Below are positions 1-46,506 of a DNA stretch of 46,506 bases, piece by piece; position 1 is the stretch's first letter, and the number at the start of each line of letters is the position of its first letter. Under the pieces are notes generated by a model. It did not search any database. It was given only the letters and a program-made list of their open reading frames with translations, and was not told the DNA's origin. This stretch comes from Leptospirales bacterium (GTDB taxonomy: Bacteria; Spirochaetota; Leptospiria; Leptospirales; Leptospiraceae): the NCBI GenBank assembly GCA_013297885.1, contig JAAFIR010000005.1, positions 1-46,506 of the forward strand, read 5' to 3'. A program made the position numbers and the translations under genes.

Positions 1-1
1 T

Positions 2-160
2 TTCTCAAAGCAAACAAGTTCATTTTACAAAAAAATCTACCAAGACGAAAAAGTGTTTCGAGGCAAAAAAGTTTTTATTCCTCTACAAATTTATAGTTTA
101 CAAAATGAATTTTTCATTAAAATAAATTCCATTTTTTTAAAAAAGTTTAAACATTCATAA
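2..160 (+). CDS. C-terminal fragment of an unidentified protein
   Basis: An open frame runs in from the left edge and ends at TAA 158-160, giving the last 52 residues of a gene that starts outside the window. The visible part is rich in Lys and Phe and has no motif I recognise. It is about as AT-rich as the genes around it. A structured repeat (190-345) follows 30 bases after the stop. It could also be a chance open frame, since 52 codons is short, but it is uninterrupted and no better reading exists here. Confidence 0.5.
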   Translation, partial: FSKQTSSFYKKIYQDEKVFRGKKVFIPLQIYSLQNEFFIKINSIFLKKFKHS

Positions 161-189
161 ATCCCATTTTGCATAACTATTCAGATTTA

Positions 190-345
190 GGTGGGCTTCA
201 GAATACCGAAAAGTTTCTCAATAAAAGTGAGAAGGATCGAAGCGATATCAAAAAATTTCGCATGAAATTTTTTGATAGTAGCTAAGAGCCTGGTTTTTGT
301 ATATTTTTACCAAAGCAAAAATATACAAAAACTCACCCAGGGTGT
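190..345 (-). repeat. Structured intergenic element, copy A
   Basis: This is one member of the dispersed hairpin family, oriented with the GATTGAA-like end on the left. It has three hairpins: 215-220 with 228-233; 246-259 with 264-277 (14 perfect pairs); and 294-308 with 317-331 (15 perfect pairs). Between them are the conserved motifs GGATCGAAGCG (234-244) and GTAGCTAAGAGCC (278-290), and CTCACCC follows at 332-338. The motif spelling (GCTCTTAGCTAC / CGCTTCGATC on the minus strand) links it to the short copies D and F. Confidence 0.7.
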
Positions 346-378
346 AATTGGGAATTGCTCAAAATAAAACAAAAAACC

Positions 379-407
379 TTGACAATTTATTTTAGATAAA
401 TAAAAAA
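379..407 (+). promoter_or_regulatory. Putative promoter for a leaderless lipoprotein gene
   Basis: A perfect TTGACA at 379-384 is followed after 16-17 bases by a weak, A-rich -10 (401-407). Transcription would begin at or next to the ATG at 413, and no Shine-Dalgarno sequence precedes that ATG. The spacing from TTGACA to ATG (34 bases) is the same as for the gene at 22267. Confidence 0.4.
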
Positions 408-412
408 TAAAT

Positions 413-1408
413 ATGAAAATAATATTATTTTTTTTACTTATTGGTTATTGTGCTAATGTAAAAGAAGAAACAATTCCAACAAATCCAAAATCTGAAATTG
501 CTGATGATGAAACCATGAGTAGTTCTGTAAACTATGCAGAACAAATTTCATGTAGTGAAAAAGAATGTGCTAGAATTTCTTTTGAAAGCTTTTCTGATCT
601 AGATGATAAAATTTCTAATCAAATGACAAAAAATGTAGGAAAGTTTTTAATTCATCTCGGTTCAAGAACTACAAAACTTAATGATGAAAAACTGGAAGAT
701 GTTGTTTCGTATTTGAGAGAAATTCAAAAAAGAGAGGGTAGGGTTTCTATAGAGCCATATTACATCGGACAAAGAGAAGCTTCCTCTCCACCAGGAATTT
801 CAGCATTTACTGATTCAGCTATGATAGGTTTTACTCTTTATAAAAGAATTAAAAATCTAATTAAATATTCTGAAACTAAAAATTATCATGCAAAAGTTTT
901 ATACCATCCTAAAACAGAAAAAATTATGATGATTTTTTTTGTTCATAAAAATTTTGGAGATGTTTGCTCAACTATATATTCAAACTGTAAACAAATCGAA
1001 TATTTAGATGATGAAAGTTTTGATTTATCCCTTTCAAATGCACTTAAAGATAGTAATAACAATAAAGAACAAATCCAAGTTTTTTTTCGACAATCCAAAG
1101 CTATTCTTCCAGAAGCAACAATTGATTTTGAAACTTTAAAACAAATAAATTCATCTACAAGAATTTATAAATGGCTTGTTGCATCAAAAAAAACTGAAAA
1201 AAAGACAACAAAAAAAGATCGTTTTTTAGGTATTCAAGCAGTTATTACAATTTTAGATTATTCCATTAAGGCTTACGATTATGTTAAAGCATACCAATTA
1301 TACGAACCAGCATTTAAAAGAAAAGTGGAACTAGTTTATTCTGGAAAAGAAAATGGTGGAAAAATTGAATCAATTGTATTTTTTCCTCCAGAAATAGAAA
1401 AAGAATAA
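413..1408 (+). CDS. Putative lipoprotein, unknown function
   Basis: A 331-residue protein with a short hydrophobic N-terminus ending in Ile-Gly-Tyr-Cys at residue 13, a plausible spirochaetal lipobox, so it is probably exported and lipidated. The mature part is mostly charged and polar. Residues near 110-185 contain an aromatic-rich stretch ending in a hydrophobic strand (KIMMIFFVHK). I recognise no catalytic motif or family. The ATG at 413 has no ribosome binding site but sits at the expected start of transcription from the TTGACA at 379, so translation is probably leaderless. It stands alone; the next gene begins 54 bases later with its own ribosome binding site. Confidence 0.75.
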   Translation: MKIILFFLLIGYCANVKEETIPTNPKSEIADDETMSSSVNYAEQISCSEKECARISFESFSDLDDKISNQMTKNVGKFLIHLGSRTTKLNDEKLEDVVSYLREIQKREGRVSIEPYYIGQREASSPPGISAFTDSAMIGFTLYKRIKNLIKYSETKNYHAKVLYHPKTEKIMMIFFVHKNFGDVCSTIYSNCKQIEYLDDESFDLSLSNALKDSNNNKEQIQVFFRQSKAILPEATIDFETLKQINSSTRIYKWLVASKKTEKKTTKKDRFLGIQAVITILDYSIKAYDYVKAYQLYEPAFKRKVELVYSGKENGGKIESIVFFPPEIEKE

Positions 1409-1461
1409 ATAAAATAAATAATTCGATGTCTAACTAATAATGGGAGTGTTTAAAGGTAGTT

Positions 1462-2184
1462 ATGCAAATTTTGATTCAAAGAGATGAAGAAAGAGGGAAA
1501 GCTGATTATGGTTGGTTAAAAAGTAGTCATTCTTTTAGTTTTGGTGATTATTATGATCCTAAAAAATTAGGATTTGGAGCATTGGTAGTCTTAAACGATG
1601 ATTTTGTCGAGCCCGACAGAGGTTTTGCCACTCACGGACATGAAAATATGGAAATTGTTTCAATCCCTCTTGAGGGTGAACTTTCCCATAAAGATAGTAT
1701 TGGAACAATTGAAACTATTTATCAAGGTGAAGTTCAAATCATGTCAGCTGGTACCGGAATTAGACATTCAGAGCTAAACCATTCTAAAGATAAAAAAGTT
1801 AATTTTTTACAAATTTGGATTTTACCAAAAAAAATTGACATTAAGCCAAGATACCAGCAAAAGTTTTTTAATAAAGAAGAAAGATTAAATAACTTTCAAG
1901 AAGTGGTATCGCCTAACAACCCAAATGCTGTTTTGATAAATCAGGATGCATATTTTTATCTTGGAGATTTTAAAGAAGGTCAAAAATTATCATATGAATT
2001 AAAGGATTATGAAGCAGGAGTATATTTATTTTTAATAAAAGGAAAATTATCTTTAAGTGAAAATCAATTAAATTCAAGAGATTCAATTTCTATCTGGAAT
2101 ACAAATAAAATTGATTTAGAAGTTTTAGAAGATTCTGAGATTTTATTAATTGAAGTTCCTTTAAAAGATTATCCTGAAAATTGA
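1462..2184 (+). CDS. Pirin family protein
   Basis: A 240-residue cupin of the pirin family (YhhW type). The four metal-binding residues of the family are present: His58 and His60 in FATHGHENME, and His102 and Glu104 in AGTGIRHSELN. The N-terminal half carries the conserved active cupin domain and the C-terminal half (about 150-240) is the degenerate second cupin. Some bacterial pirins oxidise quercetin or act as redox-linked regulators; the substrate here is unknown. It is cytoplasmic, with no signal peptide. AAGGTAG lies just before the ATG. The length matches the family (about 230-290). Confidence 0.9.
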   Translation: MQILIQRDEERGKADYGWLKSSHSFSFGDYYDPKKLGFGALVVLNDDFVEPDRGFATHGHENMEIVSIPLEGELSHKDSIGTIETIYQGEVQIMSAGTGIRHSELNHSKDKKVNFLQIWILPKKIDIKPRYQQKFFNKEERLNNFQEVVSPNNPNAVLINQDAYFYLGDFKEGQKLSYELKDYEAGVYLFLIKGKLSLSENQLNSRDSISIWNTNKIDLEVLEDSEILLIEVPLKDYPEN

Positions 2185-2293
2185 TTTTTTTTCTCTTAGA
2201 CTTTAAAAAAGTTTGACTTGAAAAGTTTTATCTTAATTCTTAGTCTTCATGCCTAAAATTCATTGGCATAATATCAAGAGGAATAAGAATTAA

Positions 2294-3856
2294 ATGCATA
2301 AAAAAAACTTTTTAGTAATCTTTCTATTCTTTGGGTTTGTAAATATTTTTAATTTACTTGCCCAAGAAAAAAAAACAAGAGAACCAATTAAAGGACTGCC
2401 TTTTCCAATAGATGAAAAGAAAAGAATTTCTGAAGCAGAAGCTGCTAAGAAAAAAGAAGGTTGGTTCGTAACAGGGGTAGGTGGACCATTTTCGGATCCA
2501 AACAACGGATTTGGAGTTGGTGGTAGAGTATTTTTATTTAATAATGGAAAAAAAGATGATCCATTTTTTGAATACACTCCCTATCGTCATCGTTTCTTTT
2601 TAAATTTATCTCAAACAACAAGAAATGCAATTTTTCATCAATTAGATTGGGATGCACCATATCTCTTTAATTCTACATGGAGAGGAAGAGCAAGTGCAAT
2701 TTTAGATTCAAATCCAAATCTATTGTATTTTGGAATTGGTGAAGATTCTTTAAAAGGACTTGGTTATTATCCTAGAAATGATTTTACACAGCCTTATACA
2801 AATAATGGAAAATTTGGAGATCAACAAAATGCTCAAGGTTATAGAAGAGCTCCAAGGGGTGATGAACCATATTACCCTGATTTTACTGGCGAAAATTCTG
2901 CGGTAAACGCATATTTGCTTCAACAAAATCCAATTAATTCTAGAAATCAATTTGTAACTGATAGAAAATACAATCGATATGCTTTAACTTCTCCACAAGT
3001 TGCTTTCAGTTTTGAAAAATCTTTTTTTGGTGGATTGGTTAGAACTGTAGTTGGTGGACAATTAAAAAATAATATTTTAAGAACATATGATGGAAGTATT
3101 CAGAAAGCTTCTGATAATTTTTGGGATAATACACCACTTGAGTTTGCAAATATCAATAACATTCCAACTGTTCAAGGTAAAACAAAAGTTTCAGAAGATT
3201 TAGAAAAAGGAAAAATTATTGGGGCTAATGGTGGTTATGTGAATATGGCTAGAGTTGGTTTAGTTTATGATTCAAGAGATTACGAACCAGATCCATCAAA
3301 AGGTATTTTTGCAGAAATCACTCATGAAAGATCCCACCGTGCTATTGGTTCCAATTATGAATTTAATAGAACTTATGCATCAGTTAGATATTTCAAACAA
3401 ATTTTACCATCAGTATTTAAAAAATTAGTTTTTGCTTCTAGAATAGCTTTTGTTCATAATTCTGGAACTTTACCATTTTTTGAATATAGAAATATTTGGG
3501 GAACAGAAGGAAATTTAGGTGGTCTTGGTGGTAGAACTACATTAAGAGGTTTTATCCAAGATAGATTTGTTGGTCCTGAAATGGGTTTTGCAAATATAGA
3601 ATTTAGATGGAGATTTTTAGAAATTCCAGGATTTACTTTTAATTTATCACCATTATTTGATGTGGGTAGAGTTTGGAATGATTTAAGATCAGTTAAAGCA
3701 AATGCTTGGGATGGTTATAAATATTCGGCAGGGGTAGGGTTGAGAATAATTTGGAATCAGTCAACCGTAATTTATTTTGAGTGGGCAAGGTCTCGTGAAA
3801 CTGGTGGGATTGGAAATCAAAATAATTTTTATCTAAACTTTGGGCATATTTTTTAA
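2294..3856 (+). CDS. Omp85/BamA-type outer-membrane beta-barrel protein
   Basis: A 520-residue protein with a signal peptide (about 1-24, ending before QEKK) and a C-terminal Omp85 (surface antigen D15) barrel. The hallmark is RGF at residues 418-420 after a Gly-rich strand, the motif that locks the barrel in this family; an earlier strand (YDSRDYEPDPSKG, about 325-337) also fits. The chain ends in Phe, as outer-membrane barrels do. Only about 50 residues separate the signal peptide from the barrel, so POTRA repeats are absent and it is not the essential BamA; it is more like the short Omp85 members of unknown cargo. AAGAGGAAT precedes the start. The DUF1566 lipoprotein follows after 9 bases and is probably cotranscribed. 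Confidence 0.85.
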   Translation: MHKKNFLVIFLFFGFVNIFNLLAQEKKTREPIKGLPFPIDEKKRISEAEAAKKKEGWFVTGVGGPFSDPNNGFGVGGRVFLFNNGKKDDPFFEYTPYRHRFFLNLSQTTRNAIFHQLDWDAPYLFNSTWRGRASAILDSNPNLLYFGIGEDSLKGLGYYPRNDFTQPYTNNGKFGDQQNAQGYRRAPRGDEPYYPDFTGENSAVNAYLLQQNPINSRNQFVTDRKYNRYALTSPQVAFSFEKSFFGGLVRTVVGGQLKNNILRTYDGSIQKASDNFWDNTPLEFANINNIPTVQGKTKVSEDLEKGKIIGANGGYVNMARVGLVYDSRDYEPDPSKGIFAEITHERSHRAIGSNYEFNRTYASVRYFKQILPSVFKKLVFASRIAFVHNSGTLPFFEYRNIWGTEGNLGGLGGRTTLRGFIQDRFVGPEMGFANIEFRWRFLEIPGFTFNLSPLFDVGRVWNDLRSVKANAWDGYKYSAGVGLRIIWNQSTVIYFEWARSRETGGIGNQNNFYLNFGHIF

Positions 3857-3865
3857 GGAAGGAAC

Positions 3866-4555
3866 ATGAAAAATTTAATTATAATATTTTTAATTGCTTT
3901 TATTTTTAATAACTGCGAAGGAAAACCTGAAAAAGGTTTTTATGGAATTCCAAATGATGAAAAAGACAAATTTATTGCAGGATTAATTTTAAATCAAGGC
4001 ACAACACAAACTTCAATTGGAACTGTTGTAGATAATAGAAATGGTTTGGAATGGAAAAAATGTTCTCAAGGACAATCTTTTCGTTCAGGACAAAATGATT
4101 GTCAAGGAACAGGAAATTCTGCTGCCCCAACTATCAATGTTGCAATTGGAAGTTATGGAGCAAGCCAACTTTCTTATTGTGATTTAGAGGGAAATTATTG
4201 TAATACTGATTCTATCCCTCAAATTCTAAGACTCGACAGAATGCAAGCAAACAAAGCAAACTCTGAAGCATTTTACTCATGTATTGGAGATAGAACAGGT
4301 GGTTTTACAAACTGGAGAGTTCCAAATCCAACTGAATTAAAATCTCTTACCACTACTGGTAGAACTGCAATGACAATTAATTTTCCTAATACTCCACAAG
4401 AAATTTATTGGAGTTCTTGGTCAAATGAACAAGACCAAACTAGTAAAACTGCTAAAGGAATCAATTTCACTACAGATAAATTTGGTCAAGATGAAAACCC
4501 TAACAAAACAACTAAGCTACTTGTTCGTTGTGTTAGAAATGTTAATGGAACTTAA
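3866..4555 (+). CDS. DUF1566 (Lcl C-terminal-like) lipoprotein
   Basis: A 229-residue putative lipoprotein with a hydrophobic leader ending in FNNC (Cys17). Residues about 50-225 match the DUF1566 pattern: VVDNRNGLEWKKC, FTNWRVPNPTELKSL, a YWSSW strand and a closing LVRCVRNV, with several cysteines likely to form disulfides. The domain is a C-type-lectin-like fold found in secreted bacterial proteins, so a binding or adhesion role is possible but unproven. AAGGAAGG lies 4 bases before the ATG, and the gene follows the Omp85 gene by 9 bases, suggesting the barrel and this surface lipoprotein work together. Confidence 0.8.
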   Translation: MKNLIIIFLIAFIFNNCEGKPEKGFYGIPNDEKDKFIAGLILNQGTTQTSIGTVVDNRNGLEWKKCSQGQSFRSGQNDCQGTGNSAAPTINVAIGSYGASQLSYCDLEGNYCNTDSIPQILRLDRMQANKANSEAFYSCIGDRTGGFTNWRVPNPTELKSLTTTGRTAMTINFPNTPQEIYWSSWSNEQDQTSKTAKGINFTTDKFGQDENPNKTTKLLVRCVRNVNGT

Positions 4556-4566
4556 GTAGAAATTTT

Positions 4567-4694
4567 AGGGGCAAATTTTTTTGTGTGCTTTAAGTAATAG
4601 TAGCAAATATTCCTTAAAGCACACAAAAAAACCGGGCTTTACGCTCCAATCTTTGTTCGTTTCTCACAAAGGATTTCCACTTCAATCCCTTTTG
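4567..4694 (+). repeat. Structured intergenic element, copy B
   Basis: A full copy read left to right. GGGGCAAA is followed by a hairpin with 19 perfect pairs (4576-4594 with 4613-4631), then CCGGGCTTTACGCTCCAATC, a small hairpin (4651-4656 with 4666-4671) and GATTTCCACTTCAATCCC. The large hairpin has a T7 run at its left base and an A7 run at its right base on both strands, the reverse of an intrinsic terminator. It lies just after the DUF1566 gene. Confidence 0.8.
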
Positions 4695-4695
4695 C

Positions 4696-4872
4696 ACCTC
4701 ACCCCAACTTGTTTTGAGTTGAAGAGTTTTATAGTTAAGTCCCCTCTCCATTTCTAATTAAACGGAGAAGGGAGAGTTTTTATAGTGTTGCCTTCTCAGT
4801 TGAGTAAGCAATGGAGAGAGCATTGAACTGTCCTACTCCACGACTTAAGTAAAGTTGGGTGTGGTTTGGATT
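4696..4872. repeat. Long imperfect palindrome of the CCCCTCTCC...GGAG type
   Basis: Nested inverted segments fold into one large imperfect cruciform. CACCCCAACTT near 4700-4710 pairs with AAGTTGGGTGTGG at 4852-4864, TTAAGTC at 4735-4741 with GACTTAA at 4842-4848, and CTCTCCATT at 4744-4752 with AATGGAGAG at 4810-4818. CTCTCC also pairs locally with GGAGA near 4764. The block abuts element B. A shorter, decayed version of its left part lies at 20397-20477 beside element E. It has no open frame, so it is non-coding; a decayed mobile element is one possibility. Confidence 0.5.
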
Positions 4873-4964
4873 TAAGTGATGTTCTAAAGTTGAGTTAGGT
4901 AAGAAATTGTTATTCAAAAAAATTTCTTGAAATTAAGTCGGTAAGTTAAAACATATATCCGCTT

Positions 4965-5813
4965 ATGAATAAAATTTTATTTCTTTTTTTAACTTTCTCA
5001 ATTTTTGCATCAACTACTAAATCAATTAAACAAGCTATAAAAGATAGTGATTCTTCTTATTTTGAAAAATTATCCAAACAAGAATTAGATAATGCATTAA
5101 AAGAAAATCCAGATACTTTGATTGGTAAATCAGAGATTACTTCTCTTCCTGCACTTGTGGGTGTTTTTAAAAACCCTGACGGTGAAGTTAGAAAAAAAAT
5201 TTATGAGATTATGTTGTATCCTGAAATGTTTAAAGATTTAAAAGATGTTACTGTTCCAGAACTGCTTTCAGGAGATAAAGAATTAAAAGTATATCTAGAT
5301 AAAATTAGATCTGCAATATATGAAACTAATGAGCCAAGTGATTCAATTGCAATTAGTTCATATTATGCTTTGATAGATCAATATGGTTTTTCACTTAAAG
5401 AAGCAATTCGTACTAAAAATTCAAAAGCAATTTCTTTAATGTCAGATGATTTTTTTAAAACTTCAAATTCTAAAGATTCAAAAGGAATTATTAATCGTTT
5501 TAAACATCATGGAGTAAAAACTTTAATAACTGCATTATCTTTTCCAGATATATCAGAAGGAACAAAAAATCAAATTATTGAAGCTTTAAATTATAAAGAT
5601 TTAGGAGGACCAGAAAAAGTTGTCCTAAAAAAAAGAATCAGACAAAAAAGAGGAGAAACATTATTTCTTCAAGCTGATGCTGAAAAAGATGAAGCAGTTA
5701 AAAAAAAATTAATAGATTTAGCAGAAAAATATTATTATGCTGAAAATGATGAAGAAGTTTCAAAAGAAATAAAAGTAGAATCTGAACCACCGATGATAAA
5801 GAAAAAGAAATGA
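4965..5813 (+). CDS. Exported protein of unknown function, helical
   Basis: A 282-residue protein with a cleavable-looking signal peptide (about 1-17). The rest is strongly alpha-helical and charged, with stretches about 60-130 and 180-215 that look like irregular HEAT-type helices (LPALVGVFKNPDGEVRKKIYE; GVKTLITALSFPDISEGTKNQ) and a Lys-rich tail. No catalytic motif is visible. The ATG has no clear ribosome binding site. The stop codon overlaps the ATG of the MFS gene (ATGA), so the two are translationally coupled and it may be a periplasmic partner of that transporter; this link is inference. Confidence 0.75.
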   Translation: MNKILFLFLTFSIFASTTKSIKQAIKDSDSSYFEKLSKQELDNALKENPDTLIGKSEITSLPALVGVFKNPDGEVRKKIYEIMLYPEMFKDLKDVTVPELLSGDKELKVYLDKIRSAIYETNEPSDSIAISSYYALIDQYGFSLKEAIRTKNSKAISLMSDDFFKTSNSKDSKGIINRFKHHGVKTLITALSFPDISEGTKNQIIEALNYKDLGGPEKVVLKKRIRQKRGETLFLQADAEKDEAVKKKLIDLAEKYYYAENDEEVSKEIKVESEPPMIKKKK

Positions 5814-7159
5814 ATTTTTCGATTCATAAATTTATTGGTCTAGGTGAATTAGATTCACAAGGATTAAAAGCTAAACTTTCATTTTGGTTAATTTGTATTT
5901 TAACTTTTTTTTTATTTGGAGATCAAAATTTGATTTCTCCCAATTTAAAAAATATTGCTGCTTCACTCGGTATCATTGAACAAAGTGAAATCGATTGGAA
6001 AATTGGGGGATTAATACCAATTTTCTTTTTTATTTTAGGTGGTTTTGTTTCTGTCAGTATGGGATTTTTGTCCCAAAGTTATTCCAGAAAATCTTTATTA
6101 ATAGCATCAGTTTTACTTGGAGAAATTCCTTGTTTTTTAACTGCTTTTTCAAACAGTTACCCAGAATTTTTTATTTATAGAGTTTTATGTGGCTTTGGAT
6201 TAGGTGGTGTTTTTCCTATTTTATTTTCACTAGTTGGAGATTATTTTTCTTCTAGATCAAGAGTCACAGCAACAGCATATGTATCTCTTTCTATGGGGCT
6301 TGGTGTGGGAATTGGACAATTAGTAGGTGGAATTTATGGAAATCAAGATCCAATAAATGGATGGAGAACCAGTTTTATTTTAATGTCTGTTCCATCTTTT
6401 TTATTTATAGTAATTTATGCATTATTTTGTCCTGAACCAAAAAGAGGAAGAGCTGAAACGGTTGGAAAATTTTCTAGTAATGAAAATCATAAATTAAGTT
6501 TAGAAGATTTTAAACTAATTTTAAAAAAGAAAACTAATCTTTCTATTTTACTACAAGGAGTTCCAGGATGTGTTCCTTGGTCAGTTTTTTTTGTTTTTTT
6601 AGCAGATTATTATGAACGTACATATCTAATAAATAAAGTAGAGGCAAGTGGATTAATTGTGTTTATGGCTGTGGGAATTTTTCTAGGAACATTTATTGGT
6701 GGAATCATAGGACAAAAACTGTACAACAAAAATTCTTCCTATCAACCTATTTTTGTAATGGTATCTATTTTTTTTGGTTTATTTCCTTGTTTGTATTTAT
6801 TGTTTTCAAAAGAATTAGTAAACACAAATATGTTTTTAGTATTAAATATATTTTCAGGGATAATAATTTCTCTTCCAATCTCTAATGTTAGGTCTATTTT
6901 AAGTGCAGTAAACTTACCAAAAGAAAGAGGAGCAATTTTTGCTATCTATAATTTATTTGATGATTTGGGAAGAGGACTTGGTCCTGCATTTAGTGTGATT
7001 TTTTTAACTATTTTTTCTGAAGATAGATCAACTGGACTTGCAATTGCAATTCTATTTTGGATTCCTTGTGCATTATTTTGGTTCCCTGCAGTTTTTAATT
7101 TTAAAAAAGAAGAATTGGAAACGAATGAGTTAATAAAGAAAAGTTTAAAAGCTTTATGA
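5810..7159 (+). CDS. Major facilitator superfamily transporter
   Basis: A 449-residue inner-membrane protein with about 12 hydrophobic segments. Features typical of MFS are the SRKSLL loop after TM2 (about 93-98), the Gly-rich TM4/TM5 region (GFGLGGVFPILFSLVGDYFSSRSRVTATAY) and a central cytoplasmic loop with charged residues (about 205-240). The second half repeats the pattern with a short loop at KLYNKNS. The substrate cannot be read from the sequence; phosphate-, sugar- and aromatic-acid-type porters share these features. It overlaps the upstream exported protein and the downstream mtnC by four bases each, so these genes form one tightly coupled transcript. Confidence 0.9.
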   Translation: MNFSIHKFIGLGELDSQGLKAKLSFWLICILTFFLFGDQNLISPNLKNIAASLGIIEQSEIDWKIGGLIPIFFFILGGFVSVSMGFLSQSYSRKSLLIASVLLGEIPCFLTAFSNSYPEFFIYRVLCGFGLGGVFPILFSLVGDYFSSRSRVTATAYVSLSMGLGVGIGQLVGGIYGNQDPINGWRTSFILMSVPSFLFIVIYALFCPEPKRGRAETVGKFSSNENHKLSLEDFKLILKKKTNLSILLQGVPGCVPWSVFFVFLADYYERTYLINKVEASGLIVFMAVGIFLGTFIGGIIGQKLYNKNSSYQPIFVMVSIFFGLFPCLYLLFSKELVNTNMFLVLNIFSGIIISLPISNVRSILSAVNLPKERGAIFAIYNLFDDLGRGLGPAFSVIFLTIFSEDRSTGLAIAILFWIPCALFWFPAVFNFKKEELETNELIKKSLKAL

Positions 7160-7854
7160 AATTTAGACATTTTATTTTTGATATTGAAGGTACAACAACT
7201 CCCATCTCATTTGTACATGAAATTTTATTTCCTTATTCTAAAAAAAACTTAAAATCTTTTTTAGAAAAAAATCATATTGAAAAAAATATTCTAGAAGATT
7301 TAAAAAATGAAAATAAAATTGATAATGAAAAAAAACTTTTTAGTTTTGGGATTGAAAGTTTTGAAAAACAAATCGATTATTTAGAATTTTTAATATCAGT
7401 AGATAGAAAATCAAAACCTCTAAAAGAAATCCAAGGAAAAATTTGGGAAATTGGATATAAATCTGGAGAATTAAAATCTATTCTATTTTCAGATGTTTTT
7501 TCTTTTTTTAAAAAAATAAAATCATCTGATTCTGAAATTTCTATTTATTCATCAGGTTCAGTTGAAGCCCAAAAATTAATTTTTGAATATTCTAATCAAG
7601 GAAATTTAAAACCATTTATATCAAATTATTTTGATACTACTGTTGGTGGAAAAAGAGAATCTGATTCATATAAAAATATTTTAAAAGAATTAAAAGCAAA
7701 TTCATCTGAATGTGTTTTTTTTACTGATATCAATGAAGAAGCTTATGCTGCAAAAAATATTGGAGTAGAAGTTTTTTTAATGATTCGAGAAGGAAATCTT
7801 TTGCAAGCAGAAAATGATCATAAAAAATTAAAGAGTTTTGATGAATTTAACTAA
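7156..7854 (+). CDS. mtnC: Enolase-phosphatase E1 (methionine salvage)
   Basis: A 232-residue HAD hydrolase. The first motif, FDIEGTTTPISFV (nucleophile Asp9, Glu11), is specific for MtnC, which enolises and dephosphorylates 2,3-diketo-5-methylthiopentyl-1-phosphate in the cytoplasm. Motif II is YSSGS near 132, the Lys lies in the VGGKRESDSY segment, and the last acidic motif is FFTDINEEAYAAKNIG. The length matches the family (about 225-230). No other methionine-salvage gene is in the window, so its pathway partners must be elsewhere. ATGA overlap with the transporter upstream; its end overlaps the start of the AmgK-like kinase. Confidence 0.9.
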   Translation: MKFRHFIFDIEGTTTPISFVHEILFPYSKKNLKSFLEKNHIEKNILEDLKNENKIDNEKKLFSFGIESFEKQIDYLEFLISVDRKSKPLKEIQGKIWEIGYKSGELKSILFSDVFSFFKKIKSSDSEISIYSSGSVEAQKLIFEYSNQGNLKPFISNYFDTTVGGKRESDSYKNILKELKANSSECVFFTDINEEAYAAKNIGVEVFLMIREGNLLQAENDHKKLKSFDEFN

Positions 7855-8806
7855 ACAAGATATTTTATCCATAAATGAATATTATCCAAATTCAAAAATT
7901 ATCCCACTCCAACAAGAAGCTTCAAGTAGAACTTATTATAAAATAGAAACCCCAATTGAATCTTTAGTTGTTTGTAAAGATCCTAAATTTACTTCCTATG
8001 AATATTCGTTTATAATAATACATGAATTTTTAGAAAAAAATAATATTCCAGTTCCAAAAATTATTTCGATAAATGAAAAATTCAATTTAATTTTTCAAGA
8101 AAATTTGGGCTTAAAAGATTTAACTTCAGTTGATGATGAAAAATATTTTACAGAATTAAAAAAGTCAATATTATTACTAACAAAACTTCAATCTCTAAAA
8201 CCAAATTATTTAATCGAATCTAAATCTTTTGATAAAGAAAAATTATTTTTTGAATTAAATCATACCATAAATGGATTTAATTCTTTAAAAGAATTTTACA
8301 ATTTTAGTATTGATTTAAGTATTGAAGTGATTTCTTTTATGGAATCAGTGTCAATTTTTTTAGCAAATTATTCACCAAAAGTAATTACTCATAGAGATTT
8401 TCATGCAAGAAATATAATGATGAATAATAATGAACAAGTAATAATTGATTTTCAAGATATGATGATGGGAACTCCTTATTATGATCTTGTTTCTATTTTA
8501 TTTGATGCATATCGCATTATTCCTTTAAAGAAAAGAGAAGAATTATATCTTTTTTTTCTAGAAAATTCTCAAATTAAATTAGAAAGAAAAAGAGAATATT
8601 ATTTGACTCAAGGTTTGCAAAGATCCTTTAAAGCATTAGGATCATATTTAGTTTTATTTCACAATGAAAAAAAAGAAAAATACAAAGAATGTATTATTCC
8701 ATGTCTTGATAACTTAATTGAAATTGTTCAATTAGGAAAATTTCCAGATTCATTATATTTATTTTTTAATAGTTTTAAAGAAGAATTAATTCAGTCTAGA
8801 ATTTAA
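7841..8806 (+). CDS. AmgK-like aminoglycoside-phosphotransferase-fold kinase
   Basis: A 321-residue kinase of the APH fold, close to COG3178, which includes AmgK (anomeric kinase for N-acetylmuramate/N-acetylglucosamine in peptidoglycan recycling). The catalytic loop is HRDFHARNI with Asp186, and the metal-binding motif is IDFQDMMMGTPYYDL with Asp203, both in the form typical of this group. The N-terminal lobe holds VVCKDP (Lys46). I chose ATG 7841 over the TTG at 7838 because AAAGAG is suitably spaced. It overlaps the end of mtnC by 14 bases. No MurU-type nucleotidyltransferase is adjacent, so the sugar specificity is an inference. Confidence 0.8.
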   Translation: MNLTKQDILSINEYYPNSKIIPLQQEASSRTYYKIETPIESLVVCKDPKFTSYEYSFIIIHEFLEKNNIPVPKIISINEKFNLIFQENLGLKDLTSVDDEKYFTELKKSILLLTKLQSLKPNYLIESKSFDKEKLFFELNHTINGFNSLKEFYNFSIDLSIEVISFMESVSIFLANYSPKVITHRDFHARNIMMNNNEQVIIDFQDMMMGTPYYDLVSILFDAYRIIPLKKREELYLFFLENSQIKLERKREYYLTQGLQRSFKALGSYLVLFHNEKKEKYKECIIPCLDNLIEIVQLGKFPDSLYLFFNSFKEELIQSRI

Positions 8807-9159
8807 GTTTTATTTTTATAACCATAAGCACAATTTCTGCAGCCCATTTTACAACAAAAACCTCTTTGGATATGATAAAATTCTGAATAAACGATGTTTC
8901 TATTTTCGATATTATAATGAATACCTTCAATTAAATCAGAATGTTTAGATGAAAAAACTAATTCATGTGATTTATTAACTTGTTGATTTATTTGAATTAA
9001 ACAATTTTTACATATACAATCATATTCTGTTTTAGAAAGGAAATTTTTTGTTTGAATAGATAGAATTACCTCCATACATTCACAATTAGAAATATCACCA
9101 ACTTTACATTCAAAACTTTTATTACATCTTCCACAATTTTTGTGTTCGTGTTTACTCAT
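8803..9159 (-). CDS. Cys_rich_CWC / DUF5522 fusion protein
   Basis: A 118-residue cytoplasmic protein joining two small cysteine-rich domains. Residues about 5-60 match the Cys_rich_CWC pattern (CGRCNKSFEC, then NCECM, YDCICKNCL). Residues about 75-115 match DUF5522 (IVYSEFYHIQRGFCCKMGCRNCAYGY). Together they provide about a dozen cysteines and probably bind zinc or another metal. The start at 9159 is chosen because AGGAG lies 6 bases upstream; a longer reading to 9201 has no such signal. It ends tail to tail with the AmgK-like gene, overlapping by four bases. The function of both domains is unknown. Confidence 0.8.
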   Translation of the reverse strand: MSKHEHKNCGRCNKSFECKVGDISNCECMEVILSIQTKNFLSKTEYDCICKNCLIQINQQVNKSHELVFSSKHSDLIEGIHYNIENRNIVYSEFYHIQRGFCCKMGCRNCAYGYKNKT

Positions 9160-9176
9160 TTTTCTCCTATGGATCA

Positions 9177-9208
9177 TTGAAGAATGAAAAAAGTTTTTCA
9201 TTCTTCAA
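9177..9208. terminator. Perfect hairpin, probable terminator or attenuator
   Basis: A 15-base-pair perfect inverted repeat with a two-base loop (9177-9191 with 9194-9208). It lies directly after the stop of the minus-strand lipoprotein at 9233 and just ahead of the ribosome binding site of the CWC/DUF5522 gene, so it may end or dampen read-through between them. Confidence 0.5.
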
Positions 9209-9232
9209 TTTTAATTCTAGATTAAAGAAAAA

Positions 9233-9784
9233 TCATCTTCTTTCCATTCTTGACCAAGAAAATCCACCACAACCACTTGTACCTGGACTAGTTCTAGTTG
9301 TATTATCAGCCAAAGCAGCAGCAGCAGCAGCAGTTGTTTGAGGATTAAAAATAGTACAAGTCCAATATCTTGTTCCTTCTGCAAAAAAAATTGTTTTAAA
9401 ATATCTACCTCTGTTTGTATCTCCAGTAAAACATCCGCCGTTATTTTCAGGATTTTGTGAAACATAAAACCCTACATTGTTATCAAATTGATTTATAATG
9501 GAACAAGAACTAAAACCAATTCCATCAGTTAAATAAACTCCATTTGATCCAGATCTTGAACTGATTGTGACAATAGATCCACCATTTGTAGCATTACCTG
9601 TAAAACTATTCCAGGAACCATTTAAAATAAACTGTGAATTTCTTTCAGCAGTTAAATTTTGATTTGCATTGTTTAGATTATTAGTTTGAACAAGCGCTAA
9701 TAACAAACCAGTGTTGTCTTTTTTTTCTTCATTTGTACATGATACAAATAAAAGAGTGATTGTGAATATTGTTTTTAGAAACAT
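9233..9784 (-). CDS. Putative lipoprotein, leptospiral type
   Basis: A 183-residue protein with a clear lipobox (LLFVSC, Cys16). The mature part is rich in Asn, Thr and Gly, with a mid-section GSWNSFTGNATNGGSIVTIS and a C-terminal FSWSRMERR preceded by SPGTSGCGG; six cysteines suggest disulfides outside the cytoplasm. An Ala run (TTAAAAAALADN) precedes the last segment. This layout resembles short Leptospira surface lipoproteins of unknown function, a similarity I recall rather than have tested. AAGGAAAAAA precedes the ATG. Upstream lie element C and a cobalamin-riboswitch-like RNA on the same strand, which may control it. Confidence 0.75.
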   Translation of the reverse strand: MFLKTIFTITLLFVSCTNEEKKDNTGLLLALVQTNNLNNANQNLTAERNSQFILNGSWNSFTGNATNGGSIVTISSRSGSNGVYLTDGIGFSSCSIINQFDNNVGFYVSQNPENNGGCFTGDTNRGRYFKTIFFAEGTRYWTCTIFNPQTTAAAAAALADNTTRTSPGTSGCGGFSWSRMERR

Positions 9785-9867
9785 TTTTTTTCCTTAAAAA
9801 AAAATTATTTCCGAACTTCGGTTTACTGCCTCTATTGATTTATTTTAAAATTAAAAATTATGAGATA

Positions 9868-10003
9868 GTGATTGAAGTGGTGCGTTAGCAGTCGTTTAAT
9901 TAATATTAAACGACCAGAGCGATAGCGTAGCCACGAAAAGCACGATTTTTTTACCAAAGACTTTCACTACTAGGGAAAGGCTGAGGTAAAAAAAATCTCC
10001 CAA
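9868..10003 (-). repeat. Structured intergenic element, copy C
   Basis: It carries GTGATTGAAGTGGTGCG, a hairpin (9891-9900 with 9905-9914, perfect, loop TAAT), the middle motif region GTAGCCACGAAAAGCACG, a second stem (9945-9955 with 9985-9995) and CTCCC. The loop of the second stem holds its own hairpin, CTTTC...GAAAG (9961-9978). It lies between the riboswitch-like RNA and the lipoprotein gene at 9784, so it would be part of the lipoprotein's 5' leader. Confidence 0.65.
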
Positions 10004-10062
10004 AAATTAAATAAAAAAATCTTATAAATATATTTTCCTTTCCACGAGAAAATAAAATTAAA

Positions 10063-10137
10063 GAGGAGTATCTGGCTTTACAGTTGCGGGACAGCGAGGG
10101 ACTTACACCCTTCTTCCTCCATTTGGATAGTGACATC
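10063..10137 (-). ncRNA. Cobalamin-riboswitch-like RNA (short or broken)
   Basis: Read on the minus strand it contains GGAAG, then GGGTGTAAGTCCC and GCTGTCCCGCAACTGTAA, the near-invariant core of the cobalamin riboswitch (RF00174 type), preceded by GATGTCACT. A B12-box-like AGCCAGATACTCCTC (10077-10063) follows immediately, whereas a canonical riboswitch has another 60-90 bases with a GCCACTG arm first. So it is either a compact variant or a truncated copy. The next gene on its strand is the lipoprotein at 9784, more than 270 bases on, with element C in between. No cobalamin gene is adjacent; the TonB receptor at 14882 is on the same strand but upstream. Confidence 0.65.
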
Positions 10138-10206
10138 TTTTTTTAAAAAGCTTTAAGGTCAAGTTTTTAAGATTGATTTTACTTTTTAACTTGAAATGTT
10201 AACTTT

Positions 10207-10698
10207 ATGAAAACTATTTTGATTATGATTTTGCTGTTTAATTGTGCTAATGAAAAAAAAATATCTTTAGATGAAAATTTTTTAAAAGACTGTTTAGAAA
10301 CAGTTGGTGATAAAGCAAAGTGTGATTCTTTAGCAAAAAAAGCTGAAGAGCGTGACACAACAAAAAAAATTGAACAAGAAAAATTAACTAACGAACAAAT
10401 GCAAGGTCTTGAGCTTAGAGATATTTTTAAAGAAAAAATGCTCGGCAAAACTAAATCTTATATTATAGAGACACTTGGGAAACCAGATTCAGATTATCGA
10501 GACGGTAGTGGGATGGAATATTATTCTTATCAAAAAAAACCAATCACAAGATATTCAATTCAGCATGATCCTGATAAAGAAATTATAATTGTATTTAGAA
10601 GAGATTTTGTAACAAGAATTGACCATGTTCAAGCTGATTCTACTCCAAAATCAGATTTTCCATTTGGATTTGGAAAAGAAAAGCCCAAAGCGAAATAA
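10207..10698 (+). CDS. BamE/SmpA-like lipoprotein
   Basis: A 163-residue protein with a lipobox at LFNC (Cys13). After a charged linker, residues about 80-140 show the BamE/OmlA-type pattern: GKTKSYIIETLGKPDSDYR, a helix leading into the conserved Leu-Gly-x-Pro turn, then aromatic strands (MEYYSYQKK, IIIVFRRDFVTRI). In proteobacteria BamE supports the outer-membrane barrel assembly complex; many unrelated lipoproteins reuse this fold, so the role is uncertain. The ATG has no obvious ribosome binding site. It is followed 51 bases later by the NifU-like gene. Confidence 0.65.
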   Translation: MKTILIMILLFNCANEKKISLDENFLKDCLETVGDKAKCDSLAKKAEERDTTKKIEQEKLTNEQMQGLELRDIFKEKMLGKTKSYIIETLGKPDSDYRDGSGMEYYSYQKKPITRYSIQHDPDKEIIIVFRRDFVTRIDHVQADSTPKSDFPFGFGKEKPKAK

Positions 10699-10749
10699 AA
10701 ATCTTTCCAATATAAGTTCCTTAAGAAGTCTAAAATTAGAGGTAAAATT

Positions 10750-11538
10750 ATGGCAATGGATTTTCAAAAGTTCAAAGAAATTAATGATACTAGAATGAAT
10801 TATCGCGAAATGGAAGATGCAACAGTTGTTTCTAATTATAGAAATGTGGGTTGTGGTGATGGTTATAGAATTTATCTAAAAATAGAAAACAATCAAATCA
10901 TTGATGCTAGTTACACAACTACTGGTTGTGGATTTGGTGTCACTGCCCTTGCAATGGCAACTCAAATTGCAAAAGATAAAACTGTTGAAGAAGCAAAAGC
11001 TTTGAATGTCGAAGACATAGAAAAAGTTTTTGAATTTCCAGAGCGAAGAAAAAATTATCCTGAATCTGCAATTTCAGCACTTCGTCAAGCAATCAAAGAT
11101 TTTGAAGATGGTTCTGGAATTCCCAAAGGAAGACGAATCACTAAAGCTCTCGCATTACAGCTATTAAACGAAAAAGGAAATTTAAAAGATGAAGATTTAT
11201 CTAGCATCATTTTAGAAAAAGAAAATCTTTCAGGAATTGATTTTTCTGGTGCTGATTTACATAATGCTTATCTGCAAAATTCTAATTTTGAAAATGCAAA
11301 TTTTTCTGGTGTTAATTTACGAGGAGCTTTTTTAAATTCGTGTAATTTAAAAAATGCAAATTTTACAGGTGCCGATTTACGATGGGCAAAACTTGCTGGG
11401 GCAAATATTGAAGGAGCAATTTTTGACAATGCAAAATATGATATTGGAACAAGAGTTGATTCCAAACAAATTCATATATTTCAAGTAATGGAAAAACTTG
11501 GAAAAGATGTTTATTATGAAAAGGAAGAAATTGTTTGA
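10750..11538 (+). CDS. NifU/IscU-like domain fused to pentapeptide repeats
   Basis: A 262-residue cytoplasmic protein. Residues about 15-115 are an IscU/NifU N-terminal-like domain with two of the three scaffold cysteines (Cys35 in NVGCGDG, Cys60 in TTGCGFG). At the third position the usual R..C is replaced by ERRKNYPES, with Tyr103 where Cys is expected. Residues about 150-230 form a run of A(D/N)LXX pentapeptide repeats, which should fold as a right-handed beta-helix. A scaffold missing one cysteine may carry a cluster differently or not at all. AGAGGTAAAATT precedes the ATG. The next gene begins inside its stop codon. Confidence 0.8.
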   Translation: MAMDFQKFKEINDTRMNYREMEDATVVSNYRNVGCGDGYRIYLKIENNQIIDASYTTTGCGFGVTALAMATQIAKDKTVEEAKALNVEDIEKVFEFPERRKNYPESAISALRQAIKDFEDGSGIPKGRRITKALALQLLNEKGNLKDEDLSSIILEKENLSGIDFSGADLHNAYLQNSNFENANFSGVNLRGAFLNSCNLKNANFTGADLRWAKLAGANIEGAIFDNAKYDIGTRVDSKQIHIFQVMEKLGKDVYYEKEEIV

Positions 11539-11723
11539 AAATCGGAGATAAAGCTAAACTTATCAAAAAAACTTTTATGCACAAAGGGGTTTTTATTCTA
11601 AGTAATTCTTTAGTTGAAATAGTTGAATTACAAAATGAGACTTATTCTATCTCTTATTCAGACAAAGAAGGCCATCCTCATTTTATTGAAGGAATCAAAA
11701 AAGAAGATTTAGAGCCAATTTGA
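11535..11723 (+). CDS. Small protein coupled to the NifU-like gene
   Basis: A 62-residue protein starting at TTG 11535, overlapping the TGA stop of the NifU-like gene, with AAGGA about 10 bases upstream. It is a mix of short strands (KIGDKAKLIKKTF, SLVEIVELQ, TYSISYSDKEG) and looks like a small SH3-like beta-barrel, a fold seen in NifZ-like proteins, though I cannot assign it. Its tight coupling suggests a role with the protein upstream. Confidence 0.6.
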   Translation: MKIGDKAKLIKKTFMHKGVFILSNSLVEIVELQNETYSISYSDKEGHPHFIEGIKKEDLEPI

Positions 11724-11794
11724 TAATAAAAAGATTTTGTACTAGACAATATAGAATTGAATCATCTTGATGTTTGTAAAGAAATTTTGTGCTT

Positions 11795-12145
11795 ATGATT
11801 TTATCCTCAAAAATAATTGAATCTCATCTTGTCCTAAAAATAGAAAAAGATGTTATGATGGATAACGCTAAAGATTTTTTCAAAGAATTTGAGTTAATTT
11901 TTCAAAATATAGATCCTCCAAAATTTGTGAGTTTTGATTTTTCAAAAGTAAATTTTATGGATTCTTCAGGAATTGGTTCTTTGATAAAGTCTGCTTCAAT
12001 CATAAAAAAAAATTCTTCTGCTGTTAATGTTTTTAATTTAAATAAATCTCTTTTATCAGTATTCAGATTATCTGGTTTAGACACAATTTTAAGTATTTAT
12101 TCAGAAGAAGAGTTTCAAACAAATTTTCCTGAATTTAACATTTAA
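11795..12145 (+). CDS. STAS-domain anti-sigma factor antagonist
   Basis: A 116-residue single STAS domain. The signature FMDSSGIGSLI (Ser57/Ser58) is the site that SpoIIAA/RsbV-type antagonists use for phosphorylation by an anti-sigma kinase; the flanking strands and helix (AVNVFNLNKSLLSVFRLSGLDTIL) also match. I chose ATG 11795; GTG at 11789 would add two residues. No kinase or PP2C phosphatase partner is in the window. It is probably cotranscribed with the lipoprotein that follows 8 bases later. Confidence 0.85.
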   Translation: MILSSKIIESHLVLKIEKDVMMDNAKDFFKEFELIFQNIDPPKFVSFDFSKVNFMDSSGIGSLIKSASIIKKNSSAVNVFNLNKSLLSVFRLSGLDTILSIYSEEEFQTNFPEFNI

Positions 12146-12153
12146 GGTAAATT

Positions 12154-12849
12154 ATGAAATTAATATTAATCCTCTTCATTTTTAGTTTTTTGGAATGTTC
12201 CTTTTACCAAACTAGGAAAGGAGCTTATGCTACTAAGTCTTCAGCTTTTTATAAAATCGAAAGAGCGGAATTTGAAAGAGATGAAAGAAAGATTCTTGCA
12301 GCAAGTTTTAAACATCCCATCAAATTAGAACAATCAAAAATCGGAGACATACTCGGCAATATAAAATTTAAAAAAAGCACAAGAATTATTGAACTGAGAG
12401 ATTATGTTTTTCATCTAAATGAATTAGAAACTTTATCTAGAGATTTAAAACAAGTTTTAGAAAATACTAAATCAGATGAAGTAGTTCAAGTCATTTCGAT
12501 GTATGACCACACACAATCAGTAATTTCAGGTTATAAAAGAACTACTTTTTTAATTTGGGTGGATGAACTTGGGCTAAATATAGTATTTGGTCAAATGCAA
12601 AAAGAAGTTTCTAGAGACGATAGCAAAAACTTTTTTGATTGGACACAAGTTCCTCAAATCTATTTAAAAATATCAGCTAGTCTTGATGAAAATGAAATAG
12701 AAGAAGATAAAGATTCAAATATTAGCTTTGCAAAAATTGATGGGTTTAATAATCGTAAATGGTTAATTTTTTCATTAAGAGATTTGGATAAATACAAATT
12801 AAAAGATAGAAAAATTTTAAGTCCAAGCTCTTCCAAAAAAGAAGATTAA
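12154..12849 (+). CDS. Putative lipoprotein, unknown function
   Basis: A 231-residue protein with a lipobox FLEC (Cys15) after a hydrophobic leader, so likely membrane-anchored outside the cytoplasm. Residues about 70-140 contain an amphipathic pattern with a central strand pair (VVQVISMYDHTQ, RTTFLIWVDELGLNIVFGQ). The tail is acidic, then basic. No family recognised. AAGG lies 8 bases before the ATG, and it follows the STAS gene by 8 bases. It converges on the TonB receptor with a four-base overlap. Confidence 0.7.
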   Translation: MKLILILFIFSFLECSFYQTRKGAYATKSSAFYKIERAEFERDERKILAASFKHPIKLEQSKIGDILGNIKFKKSTRIIELRDYVFHLNELETLSRDLKQVLENTKSDEVVQVISMYDHTQSVISGYKRTTFLIWVDELGLNIVFGQMQKEVSRDDSKNFFDWTQVPQIYLKISASLDENEIEEDKDSNISFAKIDGFNNRKWLIFSLRDLDKYKLKDRKILSPSSSKKED

Positions 12850-14882
12850 AATTTAGCAGATAAAGTAAAATAATAAATCCTTCCAGGCAGAGGATAACCC
12901 ACATTATCTTCTGCTCTTTTATCAGTAATATTTTTTATTTCAAAATTAATACTAAGTTCTTTATTTGAGTTTTCAGTTGATTTGATAAAAAAATAAGTAA
13001 AATATACATTATGAAGTAGTCTTGAAGCTTGGTAGTTTTGGTATTCATTTGCTCTATCTTTAAAAACTGCACCAATAAAAATTGGGTCATATCCAATTTC
13101 AAATGAATCTTTTTTAAATGCAAATAGACCATGCCACTCATGAAGCGGTCTAAGTGGTAAATATTTTCCATTTAGATATGTGATTTCAGATTGATTAATC
13201 GCTTTTTGGTAAGTATAATTTGATTCTAATTTTAAATTTTGAAATTTTAATTTATTTGATAATTCAAATCCAGTTATATTTGCTGAATCAATATTTTCTG
13301 GTCTTAAAGTGAATTGAGAATTTGGAATAAACAAAATCATATCTTTGATTTCTTTTCTAAAAAAAGAAATTGAATTTTGTAAGAATAAATCTTTTTTTTC
13401 AAATACATGTACAAAACCAAAATCAGAATTTATACTTTTTTCTGTTTTTAAATTTGTATTTCCAATAACAGATCCTCTTTCACCAAATAGTTCCAAAAAA
13501 TCTGGCATTCTTTTTTCATTTGAAATATTGGATTTTAAATTCAGCAAATTGGATTCAGTTTTTAAAATGGTAAATAAAAATCCAAAACGATAATTTGTAA
13601 ATTCAACTGTTTTGTACTTTTCAGAAGAATTATTCTGAAACAAAATATCATTTTCTGGATTGTATCTATCTATATAAACTTCATGTTGAATTTGTGGAGT
13701 AAGAATTAATTTATTTGAAAATAATTTAATTTCATTTTGAACTTGCCAAGTGGAATGATTGCGAAATTTTTTTGTGGATTTATCTAACAGCACATCAAGA
13801 GCATTTCTTCTATCTCGAATAAAACTTTCTCTTTCTAATGCAAATAAAAATCTCAAAATATTTTTTTGGTTTAAAAAATTTAAAGTAGGAAGTAAATGAA
13901 TTCCATATTGAGCTATGTCTGCTTTTGAATTTGGAGTTCCATTACTTAGTTCAGATTTTTCATCAAACAAATGATCTCTAATTCCTGTATAAAAAAATTT
14001 TGTATCCAAATCTAAATTTTTCAAATAAAAACTTTTAGTGTTTGTTCCAATTGAAGTTGTGTTTCTCAAATATTCACGATCTGTTTTTTCAGTTTGTCTA
14101 TTTCCAGGTCCTGGGATTCCATTTCTTCTATATCCAAAATCATTTAAAAAATTAATTATAGTTTTACCAAATTCATAATTAAGATTGAATGAAAAATTAT
14201 ATCTATTAAATTGTGCATTTTTTCTACGAATATCTTTATCATCAATTTGATTTAAAATTGGAGTTCCATTATCTGTTTTAAAAATAAAATTCTGATCCGA
14301 TTTTTCCTGACCAACTTGAATTTGATAATTTAGATCACCCATCTTACCAATTTTAGAAGCTTGCACTTTAAATGTATTTAAACTTCCTCCTCCAATACTA
14401 AATCTAGATGAAGGTGTAAAATTTTTTTTCTTAGTTATTAAATTTACTGAGCCACCAATTGCTGAGCCACTAAATCCAGACGAAGATCCAGATTTATAAA
14501 TTTCAATTTTTTCTAAATTATCAAATGGCAAATCTGAAAGATTAATTTCTCCACCTTGTGAATTGTTTAATGGAATTCCATCAATATAAATTCTAACTTG
14601 GTTTGCATTTGATCCACGGATAGACAAAGTAGAATATGACCCAAGTCCTCCAAATCTTCTCACTCTAACACCAGATTCTCTTTCTAAAATTTCAGTAAGT
14701 GACGAATAACGATTTTTGGAATTTTCCAAATCAATAACTTCTACAAAACCTGTTTTATCTGATTTAGTTGATTTTGTTTTTTCAGTTCCTACAGGATTTT
14801 CTTTTCCTATCACTTGGATTTCTTTTGAGCTTTCAGAATATAAAAAATTTTGAAATAGAAAAATTAGAAGAATATACTTCAT
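12846..14882 (-). CDS. TonB-dependent outer-membrane receptor, BtuB-like
   Basis: A 678-residue receptor: signal peptide about 1-18, a TonB-box-like segment (KEIQVIGKE, 20-28), a plug domain about 45-155 (SLTEILERESGVRVRRFGG, LSIRGSNANQVRIYIDGIPL, a GGSVNLITKK end) and a C-terminal barrel ending in Phe. The plug resembles that of BtuB and small siderophore receptors, so it imports a scarce ligand such as cobalamin, haem or an iron chelate with energy from TonB. A cobalamin riboswitch would be expected upstream, but its leader holds element D instead. It converges tail to tail with the lipoprotein at 12849. Confidence 0.85.
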   Translation of the reverse strand: MKYILLIFLFQNFLYSESSKEIQVIGKENPVGTEKTKSTKSDKTGFVEVIDLENSKNRYSSLTEILERESGVRVRRFGGLGSYSTLSIRGSNANQVRIYIDGIPLNNSQGGEINLSDLPFDNLEKIEIYKSGSSSGFSGSAIGGSVNLITKKKNFTPSSRFSIGGGSLNTFKVQASKIGKMGDLNYQIQVGQEKSDQNFIFKTDNGTPILNQIDDKDIRRKNAQFNRYNFSFNLNYEFGKTIINFLNDFGYRRNGIPGPGNRQTEKTDREYLRNTTSIGTNTKSFYLKNLDLDTKFFYTGIRDHLFDEKSELSNGTPNSKADIAQYGIHLLPTLNFLNQKNILRFLFALERESFIRDRRNALDVLLDKSTKKFRNHSTWQVQNEIKLFSNKLILTPQIQHEVYIDRYNPENDILFQNNSSEKYKTVEFTNYRFGFLFTILKTESNLLNLKSNISNEKRMPDFLELFGERGSVIGNTNLKTEKSINSDFGFVHVFEKKDLFLQNSISFFRKEIKDMILFIPNSQFTLRPENIDSANITGFELSNKLKFQNLKLESNYTYQKAINQSEITYLNGKYLPLRPLHEWHGLFAFKKDSFEIGYDPIFIGAVFKDRANEYQNYQASRLLHNVYFTYFFIKSTENSNKELSINFEIKNITDKRAEDNVGYPLPGRIYYFTLSAKF

Positions 14883-14935
14883 GAATCTAGGTTTTTGGGT
14901 GAACGTTTTAGAAAAAGATAAAATTGATTTGCTAA

Positions 14936-15031
14936 ACAGCTCTCAGCTACTGTAAATTTTTTAAAGCAAAAAATAATTTCAAACCGTTTTGAAGATTTGA
15001 AATTGTTTAAAAAATTAACACCGCTTCGATC
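14936..15031 (+). repeat. Structured intergenic element, short copy D
   Basis: A short subtype with only the second half of the full element. GCTCTCAGCTAC (14939-14950) is followed by nested hairpins, outer 14951-14965 with 15006-15020 (one mismatch in 15) and inner 14975-14983 with 14996-15004, then CCGCTTCGATC. It is a close relative of copy F, with paired differences in the stems. It lies 30 bases after the end of the DUF2459 gene and upstream of the TonB receptor. Confidence 0.75.
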
Positions 15032-15061
15032 TAAAATTGATTGTAATTTTGTAATGAAAAA

Positions 15062-15709
15062 TTAATTCTTACAACATAAATAGGACAGCACAGCATCTCT
15101 TGTTTGAGATAAAACTGACCTAGATGTTAAAGTTAAAATGCTGTTTATGGGAAGACCAGCTTCTTCTAAAGTTTGAGCAGTCCAAGTATTACAAGTATTT
15201 AAAATATAATAAGAACCATTTGCTTCAAAGAAAAAACTATTTCCATAAATTCCTTTTCTTGTTTTAATCAATTCTCCATTTCGATTTTTTTTAAAAGTTT
15301 GTAAAATTTTTTCATTCAAAATTTTATGAGCTTTTTTTGAAATTGGAATTTGAATCAGTTCAGAAGTTGAAAAATAATTTTCGGGGCTAGTTGGAACAGC
15401 TACAATATGTAATACAGTTGGAGTTGGAATAAACTTTGCTTTTAGAGTAATTTTAGTTGTGATTTCTTCAGCTTCATAAAACCCTTTATCTCCCCAACCA
15501 ATTTCATAATAAGGATTCTTTCCAAAAATCTGATTTAAAAATTTTAATTCTTCACCTAAATTTTCATTTTGTAGTACTATTCCTGAGTGCCAACCATGAC
15601 TTACTATATAAATATAAGTTTCATCTGATTTGTTTTCAGGTAAATATTTCCAAGATTTAAAGCTATTACATTGTATTAGAAAAATTAATGTGAATAGGAT
15701 TTTTCTCAA
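15062..15709 (-). CDS. DUF2459 lipoprotein
   Basis: A 215-residue protein with a lipobox LIQC (Cys14). It matches DUF2459: IVSHGWHSGIVL (His38, His41), YYEIGWGDKGFY, and the late NTCNTWTAQTLEEAGLP. The conserved His and Cys motifs suggest a hydrolase or transferase of the NlpC/P60-like type acting in the periplasm, though the activity of the family is not known to me. It is the last gene of the ABC/cyclase operon, two bases after the cyclase. Element D follows the stop. Confidence 0.8.
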   Translation of the reverse strand: MRKILFTLIFLIQCNSFKSWKYLPENKSDETYIYIVSHGWHSGIVLQNENLGEELKFLNQIFGKNPYYEIGWGDKGFYEAEEITTKITLKAKFIPTPTVLHIVAVPTSPENYFSTSELIQIPISKKAHKILNEKILQTFKKNRNGELIKTRKGIYGNSFFFEANGSYYILNTCNTWTAQTLEEAGLPINSILTLTSRSVLSQTRDAVLSYLCCKN

Positions 15710-15711
15710 TT

Positions 15712-16935
15712 CTATTTCTTGCCAATTAAAAAATACATTTTCATTTTACCTTTGCCTTTTACTTCCAAAGATTCTCTTTCTTCAAATAAAAAATTTTCTT
15801 TTTGGTTTTGGTAAACAATCTCAGAAACATTAATTTTTCCAGGTATTGAATTGGACTCCATTCTGCTTGCTGTGTTTACAGTATCTCCCCAAATATCAAA
15901 AGCAAATCGTTTAACACCAATTACCCCAGCAACTAATTCCCCCCAATGAATTCCAAGTCGAATATCCCAGTAAGGTTTATTTTTTAATTCCATTTCTTTT
16001 TTTCTATTTAACATAAATTCTAAAATTTCTGAACTAGCTAAAATCACTTCTTTAAGCTGGCAGATATTATCAGAAAAAATTCCACCTGTAAAAAGGTAAG
16101 CATCACCAATTGTTTTGATTTTTTCTAATTTGTATTTTTGGATAATAGAATCAAAATTTGAAAAACAAAAATCTAGTTCCTCAACTAACTCTTCTGGTGT
16201 CATTCGACTAGCTAGATTAGTAAAACCTGAAAAATCAGTAAAACATACTGAAGCTTTTTCTATAAAAATAGGTTTTACTTTTTCAGTTTTTTTTAATTCT
16301 TCAGCTATTGATTCTGGCAGTGTTCTTTTTAAGATTGTGTCAGTAATATCAAGAGAGGCTTGAAGGGTCTTATCAAAAAATTCATAACTCAAATTTGTAA
16401 AATACACTGATTGTTCACTAAATATTTTATACCCAGCTTCAGCAGGAAATTTAGTTTGATTAAAAATACATTTTCGAATTGTTTCTTTAAATAAATTTTC
16501 TCCCAAGAATAATTGGTTAAAATTTACTTTTTGACCATAAAAATTCAATTTTGGAACAGCAGTTAAAAAATTATTTCTTAAAATTTCTCTTGTTTCTACT
16601 GTTCCATCTCGAAGATCTCTAAGTCTAGTGAGCCATCGAATATTAAACATTTTATAAGTAGATTCTGAATAAGGTTTTACAGTTTTTTCTAGAGCCATAA
16701 ATTCTTTGTTCCAATCGATAAAAATATTTTCAACTTCTTCATTCGTTTGTTTTAATACAGGGAAATCAGTTTCTAATTCTTGAATATGCAAATTTGTAAT
16801 TTCAAAAAAAGGTATTCCTTCAAGAGTTATTACATTAATTAACTCAGGCTTTTTTTTTAATTCATCTCTTAAATGTTTTCTAAAATATCTTGCGATATAT
16901 GTTGCTAAATTTATTCTTAATATTTTTTCTTCCAT
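15712..16935 (-). CDS. Class III adenylate cyclase
   Basis: A 407-residue protein with a C-terminal cyclase catalytic domain (about 225-400). The metal-binding aspartates are Asp234 (CFTDFSGFT) and Asp278 (KTIGDAY). Lys274 and Asp347 (FDIWGD) are the pair that selects ATP over GTP, and Asn354/Arg358 (NTASR) are the transition-state residues, so all catalytic positions for cAMP synthesis are present. The first 200 residues are a helical region with no transmembrane segment and no recognised sensor domain. It lies between the FtsX-type permease (6 bases upstream) and DUF2459 in one operon, an unusual place for a cyclase. Confidence 0.9.
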   Translation of the reverse strand: MEEKILRINLATYIARYFRKHLRDELKKKPELINVITLEGIPFFEITNLHIQELETDFPVLKQTNEEVENIFIDWNKEFMALEKTVKPYSESTYKMFNIRWLTRLRDLRDGTVETREILRNNFLTAVPKLNFYGQKVNFNQLFLGENLFKETIRKCIFNQTKFPAEAGYKIFSEQSVYFTNLSYEFFDKTLQASLDITDTILKRTLPESIAEELKKTEKVKPIFIEKASVCFTDFSGFTNLASRMTPEELVEELDFCFSNFDSIIQKYKLEKIKTIGDAYLFTGGIFSDNICQLKEVILASSEILEFMLNRKKEMELKNKPYWDIRLGIHWGELVAGVIGVKRFAFDIWGDTVNTASRMESNSIPGKINVSEIVYQNQKENFLFEERESLEVKGKGKMKMYFLIGKK

Positions 16936-16941
16936 ATTTCC

Positions 16942-19473
16942 TCAAATGCTTTTTGAAAATTCTTTTGAAGTTGCACTAAAAATTTTTCTTAAACTAATAA
17001 AATATAGAATAATTATCACAACTATAACTAACCCAAAAACTTGAATCAATTCCATAATGGGTAAAGTAATTTTTAATTCCAAAAAATAACTTGAAAAAAT
17101 ATAATTTGCAACATAAGCCAAAACAAACGCAGAAAAAAAGGAATATATTCCTAATAAAACTGATTCAAAAAAATAAATTTTGATAATAGATAAATTATTT
17201 GAACCTAGTATTCTAAATAAAAAAGATTCTGTGAGCCTAGATTTTTTACTTGAATACAATGATGAAACTAAAAGTAAAATCCCAGAAAATAAAATCAAAT
17301 ATGTCATAAGGCTAATAATACCTGTTACTTTATCAATTATACTTGAAAAATTTTGAATAGTTTTTTCTGCATCTATCACAGTAATATTGGGATATTTTGA
17401 TATAACAGCTTTTTGAAATTCATATCTTTTTTCAGCATCTGAAATATAAAATGAACTTATTAGAGTTGCAGGTGCTTTTTCCAAAATTCCTCTTGAAAAT
17501 ATTACAACAAAATTTGGTTTCATATCAGCCCAATTTACAGATCTTGTATTTGTGATTTTACCAGAAATTTCAACTCCTCCAACATTAAATTCTAAAGTAT
17601 CACCAATTCTTACACCTAGTGATTTTGCAAAATCAGATTCAACTGAAATTTCATTTACAGCATCTTTATTCCAAAATTTACCCTTATCAATTTTTTCAGA
17701 GTTATAAAGAACGTCCCTAAAAGATAAAAAATATTCTCTAGTTTTTGCTGTTTCTCTCCAATCTCTTTTAACTGCATTAGATTCAGTCGTTTCTTTATCT
17801 ATTGGTTTTTCGTTTATTGAACTAAGTCTTGCACCTATCATTCTTGAAATGATAACTTGTTCTGCATTATATTTATTTTGTATTTTTTTAAACTCTGCTT
17901 CTTGTTCTTTTCTAATATCTAAACTAAATAGATTAGGTTTTCTATCTTTTGTTTTTCCACCACTTAACTCTATTAAGCTACTTCTCAGCATCAAAGATAA
18001 AATTAAAATACTTAAACCCGAACCAATTCCAATTATTGGCAATAATAAAGATGCACCTGATCGGAAGATTCTTTGGAATACAAATTTTAGTTCAGTTAAT
18101 GAATTGATTCGATTTAATACCAACTTTGAAATTAATCTTAAAATTTGATACGAGAAAAATAATAAAATAGGTAGTATAAATAAAACACCAGAAAGAATTA
18201 AACCTTTTAGAAAACTTTTGGTTTCAAATACTGCTAAAAAATAAAATAATATAAATAAAATTAAAATTTCTATAAATTTAAAATGATTTGAAAAAAATTT
18301 TGAATCAACAGAATTATCAAAATCTTCTCTAATTGAATTCAGTGGGGAAAGATTTTTTATTTTAAATAAAGATTCAATTGAAATTAAACATGGTAAAATT
18401 ATTCCAATAAATATTCCCCATAAAATAGATTTTAAATTTAAACTAGGTTTAATATTTGCTAAAAAGTCTGAACCAGTTAAATCAGGAATTAAAAATTGAA
18501 AAAAATATCCAATAAAGATTCCCAATAAACTTCCTAAAATTGCTAAAAATAAAATTTCAACTAAAAAAATACTTTGTATAAATCCATTTTTTGCACCTAA
18601 ACATTTAAATGTAGAAATTGTTTTAATTCTATTATTTAATCTGGCTCTGGTAGAAATAATCAAAGATACTGCACCTAGAAAAAAAGCTGATAAACCAAGT
18701 AAGTTCATAAAATCAAAACTATTATTTAAAAATCTTTGTGAGCCAGAACCAATTTCTGTATTATGATAAATTGTTAAATCTTTTGAAATGAATTTTTTAA
18801 AATTATCTTCTTTAAATTTTCTAGAATCAATTTTTGAATCTAATCCAACTAAATAATTATATCTAATTCTACTTCCTCTGATTTCAAGACCAGTTGCGCC
18901 AAGGCTTTCATGTGGAATAATCACGGTTGGTGCAAAACTAGTAAAACTACCAACTAGACTTGGTTCTTTTTTTAAAAAACATTTTAGTTTAAATTCATTT
19001 TTACCAATAAAAATTTTTTCTCCAAGTTTTAGTTTTAAATTTTTAGCAAGTGTTTCTTCTAAAATTGAATCTGACTTTCCTAAATTTTTAAAGCAATTTT
19101 TTGGACTAGTCTCAACCTCACCATAAATTGGAAAATTTTTATCTAATGCTTTTACAAGTGCAAGGGAAGTTTCTTTGTCTTTTGTGTACACCATAGAGCT
19201 AAAATGAACTGAAATGGCAGTTCTAGAACTCTCTGGTAAATTTTCTAAAATAAATTTTTCTGTTTTAAAATCAATTTTGGAAGATGATTCAATTAATAAA
19301 TCAGATCCCATAATCATTTTTGATTCTTTAAAAATTGCTTTGCTTAATGAATCTTTATAAGAATTTATTCCAACAATAGAACATACTCCAATGATAACAG
19401 CAAATATGAATTGTAATGAATAATCAAAACCTGAAAAAATTTCACGTAAAATAATTTTATATTTTAAATTCAT
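16942..19473 (-). CDS. FtsX-type ABC transporter permease (YbbP-like)
   Basis: An 843-residue inner-membrane protein with two FtsX domains and large extracytoplasmic loops. One membrane segment near 15-37 is followed by a periplasmic domain to about 255, a three-helix FtsX block about 260-380, more hydrophobic segments about 395-500, a second periplasmic domain about 505-705 and a final FtsX block about 715-835. Two FtsX modules in one chain is the YbbP/MacB-like arrangement; such pumps act on lipoproteins, hydrophobic molecules or cell-wall signals. Its stop lies 6 bases before the cyclase, and its start overlaps the ATPase stop by four bases. Confidence 0.85.
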   Translation of the reverse strand: MNLKYKIILREIFSGFDYSLQFIFAVIIGVCSIVGINSYKDSLSKAIFKESKMIMGSDLLIESSSKIDFKTEKFILENLPESSRTAISVHFSSMVYTKDKETSLALVKALDKNFPIYGEVETSPKNCFKNLGKSDSILEETLAKNLKLKLGEKIFIGKNEFKLKCFLKKEPSLVGSFTSFAPTVIIPHESLGATGLEIRGSRIRYNYLVGLDSKIDSRKFKEDNFKKFISKDLTIYHNTEIGSGSQRFLNNSFDFMNLLGLSAFFLGAVSLIISTRARLNNRIKTISTFKCLGAKNGFIQSIFLVEILFLAILGSLLGIFIGYFFQFLIPDLTGSDFLANIKPSLNLKSILWGIFIGIILPCLISIESLFKIKNLSPLNSIREDFDNSVDSKFFSNHFKFIEILILFILFYFLAVFETKSFLKGLILSGVLFILPILLFFSYQILRLISKLVLNRINSLTELKFVFQRIFRSGASLLLPIIGIGSGLSILILSLMLRSSLIELSGGKTKDRKPNLFSLDIRKEQEAEFKKIQNKYNAEQVIISRMIGARLSSINEKPIDKETTESNAVKRDWRETAKTREYFLSFRDVLYNSEKIDKGKFWNKDAVNEISVESDFAKSLGVRIGDTLEFNVGGVEISGKITNTRSVNWADMKPNFVVIFSRGILEKAPATLISSFYISDAEKRYEFQKAVISKYPNITVIDAEKTIQNFSSIIDKVTGIISLMTYLILFSGILLLVSSLYSSKKSRLTESFLFRILGSNNLSIIKIYFFESVLLGIYSFFSAFVLAYVANYIFSSYFLELKITLPIMELIQVFGLVIVVIIILYFISLRKIFSATSKEFSKSI

Positions 19474-20138
19474 TTCTTTTTTTTGTTTGGAAGAATTTTT
19501 CCATCTTCCATTTTGATAATTCTATCTGCAAGTTTTGCAACTTTTTCATCATGTGTTACAATCAAAAGAGTTGTTCCGTTTTCTTTTTTTAAATCTAAAA
19601 GTAATTTTAAAACAGAGTTACCATTTTTTAAATCTAAATTCCCTGTTGGCTCATCTGCAAATAAAATTTTAGGATTATTCATAAAAGCACGAGCTACAGC
19701 AACTCTTTGCTCTTCACCACCTGAGAGCTGTCCTGGAAAATGTTTAGCTCTACTTGTCAAATTTACTTTTTCCAAAAGTAGATTAGCTTTTTTTTCAAAA
19801 TCTTCAACTTTATTTTTTTGGAACAACACAGGAAGATAAACATTTTCTAATGCTGTCAAATTTTTTACTAATTGAAAGTTTTGAAATATAAAACCAATTT
19901 TTTCTGATCGAACTGAAGCAAGTTGGTTTTCAGTAAAATTGGAAATTGTTTGGTTATCCAAAATCACTTCCCCTGAGCTTGGTTTGTCAAGCCCTGCAGC
20001 AAGTCCAAGTAGAGTCGATTTTCCAGAACCAGATGGTCCCATGATTGCAACAAATTCAGATTTTTTTATTTTAAGGTCAATTATTTTTAAAATTTCTAAA
20101 TCACCATAATTTTTAGAAATAGATTTTAATTCCAACAT
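19470..20138 (-). CDS. ABC transporter ATP-binding protein (LolD/YbbA-like)
   Basis: A 222-residue ATPase with all motifs: Walker A GPSGSGKST (34-42), Q-loop Gln86, signature LSGGE (138-142), Walker B ILFADE (158-163) and switch His196 in THD. The LNL-type spacing and length match the LolD/YbbA/MacB-C subgroup that powers FtsX-type permeases. It is the first gene of the ATPase, permease, cyclase and DUF2459 operon, so it is the cytoplasmic engine of the permease next to it. No clear ribosome binding site precedes the ATG. Confidence 0.9.
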   Translation of the reverse strand: MLELKSISKNYGDLEILKIIDLKIKKSEFVAIMGPSGSGKSTLLGLAAGLDKPSSGEVILDNQTISNFTENQLASVRSEKIGFIFQNFQLVKNLTALENVYLPVLFQKNKVEDFEKKANLLLEKVNLTSRAKHFPGQLSGGEEQRVAVARAFMNNPKILFADEPTGNLDLKNGNSVLKLLLDLKKENGTTLLIVTHDEKVAKLADRIIKMEDGKILPNKKKK

Positions 20139-20274
20139 AGATTTTATAAATTTAGAGATTTAAAATTTGTAAATGGAATTTAGTGTTAAGTTATTTTATT
20201 TGATTTATTAAACTAATTGATTATAAAAAGAAATTAATTTGAGAAATTTTTATTTATAAAATTGATTTTTCGAT

Positions 20275-20396
20275 ACAAAGCGAAAAAGATTGAAACGGGG
20301 TCAATATTTTGCTATACAAAATATTGACCATAGTTGAAAGCTCGGTTTTTTTAGTAAGGACTTAATTAATTAAGTCCTTACTAAAAAAATTCGCCC
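20275..20396 (-). repeat. Structured intergenic element, copy E
   Basis: A full copy in reverse orientation. AAAGATTGAAACG is followed by a 12-bp perfect hairpin (20299-20310 with 20318-20329), ATAGTTGAAAGCTCGG, a 20-bp perfect hairpin (20346-20365 with 20370-20389, loop TTAA) and TTCGCCC. The 20-bp stem has T7 on the left and A7 on the right. It lies between the ATPase start and the next gene upstream. Confidence 0.8.
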
Positions 20397-20477
20397 ACAT
20401 CACCGCAACTTGATTTGAATAGATATGTTTTAAACAAAAATCCCCTCACCATTATTTTAAAACAGAGAAGGGAACAT
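20397..20477. repeat. Decayed relative of the 4696-4872 palindrome
   Basis: CACATCACCGCAACTTGATTTGAAT and, further on, CCCCTCACCATT and ACAGAGAAGGGAAC align by eye with the left part of the 4696 block. It lies directly against element E, as the other copy lies against element B. It no longer forms a strong hairpin. Confidence 0.4.
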
Positions 20478-20505
20478 TTTTTAGAGGTGAAAAAAATTGA
20501 TTAAA

Positions 20506-21141
20506 TTAAAATCCAACTAACTCGTTTTCAGATTTTTTGTCTTTATCTCTTTTGCTATTTTGTAAATAAGCATCAAGTTGATAAATGGAACCTTGTAAAT
20601 TTGAATCGATGATTTTGAGAGTTTTTAATTTTACATCTGGTGAAAACTCTTTATAACTTTCTGTGCTTGTAACACCTTGGGCTTTGTTTTCCACTTTTTC
20701 AGTAATGATACGGATGGAATCAAAATTTCCAGGAGTCATATACATGGTCTTAAATAAATAAATTACATTATCTTTAAGAGATTTTTTCTTATAAATAAAT
20801 CTAATTTCTTTTATTTTACTTCCACCTTCAAATTCAAATTCAATATATCTTGTGATAGAATAGTATTGTCTTTCTTCTGCAGTTGTTAAAGTGTTTTCGT
20901 TTAGAATTGTAATAACTTTTTCAAACCTTTTGTTAAATTGAACAACTTTTGGTTGAGCTTTTTCAAGTTCAGAGATTTTAGAAGCGATCAGGTTTTCTTC
21001 GTTTTTGAGATAATTTTGAAGAGCTTTTTCACGAACTGAATCTCCAGTATCAATCCTTTCTAATTTGGTATCTGCTGGTGCTTTTGATTGTGAAAATGTT
21101 AGGCTAATAAATAAAAAAAAGAGTAGTGAAAATTTTGACAT
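20506..21141 (-). CDS. Exported protein, paralogue of the gene upstream
   Basis: A 211-residue protein with a signal peptide (about 1-18). Its middle and C-terminal parts align with the neighbour at 21144: an aromatic strand (ITRYIEFEFEGG with AKYVEFVFEAG), a basic strand, TPGNFDSIRI with TPGNSESIKI, and a helical end with a Leu/Ile pattern. Both probably came from a tandem duplication. Function unknown; periplasmic or outer-membrane associated. It follows the paralogue by two bases, so the two are cotranscribed and may form a heteromer. Confidence 0.75.
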   Translation of the reverse strand: MSKFSLLFFLFISLTFSQSKAPADTKLERIDTGDSVREKALQNYLKNEENLIASKISELEKAQPKVVQFNKRFEKVITILNENTLTTAEERQYYSITRYIEFEFEGGSKIKEIRFIYKKKSLKDNVIYLFKTMYMTPGNFDSIRIITEKVENKAQGVTSTESYKEFSPDVKLKTLKIIDSNLQGSIYQLDAYLQNSKRDKDKKSENELVGF

Positions 21142-21143
21142 GT

Positions 21144-21821
21144 TTATAATCCTTCGAGTTGTGTTCTGTTTTTTTCAATTTTACTAATTTGACTTTTTTG
21201 TATAAAACTGTCAAGCCTGAAAATAGTTGCATATAAAGCATTATCAATTGCTTTTAAAGCATGTAGTTTTGATTCTTTAACTAAATCTTTGTACATTTCT
21301 GTTTCATTGATACCTTTTACTTTTGAGTCAAATTGTTCAACTGTAATTTTGATACTTTCTGAATTTCCAGGAGTATAACTTAATGTTCTAGTTATAGAAT
21401 GCAAATCATTTTTTAATATTTTTTTGCGATTTACAATTTTTATTTCTTTTGTTTTTCCAGCTTCAAAAACAAATTCAACATATTTAGCAGTTATAACTCC
21501 TTCTGCACCAACAGCTGCAGATGAACTTTCACTGATTAAAAAAATTTCTTTTTGTAATTCTTTGTTAAATTCTGTTGCTTCCAGTTGAAGTCTTTCTACG
21601 TCAGTTAGTTTAGATGTAATTTGTTTTTCAACAATTGAAATATTTTCTAAAATCGATTTAGTATAATTAGATTCTTTTTCTTTGGAATTTGATTTGGGTT
21701 GGTTTGAAGAAGAACTTTGAGTATTTCCAATTCCACCTTCTTTATTTGGATAAGGACCAGAATTTTGAGCCATTAAGCTTAAGCTTGAAATTGTTAAAAT
21801 AAAAATTAGTTTTAAGAACAT
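21144..21821 (-). CDS. Exported protein, paralogue of the gene downstream
   Basis: A 225-residue protein with a signal peptide ending near Ala18-Gln19. A Ser/Asn-rich linker (to about 55) leads to a helical region and then to the shared domain (AKYVEFVFEAG, a KKIL strand, TPGNSESIKI, EMYKDL). I chose ATG 21821 because AGGG lies 5 bases upstream; GTG at 21833 would add four residues. It is the first gene of the pair. No family name is known to me. Confidence 0.75.
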   Translation of the reverse strand: MFLKLIFILTISSLSLMAQNSGPYPNKEGGIGNTQSSSSNQPKSNSKEKESNYTKSILENISIVEKQITSKLTDVERLQLEATEFNKELQKEIFLISESSSAAVGAEGVITAKYVEFVFEAGKTKEIKIVNRKKILKNDLHSITRTLSYTPGNSESIKITVEQFDSKVKGINETEMYKDLVKESKLHALKAIDNALYATIFRLDSFIQKSQISKIEKNRTQLEGL

Positions 21822-22232
21822 TTTTTCCCTCACACTTAATTATCGGTAAAATTAAGCTAATTTTAAAATTTAATATATGTTTTACTTTGCAAGAATTTTT
21901 CTTTAAAGTGTTTTAACTATAAGATTTTTTTTTCAAAGAAATTTATTCTATTTTTTGGTAGCTCCTATTTAAATAAATGAAGAATTAAAAAAATAAAAAA
22001 CCATTAAAAGGCTGAATTTTTTGTAGTTTTACCTTTTTTTTTAAATCTTAATTCATTAAAAAAAGCAGGCTTTCCCTTCTGATTAAAAATAATTGTATCT
22101 ATGATTCAAAAGAAGTTAAAGTTTAGTTATATAAAATTTTTTGATATCGTTTTATTACCTAACTCGTGAACTTTTTAAAATCTAAAAATTTACAATGTAT
22201 TGTTTAATTCTTAGAAATCAAAAACCTTTTAC
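21822..22232. other. AT-rich spacer, nothing identified
   Basis: About 410 bases between divergent genes. A stretch near 22070-22080 (GCAGGCTTTCCC) resembles the middle motif of the structured elements but has no convincing stem around it. I see no RNA gene and no open frame worth reporting. Confidence 0.5.
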
Positions 22233-22261
22233 TTGACAAACTTATTTCTTAATTTAGTTTA
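22233..22261 (+). promoter_or_regulatory. Putative promoter for a leaderless gene
   Basis: TTGACA at 22233-22238 is followed after 16-17 bases by a weak TAGTTT/AGTTTA. The ATG at 22267 is 34 bases from the TTGACA start and has no ribosome binding site, the same geometry as at 379-413. Confidence 0.4.
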
Positions 22262-22266
22262 TTTTT

Positions 22267-23118
22267 ATGAAATCGTTGTTTACCAAAACTAGTTTGATTT
22301 TCCTATTTTTGCTTTTTATAAATTGTGATAAATTGGTAGATAGCTTTTTTTCTGATAAAGATGATGTTAACTTGGGACAAACTCTTGACAAAGAAATTCG
22401 TGCAGCAAATAGTTCTAAAATTTTAGATGGTAAAGAAATCCAAAAATATGTTCAAAATATTGTTTTGACAATATTAAAATCCAATTCTGTGAATAAAAAA
22501 AAAGTTTATCCTTATACAGTTACTGTAATTCAAGATGATGAAGTAATTAATGCATATTGTACACCTGGTGGTTTTATTTATGTTTTCACTGGACTCATTA
22601 AATTCTTAGAAAATGAAGCAAGTCTAGCAGCAATTTTAGCTCATGAAATCGCTCATGCAGAAAAAAGACATTCTAGAAAAAGAATGATTTCAGCAATTTC
22701 AATTCAAGTAATAGTTTCATTATTATTAGGTAGAGATGCATCTTGGATCAGTCAATGGCTTATGAGTTTTGCTGGTGAAATGGCTATATTAAATAATTCA
22801 AGAAAAGATGAACTAGAAGCAGATGATTTAGCTTTTATTTATTTAAATGCCACACCTTATTACCAAGGTTCAATGTCGTATTTTTTTGATAAAATTGATA
22901 AAACAGAAAAAAAATCTAAATCTTCAAAAGTTTTAGAAAAAATTTTATCTACACATCCAATGGCAGAAGATAGATTAAAAGCAAATGAAAAACGAATTAA
23001 GAAATATAAGTTATCAAAACCATCTGAATCAAATTTATTTTCTCATAGATATAAAACCACAATAAAAAAATTAGATTTAAATCCAGATCCAATCATAGAA
23101 ACTCAAGATGAGGAATGA
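22267..23118 (+). CDS. M48 family metalloprotease lipoprotein
   Basis: A 283-residue protein with a lipobox FINC (Cys20). The zinc site is HEIAH (His126, Glu127, His130), with the third ligand Glu184 in DELEADD, and the preceding GGFIYVFTGLI and later STHPMAEDR are typical of M48 proteins. This is the BepA/LoiP-like periplasmic group (family M48B/C) that degrades or folds outer-membrane proteins. A hydrophobic segment about 140-155 lies between the ligands. Its end overlaps the convergent penicillin-binding-protein-like gene by 16 bases. Confidence 0.85.
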   Translation: MKSLFTKTSLIFLFLLFINCDKLVDSFFSDKDDVNLGQTLDKEIRAANSSKILDGKEIQKYVQNIVLTILKSNSVNKKKVYPYTVTVIQDDEVINAYCTPGGFIYVFTGLIKFLENEASLAAILAHEIAHAEKRHSRKRMISAISIQVIVSLLLGRDASWISQWLMSFAGEMAILNNSRKDELEADDLAFIYLNATPYYQGSMSYFFDKIDKTEKKSKSSKVLEKILSTHPMAEDRLKANEKRIKKYKLSKPSESNLFSHRYKTTIKKLDLNPDPIIETQDEE

Positions 23119-23873
23119 ATAAATTTTATAATTTTTGCGATATCAATATATATATTTTCAGAACTTAAAATAATTATTTTATAAATTTCTTTTTTCTTTC
23201 TTAAGAATCCTGCAAAACATTTTTTTGCTTTTTTAGTGCTACCTGTTTTACCAAATATTTCAAATCCATTTATTTGATTTAATTCAATTGTACTATAAAG
23301 GATTTGACTTTTACCAAGTTCTGTTTTAATTTCACTTTCTTTTAATTCTAAAATATTAAAAAAAACTTTATCCAAATATATTCTATCTAATAATTTTGAA
23401 ATATCTTCAATATTAGAAACTGATTTTTCTGAAAGTCCATATGAGTCTTCAAGATATGTATTTGGATATTCACTTTCAAAAAAAAGATTTGCTTTGATTT
23501 TAAAATTTTTTTCTGAAGAAAAATAAGATTCTGTTAAACTTAAAGTAGCTTGGTTAGAAGAAGTAACAATCATCGCTTTAATTATGTTTAAACTAGAATA
23601 AATTTCATCTTTTTTAAACTTAGCAGCTTTAGGATTAATTGAATTAGATGGTGAATCACTCGAAATAGTAATTTCTTTATCTAGTTTAAAGCTTTTTTTA
23701 ACAAAAAAAATTGTATATAATTTTGTTAGGCTAGCTATTGGAATAATTTTATTAGTTTGGTTCTCGATAATTCTAACTTTAGTTTTAAAATTCTCTAGTA
23801 AAATAGGATTTTTGAACTGATCTTCCGATGATAATAATATTGGTATTAAAAAAAAAATTGATTTGACTAACAT
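23103..23873 (-). CDS. D-alanyl-D-alanine carboxypeptidase-like protein (S11)
   Basis: A 256-residue exported protein with the three penicillin-binding-protein motifs: Ser48-Leu-Thr-Lys51, Ser105-Ser-Asn107 and Lys209-Thr-Gly211. The nucleophile Ser48 would trim D-Ala from peptidoglycan stem peptides. It is short for the family, as the usual C-terminal domain and membrane anchor are missing, so it may be soluble in the periplasm. It has a signal peptide (about 1-16). It converges on the M48 gene and diverges from the lipoprotein gene at 23925. Confidence 0.85.
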   Translation of the reverse strand: MLVKSIFFLIPILLSSEDQFKNPILLENFKTKVRIIENQTNKIIPIASLTKLYTIFFVKKSFKLDKEITISSDSPSNSINPKAAKFKKDEIYSSLNIIKAMIVTSSNQATLSLTESYFSSEKNFKIKANLFFESEYPNTYLEDSYGLSEKSVSNIEDISKLLDRIYLDKVFFNILELKESEIKTELGKSQILYSTIELNQINGFEIFGKTGSTKKAKKCFAGFLRKKKEIYKIIILSSENIYIDIAKIIKFIHSSS

Positions 23874-23924
23874 AATTTAGTATAAGTCAGTATGAGTATT
23901 ATCATATTAGTCAAGAAGGAAATT

Positions 23925-26552
23925 GTGAAACAAAACTTTTTATTATTGATGTTTTTGTTAATCTCAAGTTGTAATATTAATAATTCTCCAAAATTATTTG
24001 GCTTATTTCCTAACCAACCTAAAATCCCACCAATAATAAAATTTACAAAACCTGCTTCTCTAATTGTAAGTGAGAGTGGCACTTCTATTCAAATTCAGTT
24101 TTCTATTAACAAAGAACCTTTAGCAGATGTTAAAATTGAACCAATTCTTTCAAATGAAAATGAAATTATATTAGATAAACCTTTCATCGAATTTAAAAAA
24201 ACTGAATGGCAAAAAATTCAAATTTTAACAATTACTGGCAAAGATGATTTTATTGTTGATGGGACTAAAAATACAGAAATAAGCTTCACAAAAATTCTTT
24301 CTGCTGATTTAGAATTTACAGTTTTAAAATTGGATACCATAACAGTTTCAACAACTGATAATGATGATCATGGTTTAGTTGTAACACCAACTTCAGGTTT
24401 AGTAACCAATGAATCAGGAGCAACAACAAGTTTTACAGTTTTTTTAACAAGCGAACCTAAAGCAAATGTAACACTCCCTTTAATTTCTAGTTCCAATACA
24501 AATGAAGGTACTGTTTCACCTTCTAGTTTAACTTTCACTCCAAATAATTGGAATATAGCTCAAACTGTTACAATAAAAGGTGTTGATGATTTAATAGATG
24601 ACGGTTCCCAAACATATTCAATTGATTTTAACCCAACCACAAGTGATGATCCTCTTTATCTTGGAAAAACAACTAATCCAATTTCTATTGTGAATGGAGA
24701 CGATGAAGGTGGGAGTGGGATAACAGTTGGTATGCCTTGTTGCAATACAACTGAAGCTGGTGGAACAACAACTTTTAATATTGTTTTAAATACCAACCCA
24801 GGGACAAATGTTACCGTTTCATTATCATCAAACAATAACCGTGAAGGAACTGTTAGCCCAAGTAGTGTTAGTTTTAATTCTACAAATTGGAATATTCCTG
24901 TCATAATAACAGTTACAGGTGTTGATGATTTTGTGCAAGATGGGAATATAAATTATACAATTAATGTAGGCTCTACAACTAGTTTAAATTTAGATTATAA
25001 TGGACTTACAACCCAAACAGTTGCTATAATAAATAATGACAATGATACTGCTGGTTACACTATCAATTTAGTTAATTCGTATTTAGTAGTATCTGATGGG
25101 GGAGAAATTCAATCCACTATCCAGGTGAATCTTAATTCTCAGCCAACAACAAATGTAACAATTCCAATTACTAGTTCAGATACAGGTGAAGCAAATCCAA
25201 ATGTTGCTGGTATTACTTTTACTCCAACTAATTGGAATACAATTCAAAATATTGTAATTAGTGGAGTGGATGATGGAGATCCAATTGATGGAAATAAAAC
25301 ATTCACAATTTCACTTGGACTACCAACGACAACTGATACAGTTTATGCTGCAATTGATCCAAATGATCAAGCAGGTACTTCTTGTAATAATAATTCAGTT
25401 GCTGCAAAAATTTCTGTTTGTAGAGCAACTCCAAATAGTAATACTTCAGAAGATTTAGCTACAAATGAATTTTATTTAATTGCAAACCAGCTTCCAACTG
25501 CTAATGTAACAGTTAATGTTTTATCCGGAGATACAACTGAAGGAACAGTTAGTCCAGCAAGTATAATCATTAATACATCAAACTGGAATCAACTACTTGC
25601 ATCCAATAGAGTTTTAATCACTGGAGTAAATGATTCATTTTATGACGGTAATATTAATTATAACATTAATTTTACAGCCGCATCAAGTGCTGATCTTTAT
25701 TTCCATGGGTATGTAGCCTCAGCATATGGTTTAACAAATATTGACAATGAGAATTATTTCACAGTAAGTACGACCAGCATAACAACTACAGAAGGATCAG
25801 GAATTCAAACTTTCACAGTTGAGCTTCCAACTGCTCCAACTGCAAATGTTACAATTCCAATTAGCTCATCAAATACAGCTGAAGGAATAATTTCCCCAGC
25901 TAGTTTAACTTTTACAATGGGAAATTGGAATATGGCTCAAACAGTAACAATTACCCCAATAAATGATAGTGTTGCAGACGGTAATATTACCTATACAGTT
26001 GATCTTGGACTAGCAACTAGTGGAGATGCCAGATTTAATAATAAAGATCCTGCAAATGTTGCAGTTACAAATAATGATGCTGGAGAAAAAAGAATTTTTT
26101 TGACAAACTCTACTTATAATGGAAATTTGGGGGGAAAAGCTGGAGCAGATACAAAATGTAATTCTGATTCCAATCGTCCAAGTATTTTACCAAATACATA
26201 TAAAGCTATGCTAGCAGTTACATCAAGTAGAACAGGTAGTCCAGTAGCTGATTGGGTTTTTGCAGCAAGTTCAAGAATTTTTCAATCAGATGGAATCACT
26301 CCAATAATGACAACAGATGCTGGTGCTGTATTTACTTTTGGAGCCTTGACAAATCCATTTGCAAATAATCCATTTTGGTCTGGATTAACTAATACTTGGA
26401 CTGCTTCTGCGAATACTTGCGCTGGCTGGACTTCAAGTTCAAATGTCATTAATGGAGTTTTTGGGGATGGGATTAGTACTAATGCAATGAGTATAAATAA
26501 TTCTACATTGACTTGTGATCAACAAAGAAGAATTTTATGTGTACAACAATAA
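23925..26552 (+). CDS. Calx-beta-like repeat lipoprotein with DUF1554 domain
   Basis: An 875-residue putative surface lipoprotein with a lipobox (LLISSC, Cys16). I chose GTG 23925 because AAGAAGGAAA lies just upstream; the frame is also open to an ATG at 23892, but that would bury the signal peptide. About six repeats of some 110-120 residues follow, each with a pattern such as GTVSPSSLTFTPNNW and VTIKGVDDLIDDG, in the style of Calx-beta domains (Asp-rich, possibly Ca-binding). Residues about 720-875 are a DUF1554 domain (RIFLTNSTYNGNLGG, ADTKCNSDSNRPS, QRRILCVQQ), which I know from Leptospira lipoproteins. Confidence 0.85.
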   Translation: MKQNFLLLMFLLISSCNINNSPKLFGLFPNQPKIPPIIKFTKPASLIVSESGTSIQIQFSINKEPLADVKIEPILSNENEIILDKPFIEFKKTEWQKIQILTITGKDDFIVDGTKNTEISFTKILSADLEFTVLKLDTITVSTTDNDDHGLVVTPTSGLVTNESGATTSFTVFLTSEPKANVTLPLISSSNTNEGTVSPSSLTFTPNNWNIAQTVTIKGVDDLIDDGSQTYSIDFNPTTSDDPLYLGKTTNPISIVNGDDEGGSGITVGMPCCNTTEAGGTTTFNIVLNTNPGTNVTVSLSSNNNREGTVSPSSVSFNSTNWNIPVIITVTGVDDFVQDGNINYTINVGSTTSLNLDYNGLTTQTVAIINNDNDTAGYTINLVNSYLVVSDGGEIQSTIQVNLNSQPTTNVTIPITSSDTGEANPNVAGITFTPTNWNTIQNIVISGVDDGDPIDGNKTFTISLGLPTTTDTVYAAIDPNDQAGTSCNNNSVAAKISVCRATPNSNTSEDLATNEFYLIANQLPTANVTVNVLSGDTTEGTVSPASIIINTSNWNQLLASNRVLITGVNDSFYDGNINYNINFTAASSADLYFHGYVASAYGLTNIDNENYFTVSTTSITTTEGSGIQTFTVELPTAPTANVTIPISSSNTAEGIISPASLTFTMGNWNMAQTVTITPINDSVADGNITYTVDLGLATSGDARFNNKDPANVAVTNNDAGEKRIFLTNSTYNGNLGGKAGADTKCNSDSNRPSILPNTYKAMLAVTSSRTGSPVADWVFAASSRIFQSDGITPIMTTDAGAVFTFGALTNPFANNPFWSGLTNTWTASANTCAGWTSSSNVINGVFGDGISTNAMSINNSTLTCDQQRRILCVQQ

Positions 26553-26553
26553 A

Positions 26554-26586
26554 ACTTGGTTTTGATTTAATTCGAAAACCAAGTTG
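26554..26586. terminator. Hairpin between convergent genes
   Basis: An 11-bp perfect stem (26554-26564 with 26576-26586) just after the stop of the Calx-beta/DUF1554 gene and 10 bases after the stop of the small lipoprotein on the other strand. On the minus strand it is followed by TTTATT, so it suits termination of that gene; on the plus strand it has only a weak T tract. Confidence 0.55.
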
Positions 26587-26595
26587 AAGTAAAAG

Positions 26596-26871
26596 TTATT
26601 TTTTACAAGTTTGTAAAGCTGCAATTGAAGTAGCTTCAGCCATACATTTAAGATCGTATTTTCCAGTAGTACATTCTTTTACTACACCAGCTTTTAAAGT
26701 AGCTTCCATAGCTTTAACTTTTTCTTGTTCTTCTGGCTTTAAAGCTTTAGTTAAGTTATCAAACATTTTTGTGATAACTGGTTCACATTCTGCAGCACTA
26801 ACTGCTTCACCTTTACAATTTGCTATAGCAAATATAGAAGAGATTAAAATTAAGAAAATGATTTTTTTCAT
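26596..26871 (-). CDS. Small cysteine-containing lipoprotein
   Basis: A 91-residue protein with a lipobox FAIANC (Cys19). Four more cysteines are spread over a helical body (AECEPVITKMF, KECTTGKYDLKCM, LQTCKK), which should form two disulfides. The helix-Cys layout resembles a family of short Leptospira lipoproteins (I recall TIGR04454), but I cannot confirm the assignment. The gene is single, reads towards 26552 and ends with the hairpin between the convergent genes. Function unknown. Confidence 0.75.
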   Translation of the reverse strand: MKKIIFLILISSIFAIANCKGEAVSAAECEPVITKMFDNLTKALKPEEQEKVKAMEATLKAGVVKECTTGKYDLKCMAEATSIAALQTCKK

Positions 26872-27218
26872 TCTTTATTCCTTTATTCCTAAACGGATTA
26901 GTAAGTTAAGAATTTATATATAACTTTTCTTGAAAAGATTTTTTTTAAAAATTTACTACAAATAGATTTTATTGTAAAAAAACCAATTTAAGTTTTAAAA
27001 TTAAAAATGATTTTATTCGAAAATAGGGAATTTTTTTAATGAGCAAAAATTATAAAAAATTTCAATAAGCCATTTTTTTTTAATTAGTTTTAAATTTTTT
27101 AAATTGATTTTAAAAATTATTGAGTTGGTATAATTGATTTGACTTATTTGGAAAGAATGAAAATATTAAGGACTTTTTTAAAATAAAAAATCTTACTTAA
27201 AAGGGTAATTCAATTCAT
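26872..27218. other. AT-rich spacer between divergent genes
   Basis: About 350 bases of A/T-rich DNA with no open frame or RNA I can support. It must hold the promoters of the small lipoprotein (minus) and the small membrane protein (plus). Confidence 0.5.
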
Positions 27219-27404
27219 ATGAAAAAATTTAAAAAAAATGAAGCTAAGTTTTTAACATTGGTTTTAATGTTAGTATTAAATGGAATAACAGTTTATTTTT
27301 TTCCTGAATCCAATATGATTATAAGTATAGTGCTTATAATTAGTTTAATCATTCTTTTGATGTCGCTAATTATTTTTTATGAAGAAAGTGATAGTAATGA
27401 TTAA
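27219..27404 (+). CDS. Small two-helix membrane protein
   Basis: A 61-residue protein with a Lys-rich start and two hydrophobic segments (about 11-29 and 33-54), followed by an acidic tail, so it should sit in the inner membrane with both ends in the cytoplasm. AAAAGGG lies about 14 bases before the ATG, which is distant for a ribosome binding site. I recognise no family. In such AT-rich DNA a short hydrophobic frame can arise by chance, so this is a moderate call. Confidence 0.45.
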   Translation: MKKFKKNEAKFLTLVLMLVLNGITVYFFPESNMIISIVLIISLIILLMSLIIFYEESDSND

Positions 27405-27535
27405 TTTATAAAATACTAATCAATTTAATTAATTTTAAATACTACGAATTTTTTTAATTAAATATTACATAAAAAAAAGTCTTGCTTAATTAAACTCTTT
27501 CTTAATTTTGATGAAACTTGATTTTTGGAGTTTTT

Positions 27536-30469
27536 ATGTATTTGATTAAACTATTTATTTTTATACTTTTCATATTGAACACTGTTCTTTATTCGCAAGA
27601 AAATAAATCCCAAAGAATAATTTATATAGGCAATTTAAAACCATACAACACAAATAAAGATAATAATTTAGAATCACAAGTAAACAAGTCTCTAGAATCA
27701 AAACTTACTAAACAAGGTTTTACTGTAAAATTTTTAAATAATGATTTAAAAACAAATCTAAATGAAGCTAAAAAAGAAAAAGATTCAATTTTAGTAGAGG
27801 GATATTATAGAAGAGATAAAGTTGGAAATATTGTATTGTATACCCAAATATACAATCCAGAAACTGGAACAATGATTGATGCTGGGATTAGTTCAGGAAG
27901 TTATGATGAAGTTGTTGATGCTCCACTTGATATAAATGAATTAAAAACTCCAGATAACGAAATTATTGAAAAAGAAACTACAAAATTAGTTTCTAAAATT
28001 AAATCTAATCCTTCCAAAAAAGAAAATCGTCAAAACATAGATGAAAATGTTATAGAGAGTATTCTAGGAAAAGATAAAAGTTTATTTTTTCCAATTACCT
28101 CAGAAAACGTTGCAAAACAAGCTGAAGATGTTTACAAACTTTTACAATCAAATGAAATTGTCACTGCATCTAGAACAAAAGAATCTGTAATCGATGTTCC
28201 TGCAACTACAATGGTTGTGAGTGAAGCTGATTTTAAAAATCGAGGTTATACAAGTCTTGAAGATATTTTTAAAGACCTACCAGGGTTTGATACAATTGGG
28301 CTAGGTGGATCAGATGCAATTAATTTGTACCAAAGAGGTTACAGAACTCCTTACACATCTAGAACTTTGCTGATGATTGATGGGATTATTCAAAACGATT
28401 TATGGAATCAGGTAGCAACTGTTGACAGAACTTATCCCATTTCAGCAATTAAACGTGTCGAAATTATTTATGGTCCTGCTTCTGCCGTTTATGGTCCAAA
28501 TGCATTTCAAGGTATAATCAATATCATTACTAAAACTGCAAAAGAAAATGGTGGAAAACCTCTTGCTGGAAGAGCAAGTATGATGTATGGAACTGGACCA
28601 AATTGGACAGTCGATGGACAAGCAACATCACAAATAGGGGATCTGGGAATTGCAGTATCAGCAAGAACCACACAAGGTGAAGATGAAAATAATAATGTGA
28701 AAGGTAAAGGATTTAGTTCTCCTTTTTTTATAAGAAATCCAAATATTTGGGGACCTGTTTTGTATTATGGAGATATGGGGAAACCATTTGGAACATACAG
28801 AGACTCAGTAAACAACTGGGGAACAATTACTTCAGTAAATTACAAAACTTTAAAAGTTGGATCAAACATCAGCAACAAAGATGAAAGTTATGGGGGACAT
28901 TATCCTGGTGACAAAGCTCAACCCAACGCCTATTGGAGCAAAAGACTTTTAAATATTTATGCAGAAAACACAGTTGAGATAACTCCAAAACTAACTTCAT
29001 ACACTTTGGCACTTACAAGAGACACGTCCACTTATGGAACTTGGGCAGAAGCAGATGGTTCAAGTTTAACAAGACCATCCTCAGTTAGTATTACTAGATG
29101 GCAAAATAGAAATTCAAGTATTTTAGTTAATCAAAATATTGAATACAAAGTAAATGAAAGTTTAAAAATTTTAGCTGGTTTAAAATACGAAGCAAAAAAA
29201 TTAACAAAGTTTTATGACATTCCTGGTTATTATTGGGGCTCTACATATTTTAGTTCTGTAGATGCATTAAATCCAAATGTAAACAAAGGAGTTGATAAAG
29301 ATCCACTTCATCCAAATGGGGGATATTCTATTTATTTAAGTAATGATCCAATTTTATTAAAAGCACCTTCACCAAGAAATAAAATGCCTGAAGAAAATAC
29401 AATAGGAACATATGATAGAGGTGGGTTTTTATTATCAATCATTGACATAGGTAAATTTCGTTTTAGTCCAGGGATTCGATATGATGAAAATTCAGTTTAC
29501 GGAAGAGCAATGAACCCGAGGATAACTGCAATTTATAAACTTCAGGAACAAACAGCAATTAAACTATTGTATGGTGAAGCATTTAACGAACCTCCACCAC
29601 TTCTTTTGTATGGAGGATTTTCTGGAAGAGTTTCAGATGCAAATTTGAGACCTGAAAAAGTAAAAACTACAGAATTAATTTTAATGAAACAGTCAAAACA
29701 AATTACCAATGAAGGTTCTCTTTATTATTCCAGATATGAAGATGTGATTAAAGAATCAGGACCAAATGTTGGTAGAAGAAGAATTTATGGATTTGAATAT
29801 AAATTTAGATGGAACTTTCAAAATTTTGTAACTAAATCTTCTCCAATTAGTTTTTATACTTATTATACTTATACACTTGCTGAGTCCACGTCTTATTATG
29901 ACCACAATATGAGGCAGTGGAAAGATGGTGTAACTCCACTTGGACAATATGAATTTTTATTTCAAGGAACTAGAACAAATGGTCCTTTTGGTCCTTATGA
30001 TAATGGTCTTGCTTCTTATATTCCAAGACAAGAGAAATACACAAATTTAGGGGACATTGCACCTCACAAAATTAATCTTGGAATCAATCTTCCAATTAAA
30101 GAAGATTTTATTTTAAACTTCAGAGGAAATTATGTAAGTGCAAGAGAATTTTATTCAAGAAATGTTTTGAATAATAATGGACCTTTGCCAAATACTTCAG
30201 ACGAAACATTACTCAGAAGAATTGTTCAGCAAGAAGACAAAAGACTACAGCCTTATTTTGTTTTTGATTCTGGTTTTACATATAATTATGGGGAATATGG
30301 TTTTTTAACATTTAAAATTATGAATGTGTTTAACGAATATTATGTTCATCCTGGTGTTGGAAATGCAAATGCGGGTAATTACTATTATGCGAGGTCAACA
30401 GGTTATGATTCATCTTTACTACCTCAACCTGGAAGAAGTTATATGCTTAGTTTGACTTTGACTTTTTAG
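27536..30469 (+). CDS. TonB-dependent receptor with an N-terminal extension
   Basis: A 977-residue outer-membrane receptor. ATG 27536 follows GGAG; a TTG at 27518 would add six residues. After a signal peptide (about 1-20), residues about 20-120 form an extra domain (RIIYIGNLKPYN, SILVEGYYRRDKVGNIVLYTQIYN) resembling the FlgO/TolB-like fold. A linker leads to the plug (about 205-330: IVTASRTKESVIDVPATTMV, LLMIDGIIQN, VEIIYGPASAVYGPNAFQGI) and a barrel to the end, closing in Phe. The substrate is unknown. It reads into the peroxidase/cupredoxin/cytochrome genes, suggesting a redox or metal role such as copper or haem uptake. Confidence 0.85.
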   Translation: MYLIKLFIFILFILNTVLYSQENKSQRIIYIGNLKPYNTNKDNNLESQVNKSLESKLTKQGFTVKFLNNDLKTNLNEAKKEKDSILVEGYYRRDKVGNIVLYTQIYNPETGTMIDAGISSGSYDEVVDAPLDINELKTPDNEIIEKETTKLVSKIKSNPSKKENRQNIDENVIESILGKDKSLFFPITSENVAKQAEDVYKLLQSNEIVTASRTKESVIDVPATTMVVSEADFKNRGYTSLEDIFKDLPGFDTIGLGGSDAINLYQRGYRTPYTSRTLLMIDGIIQNDLWNQVATVDRTYPISAIKRVEIIYGPASAVYGPNAFQGIINIITKTAKENGGKPLAGRASMMYGTGPNWTVDGQATSQIGDLGIAVSARTTQGEDENNNVKGKGFSSPFFIRNPNIWGPVLYYGDMGKPFGTYRDSVNNWGTITSVNYKTLKVGSNISNKDESYGGHYPGDKAQPNAYWSKRLLNIYAENTVEITPKLTSYTLALTRDTSTYGTWAEADGSSLTRPSSVSITRWQNRNSSILVNQNIEYKVNESLKILAGLKYEAKKLTKFYDIPGYYWGSTYFSSVDALNPNVNKGVDKDPLHPNGGYSIYLSNDPILLKAPSPRNKMPEENTIGTYDRGGFLLSIIDIGKFRFSPGIRYDENSVYGRAMNPRITAIYKLQEQTAIKLLYGEAFNEPPPLLLYGGFSGRVSDANLRPEKVKTTELILMKQSKQITNEGSLYYSRYEDVIKESGPNVGRRRIYGFEYKFRWNFQNFVTKSSPISFYTYYTYTLAESTSYYDHNMRQWKDGVTPLGQYEFLFQGTRTNGPFGPYDNGLASYIPRQEKYTNLGDIAPHKINLGINLPIKEDFILNFRGNYVSAREFYSRNVLNNNGPLPNTSDETLLRRIVQQEDKRLQPYFVFDSGFTYNYGEYGFLTFKIMNVFNEYYVHPGVGNANAGNYYYARSTGYDSSLLPQPGRSYMLSLTLTF

Positions 30470-30547
30470 TTTTTTTATAAGTTTGCATTTTTCATTAAAA
30501 TTATTTTTTTGTAGAGAATGAATAAGACTTCAATCTATGAAAAATCA

Positions 30548-30575
30548 TTGACTGAACAATTTGATAAATTATATT
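30548..30575 (+). promoter_or_regulatory. Putative promoter for the peroxidase gene
   Basis: TTGACT at 30548-30553 is followed after 16 bases by TATATT at 30570-30575. The ATG at 30583 lies 7 bases after the -10 and has no ribosome binding site, so transcription should start at or next to the A of the ATG. This is the best-scoring example of the leaderless pattern in the window. Confidence 0.55.
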
Positions 30576-30582
30576 CAAACTT

Positions 30583-31605
30583 ATGAATAGAAAACTTTTC
30601 ATTTTAATAGCAATTTTATTAGTAACACTTTTTTGTAATAAAACTAAAGAAGTAAGTGAAAATGAAAAACTTGTTTCTGCTCCAAAAAGCAAAACAGAGC
30701 CAATAATCCCAACACCTGAAGACAACAAACTTAATCCTGATAGAATTGAATTAGGAAAAATTCTTTTTTTTGATCCAAGACTATCTGGTTCAAATTGGAT
30801 TAGTTGTGCTACTTGTCATAATCCTGGATTAGGTTTTGGAGATGGTCTTCCAACTGCAATTGGTCATGGAATGAAAGTATTGGGAAAAAATACTCCAACA
30901 ATAATTAACTCTGCTTTTGGAACTAAAATGTTTTGGGATGGTCGTGCAAATTCATTAGAAGAACAAGCACTCGGTCCAATTCAAGCAGCTGGTGAAATGA
31001 ATCAAAAAATGGATGAGTTACTTTTAGAATTAAAAGCTATAAAGAGCTATCTTGTTTTATTTGAAAAAGCATATCCAAAAGAAGGTATAACACCCATCAC
31101 AATTGGAAAAGCTATAGCAAGTTTTGAAAGAACAATCAATTCATTTGATTCTCCTTATGATAGTTATTTGAAAGGAGATAAAACTGCAATGAGCGAATCC
31201 GCAACTAGAGGATTAGTAATATTTAGTAGCAAAGGTAAATGTACAGCTTGTCATATGGGAAATAATTTTACAGATAATGGATTTCATAATCTTGGACTAA
31301 AATCCAATAAAACTGATCTAGGTAGATTTGCAGTAGTTCCAATCAAATCAATGAAAGGTGCATTTAAAACTCCAACTCTTAGAGATGTGGCCTTAACATC
31401 TCCTTATATGCATGATGGAAGTTATAAAACATTAGAAGAAGTTATCGAGCATTATGATCGAGGTGGAGATGAGAAATCTAACCTTGATCCAAACATGAGT
31501 CCATTAGGGCTTACTGCTGAAGAAAAGAAAGATTTAGTTTCATTTATGATTGCTCTAACAGGAAAACCAAAAAATCTAATTATTCCAGAATTACCACAAA
31601 ACTAA
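30583..31605 (+). CDS. Di-haem cytochrome c peroxidase (CcpA/MauG family)
   Basis: A 340-residue putative lipoprotein (lipobox TLFC, Cys18). Two c-type haem sites are present: Cys75-x-x-Cys78-His79 in ISCATCHNPG and Cys220-x-x-Cys223-His224 in GKCTACHMG. Conserved parts of bacterial di-haem peroxidases are GKILFFDPRLSG (59-70), FWDGR (117-121) and SPYMHDGSY (Met276). It would reduce hydrogen peroxide in the periplasm with electrons from cytochrome c or a cupredoxin, and both are encoded next. It heads a run with 10- to -4-base spacing. Confidence 0.9.
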   Translation: MNRKLFILIAILLVTLFCNKTKEVSENEKLVSAPKSKTEPIIPTPEDNKLNPDRIELGKILFFDPRLSGSNWISCATCHNPGLGFGDGLPTAIGHGMKVLGKNTPTIINSAFGTKMFWDGRANSLEEQALGPIQAAGEMNQKMDELLLELKAIKSYLVLFEKAYPKEGITPITIGKAIASFERTINSFDSPYDSYLKGDKTAMSESATRGLVIFSSKGKCTACHMGNNFTDNGFHNLGLKSNKTDLGRFAVVPIKSMKGAFKTPTLRDVALTSPYMHDGSYKTLEEVIEHYDRGGDEKSNLDPNMSPLGLTAEEKKDLVSFMIALTGKPKNLIIPELPQN

Positions 31606-31615
31606 GGAGACTAAA

Positions 31616-31930
31616 ATGAAAAAAATTTTATTAATTCTGTTAACACTTTTAACTGTGGAGAGTGTTTTAGCTGGCGAATATGAAGTTGCTCAAAAAGACA
31701 AGAAATTTTCAAAAGATAAATTAACAATTAAAGTTGGAGATTCTGTAAATTTTCCCAATCAAGACACATTTTTCCATAATGTTTTTTCCCTTTCTCCTTT
31801 AAAGATATTTGACTTAGGTTCTTATCCAAAAGGTCAATCTAGAAAAGTCACTTTTGATAAAGCTGGCAAAATTGTTGTTGAATGTGCCATTCATCCAGAA
31901 ATGAAAATGACAATTGAAGTTACTAAATGA
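31616..31930 (+). CDS. Plastocyanin/azurin-like cupredoxin
   Basis: A 104-residue exported blue copper protein, signal peptide about 1-19. Type 1 copper ligands are His54 (FFHNVF), Cys90, His93 and Met96 in the motif CAIHPEM. The short length and spacing match small plastocyanin/halocyanin-like proteins. As a periplasmic electron carrier it would feed the peroxidase encoded upstream or a cytochrome. AAGGAGACTAAA precedes the ATG and its stop overlaps the cytochrome start (ATGA). Confidence 0.9.
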   Translation: MKKILLILLTLLTVESVLAGEYEVAQKDKKFSKDKLTIKVGDSVNFPNQDTFFHNVFSLSPLKIFDLGSYPKGQSRKVTFDKAGKIVVECAIHPEMKMTIEVTK

Positions 31931-32274
31931 ATATTAAAATTATTTTTTTTATAAATTTCTTACTTTTTAGTTTAAATACAATTGCAAATGAAAAATCAAT
32001 AGTAAGAGGAAGTATTGTATTCAAAACCTATTGTGTTCTTTGCCACGGAGCAAATGGAGATGGTAAAGGAAGGCTTGCTGTTGGTAAAATTCCACCACCT
32101 GCAAATCTTAATAAAACAATGCTCACCGATGAACAAAAAGAAAATATAATTCGTAATGGTGGTGAAAGTGTTGGACGTTCTCCTTTTATGCCTCCATGGG
32201 GTAGCGAGTTATCTAATGAACAAATTAAAGATCTTATTTCTTACATTAATAAAATTTCGAATACGAAGAAATAA
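31927..32274 (+). CDS. Class I cytochrome c
   Basis: A 115-residue exported monohaem cytochrome, signal peptide about 1-20. The haem site is Cys36-x-x-Cys39-His40 (YCVLCHGANGDGKG), with Met88 (SPFMPPWG) as the likely sixth ligand and a closing helix LSNEQIKDLISYINKI. These are the features of small cytochrome c domains that shuttle electrons in the periplasm. Its start overlaps the cupredoxin stop by four bases and the MCP gene follows 9 bases later, so all are coupled. Confidence 0.9.
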   Translation: MNIKIIFFINFLLFSLNTIANEKSIVRGSIVFKTYCVLCHGANGDGKGRLAVGKIPPPANLNKTMLTDEQKENIIRNGGESVGRSPFMPPWGSELSNEQIKDLISYINKISNTKK

Positions 32275-32283
32275 ATTCTCTAA

Positions 32284-33996
32284 ATGAATTTATTAAAGAA
32301 GTATTCTTTAAAAAATAAACTTAGAGCAAGTTATGGAATAATTGTAACATTATTCTTAATTACTTCATCGATGGTTTTAGTTAGTTTGTTATCATCTAAA
32401 TTTGCTTTTAGAAAAACAATACATGAGTCCTATCCCAAATTTGAGGCTTTAAATAATTTACAAAACAGTGTTTCTCAAATTGAACTTTCTTTATCTTCAT
32501 TGATATCAACTAATGATGCTTACTTAATTGAAGAAATCAGTACAAATTTAAAAAAGGAATTTGCAGATATAGATAAAAATCTAATTTCATTTCAAATCTT
32601 TGATTTAAGTAATTCCGAAAAAGAAATGATCAAAGAATTGAAGGAAGATATTGATTCGCTTTTATCATATGAAGAATCTTTTAAAACATTAAAACTAGAA
32701 AATCGAGTTGATGAAATTAATATTCTTTATGTGAGAGGTGTTGTTGGAAAAGGAGAAAAAATAAAAAAAGTAATAAAAGAATTAGTCAGAATTGAAAAAA
32801 ATACTTCTATTACAAATGGAATATTAGCTGAAAATCGAATTAATATTTCAGTCATTTTCATTTCTGGTTCATCAATTTTTATAATTATTTTAGCAATCTT
32901 TTTTTTGTTTATAATTTATAAATCAATAATGATTCCATTAAGAGAAGCTTTGGGAATTGCCTCTAAAATTTCAAAAGGAGAATTAAATAATATCTATTCT
33001 TATAAATCTAGTGATGAAATGGGGGAATTGTTAAATTATATAAATAAAATGGAATTTGCTTTGAAAGAAATTATTTCAGAGATTCATTTTAATGTCTTAG
33101 GTTCAACTGGAGCTTGTAAAGAATTTACTTCTATGTCCAATGAATTTGAAAGAGCATCCAATAAACAATTAAATAGCTATCATGAAATTGTAAAACAAAC
33201 TGAACAATTAACAACAGCTGTTGAGAGAAAGTCATTAATTGCTCTAAACTCAGCTACAAATTTAAAAGACTTAGAAATGAATATCCAAAATAACTTTGAA
33301 GGAATTTTAAAAATTAATGATAGTGTTTATCAATTTTCAACAGAAGCAAATAATTCTTCAGACACAGCAAAAATAGGAAAACAAAAAGTGGAAAACACAG
33401 TAGAAATGTTCAACATTGTAAAGAAAAGCTCTGATGAAATTAAAAAAGTTCTAGAAATGATTGAAGAAATATCAGATCGAACAAATCTACTTGCAATAAA
33501 TGCTTCTATTGAAGCTGCCCGTGCAGGAGAACATGGAAGAGGGTTTTCAGTAGTTGCAAGTGAAATTTCAAAACTTGCAGAACACACAATAGTTAGTACT
33601 AAAGAAATTAAAAATTTAATAAATATAAGTAATTTGAATATTAAAAATAGTTCAATAGAGATGCAAGAATTCAAAGTCACTTTTGATGAGATACAAGAAA
33701 AAGTTGAAAAAATTTTTGCATCTAGTAAAAAAATTCTTTTTGAGATTGAAGATCAAAAAAATAATTTGCTAAATTCTACTGAAAGAGTAAAAGAAATTTC
33801 TGGTGGAATGGAAGCTTTAAAAGAAGAATTTAATAAAACAAAATCCACTTATCTTAAAATAAATACAAATGTTCAAGACCTTGCAGTTAGTTCAGAATTA
33901 ATAGTTTCAGGATCTGTAAAAATTTCAGAAGTCGCTGGTAATCTTAGTCATCAAACTGATAAAATTAAATCTTTAATGGATAAATTTAGTTATTAA
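32284..33996 (+). CDS. Methyl-accepting chemotaxis protein
   Basis: A 570-residue chemoreceptor. Membrane segments lie at about 16-38 and 185-213, enclosing a helical periplasmic sensor of about 145 residues (four-helix-bundle type). A HAMP domain (about 214-266) is followed by the cytoplasmic signalling domain, with the conserved tip [20 protein letters not shown] beginning near 393 and [22 protein letters not shown] next to it. The sensor has no CxxCH, so it does not itself carry haem. It is transcribed with the cytochrome c, cupredoxin and peroxidase, suggesting it senses the redox state or substrate of that chain. Confidence 0.9.
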
Positions 33997-34022
33997 TTCA
34001 TTTTAACAAAAATAAATTCACT

Positions 34023-34043
34023 ATTCAACATTCAACATTCAAC
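34023..34043. repeat. Three tandem copies of ATTCAAC
   Basis: A 7-base unit occurs three times in a row between the convergent stops of the chemoreceptor gene and the lipoprotein gene at 34045. Likely a simple slippage repeat. Confidence 0.7.
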
Positions 34044-34044
34044 A

Positions 34045-34476
34045 TTAATAAACTAGTTGTTCCTCAATTAAAGAATCAAATTTATTTATCAAATCTTCAT
34101 AGTCTTTAAATGAAACTTTCCCAAAAGAGATAATTTCTCCTGATTCTAGATCGACAATCCTAACTTGAAAAACATTGGAAGTGAAACTAGAATTGATAAT
34201 ATAATTTGTTGAAGGAACTACTTTGCGAGAGAGAATCAAATCGGATTTAATTTTTTTATCAAGAATTATAACTTCTTTTCCTGAATGTCTAGTAAAAGAA
34301 CTAGCAAATTTTTCAGTGAATCGAATTTGCTCTTCTCTGGAAATATCTTTAATTTCAAAAATAGGAATTTGAAATCTAATTTTTTTATTTTCAGGAAACT
34401 TATTTATATTTTCTTTATCAGAAGTTTTGCATAAATTGAACAATAAAATAAAACTTAAAAATAAAAATTTTGTCAT
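34045..34476 (-). CDS. Small lipoprotein, possibly FlgO/TolB-like
   Basis: A 143-residue protein with a lipobox LFNLC (Cys16). A strand-helix pattern (IRFQIPIFEIKD, FTEKFASSFTRH, EVIILDKK, FQVRIVDLESGEIISFGKVSF) resembles the CsgG/FlgO-like fold of its neighbours in the same operon, though no motif settles this. It starts inside the stop of the thioredoxin-like gene (ATGA overlap). Function unknown; by context a periplasmic, membrane-anchored partner of the CsgG-like proteins. Confidence 0.7.
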   Translation of the reverse strand: MTKFLFLSFILLFNLCKTSDKENINKFPENKKIRFQIPIFEIKDISREEQIRFTEKFASSFTRHSGKEVIILDKKIKSDLILSRKVVPSTNYIINSSFTSNVFQVRIVDLESGEIISFGKVSFKDYEDLINKFDSLIEEQLVY

Positions 34477-34955
34477 AAACTTTCTAATCCTTTTTGTATT
34501 TTCCCGATTGTATTTTTTTCATAACCAATTGATTCAAAAACAATATTTCCAGTTTCATTTATTAGGATAGTTGCAGGAATTGCAAGTTTTGGTTTTAAAT
34601 ATTGTTTTAAAGCAACTTGATATGGATCGAGTAAAACCATAGAATCAATTTTCCAATCGACAATAAGTTGTTCTACTTTTTCTTGTTCTGATTTTTCGTC
34701 CACATTAATCAAGATTAATTTTATATTCGGATATTTTAAAACTAATTTTTGGATTTCAGAAATTTCTTCTTTGCAAGGAACACAATAAGATGCAAAAAAA
34801 TTTACAATCACTTTATTTCCAGAAATGTATTCTCTAAAAAGTTTAAACTCATTTGTTTTTAAATTTGGAAGAATAAATGCAGAAGGAGCAGGTTTTCCAA
34901 CCTCACCAAATAAGAAGAAAGAAAAAAAAGTATAATAAAAAAAAAGTTTCTTCAT
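34473..34955 (-). CDS. TlpA/ResA-like thiol-disulfide oxidoreductase
   Basis: A 160-residue thioredoxin-fold protein with a signal peptide (about 1-17), so periplasmic. The active site is CVPC (Cys58, Cys61) in NFFASYCVPCKEE, followed by a TlpA-type middle and a cis-Pro segment (KLAIPATILI). It would reduce or oxidise cysteines of exported proteins. It starts three bases after the stop of the second CsgG-like gene and overlaps the next lipoprotein, so it belongs to the operon; the CsgG-like proteins carry a conserved Cys pair that could be its substrate. Confidence 0.85.
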   Translation of the reverse strand: MKKLFFYYTFFSFFLFGEVGKPAPSAFILPNLKTNEFKLFREYISGNKVIVNFFASYCVPCKEEISEIQKLVLKYPNIKLILINVDEKSEQEKVEQLIVDWKIDSMVLLDPYQVALKQYLKPKLAIPATILINETGNIVFESIGYEKNTIGKIQKGLESL

Positions 34956-34958
34956 TTT

Positions 34959-35939
34959 TTAAAATCGAAATGTATAATACAGTTCAAAATTTGTTCCGAG
35001 TTTAGATTGACTGCTATATGTATTATTATCAGAAGTTCTATGTTCAGGTTTGATATTAAATGAAAAATTTTGTTCATTCTTTTTTTTTCGATATACTATA
35101 TCAAATAAATTAAAGAACATTACCCCTAGTATCGTTAAGCTAGCTTCAGTTTGTTTTCTTCTGATAATTGAATTTTGTTGATCTTTGAAATTATTCTCTA
35201 TATCTAAATAAATAAAAATCATACTATTTGTGTCATTTACGATTGAATTTGAGGTATTCACAGCATACTGGTAAGCCCCAATTCGTATTATAGCCTCAGT
35301 ATCTCGAAGAGTAAAATTATCTCTTTTAGTTTGTGGTATCCTAACAAAAATATTATAAAAAGTATAAATATAAGGAGTGAGAAGAATTATACCTGTAGAG
35401 TATTCTTTTAAGTAAATTTGACCAGCACCTGGCAAAAAAACAGAATATCTAGCCGACTTTTCAATTTCTTCTTCAGTATAAATTCTGTTTTTTTTTATTT
35501 CTTCAGTTGGAACAAATTTTTGCACTAGGGAGCTTATAGATAGTTCTAGTTTATCCAAATCATTTATATTCATAGTTTCAGTAAATTCTATACTTTGATT
35601 TTCCACATTCCGAATCTGAATAGTAAGAATATATTTTGTGTCAGACTTAATTATATTTCCAGATACAACTTTATTTGCAGATAACATCTGTCCGATTTGA
35701 ATTTCACAAATTGTTTCAGTGCAACCTTTTTTTTGTAGTTCTTGCTCTTTTAAAACTTCATTGAGCTGATCTTTTTCAATGATGCTATATTTTCCTGATT
35801 TAGATAATTCTGAAATAAAATAATTTTGAGCTGTGCTTGAAATTTCTTTGTGAACATTTTCTGCTCGAACAAAATCCAAAACAAGAATTCTTTCTTTTGA
35901 AAATAAACTTAAACTAAATAAAAAAATTATATAACGCAT
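34959..35939 (-). CDS. CsgG/TolB-like protein with membrane C-terminus (paralogue 2)
   Basis: A 326-residue protein from ATG 35939, chosen because GGAGG lies 6 bases upstream (a TTG four codons earlier lacks such a site). A signal peptide is followed by a CsgG/TolB-like domain (about 17-145: ERILVLDFVRAENV, YSIIEKDQLNEVLKEQEL, KKGCTETICE, NKVVSGNIIKS). A DUF5683-like membrane region (about 165-215, FLPGAGQIYLKEYSTG) and a C-terminal part ending in Tyr-Thr-Phe-Arg-Phe follow. It shares all these features with the gene upstream and begins within that gene's stop codon. Confidence 0.8.
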   Translation of the reverse strand: MRYIIFLFSLSLFSKERILVLDFVRAENVHKEISSTAQNYFISELSKSGKYSIIEKDQLNEVLKEQELQKKGCTETICEIQIGQMLSANKVVSGNIIKSDTKYILTIQIRNVENQSIEFTETMNINDLDKLELSISSLVQKFVPTEEIKKNRIYTEEEIEKSARYSVFLPGAGQIYLKEYSTGIILLTPYIYTFYNIFVRIPQTKRDNFTLRDTEAIIRIGAYQYAVNTSNSIVNDTNSMIFIYLDIENNFKDQQNSIIRRKQTEASLTILGVMFFNLFDIVYRKKKNEQNFSFNIKPEHRTSDNNTYSSQSKLGTNFELYYTFRF

Positions 35940-36958
35940 TAAAACCTCCAAGTAAATTCTAGTTCGTACCTAGAACTAAAATTTATATCTTTGTAAATAG
36001 AATTTTGAAAATTTGATTTTTCTGGATAATAATTAAATCTAAGACTTTTAAAAAAGTAATTATCCAAAGTTGTAAAATTTAATTCAGTTTGAACAAAAAT
36101 CCAATTTGCAAGAAAAAAAAAGTAACTATTTAAAGTTCTTATTTTCATTTCTTTTTCAATTTTATTTTCATCATCTAAAGCTTTTGCGTAAATTCCAATA
36201 GCGATTTCTTTTGAAACTGGTGGAAAAAATACTGATTGGTTGTTCGATAAATACAAACCAAAAATGCTAAAGTCTAACTCATCTTTAATTCCTCTTTTGG
36301 AATCTCTATTAGAGTTTGGAACTACATATACCAAATTATATAGTGTCAAATTATTTAAACATAAAAAAATAATTCCTTTCGTTACTTGATTTTCTTTAAG
36401 ATGACCAACACCTGGATAAACCATCGACCCGATAAGTGATTCTTTCTGGGTTTTAGTGAGTTCTGGTTTTGAAATTATAATTTTATTAGATAAAAATCTT
36501 CTTAATGAATCTCCGATGGAATCTTCCAATTGATTTAATTCAGAAATATTTTTAGTTTCAGAAAATTCTACTTTTCCATCATCAACTTTTCTGATGCTTA
36601 GTGAAACAATATAATTTGATTCTAAATGAATAATGCTTCCAGTCAAAATTAAATTTGCTGAAAGTAGTTTTCCCGTTTTTACAGCACACTCAGTATCAGT
36701 GCAACCTTGTTCCACTAAAGCTTGCTCTTTTAAAATCAAATCAACTGTTTCTCTTTCAATTACAGCATACTTTTTTGATTTTAGAAGTTCAGAAATTACT
36801 TTATTAGAAGCAATATCACCCGTTCCAACAGGAACTCCATTTGATTCTGTAAAATTCATTACAGCTATTCTTTCTTTTGCAAACAAGTTAAATTGCACAA
36901 ACAGAAAAATAAGCAAAGGCAAAAATAGTTTTTCTTTTAATTTAAAAAATGGTATCAT
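35939..36958 (-). CDS. CsgG/TolB-like protein with membrane C-terminus (paralogue 1)
   Basis: A 339-residue protein. Signal or membrane segment about 8-27, then a CsgG/TolB-like domain (ERIAVMNFTESN, YAVIERETVDLILKEQAL, EQGCTDTECA, LILTGSIIH) and a membrane segment about 165-215 (GSMVYPGVGHLKENQVTKG). The last residues are FTWRF. ATG 36958 is preferred to the TTG before it. It has the same Cys-x4-Cys as its paralogue. It is the first gene of the operon with the TlpA-like protein. CsgG-type domains often act in outer-membrane secretion or stress sensing; the role here is unknown. Confidence 0.8.
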   Translation of the reverse strand: MIPFFKLKEKLFLPLLIFLFVQFNLFAKERIAVMNFTESNGVPVGTGDIASNKVISELLKSKKYAVIERETVDLILKEQALVEQGCTDTECAVKTGKLLSANLILTGSIIHLESNYIVSLSIRKVDDGKVEFSETKNISELNQLEDSIGDSLRRFLSNKIIISKPELTKTQKESLIGSMVYPGVGHLKENQVTKGIIFLCLNNLTLYNLVYVVPNSNRDSKRGIKDELDFSIFGLYLSNNQSVFFPPVSKEIAIGIYAKALDDENKIEKEMKIRTLNSYFFFLANWIFVQTELNFTTLDNYFFKSLRFNYYPEKSNFQNSIYKDINFSSRYELEFTWRF

Positions 36959-37145
36959 CAATTGTTCTCTTTATATTTATTATAAAATAGTTTAATTAAA
37001 AACTAAATTTACAAATCTATAATTAAGAATTATTATAGATGTCTCCAATATAAAATAATCAGAATTTAATTACAAGATTTTTTTATTCACATTTTTAAGA
37101 GTCTTTTTAAGGATTTTATTTTGATCCAAAAATTAGAAAGAAAAC

Positions 37146-37240
37146 AAGCTCTCAGCTCTCGTAAATTTTTTAAGACTAAAGATGATTTCAAACCATTTTA
37201 AAGGTTTGAAATCGCTTAAAAAATTTACGCCGCTTCGATC
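37146..37240 (+). repeat. Structured intergenic element, short copy F
   Basis: GCTCTCAGCTCTC (37148-37160) is followed by two nested perfect stems: outer 37160-37174 with 37215-37229 (15 bp) and inner 37184-37194 with 37203-37213 (11 bp, loop of 8). CGCTTCGATC closes it. Differences from copy D in both stems are compensated on the other arm. It lies 11 bases after the end of the META gene. Confidence 0.8.
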
Positions 37241-37251
37241 TGCTTTTTTGA

Positions 37252-37629
37252 CTAATTAAATTTAGCCAAAACTTTTTTGTTTTTATCAAATAGATTTAGT
37301 GTATTTGTTTCTATTGAATAGGTTTTTACTTTTTCCATTACTAAAGCAAGTTTTTGTTCTAGGTCCATATTTTCACAAGCCATCATCGTAGAGTGAATCA
37401 TTCCGATTTGTAATTCTTTTTCTTTTAAAGTGAAATCAGAGCCCATTGAATTACAACCAGCAAAAATAGAAATTGTTTTAGATTTTTTGTTTAACTCGAT
37501 ATAGTTTTTTTCTGAGCGAGTGATTTTCTTTTTATTTAATTCAACTAAAATCCATTTTTTATCTAAAATAGAATTTTCATTTGGAAATAAATTAAATAGT
37601 GAGAAATAAATAAAAATTAGTTTGAACAT
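37252..37629 (-). CDS. META domain (HslJ-like) exported protein
   Basis: A 125-residue protein with a signal peptide (about 1-17). Residues about 20-122 match the META domain: LDKKWILVELN, FAGCNSMGSDFTL, and the MIHSTMMACENMDLEQKL motif with its Met-Ala-Cys, then a closing strand pair. In E. coli HslJ this fold is linked to novobiocin resistance and heat shock; the molecular function is not settled. The two cysteines (GCN and MAC) may pair. It is a single gene, diverging from the oxidoreductase at 37741. Confidence 0.85.
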   Translation of the reverse strand: MFKLIFIYFSLFNLFPNENSILDKKWILVELNKKKITRSEKNYIELNKKSKTISIFAGCNSMGSDFTLKEKELQIGMIHSTMMACENMDLEQKLALVMEKVKTYSIETNTLNLFDKNKKVLAKFN

Positions 37630-37740
37630 ATTTGTAATTTCGGAATATATAAATTTTTCTAAACTAGAATTTTAATTTTTCCAAAATTGATTTACTCAAT
37701 TAATGATAAGAAATATTTAAAATTATACAAAGGAAATAAA

Positions 37741-38676
37741 ATGAAAGCAGTAATATTTGATAAAAAACAAAATCCAAAATTAGTTTTTACTAATGTTGAA
37801 ATTCCAATTCCAAAAGATAATGAAGTCTTAATTCAAGTGAGAGCTTCATCTATTAATGCTGCTGATATGAGATTAATACAACTAGGAATAACTCCTAAAA
37901 GAAAAATTTTTGGAGCAGATGTTGTAGGAACTATAATACAAATTGGAAAAAATATAAAAGAATTTCAGGTTGGGGACGATGTAGTAGGGGATTTGTCTAA
38001 TGATGGATTTGGAGCATTTGCAGAATTTACCGTTGCCAAAGAATCTGTTTTAATTCATAAACCTAAATCGATTACGTTTATTGATGCTGCTTCCATTCCA
38101 CTTGCAGCAATTACTTCTCTTCAGGGACTTAGAAATTGTGGCAATATAGAGTTAAACGATAATGTTCTACTTGTTGGAGCAAGTGGTGGAGTGGGGTGTT
38201 TTACAATCCAATTAGCAAAATATTTTGGGGCAAAAGTTACTGCTGTTTGTAGCACAAAAAAAACAGCACAGGCAAAAATTTTGGGTGCTGATACTTTGAT
38301 TGATTATACTAAAGAGAATTTTCTAAAACAAGATTTTAAGTATGATAAAATTTTTGCTATAAATGGGAATTACCCACTTTTGGAATATAAAAAAATTTTA
38401 AAAGATAATGGAAAATTTATTTTAATAGGTGGAGATTTATCTCAGTTTTTTAAATTTATTTTGGTTTCAAAATTTTTGTCTATTGGTTCAAAAAAATTTG
38501 AACTTTTATTTGCAAAATCAAACAGGGAAGATTTAAAATTTATTTTTAATTTAGTAAAACAAAAAAAAATAAAATCAATAATTGAAAAAATTTATCCATT
38601 AGAAAAAACTAATGAAGCTTTTGAATATATCAAAAATTCTCATGCTTCAGGGAAGGTAGTAATTCAGGTGAAGTGA
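37741..38676 (+). CDS. Zinc-free quinone oxidoreductase / MDR family dehydrogenase
   Basis: A 311-residue cytoplasmic NADPH-dependent oxidoreductase of the medium-chain family. AAAGGA before ATG 37741 sets the start; a frame open from 37687 has no such signal. The N-terminal GroES-like part has VRASSINAADMRL and the Rossmann motif is LLVGASGGVGCFTIQLAKYFGAKV (about 143-165), with the usual GxGxxG in the AxGGVG form of quinone reductases. The structural and catalytic zinc cysteines are absent. Likely substrates are quinones or alpha,beta-unsaturated carbonyls. It stands alone; element G follows 21 bases after the stop. Confidence 0.88.
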   Translation: MKAVIFDKKQNPKLVFTNVEIPIPKDNEVLIQVRASSINAADMRLIQLGITPKRKIFGADVVGTIIQIGKNIKEFQVGDDVVGDLSNDGFGAFAEFTVAKESVLIHKPKSITFIDAASIPLAAITSLQGLRNCGNIELNDNVLLVGASGGVGCFTIQLAKYFGAKVTAVCSTKKTAQAKILGADTLIDYTKENFLKQDFKYDKIFAINGNYPLLEYKKILKDNGKFILIGGDLSQFFKFILVSKFLSIGSKKFELLFAKSNREDLKFIFNLVKQKKIKSIIEKIYPLEKTNEAFEYIKNSHASGKVVIQVK

Positions 38677-38697
38677 GTTTTAATTAGAAAAATTATT

Positions 38698-38849
38698 CAA
38701 TACTAGCAAAAGGGATTGAAACGTTTCTGAATAGGTGGACTTTAGTCCGCCTATTCAGAAGTAGTTGAAAGCCCGTTTTTTTTGTGGGAAATTTTGCTCT
38801 CAATTGATTTTTAAAGTATTTGAATTTAAACCCACAAAAAAATTTGCCC
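38698..38849 (-). repeat. Structured intergenic element, copy G
   Basis: It contains TACTAGCAAAAGGGATTGAAACG split over 38701-38723, a 17-bp hairpin (38725-38741 with 38744-38760, one G.T pair), GTAGTTGAAAGCCCG, a second stem (38777-38788 with 38831-38842) with a 42-base loop and TTTGCCC. The outer ten pairs of the first hairpin are the same as in copy H, while the inner part is different but still pairs. Confidence 0.8.
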
Positions 38850-38937
38850 TAAATATTATACCCAAATTGAATATTCTTTTTTGATTTACAAGCTAAGTTT
38901 CTGAAAAATTATGACATAAACGTGTGAGAAGTATTCG

Positions 38938-39453
38938 ATGACAGCTTCAACTGAATTAAATTATAACAAAGATAATGATTTTTATTATCTACTTGCAACG
39001 ATGGATGATGAAGCCGTTAAAACAACCTTGCTTCATTTTAATCTCACAGAAATCATCAATATGAGTAATCAAATAAAAAAAATCAATTTTGATGAACTTG
39101 AAAGAGAAGAAATTGTTGAGTTTTTATTAAACACTTTTCATGCTAAAGCAGCGATTGAACCTTCAGTAATTTTAAAAGCAGGACAAAGATTCCAAATCAC
39201 AGATTCTATTGTGAACACTGAAAAGAAAAATTTTGTAAATACTCTTCTTAAAAATCTCAAAATGAGAACTCCCAATTTTTACAAAAGTAATATTCGCAAT
39301 TTAAAAAAGAAAAAAGAATTAAATGGCGAAGATAAAAGAAAACTTGATCTCAATGAAAACGCTAATAAATTGATCAAAGAAAATAGAAAAGAAATTATTG
39401 TTTTAATGAAAGCTCTTTATACATTTAAAAGATTTTCAAGTTTGAGCTTTTAA
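38938..39453 (+). CDS. Conserved-looking hypothetical protein
   Basis: A 171-residue, highly charged, all-helical cytoplasmic protein with no signal peptide or membrane segment. A Leu/Ile heptad-like pattern runs through about 20-65 (LLHFNLTEIINMSNQIKKI) and a Lys-rich stretch at about 115-150 could bind nucleic acid. I do not recognise it. GAGAAG lies about 9 bases before the ATG. Its end overlaps the convergent DUF2779 gene by 18 bases. Confidence 0.7.
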   Translation: MTASTELNYNKDNDFYYLLATMDDEAVKTTLLHFNLTEIINMSNQIKKINFDELEREEIVEFLLNTFHAKAAIEPSVILKAGQRFQITDSIVNTEKKNFVNTLLKNLKMRTPNFYKSNIRNLKKKKELNGEDKRKLDLNENANKLIKENRKEIIVLMKALYTFKRFSSLSF

Positions 39454-40926
39454 TCTCAAAGTTTTTAAAATTTCATACATACCATAAGTATCTAAATGAC
39501 AATAATCAATTAAATCTTTTTTGATTTTTTCTTTTTCATTTTTATCAGTAATCTTCCCCGTTTTAATTTTTAAAAATTCTAAGTTAGCTAAATTTCCATC
39601 ATTAATAGGAAGTTCTTTATGGCTAAAATTTGTTAATACTGGTAAAATTGTTTTTAGAGAAGCTGAACCTTTTTGGTCTTTATTATAATAAGCAAAGTTT
39701 TTAAATGGAATTGATAAATCTAAAAAATCATTTTCAATTTTTTCATAAAAATTTTTAAATGTGGGAAAATTTTCTGCTGATTCCCTAATACATCTTTTTT
39801 CAAAAGTATCATTAAAACAAAGAATTGTTCCTGGTTGATTGATTTGATTTTCTAAAGTTTCCAAAACTTTTTGTCTTGGATCAGATTGTTCATCATCAAA
39901 AAAATAATATGTTTCTATTTCAGAATCTATATTTCTTTCAATAAGTAATGAATATAAAAATGGAACATGTTGAAAAGGTTTTGTATTTTGATAAATTGGT
40001 GTTGAAGGATTAATTGTTTCAAAATCTAAATAATAAATTGGAAATTTAATTCGATTTAAAAAATCATTTAATTTGAATAAATTTATATGCTCAGTTTCGG
40101 TTTTTAAACAATGTAATTGAATTTTTTGGTTTTCATTAAGTTCTGAATTCTCTGGGATGTCTTTTAAATAATAAATTTTGTTTTTATAAAAATCGTGACA
40201 GAGTTCTTTACCTTCCCTTAGATCAAAAATATCCATATCTGAAGGATGAGAATAACAATTTAGTTTACAGACTTTTGGATTTTTACAAGAAAATTCTTCA
40301 TTAAGAAATGGTTTTTCTGAATTTTGTAACAACATTAGTCTATTCAAATTTTCAGTTAAAGATTTTGAAGCTTTTTCTACTTTTGAACTCAGATTTGTAT
40401 ATTTTAAAAAATCATGTGGAAAAATTTCTGTTCTTAAAGTATAATTTTCGTTTGGTTGTATTAAAAATAAATTTCTAACTTTAAAACCAAATAATTCAAA
40501 TACATATTTTAAAAAAAACATTCCTGATATATAATCTTTTTTTACAGCAACTGAATGTTTGATTTCATAAATATCAAAAGAATCAGAATTTTTTTTTAAT
40601 AAATCAATTTTAATAAAAAATTCATTTATCAAAAAACAAGAATTTAATATTGTATCATTTGATTCAGTAGATTTTAAACTAAGCTCAGAGTTTTTTTTTA
40701 TTGAACCATATGTTGGAATTTCTATGGCTTCTGGATATGCTTTTTTTAAAACTTGATAAAATATATCAGATTGAATATTGTTTCTAATATAATTATTTTC
40801 ATTTTTAACATTTTTTTTAATTTCTTTTTCAAGAGAAAAAAAATTCCAAAATTCAATATCGCAGTTTAATCCATTTAGGAATTTTTTTTTTGTGATAAGA
40901 TTTTGAAATTCTTGTTTTTCTTCCAT
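39436..40926 (-). CDS. DUF2779 protein, RNase H-like/DEDD exonuclease fold
   Basis: A 496-residue protein from ATG 40926 (GGTGG just upstream). The C-terminal half (about 300-490) matches DUF2779: YYLDFETINPSTPIYQ, PFQHVPFLYS, ILCFNDTFEKRCI, FLDLSIPFKNFAYYNKDQKGSASLK, DYCHLDTYGMYEIL. The acidic residues Asp and Glu of LDFET and Asp of YCHLDT suit a DEDD-type 3'-5' exonuclease. The N-terminal half (about 1-280) holds a Cas4/RecB-like region with EIKHSVAVKK and four late cysteines. Its start overlaps the end of the ABC-2 permease gene, so they are coupled. A role in DNA or RNA processing or in defence is possible but not shown. Confidence 0.8.
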   Translation of the reverse strand: MEEKQEFQNLITKKKFLNGLNCDIEFWNFFSLEKEIKKNVKNENNYIRNNIQSDIFYQVLKKAYPEAIEIPTYGSIKKNSELSLKSTESNDTILNSCFLINEFFIKIDLLKKNSDSFDIYEIKHSVAVKKDYISGMFFLKYVFELFGFKVRNLFLIQPNENYTLRTEIFPHDFLKYTNLSSKVEKASKSLTENLNRLMLLQNSEKPFLNEEFSCKNPKVCKLNCYSHPSDMDIFDLREGKELCHDFYKNKIYYLKDIPENSELNENQKIQLHCLKTETEHINLFKLNDFLNRIKFPIYYLDFETINPSTPIYQNTKPFQHVPFLYSLLIERNIDSEIETYYFFDDEQSDPRQKVLETLENQINQPGTILCFNDTFEKRCIRESAENFPTFKNFYEKIENDFLDLSIPFKNFAYYNKDQKGSASLKTILPVLTNFSHKELPINDGNLANLEFLKIKTGKITDKNEKEKIKKDLIDYCHLDTYGMYEILKTLRLKAQT

Positions 40927-40927
40927 T

Positions 40928-41740
40928 TTAACCACCAGCTGATTCATAAGCTTTCATTCCTTTTTTCCATAAAAAAAATGCAAATGAAAGTAATAAAACA
41001 CCAATTGGAAAAGTGCCATAAACTAAAATTGGATGAAATAATGTATCACCAGTTTTATTTAAAAAAAGATGAGCGGGATAAAAATTTACAAATGCAAGTG
41101 GAATTATAAATGTTAATAAAATTTTCATAGCAGTTGAATAAATATTGATAGGATAAAGTAAAAATTCCCTAGATGAAAATACAAATAAATGAACCATCGA
41201 GTTTGTGTTTACAGCGTAAAATGCTATTGCTGCGATGATGATTCTTACTGAGCTCAAAATAAATGAAGCTCCAAAAACTACAATTATGAAATGAAAAATT
41301 TTATTCATATCCCAAACTATATTTGTGTAAGTGTTTGCAATTAAAAAAGTTATAAAACCTAAAATGATGTGTGCAATCCCTGTTATTTCAAATCCACCAA
41401 ATACTACATGAGCAAGTGGAGGTATTGGTCTTACTAAATATCTATCAAAATTTCCAGACCGAACTTGTTCACTGAACTCCAAAATTCCAGAAAAAATAAA
41501 TGTTACAATTCCAGAAGATAAAATTAGCAAACTATACAAAAAAGCCATTTCACCCATACTCCAACCACCTATTTTTTTAAAACGAGTTATAACTACAGAA
41601 ATGGTTAAAATTTGAGCAGTATAATATGAAATTAAAGTAAATAAAAAAATTATAAAACTAGCTCGATATTCAATTCTTGATTTGATTGAAGCAGTTGCAA
41701 TTCTCAAATAAATATATAGTTTATCTTTTAGAGTGTACAT
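40928..41740 (-). CDS. ABC-2 family transporter permease (COG3694-like)
   Basis: A 270-residue inner-membrane protein with about six transmembrane segments and the FDRYLVRPIPPLAHVV loop (about 98-113) typical of ABC-2 permeases of the COG3694/DUF990 type. These normally act with a second permease (COG4587) and an ATPase, and neither is next to it: upstream is 167 bases of spacer and a toxin-antitoxin pair, downstream the DUF2779 gene. It may pair with subunits elsewhere or be a remnant. No signal for the start except the ATG at 41740. Confidence 0.8.
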   Translation of the reverse strand: MYTLKDKLYIYLRIATASIKSRIEYRASFIIFLFTLISYYTAQILTISVVITRFKKIGGWSMGEMAFLYSLLILSSGIVTFIFSGILEFSEQVRSGNFDRYLVRPIPPLAHVVFGGFEITGIAHIILGFITFLIANTYTNIVWDMNKIFHFIIVVFGASFILSSVRIIIAAIAFYAVNTNSMVHLFVFSSREFLLYPINIYSTAMKILLTFIIPLAFVNFYPAHLFLNKTGDTLFHPILVYGTFPIGVLLLSFAFFLWKKGMKAYESAGG

Positions 41741-41851
41741 AAATCCAAATATAAGTTGAATTAAAGAATTGCAAATTTAAAATTTTATTTCTATTTTTTT
41801 GATTTAGAGATTTCAAAAATTAAAAAATTCTTAGCTTTAAAAAAAATTTTA

Positions 41852-41881
41852 TTGACAAAGACTTATTATAAGTCATACTAT
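41852..41881 (+). promoter_or_regulatory. Promoter and palindromic operator of the toxin-antitoxin pair
   Basis: TTGACA (41852-41857) and TACTAT (41876-41881) are 18 bases apart. Between them lies the palindrome GACTTATTATAAGTC (41860-41874), a likely binding site for the Phd-type antitoxin, which would block transcription. AGGAG precedes the antitoxin ATG. Confidence 0.6.
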
Positions 41882-41907
41882 CTAGACTGACTAGTTAGGA
41901 GAAAAAT

Positions 41908-42159
41908 ATGAATTTAACATCAAATTGGCAATTACAAGATGCAAAAAGTAAATTTAGCGAATTAGTTGAATCTGCTATTTCTAAAGGACCTCAATTTGTA
42001 ACAAAACGTGGTGTTACAACAGTTGTAGTCATTTCAATTGATGAATTTAATAAATTAAAAAAACCAAAAAATGATTTAATCTCTTTTTTTAACAAAGCAC
42101 CAAAGATAGATTTAGAAATTGATCGTAAAAAAGATTTTGACAGAAATATTTCTTTATGA
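41908..42159 (+). CDS. Phd/YefM-type antitoxin
   Basis: An 83-residue protein. Residues about 1-50 match the Phd/YefM N-terminal DNA-binding fold (WQLQDAKSKFSELVESAISKGPQFVTKRGVTTVVVISIDEFNKL), and the C-terminal 30 residues should be disordered until bound to the toxin. It would neutralise the PIN toxin and repress its own promoter through the palindrome at 41860. AGGAGAAAAAT precedes the ATG. Its stop overlaps the toxin ATG by four bases. Confidence 0.9.
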   Translation: MNLTSNWQLQDAKSKFSELVESAISKGPQFVTKRGVTTVVVISIDEFNKLKKPKNDLISFFNKAPKIDLEIDRKKDFDRNISL

Positions 42160-42572
42160 AATATTTATTAGATACTTGTTTTATTTCAGAGCTAATTAAA
42201 AAAAATCCAAATAAAGGAGTAACTAGTTGGCTTTTAGATAAAGAAGAAGATTTATTATTTATATCTGTAATCACTTTTGGGGAAATCAAAAAAGGCATTT
42301 CCAAATTACCAAACTCAAAAAAAAAAGATGAACTTGCTCGTTGGTTTTTACAATTACAAAAAAGATTTGAAGATAGAATAATCACTATTGATTCAGAAAT
42401 TTCACTCAAATGGGGTGTGATTCAAGGAGAATTGGAACAATCAGGAAAACCAATTCCTTCAATTGATGCTCTCATTGCAGCAACTGGGCTTGTTTACAAC
42501 TTAATCATCATTACTCATAATGGAAAAGATATAAAAAGAAGCAAAGTTGAAATAGAAGATCCTTGGGAATAG
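42156..42572 (+). CDS. PIN-domain toxin (VapC/FitB-like)
   Basis: A 138-residue PIN ribonuclease. The acidic residues are Asp6 (LLDTCFISEL), Glu43 (TFGEIKKGI) and Asp104 (PSIDALIAATG), and THNGKDI near 120-126 is the last motif, with Asp125 the possible fourth acid. It probably cleaves RNA such as tRNA when free of antitoxin. It is coupled to the antitoxin by an ATGA overlap and ends tail to tail with the NfeD gene two bases later. Confidence 0.9.
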   Translation: MKYLLDTCFISELIKKNPNKGVTSWLLDKEEDLLFISVITFGEIKKGISKLPNSKKKDELARWFLQLQKRFEDRIITIDSEISLKWGVIQGELEQSGKPIPSIDALIAATGLVYNLIIITHNGKDIKRSKVEIEDPWE

Positions 42573-42574
42573 AA

Positions 42575-43111
42575 TCATTCTTCTTCTTCAAATTTCCTTT
42601 TGCTTGCTAAAAAATTTTCTACTTCTTCTGAACTTGCTTTTGTCACAGAAAAAGAAATATTATCTCGATGTAATATTTTTGCATATTCTCCAACTAAAAT
42701 TTCTTCATTGGAACTGGCATCCCATTCAGTGCCTTGGAATTGAATTCTTCCGTGTTTTTTATTTGGTTTAATATCTTTAATAACAAGAGTAATTTTGTTT
42801 TCATAAATTTTATAATTGGAAGGATCTTTGGTTGCCTGAGCTGGAAATAAACGATGTAAAAATTTTGCACCAAGTAAGATTCCACCTACTGAAATTACTA
42901 GCCAAATTAAAATTTGAGCTATAAAAGGAATTGGAAAAATAGATAAAATTATTCCAACTGAAATTGCCCCAATTCCAAAAAATACTACAAATACTCCAGG
43001 AATTAAAAGCTCAATTAAACTTAAAAAAATACCAATACCAAGCCAGATATAATTTCCATATTGGTTAAAAACTTCACATGAAACAGCAGGGTTAAAAAAA
43101 CATTCCATCAT
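42575..43111 (-). CDS. NfeD-like membrane protein
   Basis: A 178-residue protein with four likely membrane segments in the first 100 residues (WLGIGIFLSLIELLIPGVFVVFFGIGAISVG is the NfeD signature region) and a small beta-barrel domain (about 110-165, GRIQFQGTEWDA). This is the short NfeD type, which usually works with a stomatin/SPFH protein; none lies beside it. It follows the glycosyltransferase by one base and is the last gene of that operon. Confidence 0.85.
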   Translation of the reverse strand: MMECFFNPAVSCEVFNQYGNYIWLGIGIFLSLIELLIPGVFVVFFGIGAISVGIILSIFPIPFIAQILIWLVISVGGILLGAKFLHRLFPAQATKDPSNYKIYENKITLVIKDIKPNKKHGRIQFQGTEWDASSNEEILVGEYAKILHRDNISFSVTKASSEEVENFLASKRKFEEEE

Positions 43112-43112
43112 A

Positions 43113-44165
43113 TTACCAAAGAGTGTTCACGTTTAAGATAACTCTAATCCTTTTAATCACATCAGATGGATCTATCATTTCCATACAAGCAAAATCTTTT
43201 CGATAACAAGTTGTGTTTCCATAAATGCTACAAGGACGACATGGAAGATCCACTTGTAATACACCAGTATCATCTTGTGCAAATGGACTAAAACCTGAAT
43301 AAGGATGAGTTGTGCCATAAAGAGCAATGACTGGTTTTTTTAATAATGCCATCAAATGAATATTGGATGAATCCATTCCGATCATCATATCCAATTTTTC
43401 CATTACTCCAAGTTCTCCACGAATGCCAAGTTTGTCACCTGATACAATAAAACAGTTTTCTACACCGTTCTTAATTAGTTCTAAACTTTGGGCTTCTTCT
43501 TTCGAACCAAATAAGAAAATTTTAGCATTAAATTCTTCTTTAATTGTATTTACTAATTTTATAGATTTATATAAGGGCCATTCTTTAAGTTTATGTCCAG
43601 CAAATGGAGCAAATCCTACCCAAAGAGTATCTTTTTTTCCAACACCAATTGATTTAAAATATTCATTTGCAAAAATTTTGGAATCAGTATCAATATTTAT
43701 CCACGGACCTTTTCTTGTTTCAGCAGGGAAGCCAGCTTTTTCAAAAACTTTTAAATATCTTTCTACTATGTGAGGAAGTTTAATAAGTAATTTATTTTTT
43801 TTTCTAATTTGAGCTTCTTTTTCTTTTCTACCTTTATTAATTTTAAACACCGGTGTTTTTTTAAATTTGTAGATAATAGTGAACAAGAAACTTCTTAGAC
43901 TAGAATGAAGATCTATTACTTTTTGAAATGGACCAAGCTTTTCGACTTCTTTAAACAGTCTCCATACTCCTAAAAGTCCACGGTATTTTTTTAAATTGAA
44001 CCCAATGACATGAACATTTGGAATATTATAAAAAAATGGAGTATAATTTCCTCGGGTCAAAAGTGTAATTTGTATATTAGGATACTTTGCAACAATAGCT
44101 ATTAAAGCAGGGACTAAAAGTGCTACATCACCCATTGCAGAAAATCGAATTACTAATAAGTTCAT
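43113..44165 (-). CDS. Glycosyltransferase family 9 (heptosyltransferase-like)
   Basis: A 350-residue cytoplasmic transferase of GT-B fold. The N-terminal LVIRFSAMGDVALLVPAL is typical of family 9, which adds heptose to lipopolysaccharide core. The C-terminal half has WVGFAPFAGHKLKEWP and MIGMDSSNIHLMALLKKPVIALYGTTHP (acceptor and ADP-heptose binding region). A late cluster of cysteines (CRPCSIYGNTTCYRKDFAC) matches the family. It acts in envelope glycan synthesis and starts inside the stop of the DUF4254 gene (ATGA). Confidence 0.9.
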   Translation of the reverse strand: MNLLVIRFSAMGDVALLVPALIAIVAKYPNIQITLLTRGNYTPFFYNIPNVHVIGFNLKKYRGLLGVWRLFKEVEKLGPFQKVIDLHSSLRSFLFTIIYKFKKTPVFKINKGRKEKEAQIRKKNKLLIKLPHIVERYLKVFEKAGFPAETRKGPWINIDTDSKIFANEYFKSIGVGKKDTLWVGFAPFAGHKLKEWPLYKSIKLVNTIKEEFNAKIFLFGSKEEAQSLELIKNGVENCFIVSGDKLGIRGELGVMEKLDMMIGMDSSNIHLMALLKKPVIALYGTTHPYSGFSPFAQDDTGVLQVDLPCRPCSIYGNTTCYRKDFACMEMIDPSDVIKRIRVILNVNTLW

Positions 44166-44752
44166 GATTTATTTTTATATAAAGATGGATTTAGGTTTTG
44201 GTCGTTGTACATTTTCATTTGACGATATACTTTCATATATTTTTTTCCTTCTCCAAGCTCTAAGAGTAAATCATCTAAACAAATTGACAAATCATTTTTT
44301 TGTTCAAATAAAATTTCTAGCTTTTTTCTACAAGTTTCAACATGAACTTCAGTTGTATCTGTTCTATGAACTTGTTCATCCATATGAAAAATTTTTAATT
44401 CCAAAATACTCATTCTATCAATTAACCATGCAGGAGTTTCAGAATTCATTTTTGAATTTTCGACTTTTTTTACATTTATAAATTGGTTATAAAAATAATC
44501 ATCCAGTTTTTCAACTAAGTCTGTTCTTTTTTGGTTTAAAGAATCTATTTCGCGTTTAAATTTTACGAGTTCAACTGCTGGTAAATCTGGTCTTCTGATT
44601 TCGTCTTCCACATGCCATTGAATAGTATCTATTTGATTTTTGGAATAAAGAATATCTTCCATTGAATCTTTATCATACTTTGATTCAATTTTTTCATGCC
44701 ATTCTTTTACTGATTTTTCAAAAATGGATAATATATAATTTGCTTTGAGCAT
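44162..44752 (-). CDS. DUF4254 protein
   Basis: A 196-residue, helical cytoplasmic protein matching DUF4254: NQIDTIQWHVEDEIRRPDL with the conserved His-x-x-Glu-Asp, then VKFKREIDSLNQKRTDLVEKLDDY. I know the family from genomes that place it beside LPS glycosyltransferases, as here, but its function is unknown. The start is ATG 44752, with AAAGG nearby; it begins within the stop codon of the signal-peptidase-like gene. Its own stop overlaps the glycosyltransferase start. Confidence 0.85.
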   Translation of the reverse strand: MLKANYILSIFEKSVKEWHEKIESKYDKDSMEDILYSKNQIDTIQWHVEDEIRRPDLPAVELVKFKREIDSLNQKRTDLVEKLDDYFYNQFINVKKVENSKMNSETPAWLIDRMSILELKIFHMDEQVHRTDTTEVHVETCRKKLEILFEQKNDLSICLDDLLLELGEGKKYMKVYRQMKMYNDQNLNPSLYKNKS

Positions 44753-45282
44753 TAAAACCAAACCTTTCCAATTACCTGATTTAAAGGAATTTGTCCTAGT
44801 TCTCTTGAATCAATTCCTTCATCGCGGTTGTCGGATATTAAAAAATAATGTTTTTCTTTTATAATTATTTCAGGATAAAAATCTCTATATGAAATTCTTT
44901 CAGGAATGGAAGGACGTTTATCAGTAAATTTAATTTCTTTTGAACTAACTTCATTTCCATTTCTAAAAATTTTTTTTGCTTCAATAAAAACTTTGTCTCC
45001 AGAGCGAGCAATAATTCTAGATAAAAAAACTTTTTCAGATTCATTTTTTACTAGAATAATATCATTTAAAAATAGATTTTTTTCTGAAACTGATTTTTTT
45101 ATAAAAACTTTTTTTCCTTTATTGATACTCGGTTCCATTTTTGAGTCTGGAACAATATAACTAAATAAAAATAATTCTTTAATCAAAAAAATAAAAACAT
45201 ATGAAACAAAAAAAACAAGTCCTAACTTTAATGATGCTTTAAGTAGAATTTGTTTGGGTGATTTTTGTTTTTCAAGTATCAT
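44752..45282 (-). CDS. Signal peptidase I homologue with altered catalytic positions
   Basis: A 176-residue protein with one membrane segment (about 18-40) and the S26 fold. Motif SDNRDEGIDSRELGQIP (150-166) is the family's box E, and the last strand is normal. But at the nucleophile position of S-M-x-P, the sequence reads DSKMEPS, with Lys48 instead of Ser; at the general-base Lys (K-R) it reads LSRII, with Ser88 instead of Lys. So Ser and Lys appear exchanged. It could be inactive, work with a reversed dyad, or use Ser47. It lies between the PfkB kinase and DUF4254 genes. Confidence 0.75.
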   Translation of the reverse strand: MILEKQKSPKQILLKASLKLGLVFFVSYVFIFLIKELFLFSYIVPDSKMEPSINKGKKVFIKKSVSEKNLFLNDIILVKNESEKVFLSRIIARSGDKVFIEAKKIFRNGNEVSSKEIKFTDKRPSIPERISYRDFYPEIIIKEKHYFLISDNRDEGIDSRELGQIPLNQVIGKVWF

Positions 45283-45287
45283 AAAAA

Positions 45288-46286
45288 TTATTGGTGATCT
45301 TTTACTACATGTAAATGATCTTTTAAATCAATTGATAACCTTGCTCCAATTTCCTGTATCATTTGACTTGCTACATAATTACCCCATTTACAAGATTTTT
45401 CAATTGAATAACCTTGTGTGAGACCAAATAACACTCCTGCTGCAAAAGCATCACCAGCACCATTTGAATCCAATGGATTTTTTACAGGATATCCAGTGAT
45501 GGGTTTAATTACTCCATCCACAGAAACAAAAGCTCCACGAGAGCCCCAAGTCATAAAAACAAGTTTGCATCTAGTTCCAATATCTCTAATTGCATCTTCT
45601 GGATTATCAGTTTCACTTAGAGCCATTGCTTCATCATGATTACAAAAAGCAATATCTACAAATTCTTCTGTGAGTTTAATAAAATCTGCTCGAGAACGGT
45701 TTACACAAAATGGATCTGAATAAGTGTAAGCAACTTTAGAGCCAAATTTTTTTGCAGATTCCATTGTGTGAATAGATGCTTCTTTAGTGTTTGTGCCATC
45801 CCAAAGATAACCTTCAACATAAACTATTTTTGAATTTTTTAAATTTTCAACATTGATGTCTGATTTGGAAAGTGTAGTGGAAACAGATAAATTGGTGAGC
45901 ATTGTTCTATCTGCATCTGGTGTAGTTAACACAATACATGTTCCTGTTTTTCCAGAATTACTAGGTTCCACTAAAAATTGAATTCCAGCTTTTTCCATAT
46001 CATCTTTATAAAATTTTCCAAGATCATCATTTGCAACTTTACCAGTATAAAAACCAGTTCCACCAGCGTTTGCAATTGAAATCATAGTGTTTGCAGCTGA
46101 TCCACCTGAACGAAGTTGTTTAGAGTGAGATTTTAAATAGTCCAAATATTTTTCTTGTTCAGTTGTATCCACTAAAGTCATGATACCTTTTTTTACGGAT
46201 ATATCATCTAAGTGACTATGTTCAACTGGAACTAAAGTGTCAACTAGTGCATTTCCAACACCAAATACATCAAATTTCTGATTCAT
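45288..46286 (-). CDS. PfkB family sugar/nucleoside kinase (adenosine-kinase-like)
   Basis: A 332-residue cytoplasmic kinase. The first PfkB motif is RSGGSAANTM (59-68), and the second is LDSNGAGDAFAAGVLFGL (272-289) with catalytic Asp279 and the anion hole GAGD. The N-terminal GVGNALVDTL fits the adenosine kinase/ribokinase branch. The substrate (adenosine, ribose or another sugar) cannot be read directly. AAGGAAATAG precedes the ATG. It is the first gene of a five-gene operon (kinase, signal-peptidase-like, DUF4254, GT9, NfeD). Confidence 0.88.
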   Translation of the reverse strand: MNQKFDVFGVGNALVDTLVPVEHSHLDDISVKKGIMTLVDTTEQEKYLDYLKSHSKQLRSGGSAANTMISIANAGGTGFYTGKVANDDLGKFYKDDMEKAGIQFLVEPSNSGKTGTCIVLTTPDADRTMLTNLSVSTTLSKSDINVENLKNSKIVYVEGYLWDGTNTKEASIHTMESAKKFGSKVAYTYSDPFCVNRSRADFIKLTEEFVDIAFCNHDEAMALSETDNPEDAIRDIGTRCKLVFMTWGSRGAFVSVDGVIKPITGYPVKNPLDSNGAGDAFAAGVLFGLTQGYSIEKSCKWGNYVASQMIQEIGARLSIDLKDHLHVVKDHQ

Positions 46287-46360
46287 TCTATTTCCTTAAT
46301 TTTAAAATTATTCTTCTTAGGATAGAATCAAGAACTTTATAGATTGAATCAGATAGTTTT

Positions 46361-46466
46361 TTTTGGGCGATTCGCTCTTCGAGCGAACCCGCTTTCCGCT
46401 ACTTCTGAATAGCCTCGGGTTAAAACCCGAGGCTATTCAGAAACGCTACAATCGGTATCGCTAGTA
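46361..46466 (+). repeat. Structured intergenic element, copy H
   Basis: GGGCGA is followed by a 7-bp hairpin (46371-46377 with 46381-46387, loop TTC), CCCGCTTTCCGCTAC, a 19-bp perfect hairpin (46403-46421 with 46424-46442, loop AA) and ACGCTACAATCGG with CGCTAGTA. The outer ten pairs of the long stem are the same as in copy G and the inner nine are different. It lies upstream of the PfkB gene. Confidence 0.8.
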
Positions 46467-46484
46467 TTTAAAAAATCTATTTTA

Positions 46485-46506
46485 TACTAGCGTTAAGGAT
46501 TGAAAC
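46485..46506 (-). repeat. Start of a further element, cut by the window edge
   Basis: TACTAGCG followed by GGATTGAAAC runs to the right edge and matches the left end of copy G. It faces copy H head to head across 18 A/T bases (46467-46484), with CGCTAGTA and TACTAGCG as inverted ends. Confidence 0.6.

Follow-up and report, generated by a model that had tools for sequence, protein, structure and literature searches.

Four adjacent genes in a Leptospirales genome, encoding a di-haem CCP/MauG-family enzyme, a cupredoxin, a mono-haem class I cytochrome c and a chemoreceptor (MCP), constitute one operon-type unit, and the MCP is dedicated to this quartet. We read the unit, with a probability of roughly 0.55, as a redox-sensing chemotaxis module, in which the redox state of a peroxide-reacting periplasmic relay would be read by a dedicated 4HB receptor. 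The data point to an unnamed module that is at present mislabelled as 'methylamine utilisation'. The genes lie in a stretch of 46,506 nucleotides (contig JAAFIR010000005.1), which is referred to here as the window.

The gene identities given in a preliminary description of the window are borne out by the open reading frames and Pfam matches, and its statement that the last four genes are at most 10 bases apart is exact. From the TonB-dependent receptor through the enzyme, cupredoxin and cytochrome c to the MCP, the intergenic gaps are 113, 10, -4 and 9 bases, the negative value being a 4-nt overlap of the cytochrome c start with the cupredoxin stop. The single unit once drawn around all five genes holds for the quartet (30583-33996) but not for the TonB receptor, whose orthologues in three genomes of the same genus (G027, G028, and G029) sit in other neighbourhoods and which does not accompany the quartet where this recurs (G024, G026, and G029). 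The proposed inclusion of metal or haem uptake in the unit is therefore dropped. The receptor does carry the extra N-terminal region that had been described, about 200 amino acids ahead of the Plug domain (residues 218-327), for which no Pfam match was obtained. A consensus-like promoter candidate ahead of the enzyme gene (TTGACT-16-TATATT, 30548-30575) was given no weight, because it ends only 7 nt 5' of the ATG and because the promoter scan returned fewer sites (33) than that of shuffled DNA (45).

Table 1. Positions in the window of the five genes and of motifs and domains within them.
Feature	Position	Strand	Basis
TonB-dependent receptor gene	27536-30469	+	ORF; alternative TTG start at 27518
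Di-haem CCP/MauG-family enzyme gene	30583-31605	+	ORF; CCP_MauG PF03150, 2e-57
Haem 1 motif CATCH (C75-H79) of enzyme	30805-30819	+	Read from sequence
Haem 2 motif CTACH (C220-H224) of enzyme	31240-31254	+	Read from sequence
Tyr291 codon, MauG-type distal-ligand position of second haem	31453-31455	+	Alignment with MacA
Cupredoxin gene	31616-31930	+	ORF; signal peptide; Copper-bind, 2e-07
Mono-haem class I cytochrome c gene	31927-32274	+	ORF; Cytochrome_CBB3, 3e-12; motif CVLCH, C36-H40
MCP gene	32284-33996	+	ORF; MCPsignal, 9e-35; 4HB_MCP_1, 2e-06
4HB sensor region of MCP, aa 9-175, first membrane helix included	32308-32808	+	PF12729, 2.1e-06
Signalling domain of MCP, aa 354-519	33343-33840	+	PF00015, 9.2e-35

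The quartet is found in the window's genome (G000) and in three others of the same family (G024, G026, and G029). In one of these (G029), the quartet has beside it a gene for a second CCP and a divergently oriented one for a Fur-family regulator. The preliminary description named as its refutation a chemoreceptor that is absent or elsewhere in most relatives with the peroxidase genes; it withstands this check, the MCP adjoining the enzyme in four of the five family genomes with a close enzyme orthologue and lying within 5 kb of it in 44 of the 80 closest enzyme relatives retrieved, and a cupredoxin lies within the same distance in 54. Further CCP/MauG paralogues encoded by those genomes served as a control and gave corresponding counts of 2/38 and 0/38. 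The linkage of enzyme and receptor spans at least six bacterial phyla, and 30 of the 44 linked MCPs belong to a one-strand run with gaps below 150 nt, including some 4-nt overlaps, in which the gene order varies. It counts against the redox-sensing reading that roughly 45% of these relatives lack an MCP at that distance, although contig ends truncate some of them. The cytochrome also differs among clusters (class I, di-haem or P460), and CCP and MCP are the only members of certain clusters, so that the cupredoxin is not always needed.

The enzyme belongs to the di-haem family, as had been stated, though the term peroxidase needs to be qualified by the ligand position of its second haem. Both CxxCH motifs are invariant in the orthologue alignment, as are W118, Q128 and E138, which we take from their spacing to be the interhaem Trp and the catalytic Gln and Glu; the enzyme thus has the full set expected of a canonical CCP in these respects. 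At the distal-ligand position, on the other hand, Tyr291 is aligned opposite the Met of MacA rather than a canonical Met or His, and a Tyr occupies this position in 68 of 71 readable relatives. Since Met and Tyr distinguish the CCP and MauG types (PMC7567364, PMC10294975), the alignment assigns the enzyme a MauG-type Tyr ligand at the six-coordinate haem. Cys18 is invariant among the six closest orthologues, and the enzyme is a predicted lipoprotein that would be anchored in the periplasm. Structure prediction with six sequences reached a pLDDT of 52 and was set aside. Peroxide reduction by this enzyme is plausible rather than established; BthA of Burkholderia, which is also Tyr-ligated, converts H2O2 to water (PMC6405878).

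The cupredoxin carries the His, Cys, His and Met ligands of a type 1 copper site (His54, Cys90, His93, and Met96), which are invariant in five orthologues and align with those of amicyanin. Its copper loop, C-x2-H-x2-M, is also that of amicyanin, and amicyanins were the best matches in a PDB search (3.5e-07). Modification of a Trp by a MauG/MbnH-like reaction was rejected for this protein, which contains no Trp.

The MCP is a transmembrane chemoreceptor with a periplasmic 4HB sensor, a HAMP region and a signalling domain, and the sensor family is matched better by orthologous receptors (PF12729, 2.6e-16 at locus L038 and 1.9e-11 at locus L040). In each of G029, G026 and G024, the best genome-wide match of the window MCP is the one belonging to that genome's quartet, among 14 to 27 MCP matches per genome compared (24 in the window's genome). 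The window MCP lacks a haem motif, as previously noted, and no CxxCH occurs in any of 45 enzyme-linked MCPs, so that they do not qualify as c-type haem chemoreceptors. A PDB search with the sensor region gave no match.

Taken together, the favoured reading is that the MauG-type (His/Tyr) di-haem enzyme, a predicted lipoprotein, reacts in the periplasm with peroxide, presumably H2O2, or a similar oxidant, and that electrons would pass between it, the amicyanin-like cupredoxin and the cytochrome c. The periplasmic 4HB domain would sense either the redox state of this relay or the flux through it, most likely by contact with one of the relay proteins, and the receptor would hand the signal to the chemotaxis pathway for a presumed directional swimming response.

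In relatives, the receptor's place is taken by a histidine kinase, by a fusion of cytochrome b561 with an MCP, or by a GGDEF-EAL protein whose sensor is homologous; in R. leguminosarum, the same sensor is found on the GGDEF-EAL output (116 bits). A weak match of 22.6 bits between the kinase sensor of one genome (G009) and the sensors of beta-proteobacterial MCPs was given no weight. The linked MCPs have sensor domains of more than one family, with 4HB_MCP_1 matched in 26 of 45. This mixture argues against one fixed docking surface, and the variety of sensor families would also suit an explanation with a real but minor chance of being correct, substrate taxis, in which the enzyme makes or removes a periplasmic small molecule (an oxidised amine, a quinone, an NO-related compound or a metal species) that is bound by the receptor. 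4HB domains commonly bind small molecules, the MauG-like family oxidises substrates beyond the usual electron donors of CCP, and clusters of marine origin additionally encode a CxxCH-bearing cytochrome P460, from a family known for nitrogen-oxide chemistry. However, the module has no conserved substrate-binding protein or dehydrogenase, 29 of 32 genomes lack methylamine dehydrogenase, and several of the non-4HB sensors are themselves of redox or metal type (the cytochrome b561-MCP fusion, an MHYT kinase, and a Tll0287-domain kinase).

That b561 fusion, which could tap the quinone pool, is also among the points in favour of the idea that a peroxide-reducing or terminal electron-accepting relay simply shares its expression with an energy-taxis receptor, which would sense the membrane energy state by itself. 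We consider this unlikely, as Pfam and motif scans of the window MCP show neither a PAS nor a haem domain, nor one for any other cofactor, and the tight pairing with an MCP fails for other CCP types.

That the genes form a mau-like operon for methylamine utilisation is highly improbable; such an operon has been proposed for L. interrogans, in which MY479_RS03480-RS03495 (mauG1-petE-cytochrome c-MCP) is a putative operon so named, with its MCP tabulated apart under chemotaxis (PMC13066512). Its four annotations are those of the quartet, on consecutive locus tags, a likeness at the level of annotation. All four genes were repressed together by RNA-seq in an ovine chamber study (log2FC -3.14, -1.87, -1.84, and -1.73; PMC13066512), which counts in favour of the redox-sensing module. 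Against that module, the operon went down, not up, in this study, and the H2O2 studies consulted name a different, Met-type CCP as induced (PMC7567364). The MauG-type Tyr and amicyanin-like copper loop would fit such an operon, as would TIGR03791 (MauG equivalog), the best NCBIfam match of the enzyme. Yet this match, at 311.8 bits, is 132 short of the cut-off of 443.85, the cupredoxin scores 28.0 bits against 110.2 for amicyanin (TIGR02657), 82 short, and no other mau gene occurs in the cluster. The methylamine dehydrogenase large subunit (PF06433) is absent from the window's genome, which contradicts methylamine utilisation there unless it has an unrelated TTQ enzyme, and from 28 of the 31 others searched. 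Chance proximity or hitch-hiking of unrelated genes, though MCP genes are numerous in the window's genome, is contradicted by the control paralogues, by the background of 0.036 MCPs per 10 kb against the linkage observed (binomial p ~3e-42, relatedness ignored) and by an enzyme tree on which MCP linkage changes 17 times, at least nine of them forced, and can practically be dismissed.

The redox-sensing reading offers a function for a widespread MauG-like clade whose members are labelled cytochrome c peroxidase or methylamine utilisation, even though methylamine dehydrogenase is missing from nearly all genomes searched. This reading suggests how bacteria might orient themselves by oxidants outside the cell, using a receptor that has no known cofactor, and the likely presence of the module in L. 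interrogans would bear on redox sensing by that species. The module is compact, and its carriers include culturable organisms such as Rhodoferax lacus and Pseudoalteromonas luteoviolacea. More tentatively, and against the odds in our estimation, a MauG-type enzyme and a blue copper protein might form a separate periplasmic oxidant sensor, and thus a distinct sensing class, whose output by protein contact could be any of a chemoreceptor, a c-di-GMP enzyme and a histidine kinase; this class would extend over at least six phyla and probably take in pathogenic Leptospira.

In the open literature, the L. interrogans operon was the only precedent found, and no earlier description of a peroxidase-cupredoxin-chemoreceptor set as a sensory system was encountered. 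MauG of the mau cluster shares the di-haem fold, the Tyr at the six-coordinate haem and a neighbouring amicyanin-like cupredoxin, whereas the window enzyme falls far below the MauG cut-off, lacks methylamine dehydrogenase and has a chemoreceptor added. BthA resembles the window enzyme in its Tyr-type ligation outside mau operons but has Ser257 where the latter has the interhaem W118, and its paper does not mention a chemotaxis link (PMC6405878). MbnH belongs to the same di-haem superfamily; the window enzyme stays below its cut-off (TIGR04039, 221.3 against 362.85 bits), and Pfam finds no MbnP in the cluster. A separate MbnH/MbnP pair lies on another contig (C34) of the same genome. GSU0582 and GSU0935 of Geobacter, which we take to be c-type haem chemoreceptors, would share redox-related periplasmic sensing by an MCP, but they carry their own haem, whereas the redox proteins of the window are encoded by separate genes. 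A working model is offered by binding-protein-dependent chemotaxis, in which Tar, a 4HB receptor, reads the periplasmic maltose-binding protein; in the window, the partner contacted would instead be a redox protein.

The di-haem CCP/MauG enzyme (CCP, cytochrome c peroxidase), cupredoxin, cytochrome c and methyl-accepting chemotaxis protein (MCP) of the window form a genetically linked module. The preliminary description had grouped these four with a TonB receptor, and the ORF positions bear out all five genes where it had placed them; the receptor and CCP genes are 113 bp apart, followed by spacings of 10, -4 and 9 bp through the cupredoxin, cytochrome and MCP genes. Of 29 other Leptospirales genomes, one of the same genus and two from other genera of the family (G026, G029 and G024) have the closely packed quartet with its gene order, enzyme-cupredoxin-cytochrome c-MCP, conserved. 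When the window MCP was compared with every MCP hit of 12 genomes, the quartet MCPs of these three were its top matches, full-length and at 28-30% identity, so that the receptor looks like a dedicated, fast-changing partner of the quartet. The TonB receptor adjoins no other quartet, and the neighbourhoods differ around the orthologues (62-72%) that G027, G028 and G029 have of it; it is therefore only a neighbour, outside the unit. Genome G025 has the enzyme but neither cupredoxin nor cytochrome, and close to it are two sensor kinases, of which one has a Tll0287-like domain; G009, from another family, keeps a cupredoxin, a CheA-like membrane kinase, the enzyme and a cytochrome together. Peroxide or metal control of the G029 quartet by its adjoining Fur-family regulator is possible.

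Features of the window and of related loci
Source	Position	Strand	Feature	Observation
Window			Leptospira-type lipoprotein family member	TIGR04454; upstream of the gene cluster
Window	27536-30469		TonB receptor	Pfam: Plug
Window	27536-28180		Its N-terminal extension, ~200 aa	No Pfam family match; also present in several TonB receptors from genomes of this family
Window	30583-33996	+	Enzyme, cupredoxin, cytochrome c, MCP	Pfam: CCP_MauG; Copper-bind; Cytochrome c; 4HB_MCP_1 + MCPsignal
Window	34473-36961	-	TlpA/ResA-like thioredoxin, two tandem CsgG/LpoB-like proteins	Downstream; short gaps; Pfam run on first CsgG-like protein only
G029, L039	3444-4940		Second CCP and Fur-family regulator	Directly upstream of quartet, divergent
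Relative, L112	9604-11877		Cytochrome b561 fused to MCP signalling domain	Adjoins CCP and cupredoxin
Window's genome, contig C33, L170	7195-9902		Met-type CCP and 535-aa protein with DAHL sensor domain	Overlap by 4 nt
Window's genome, contig C34, L172	6635-9102		MbnH-family enzyme (436 bits, above cut-off) and MbnP protein	Adjoining MbnH/MbnP pair

Six orthologous enzymes served as queries for a genome-wide scan, and the best 80 relatives among the matches listed come from alpha-, beta- and gammaproteobacteria, Rokubacteria, Bdellovibrionota, Planctomycetota, Acidobacteriota and others. An MCP lies no more than 5 kb from the enzyme in 44 of them, a cupredoxin in 54 and a cytochrome of this type in 30. 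MCP-positive loci among these matches, the window's included, belong to Pseudomonadota, Rokubacteria, Bdellovibrionota, Planctomycetota, Acidobacteriota and Spirochaetota, and the 44 are probably an undercount because a matching receptor sensor, encoded by a reading frame that is short or truncated, is present at two or more further loci (L085 and L097). At 30 of the 44 loci the genes from MCP to enzyme follow one another on a single strand at distances below 150 nt, sometimes overlapping by 4 nt, with the MCP first or last. The MCP background is 0.036 per 10 kb (594 genes in 167 Mb of 38 host genomes), against which the linkage gives a binomial value of 3e-42, relatedness ignored. Other CCP/MauG paralogues of the same genomes have an MCP nearby in 2/38 cases and a cupredoxin in 0/38, some of these control contigs having short flanks and two further regions with the module's own enzymes being set aside. 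On a quick ML enzyme tree the MCP label requires 17 changes, at least nine forced by well-supported branches; thus, the linkage has been gained or lost many times.

The enzyme's best NCBIfam match, TIGR03791 (MauG), fails at 311.8 bits versus a cut-off of 443.85, the MbnH family test is likewise below cut-off, and its best PDB sequence matches are canonical CCPs. In alignment, Tyr291, 14 positions past the PYxH histidine, occupies the Met column of MacA, as does Tyr in 68 of 71 readable relatives among the matches listed; two other CCPs of the window's genome have Met there. This Tyr criterion for MauG-like proteins has been published in Leptospira, with Y291 in LIMLP_14325 (PMC10294975). Peroxidase activity is compatible with Tyr ligation, because the Tyr-ligated BthA turns H2O2 into water (PMC6405878). 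The CCP and DAHL-sensor protein on contig C33 make up a second peroxidase-sensor pair of this genome.

The cupredoxin keeps its His, Cys, His and Met ligands in a C-x2-H-x2-M loop of the same type as amicyanin, its best PDB match, and the cytochrome is mono-haem, class I. One group of relatives, from marine bacteria, has instead of this cytochrome a P460-type protein that contains CxxCH. Six loci, mostly from marine bacteria (L079, L088, L098, L100, L108 and L110), combine a CCP, a ~210-aa cupredoxin-like protein (no Pfam match in the one tested), a cytochrome P460-like protein 3' of it and an MCP.

In the best reading, for which we infer the oxidant, electron path, contact and behaviour, the relay would react with peroxide or another oxidant and the receptor's periplasmic domain would read its redox state. 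None of the 45 linked MCPs contains CxxCH, and 26 match the four-helix-bundle family 4HB_MCP_1. Such sensor-domain variety is the strongest argument against a single fixed docking interface and leaves room for a small-molecule signal, made or removed by the enzyme, an alternative that we consider rather improbable. Methylamine utilisation is rejected as the module's role, since methylamine dehydrogenase (PF06433) is lacking in 29 of the 32 genomes examined for it, the window's own among them. Four L. interrogans genes named a putative methylamine-utilisation operon share the quartet's annotations, and all fall together in an ovine chamber (PMC13066512), which fits one transcript.

The output can also be swapped beside a constant enzyme. 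The cupredoxin gene of Rhizobium leguminosarum is followed by one that joins a sensor to GAF-GGDEF-EAL, and this sensor is homologous to those of the linked MCPs from alphaproteobacteria, with a score of 116 bits across 240 positions that include HAMP; one Rokubacterium has an MHYT histidine kinase as neighbour. Such swapping speaks for the enzyme and sensor as the functional core. The b561-MCP fusion of L112 is possibly an unrecognised electron-sensing chemoreceptor.

The link between enzyme and receptor is unexpected, testable and spread over several phyla, and the current annotation is mistaken. No prior description of the module as a sensory system was found in the open-access literature, so its novelty is not proven, and we doubt that it constitutes a new class of sensing; it would more probably be a form of redox or energy taxis, which is a known kind of behaviour.
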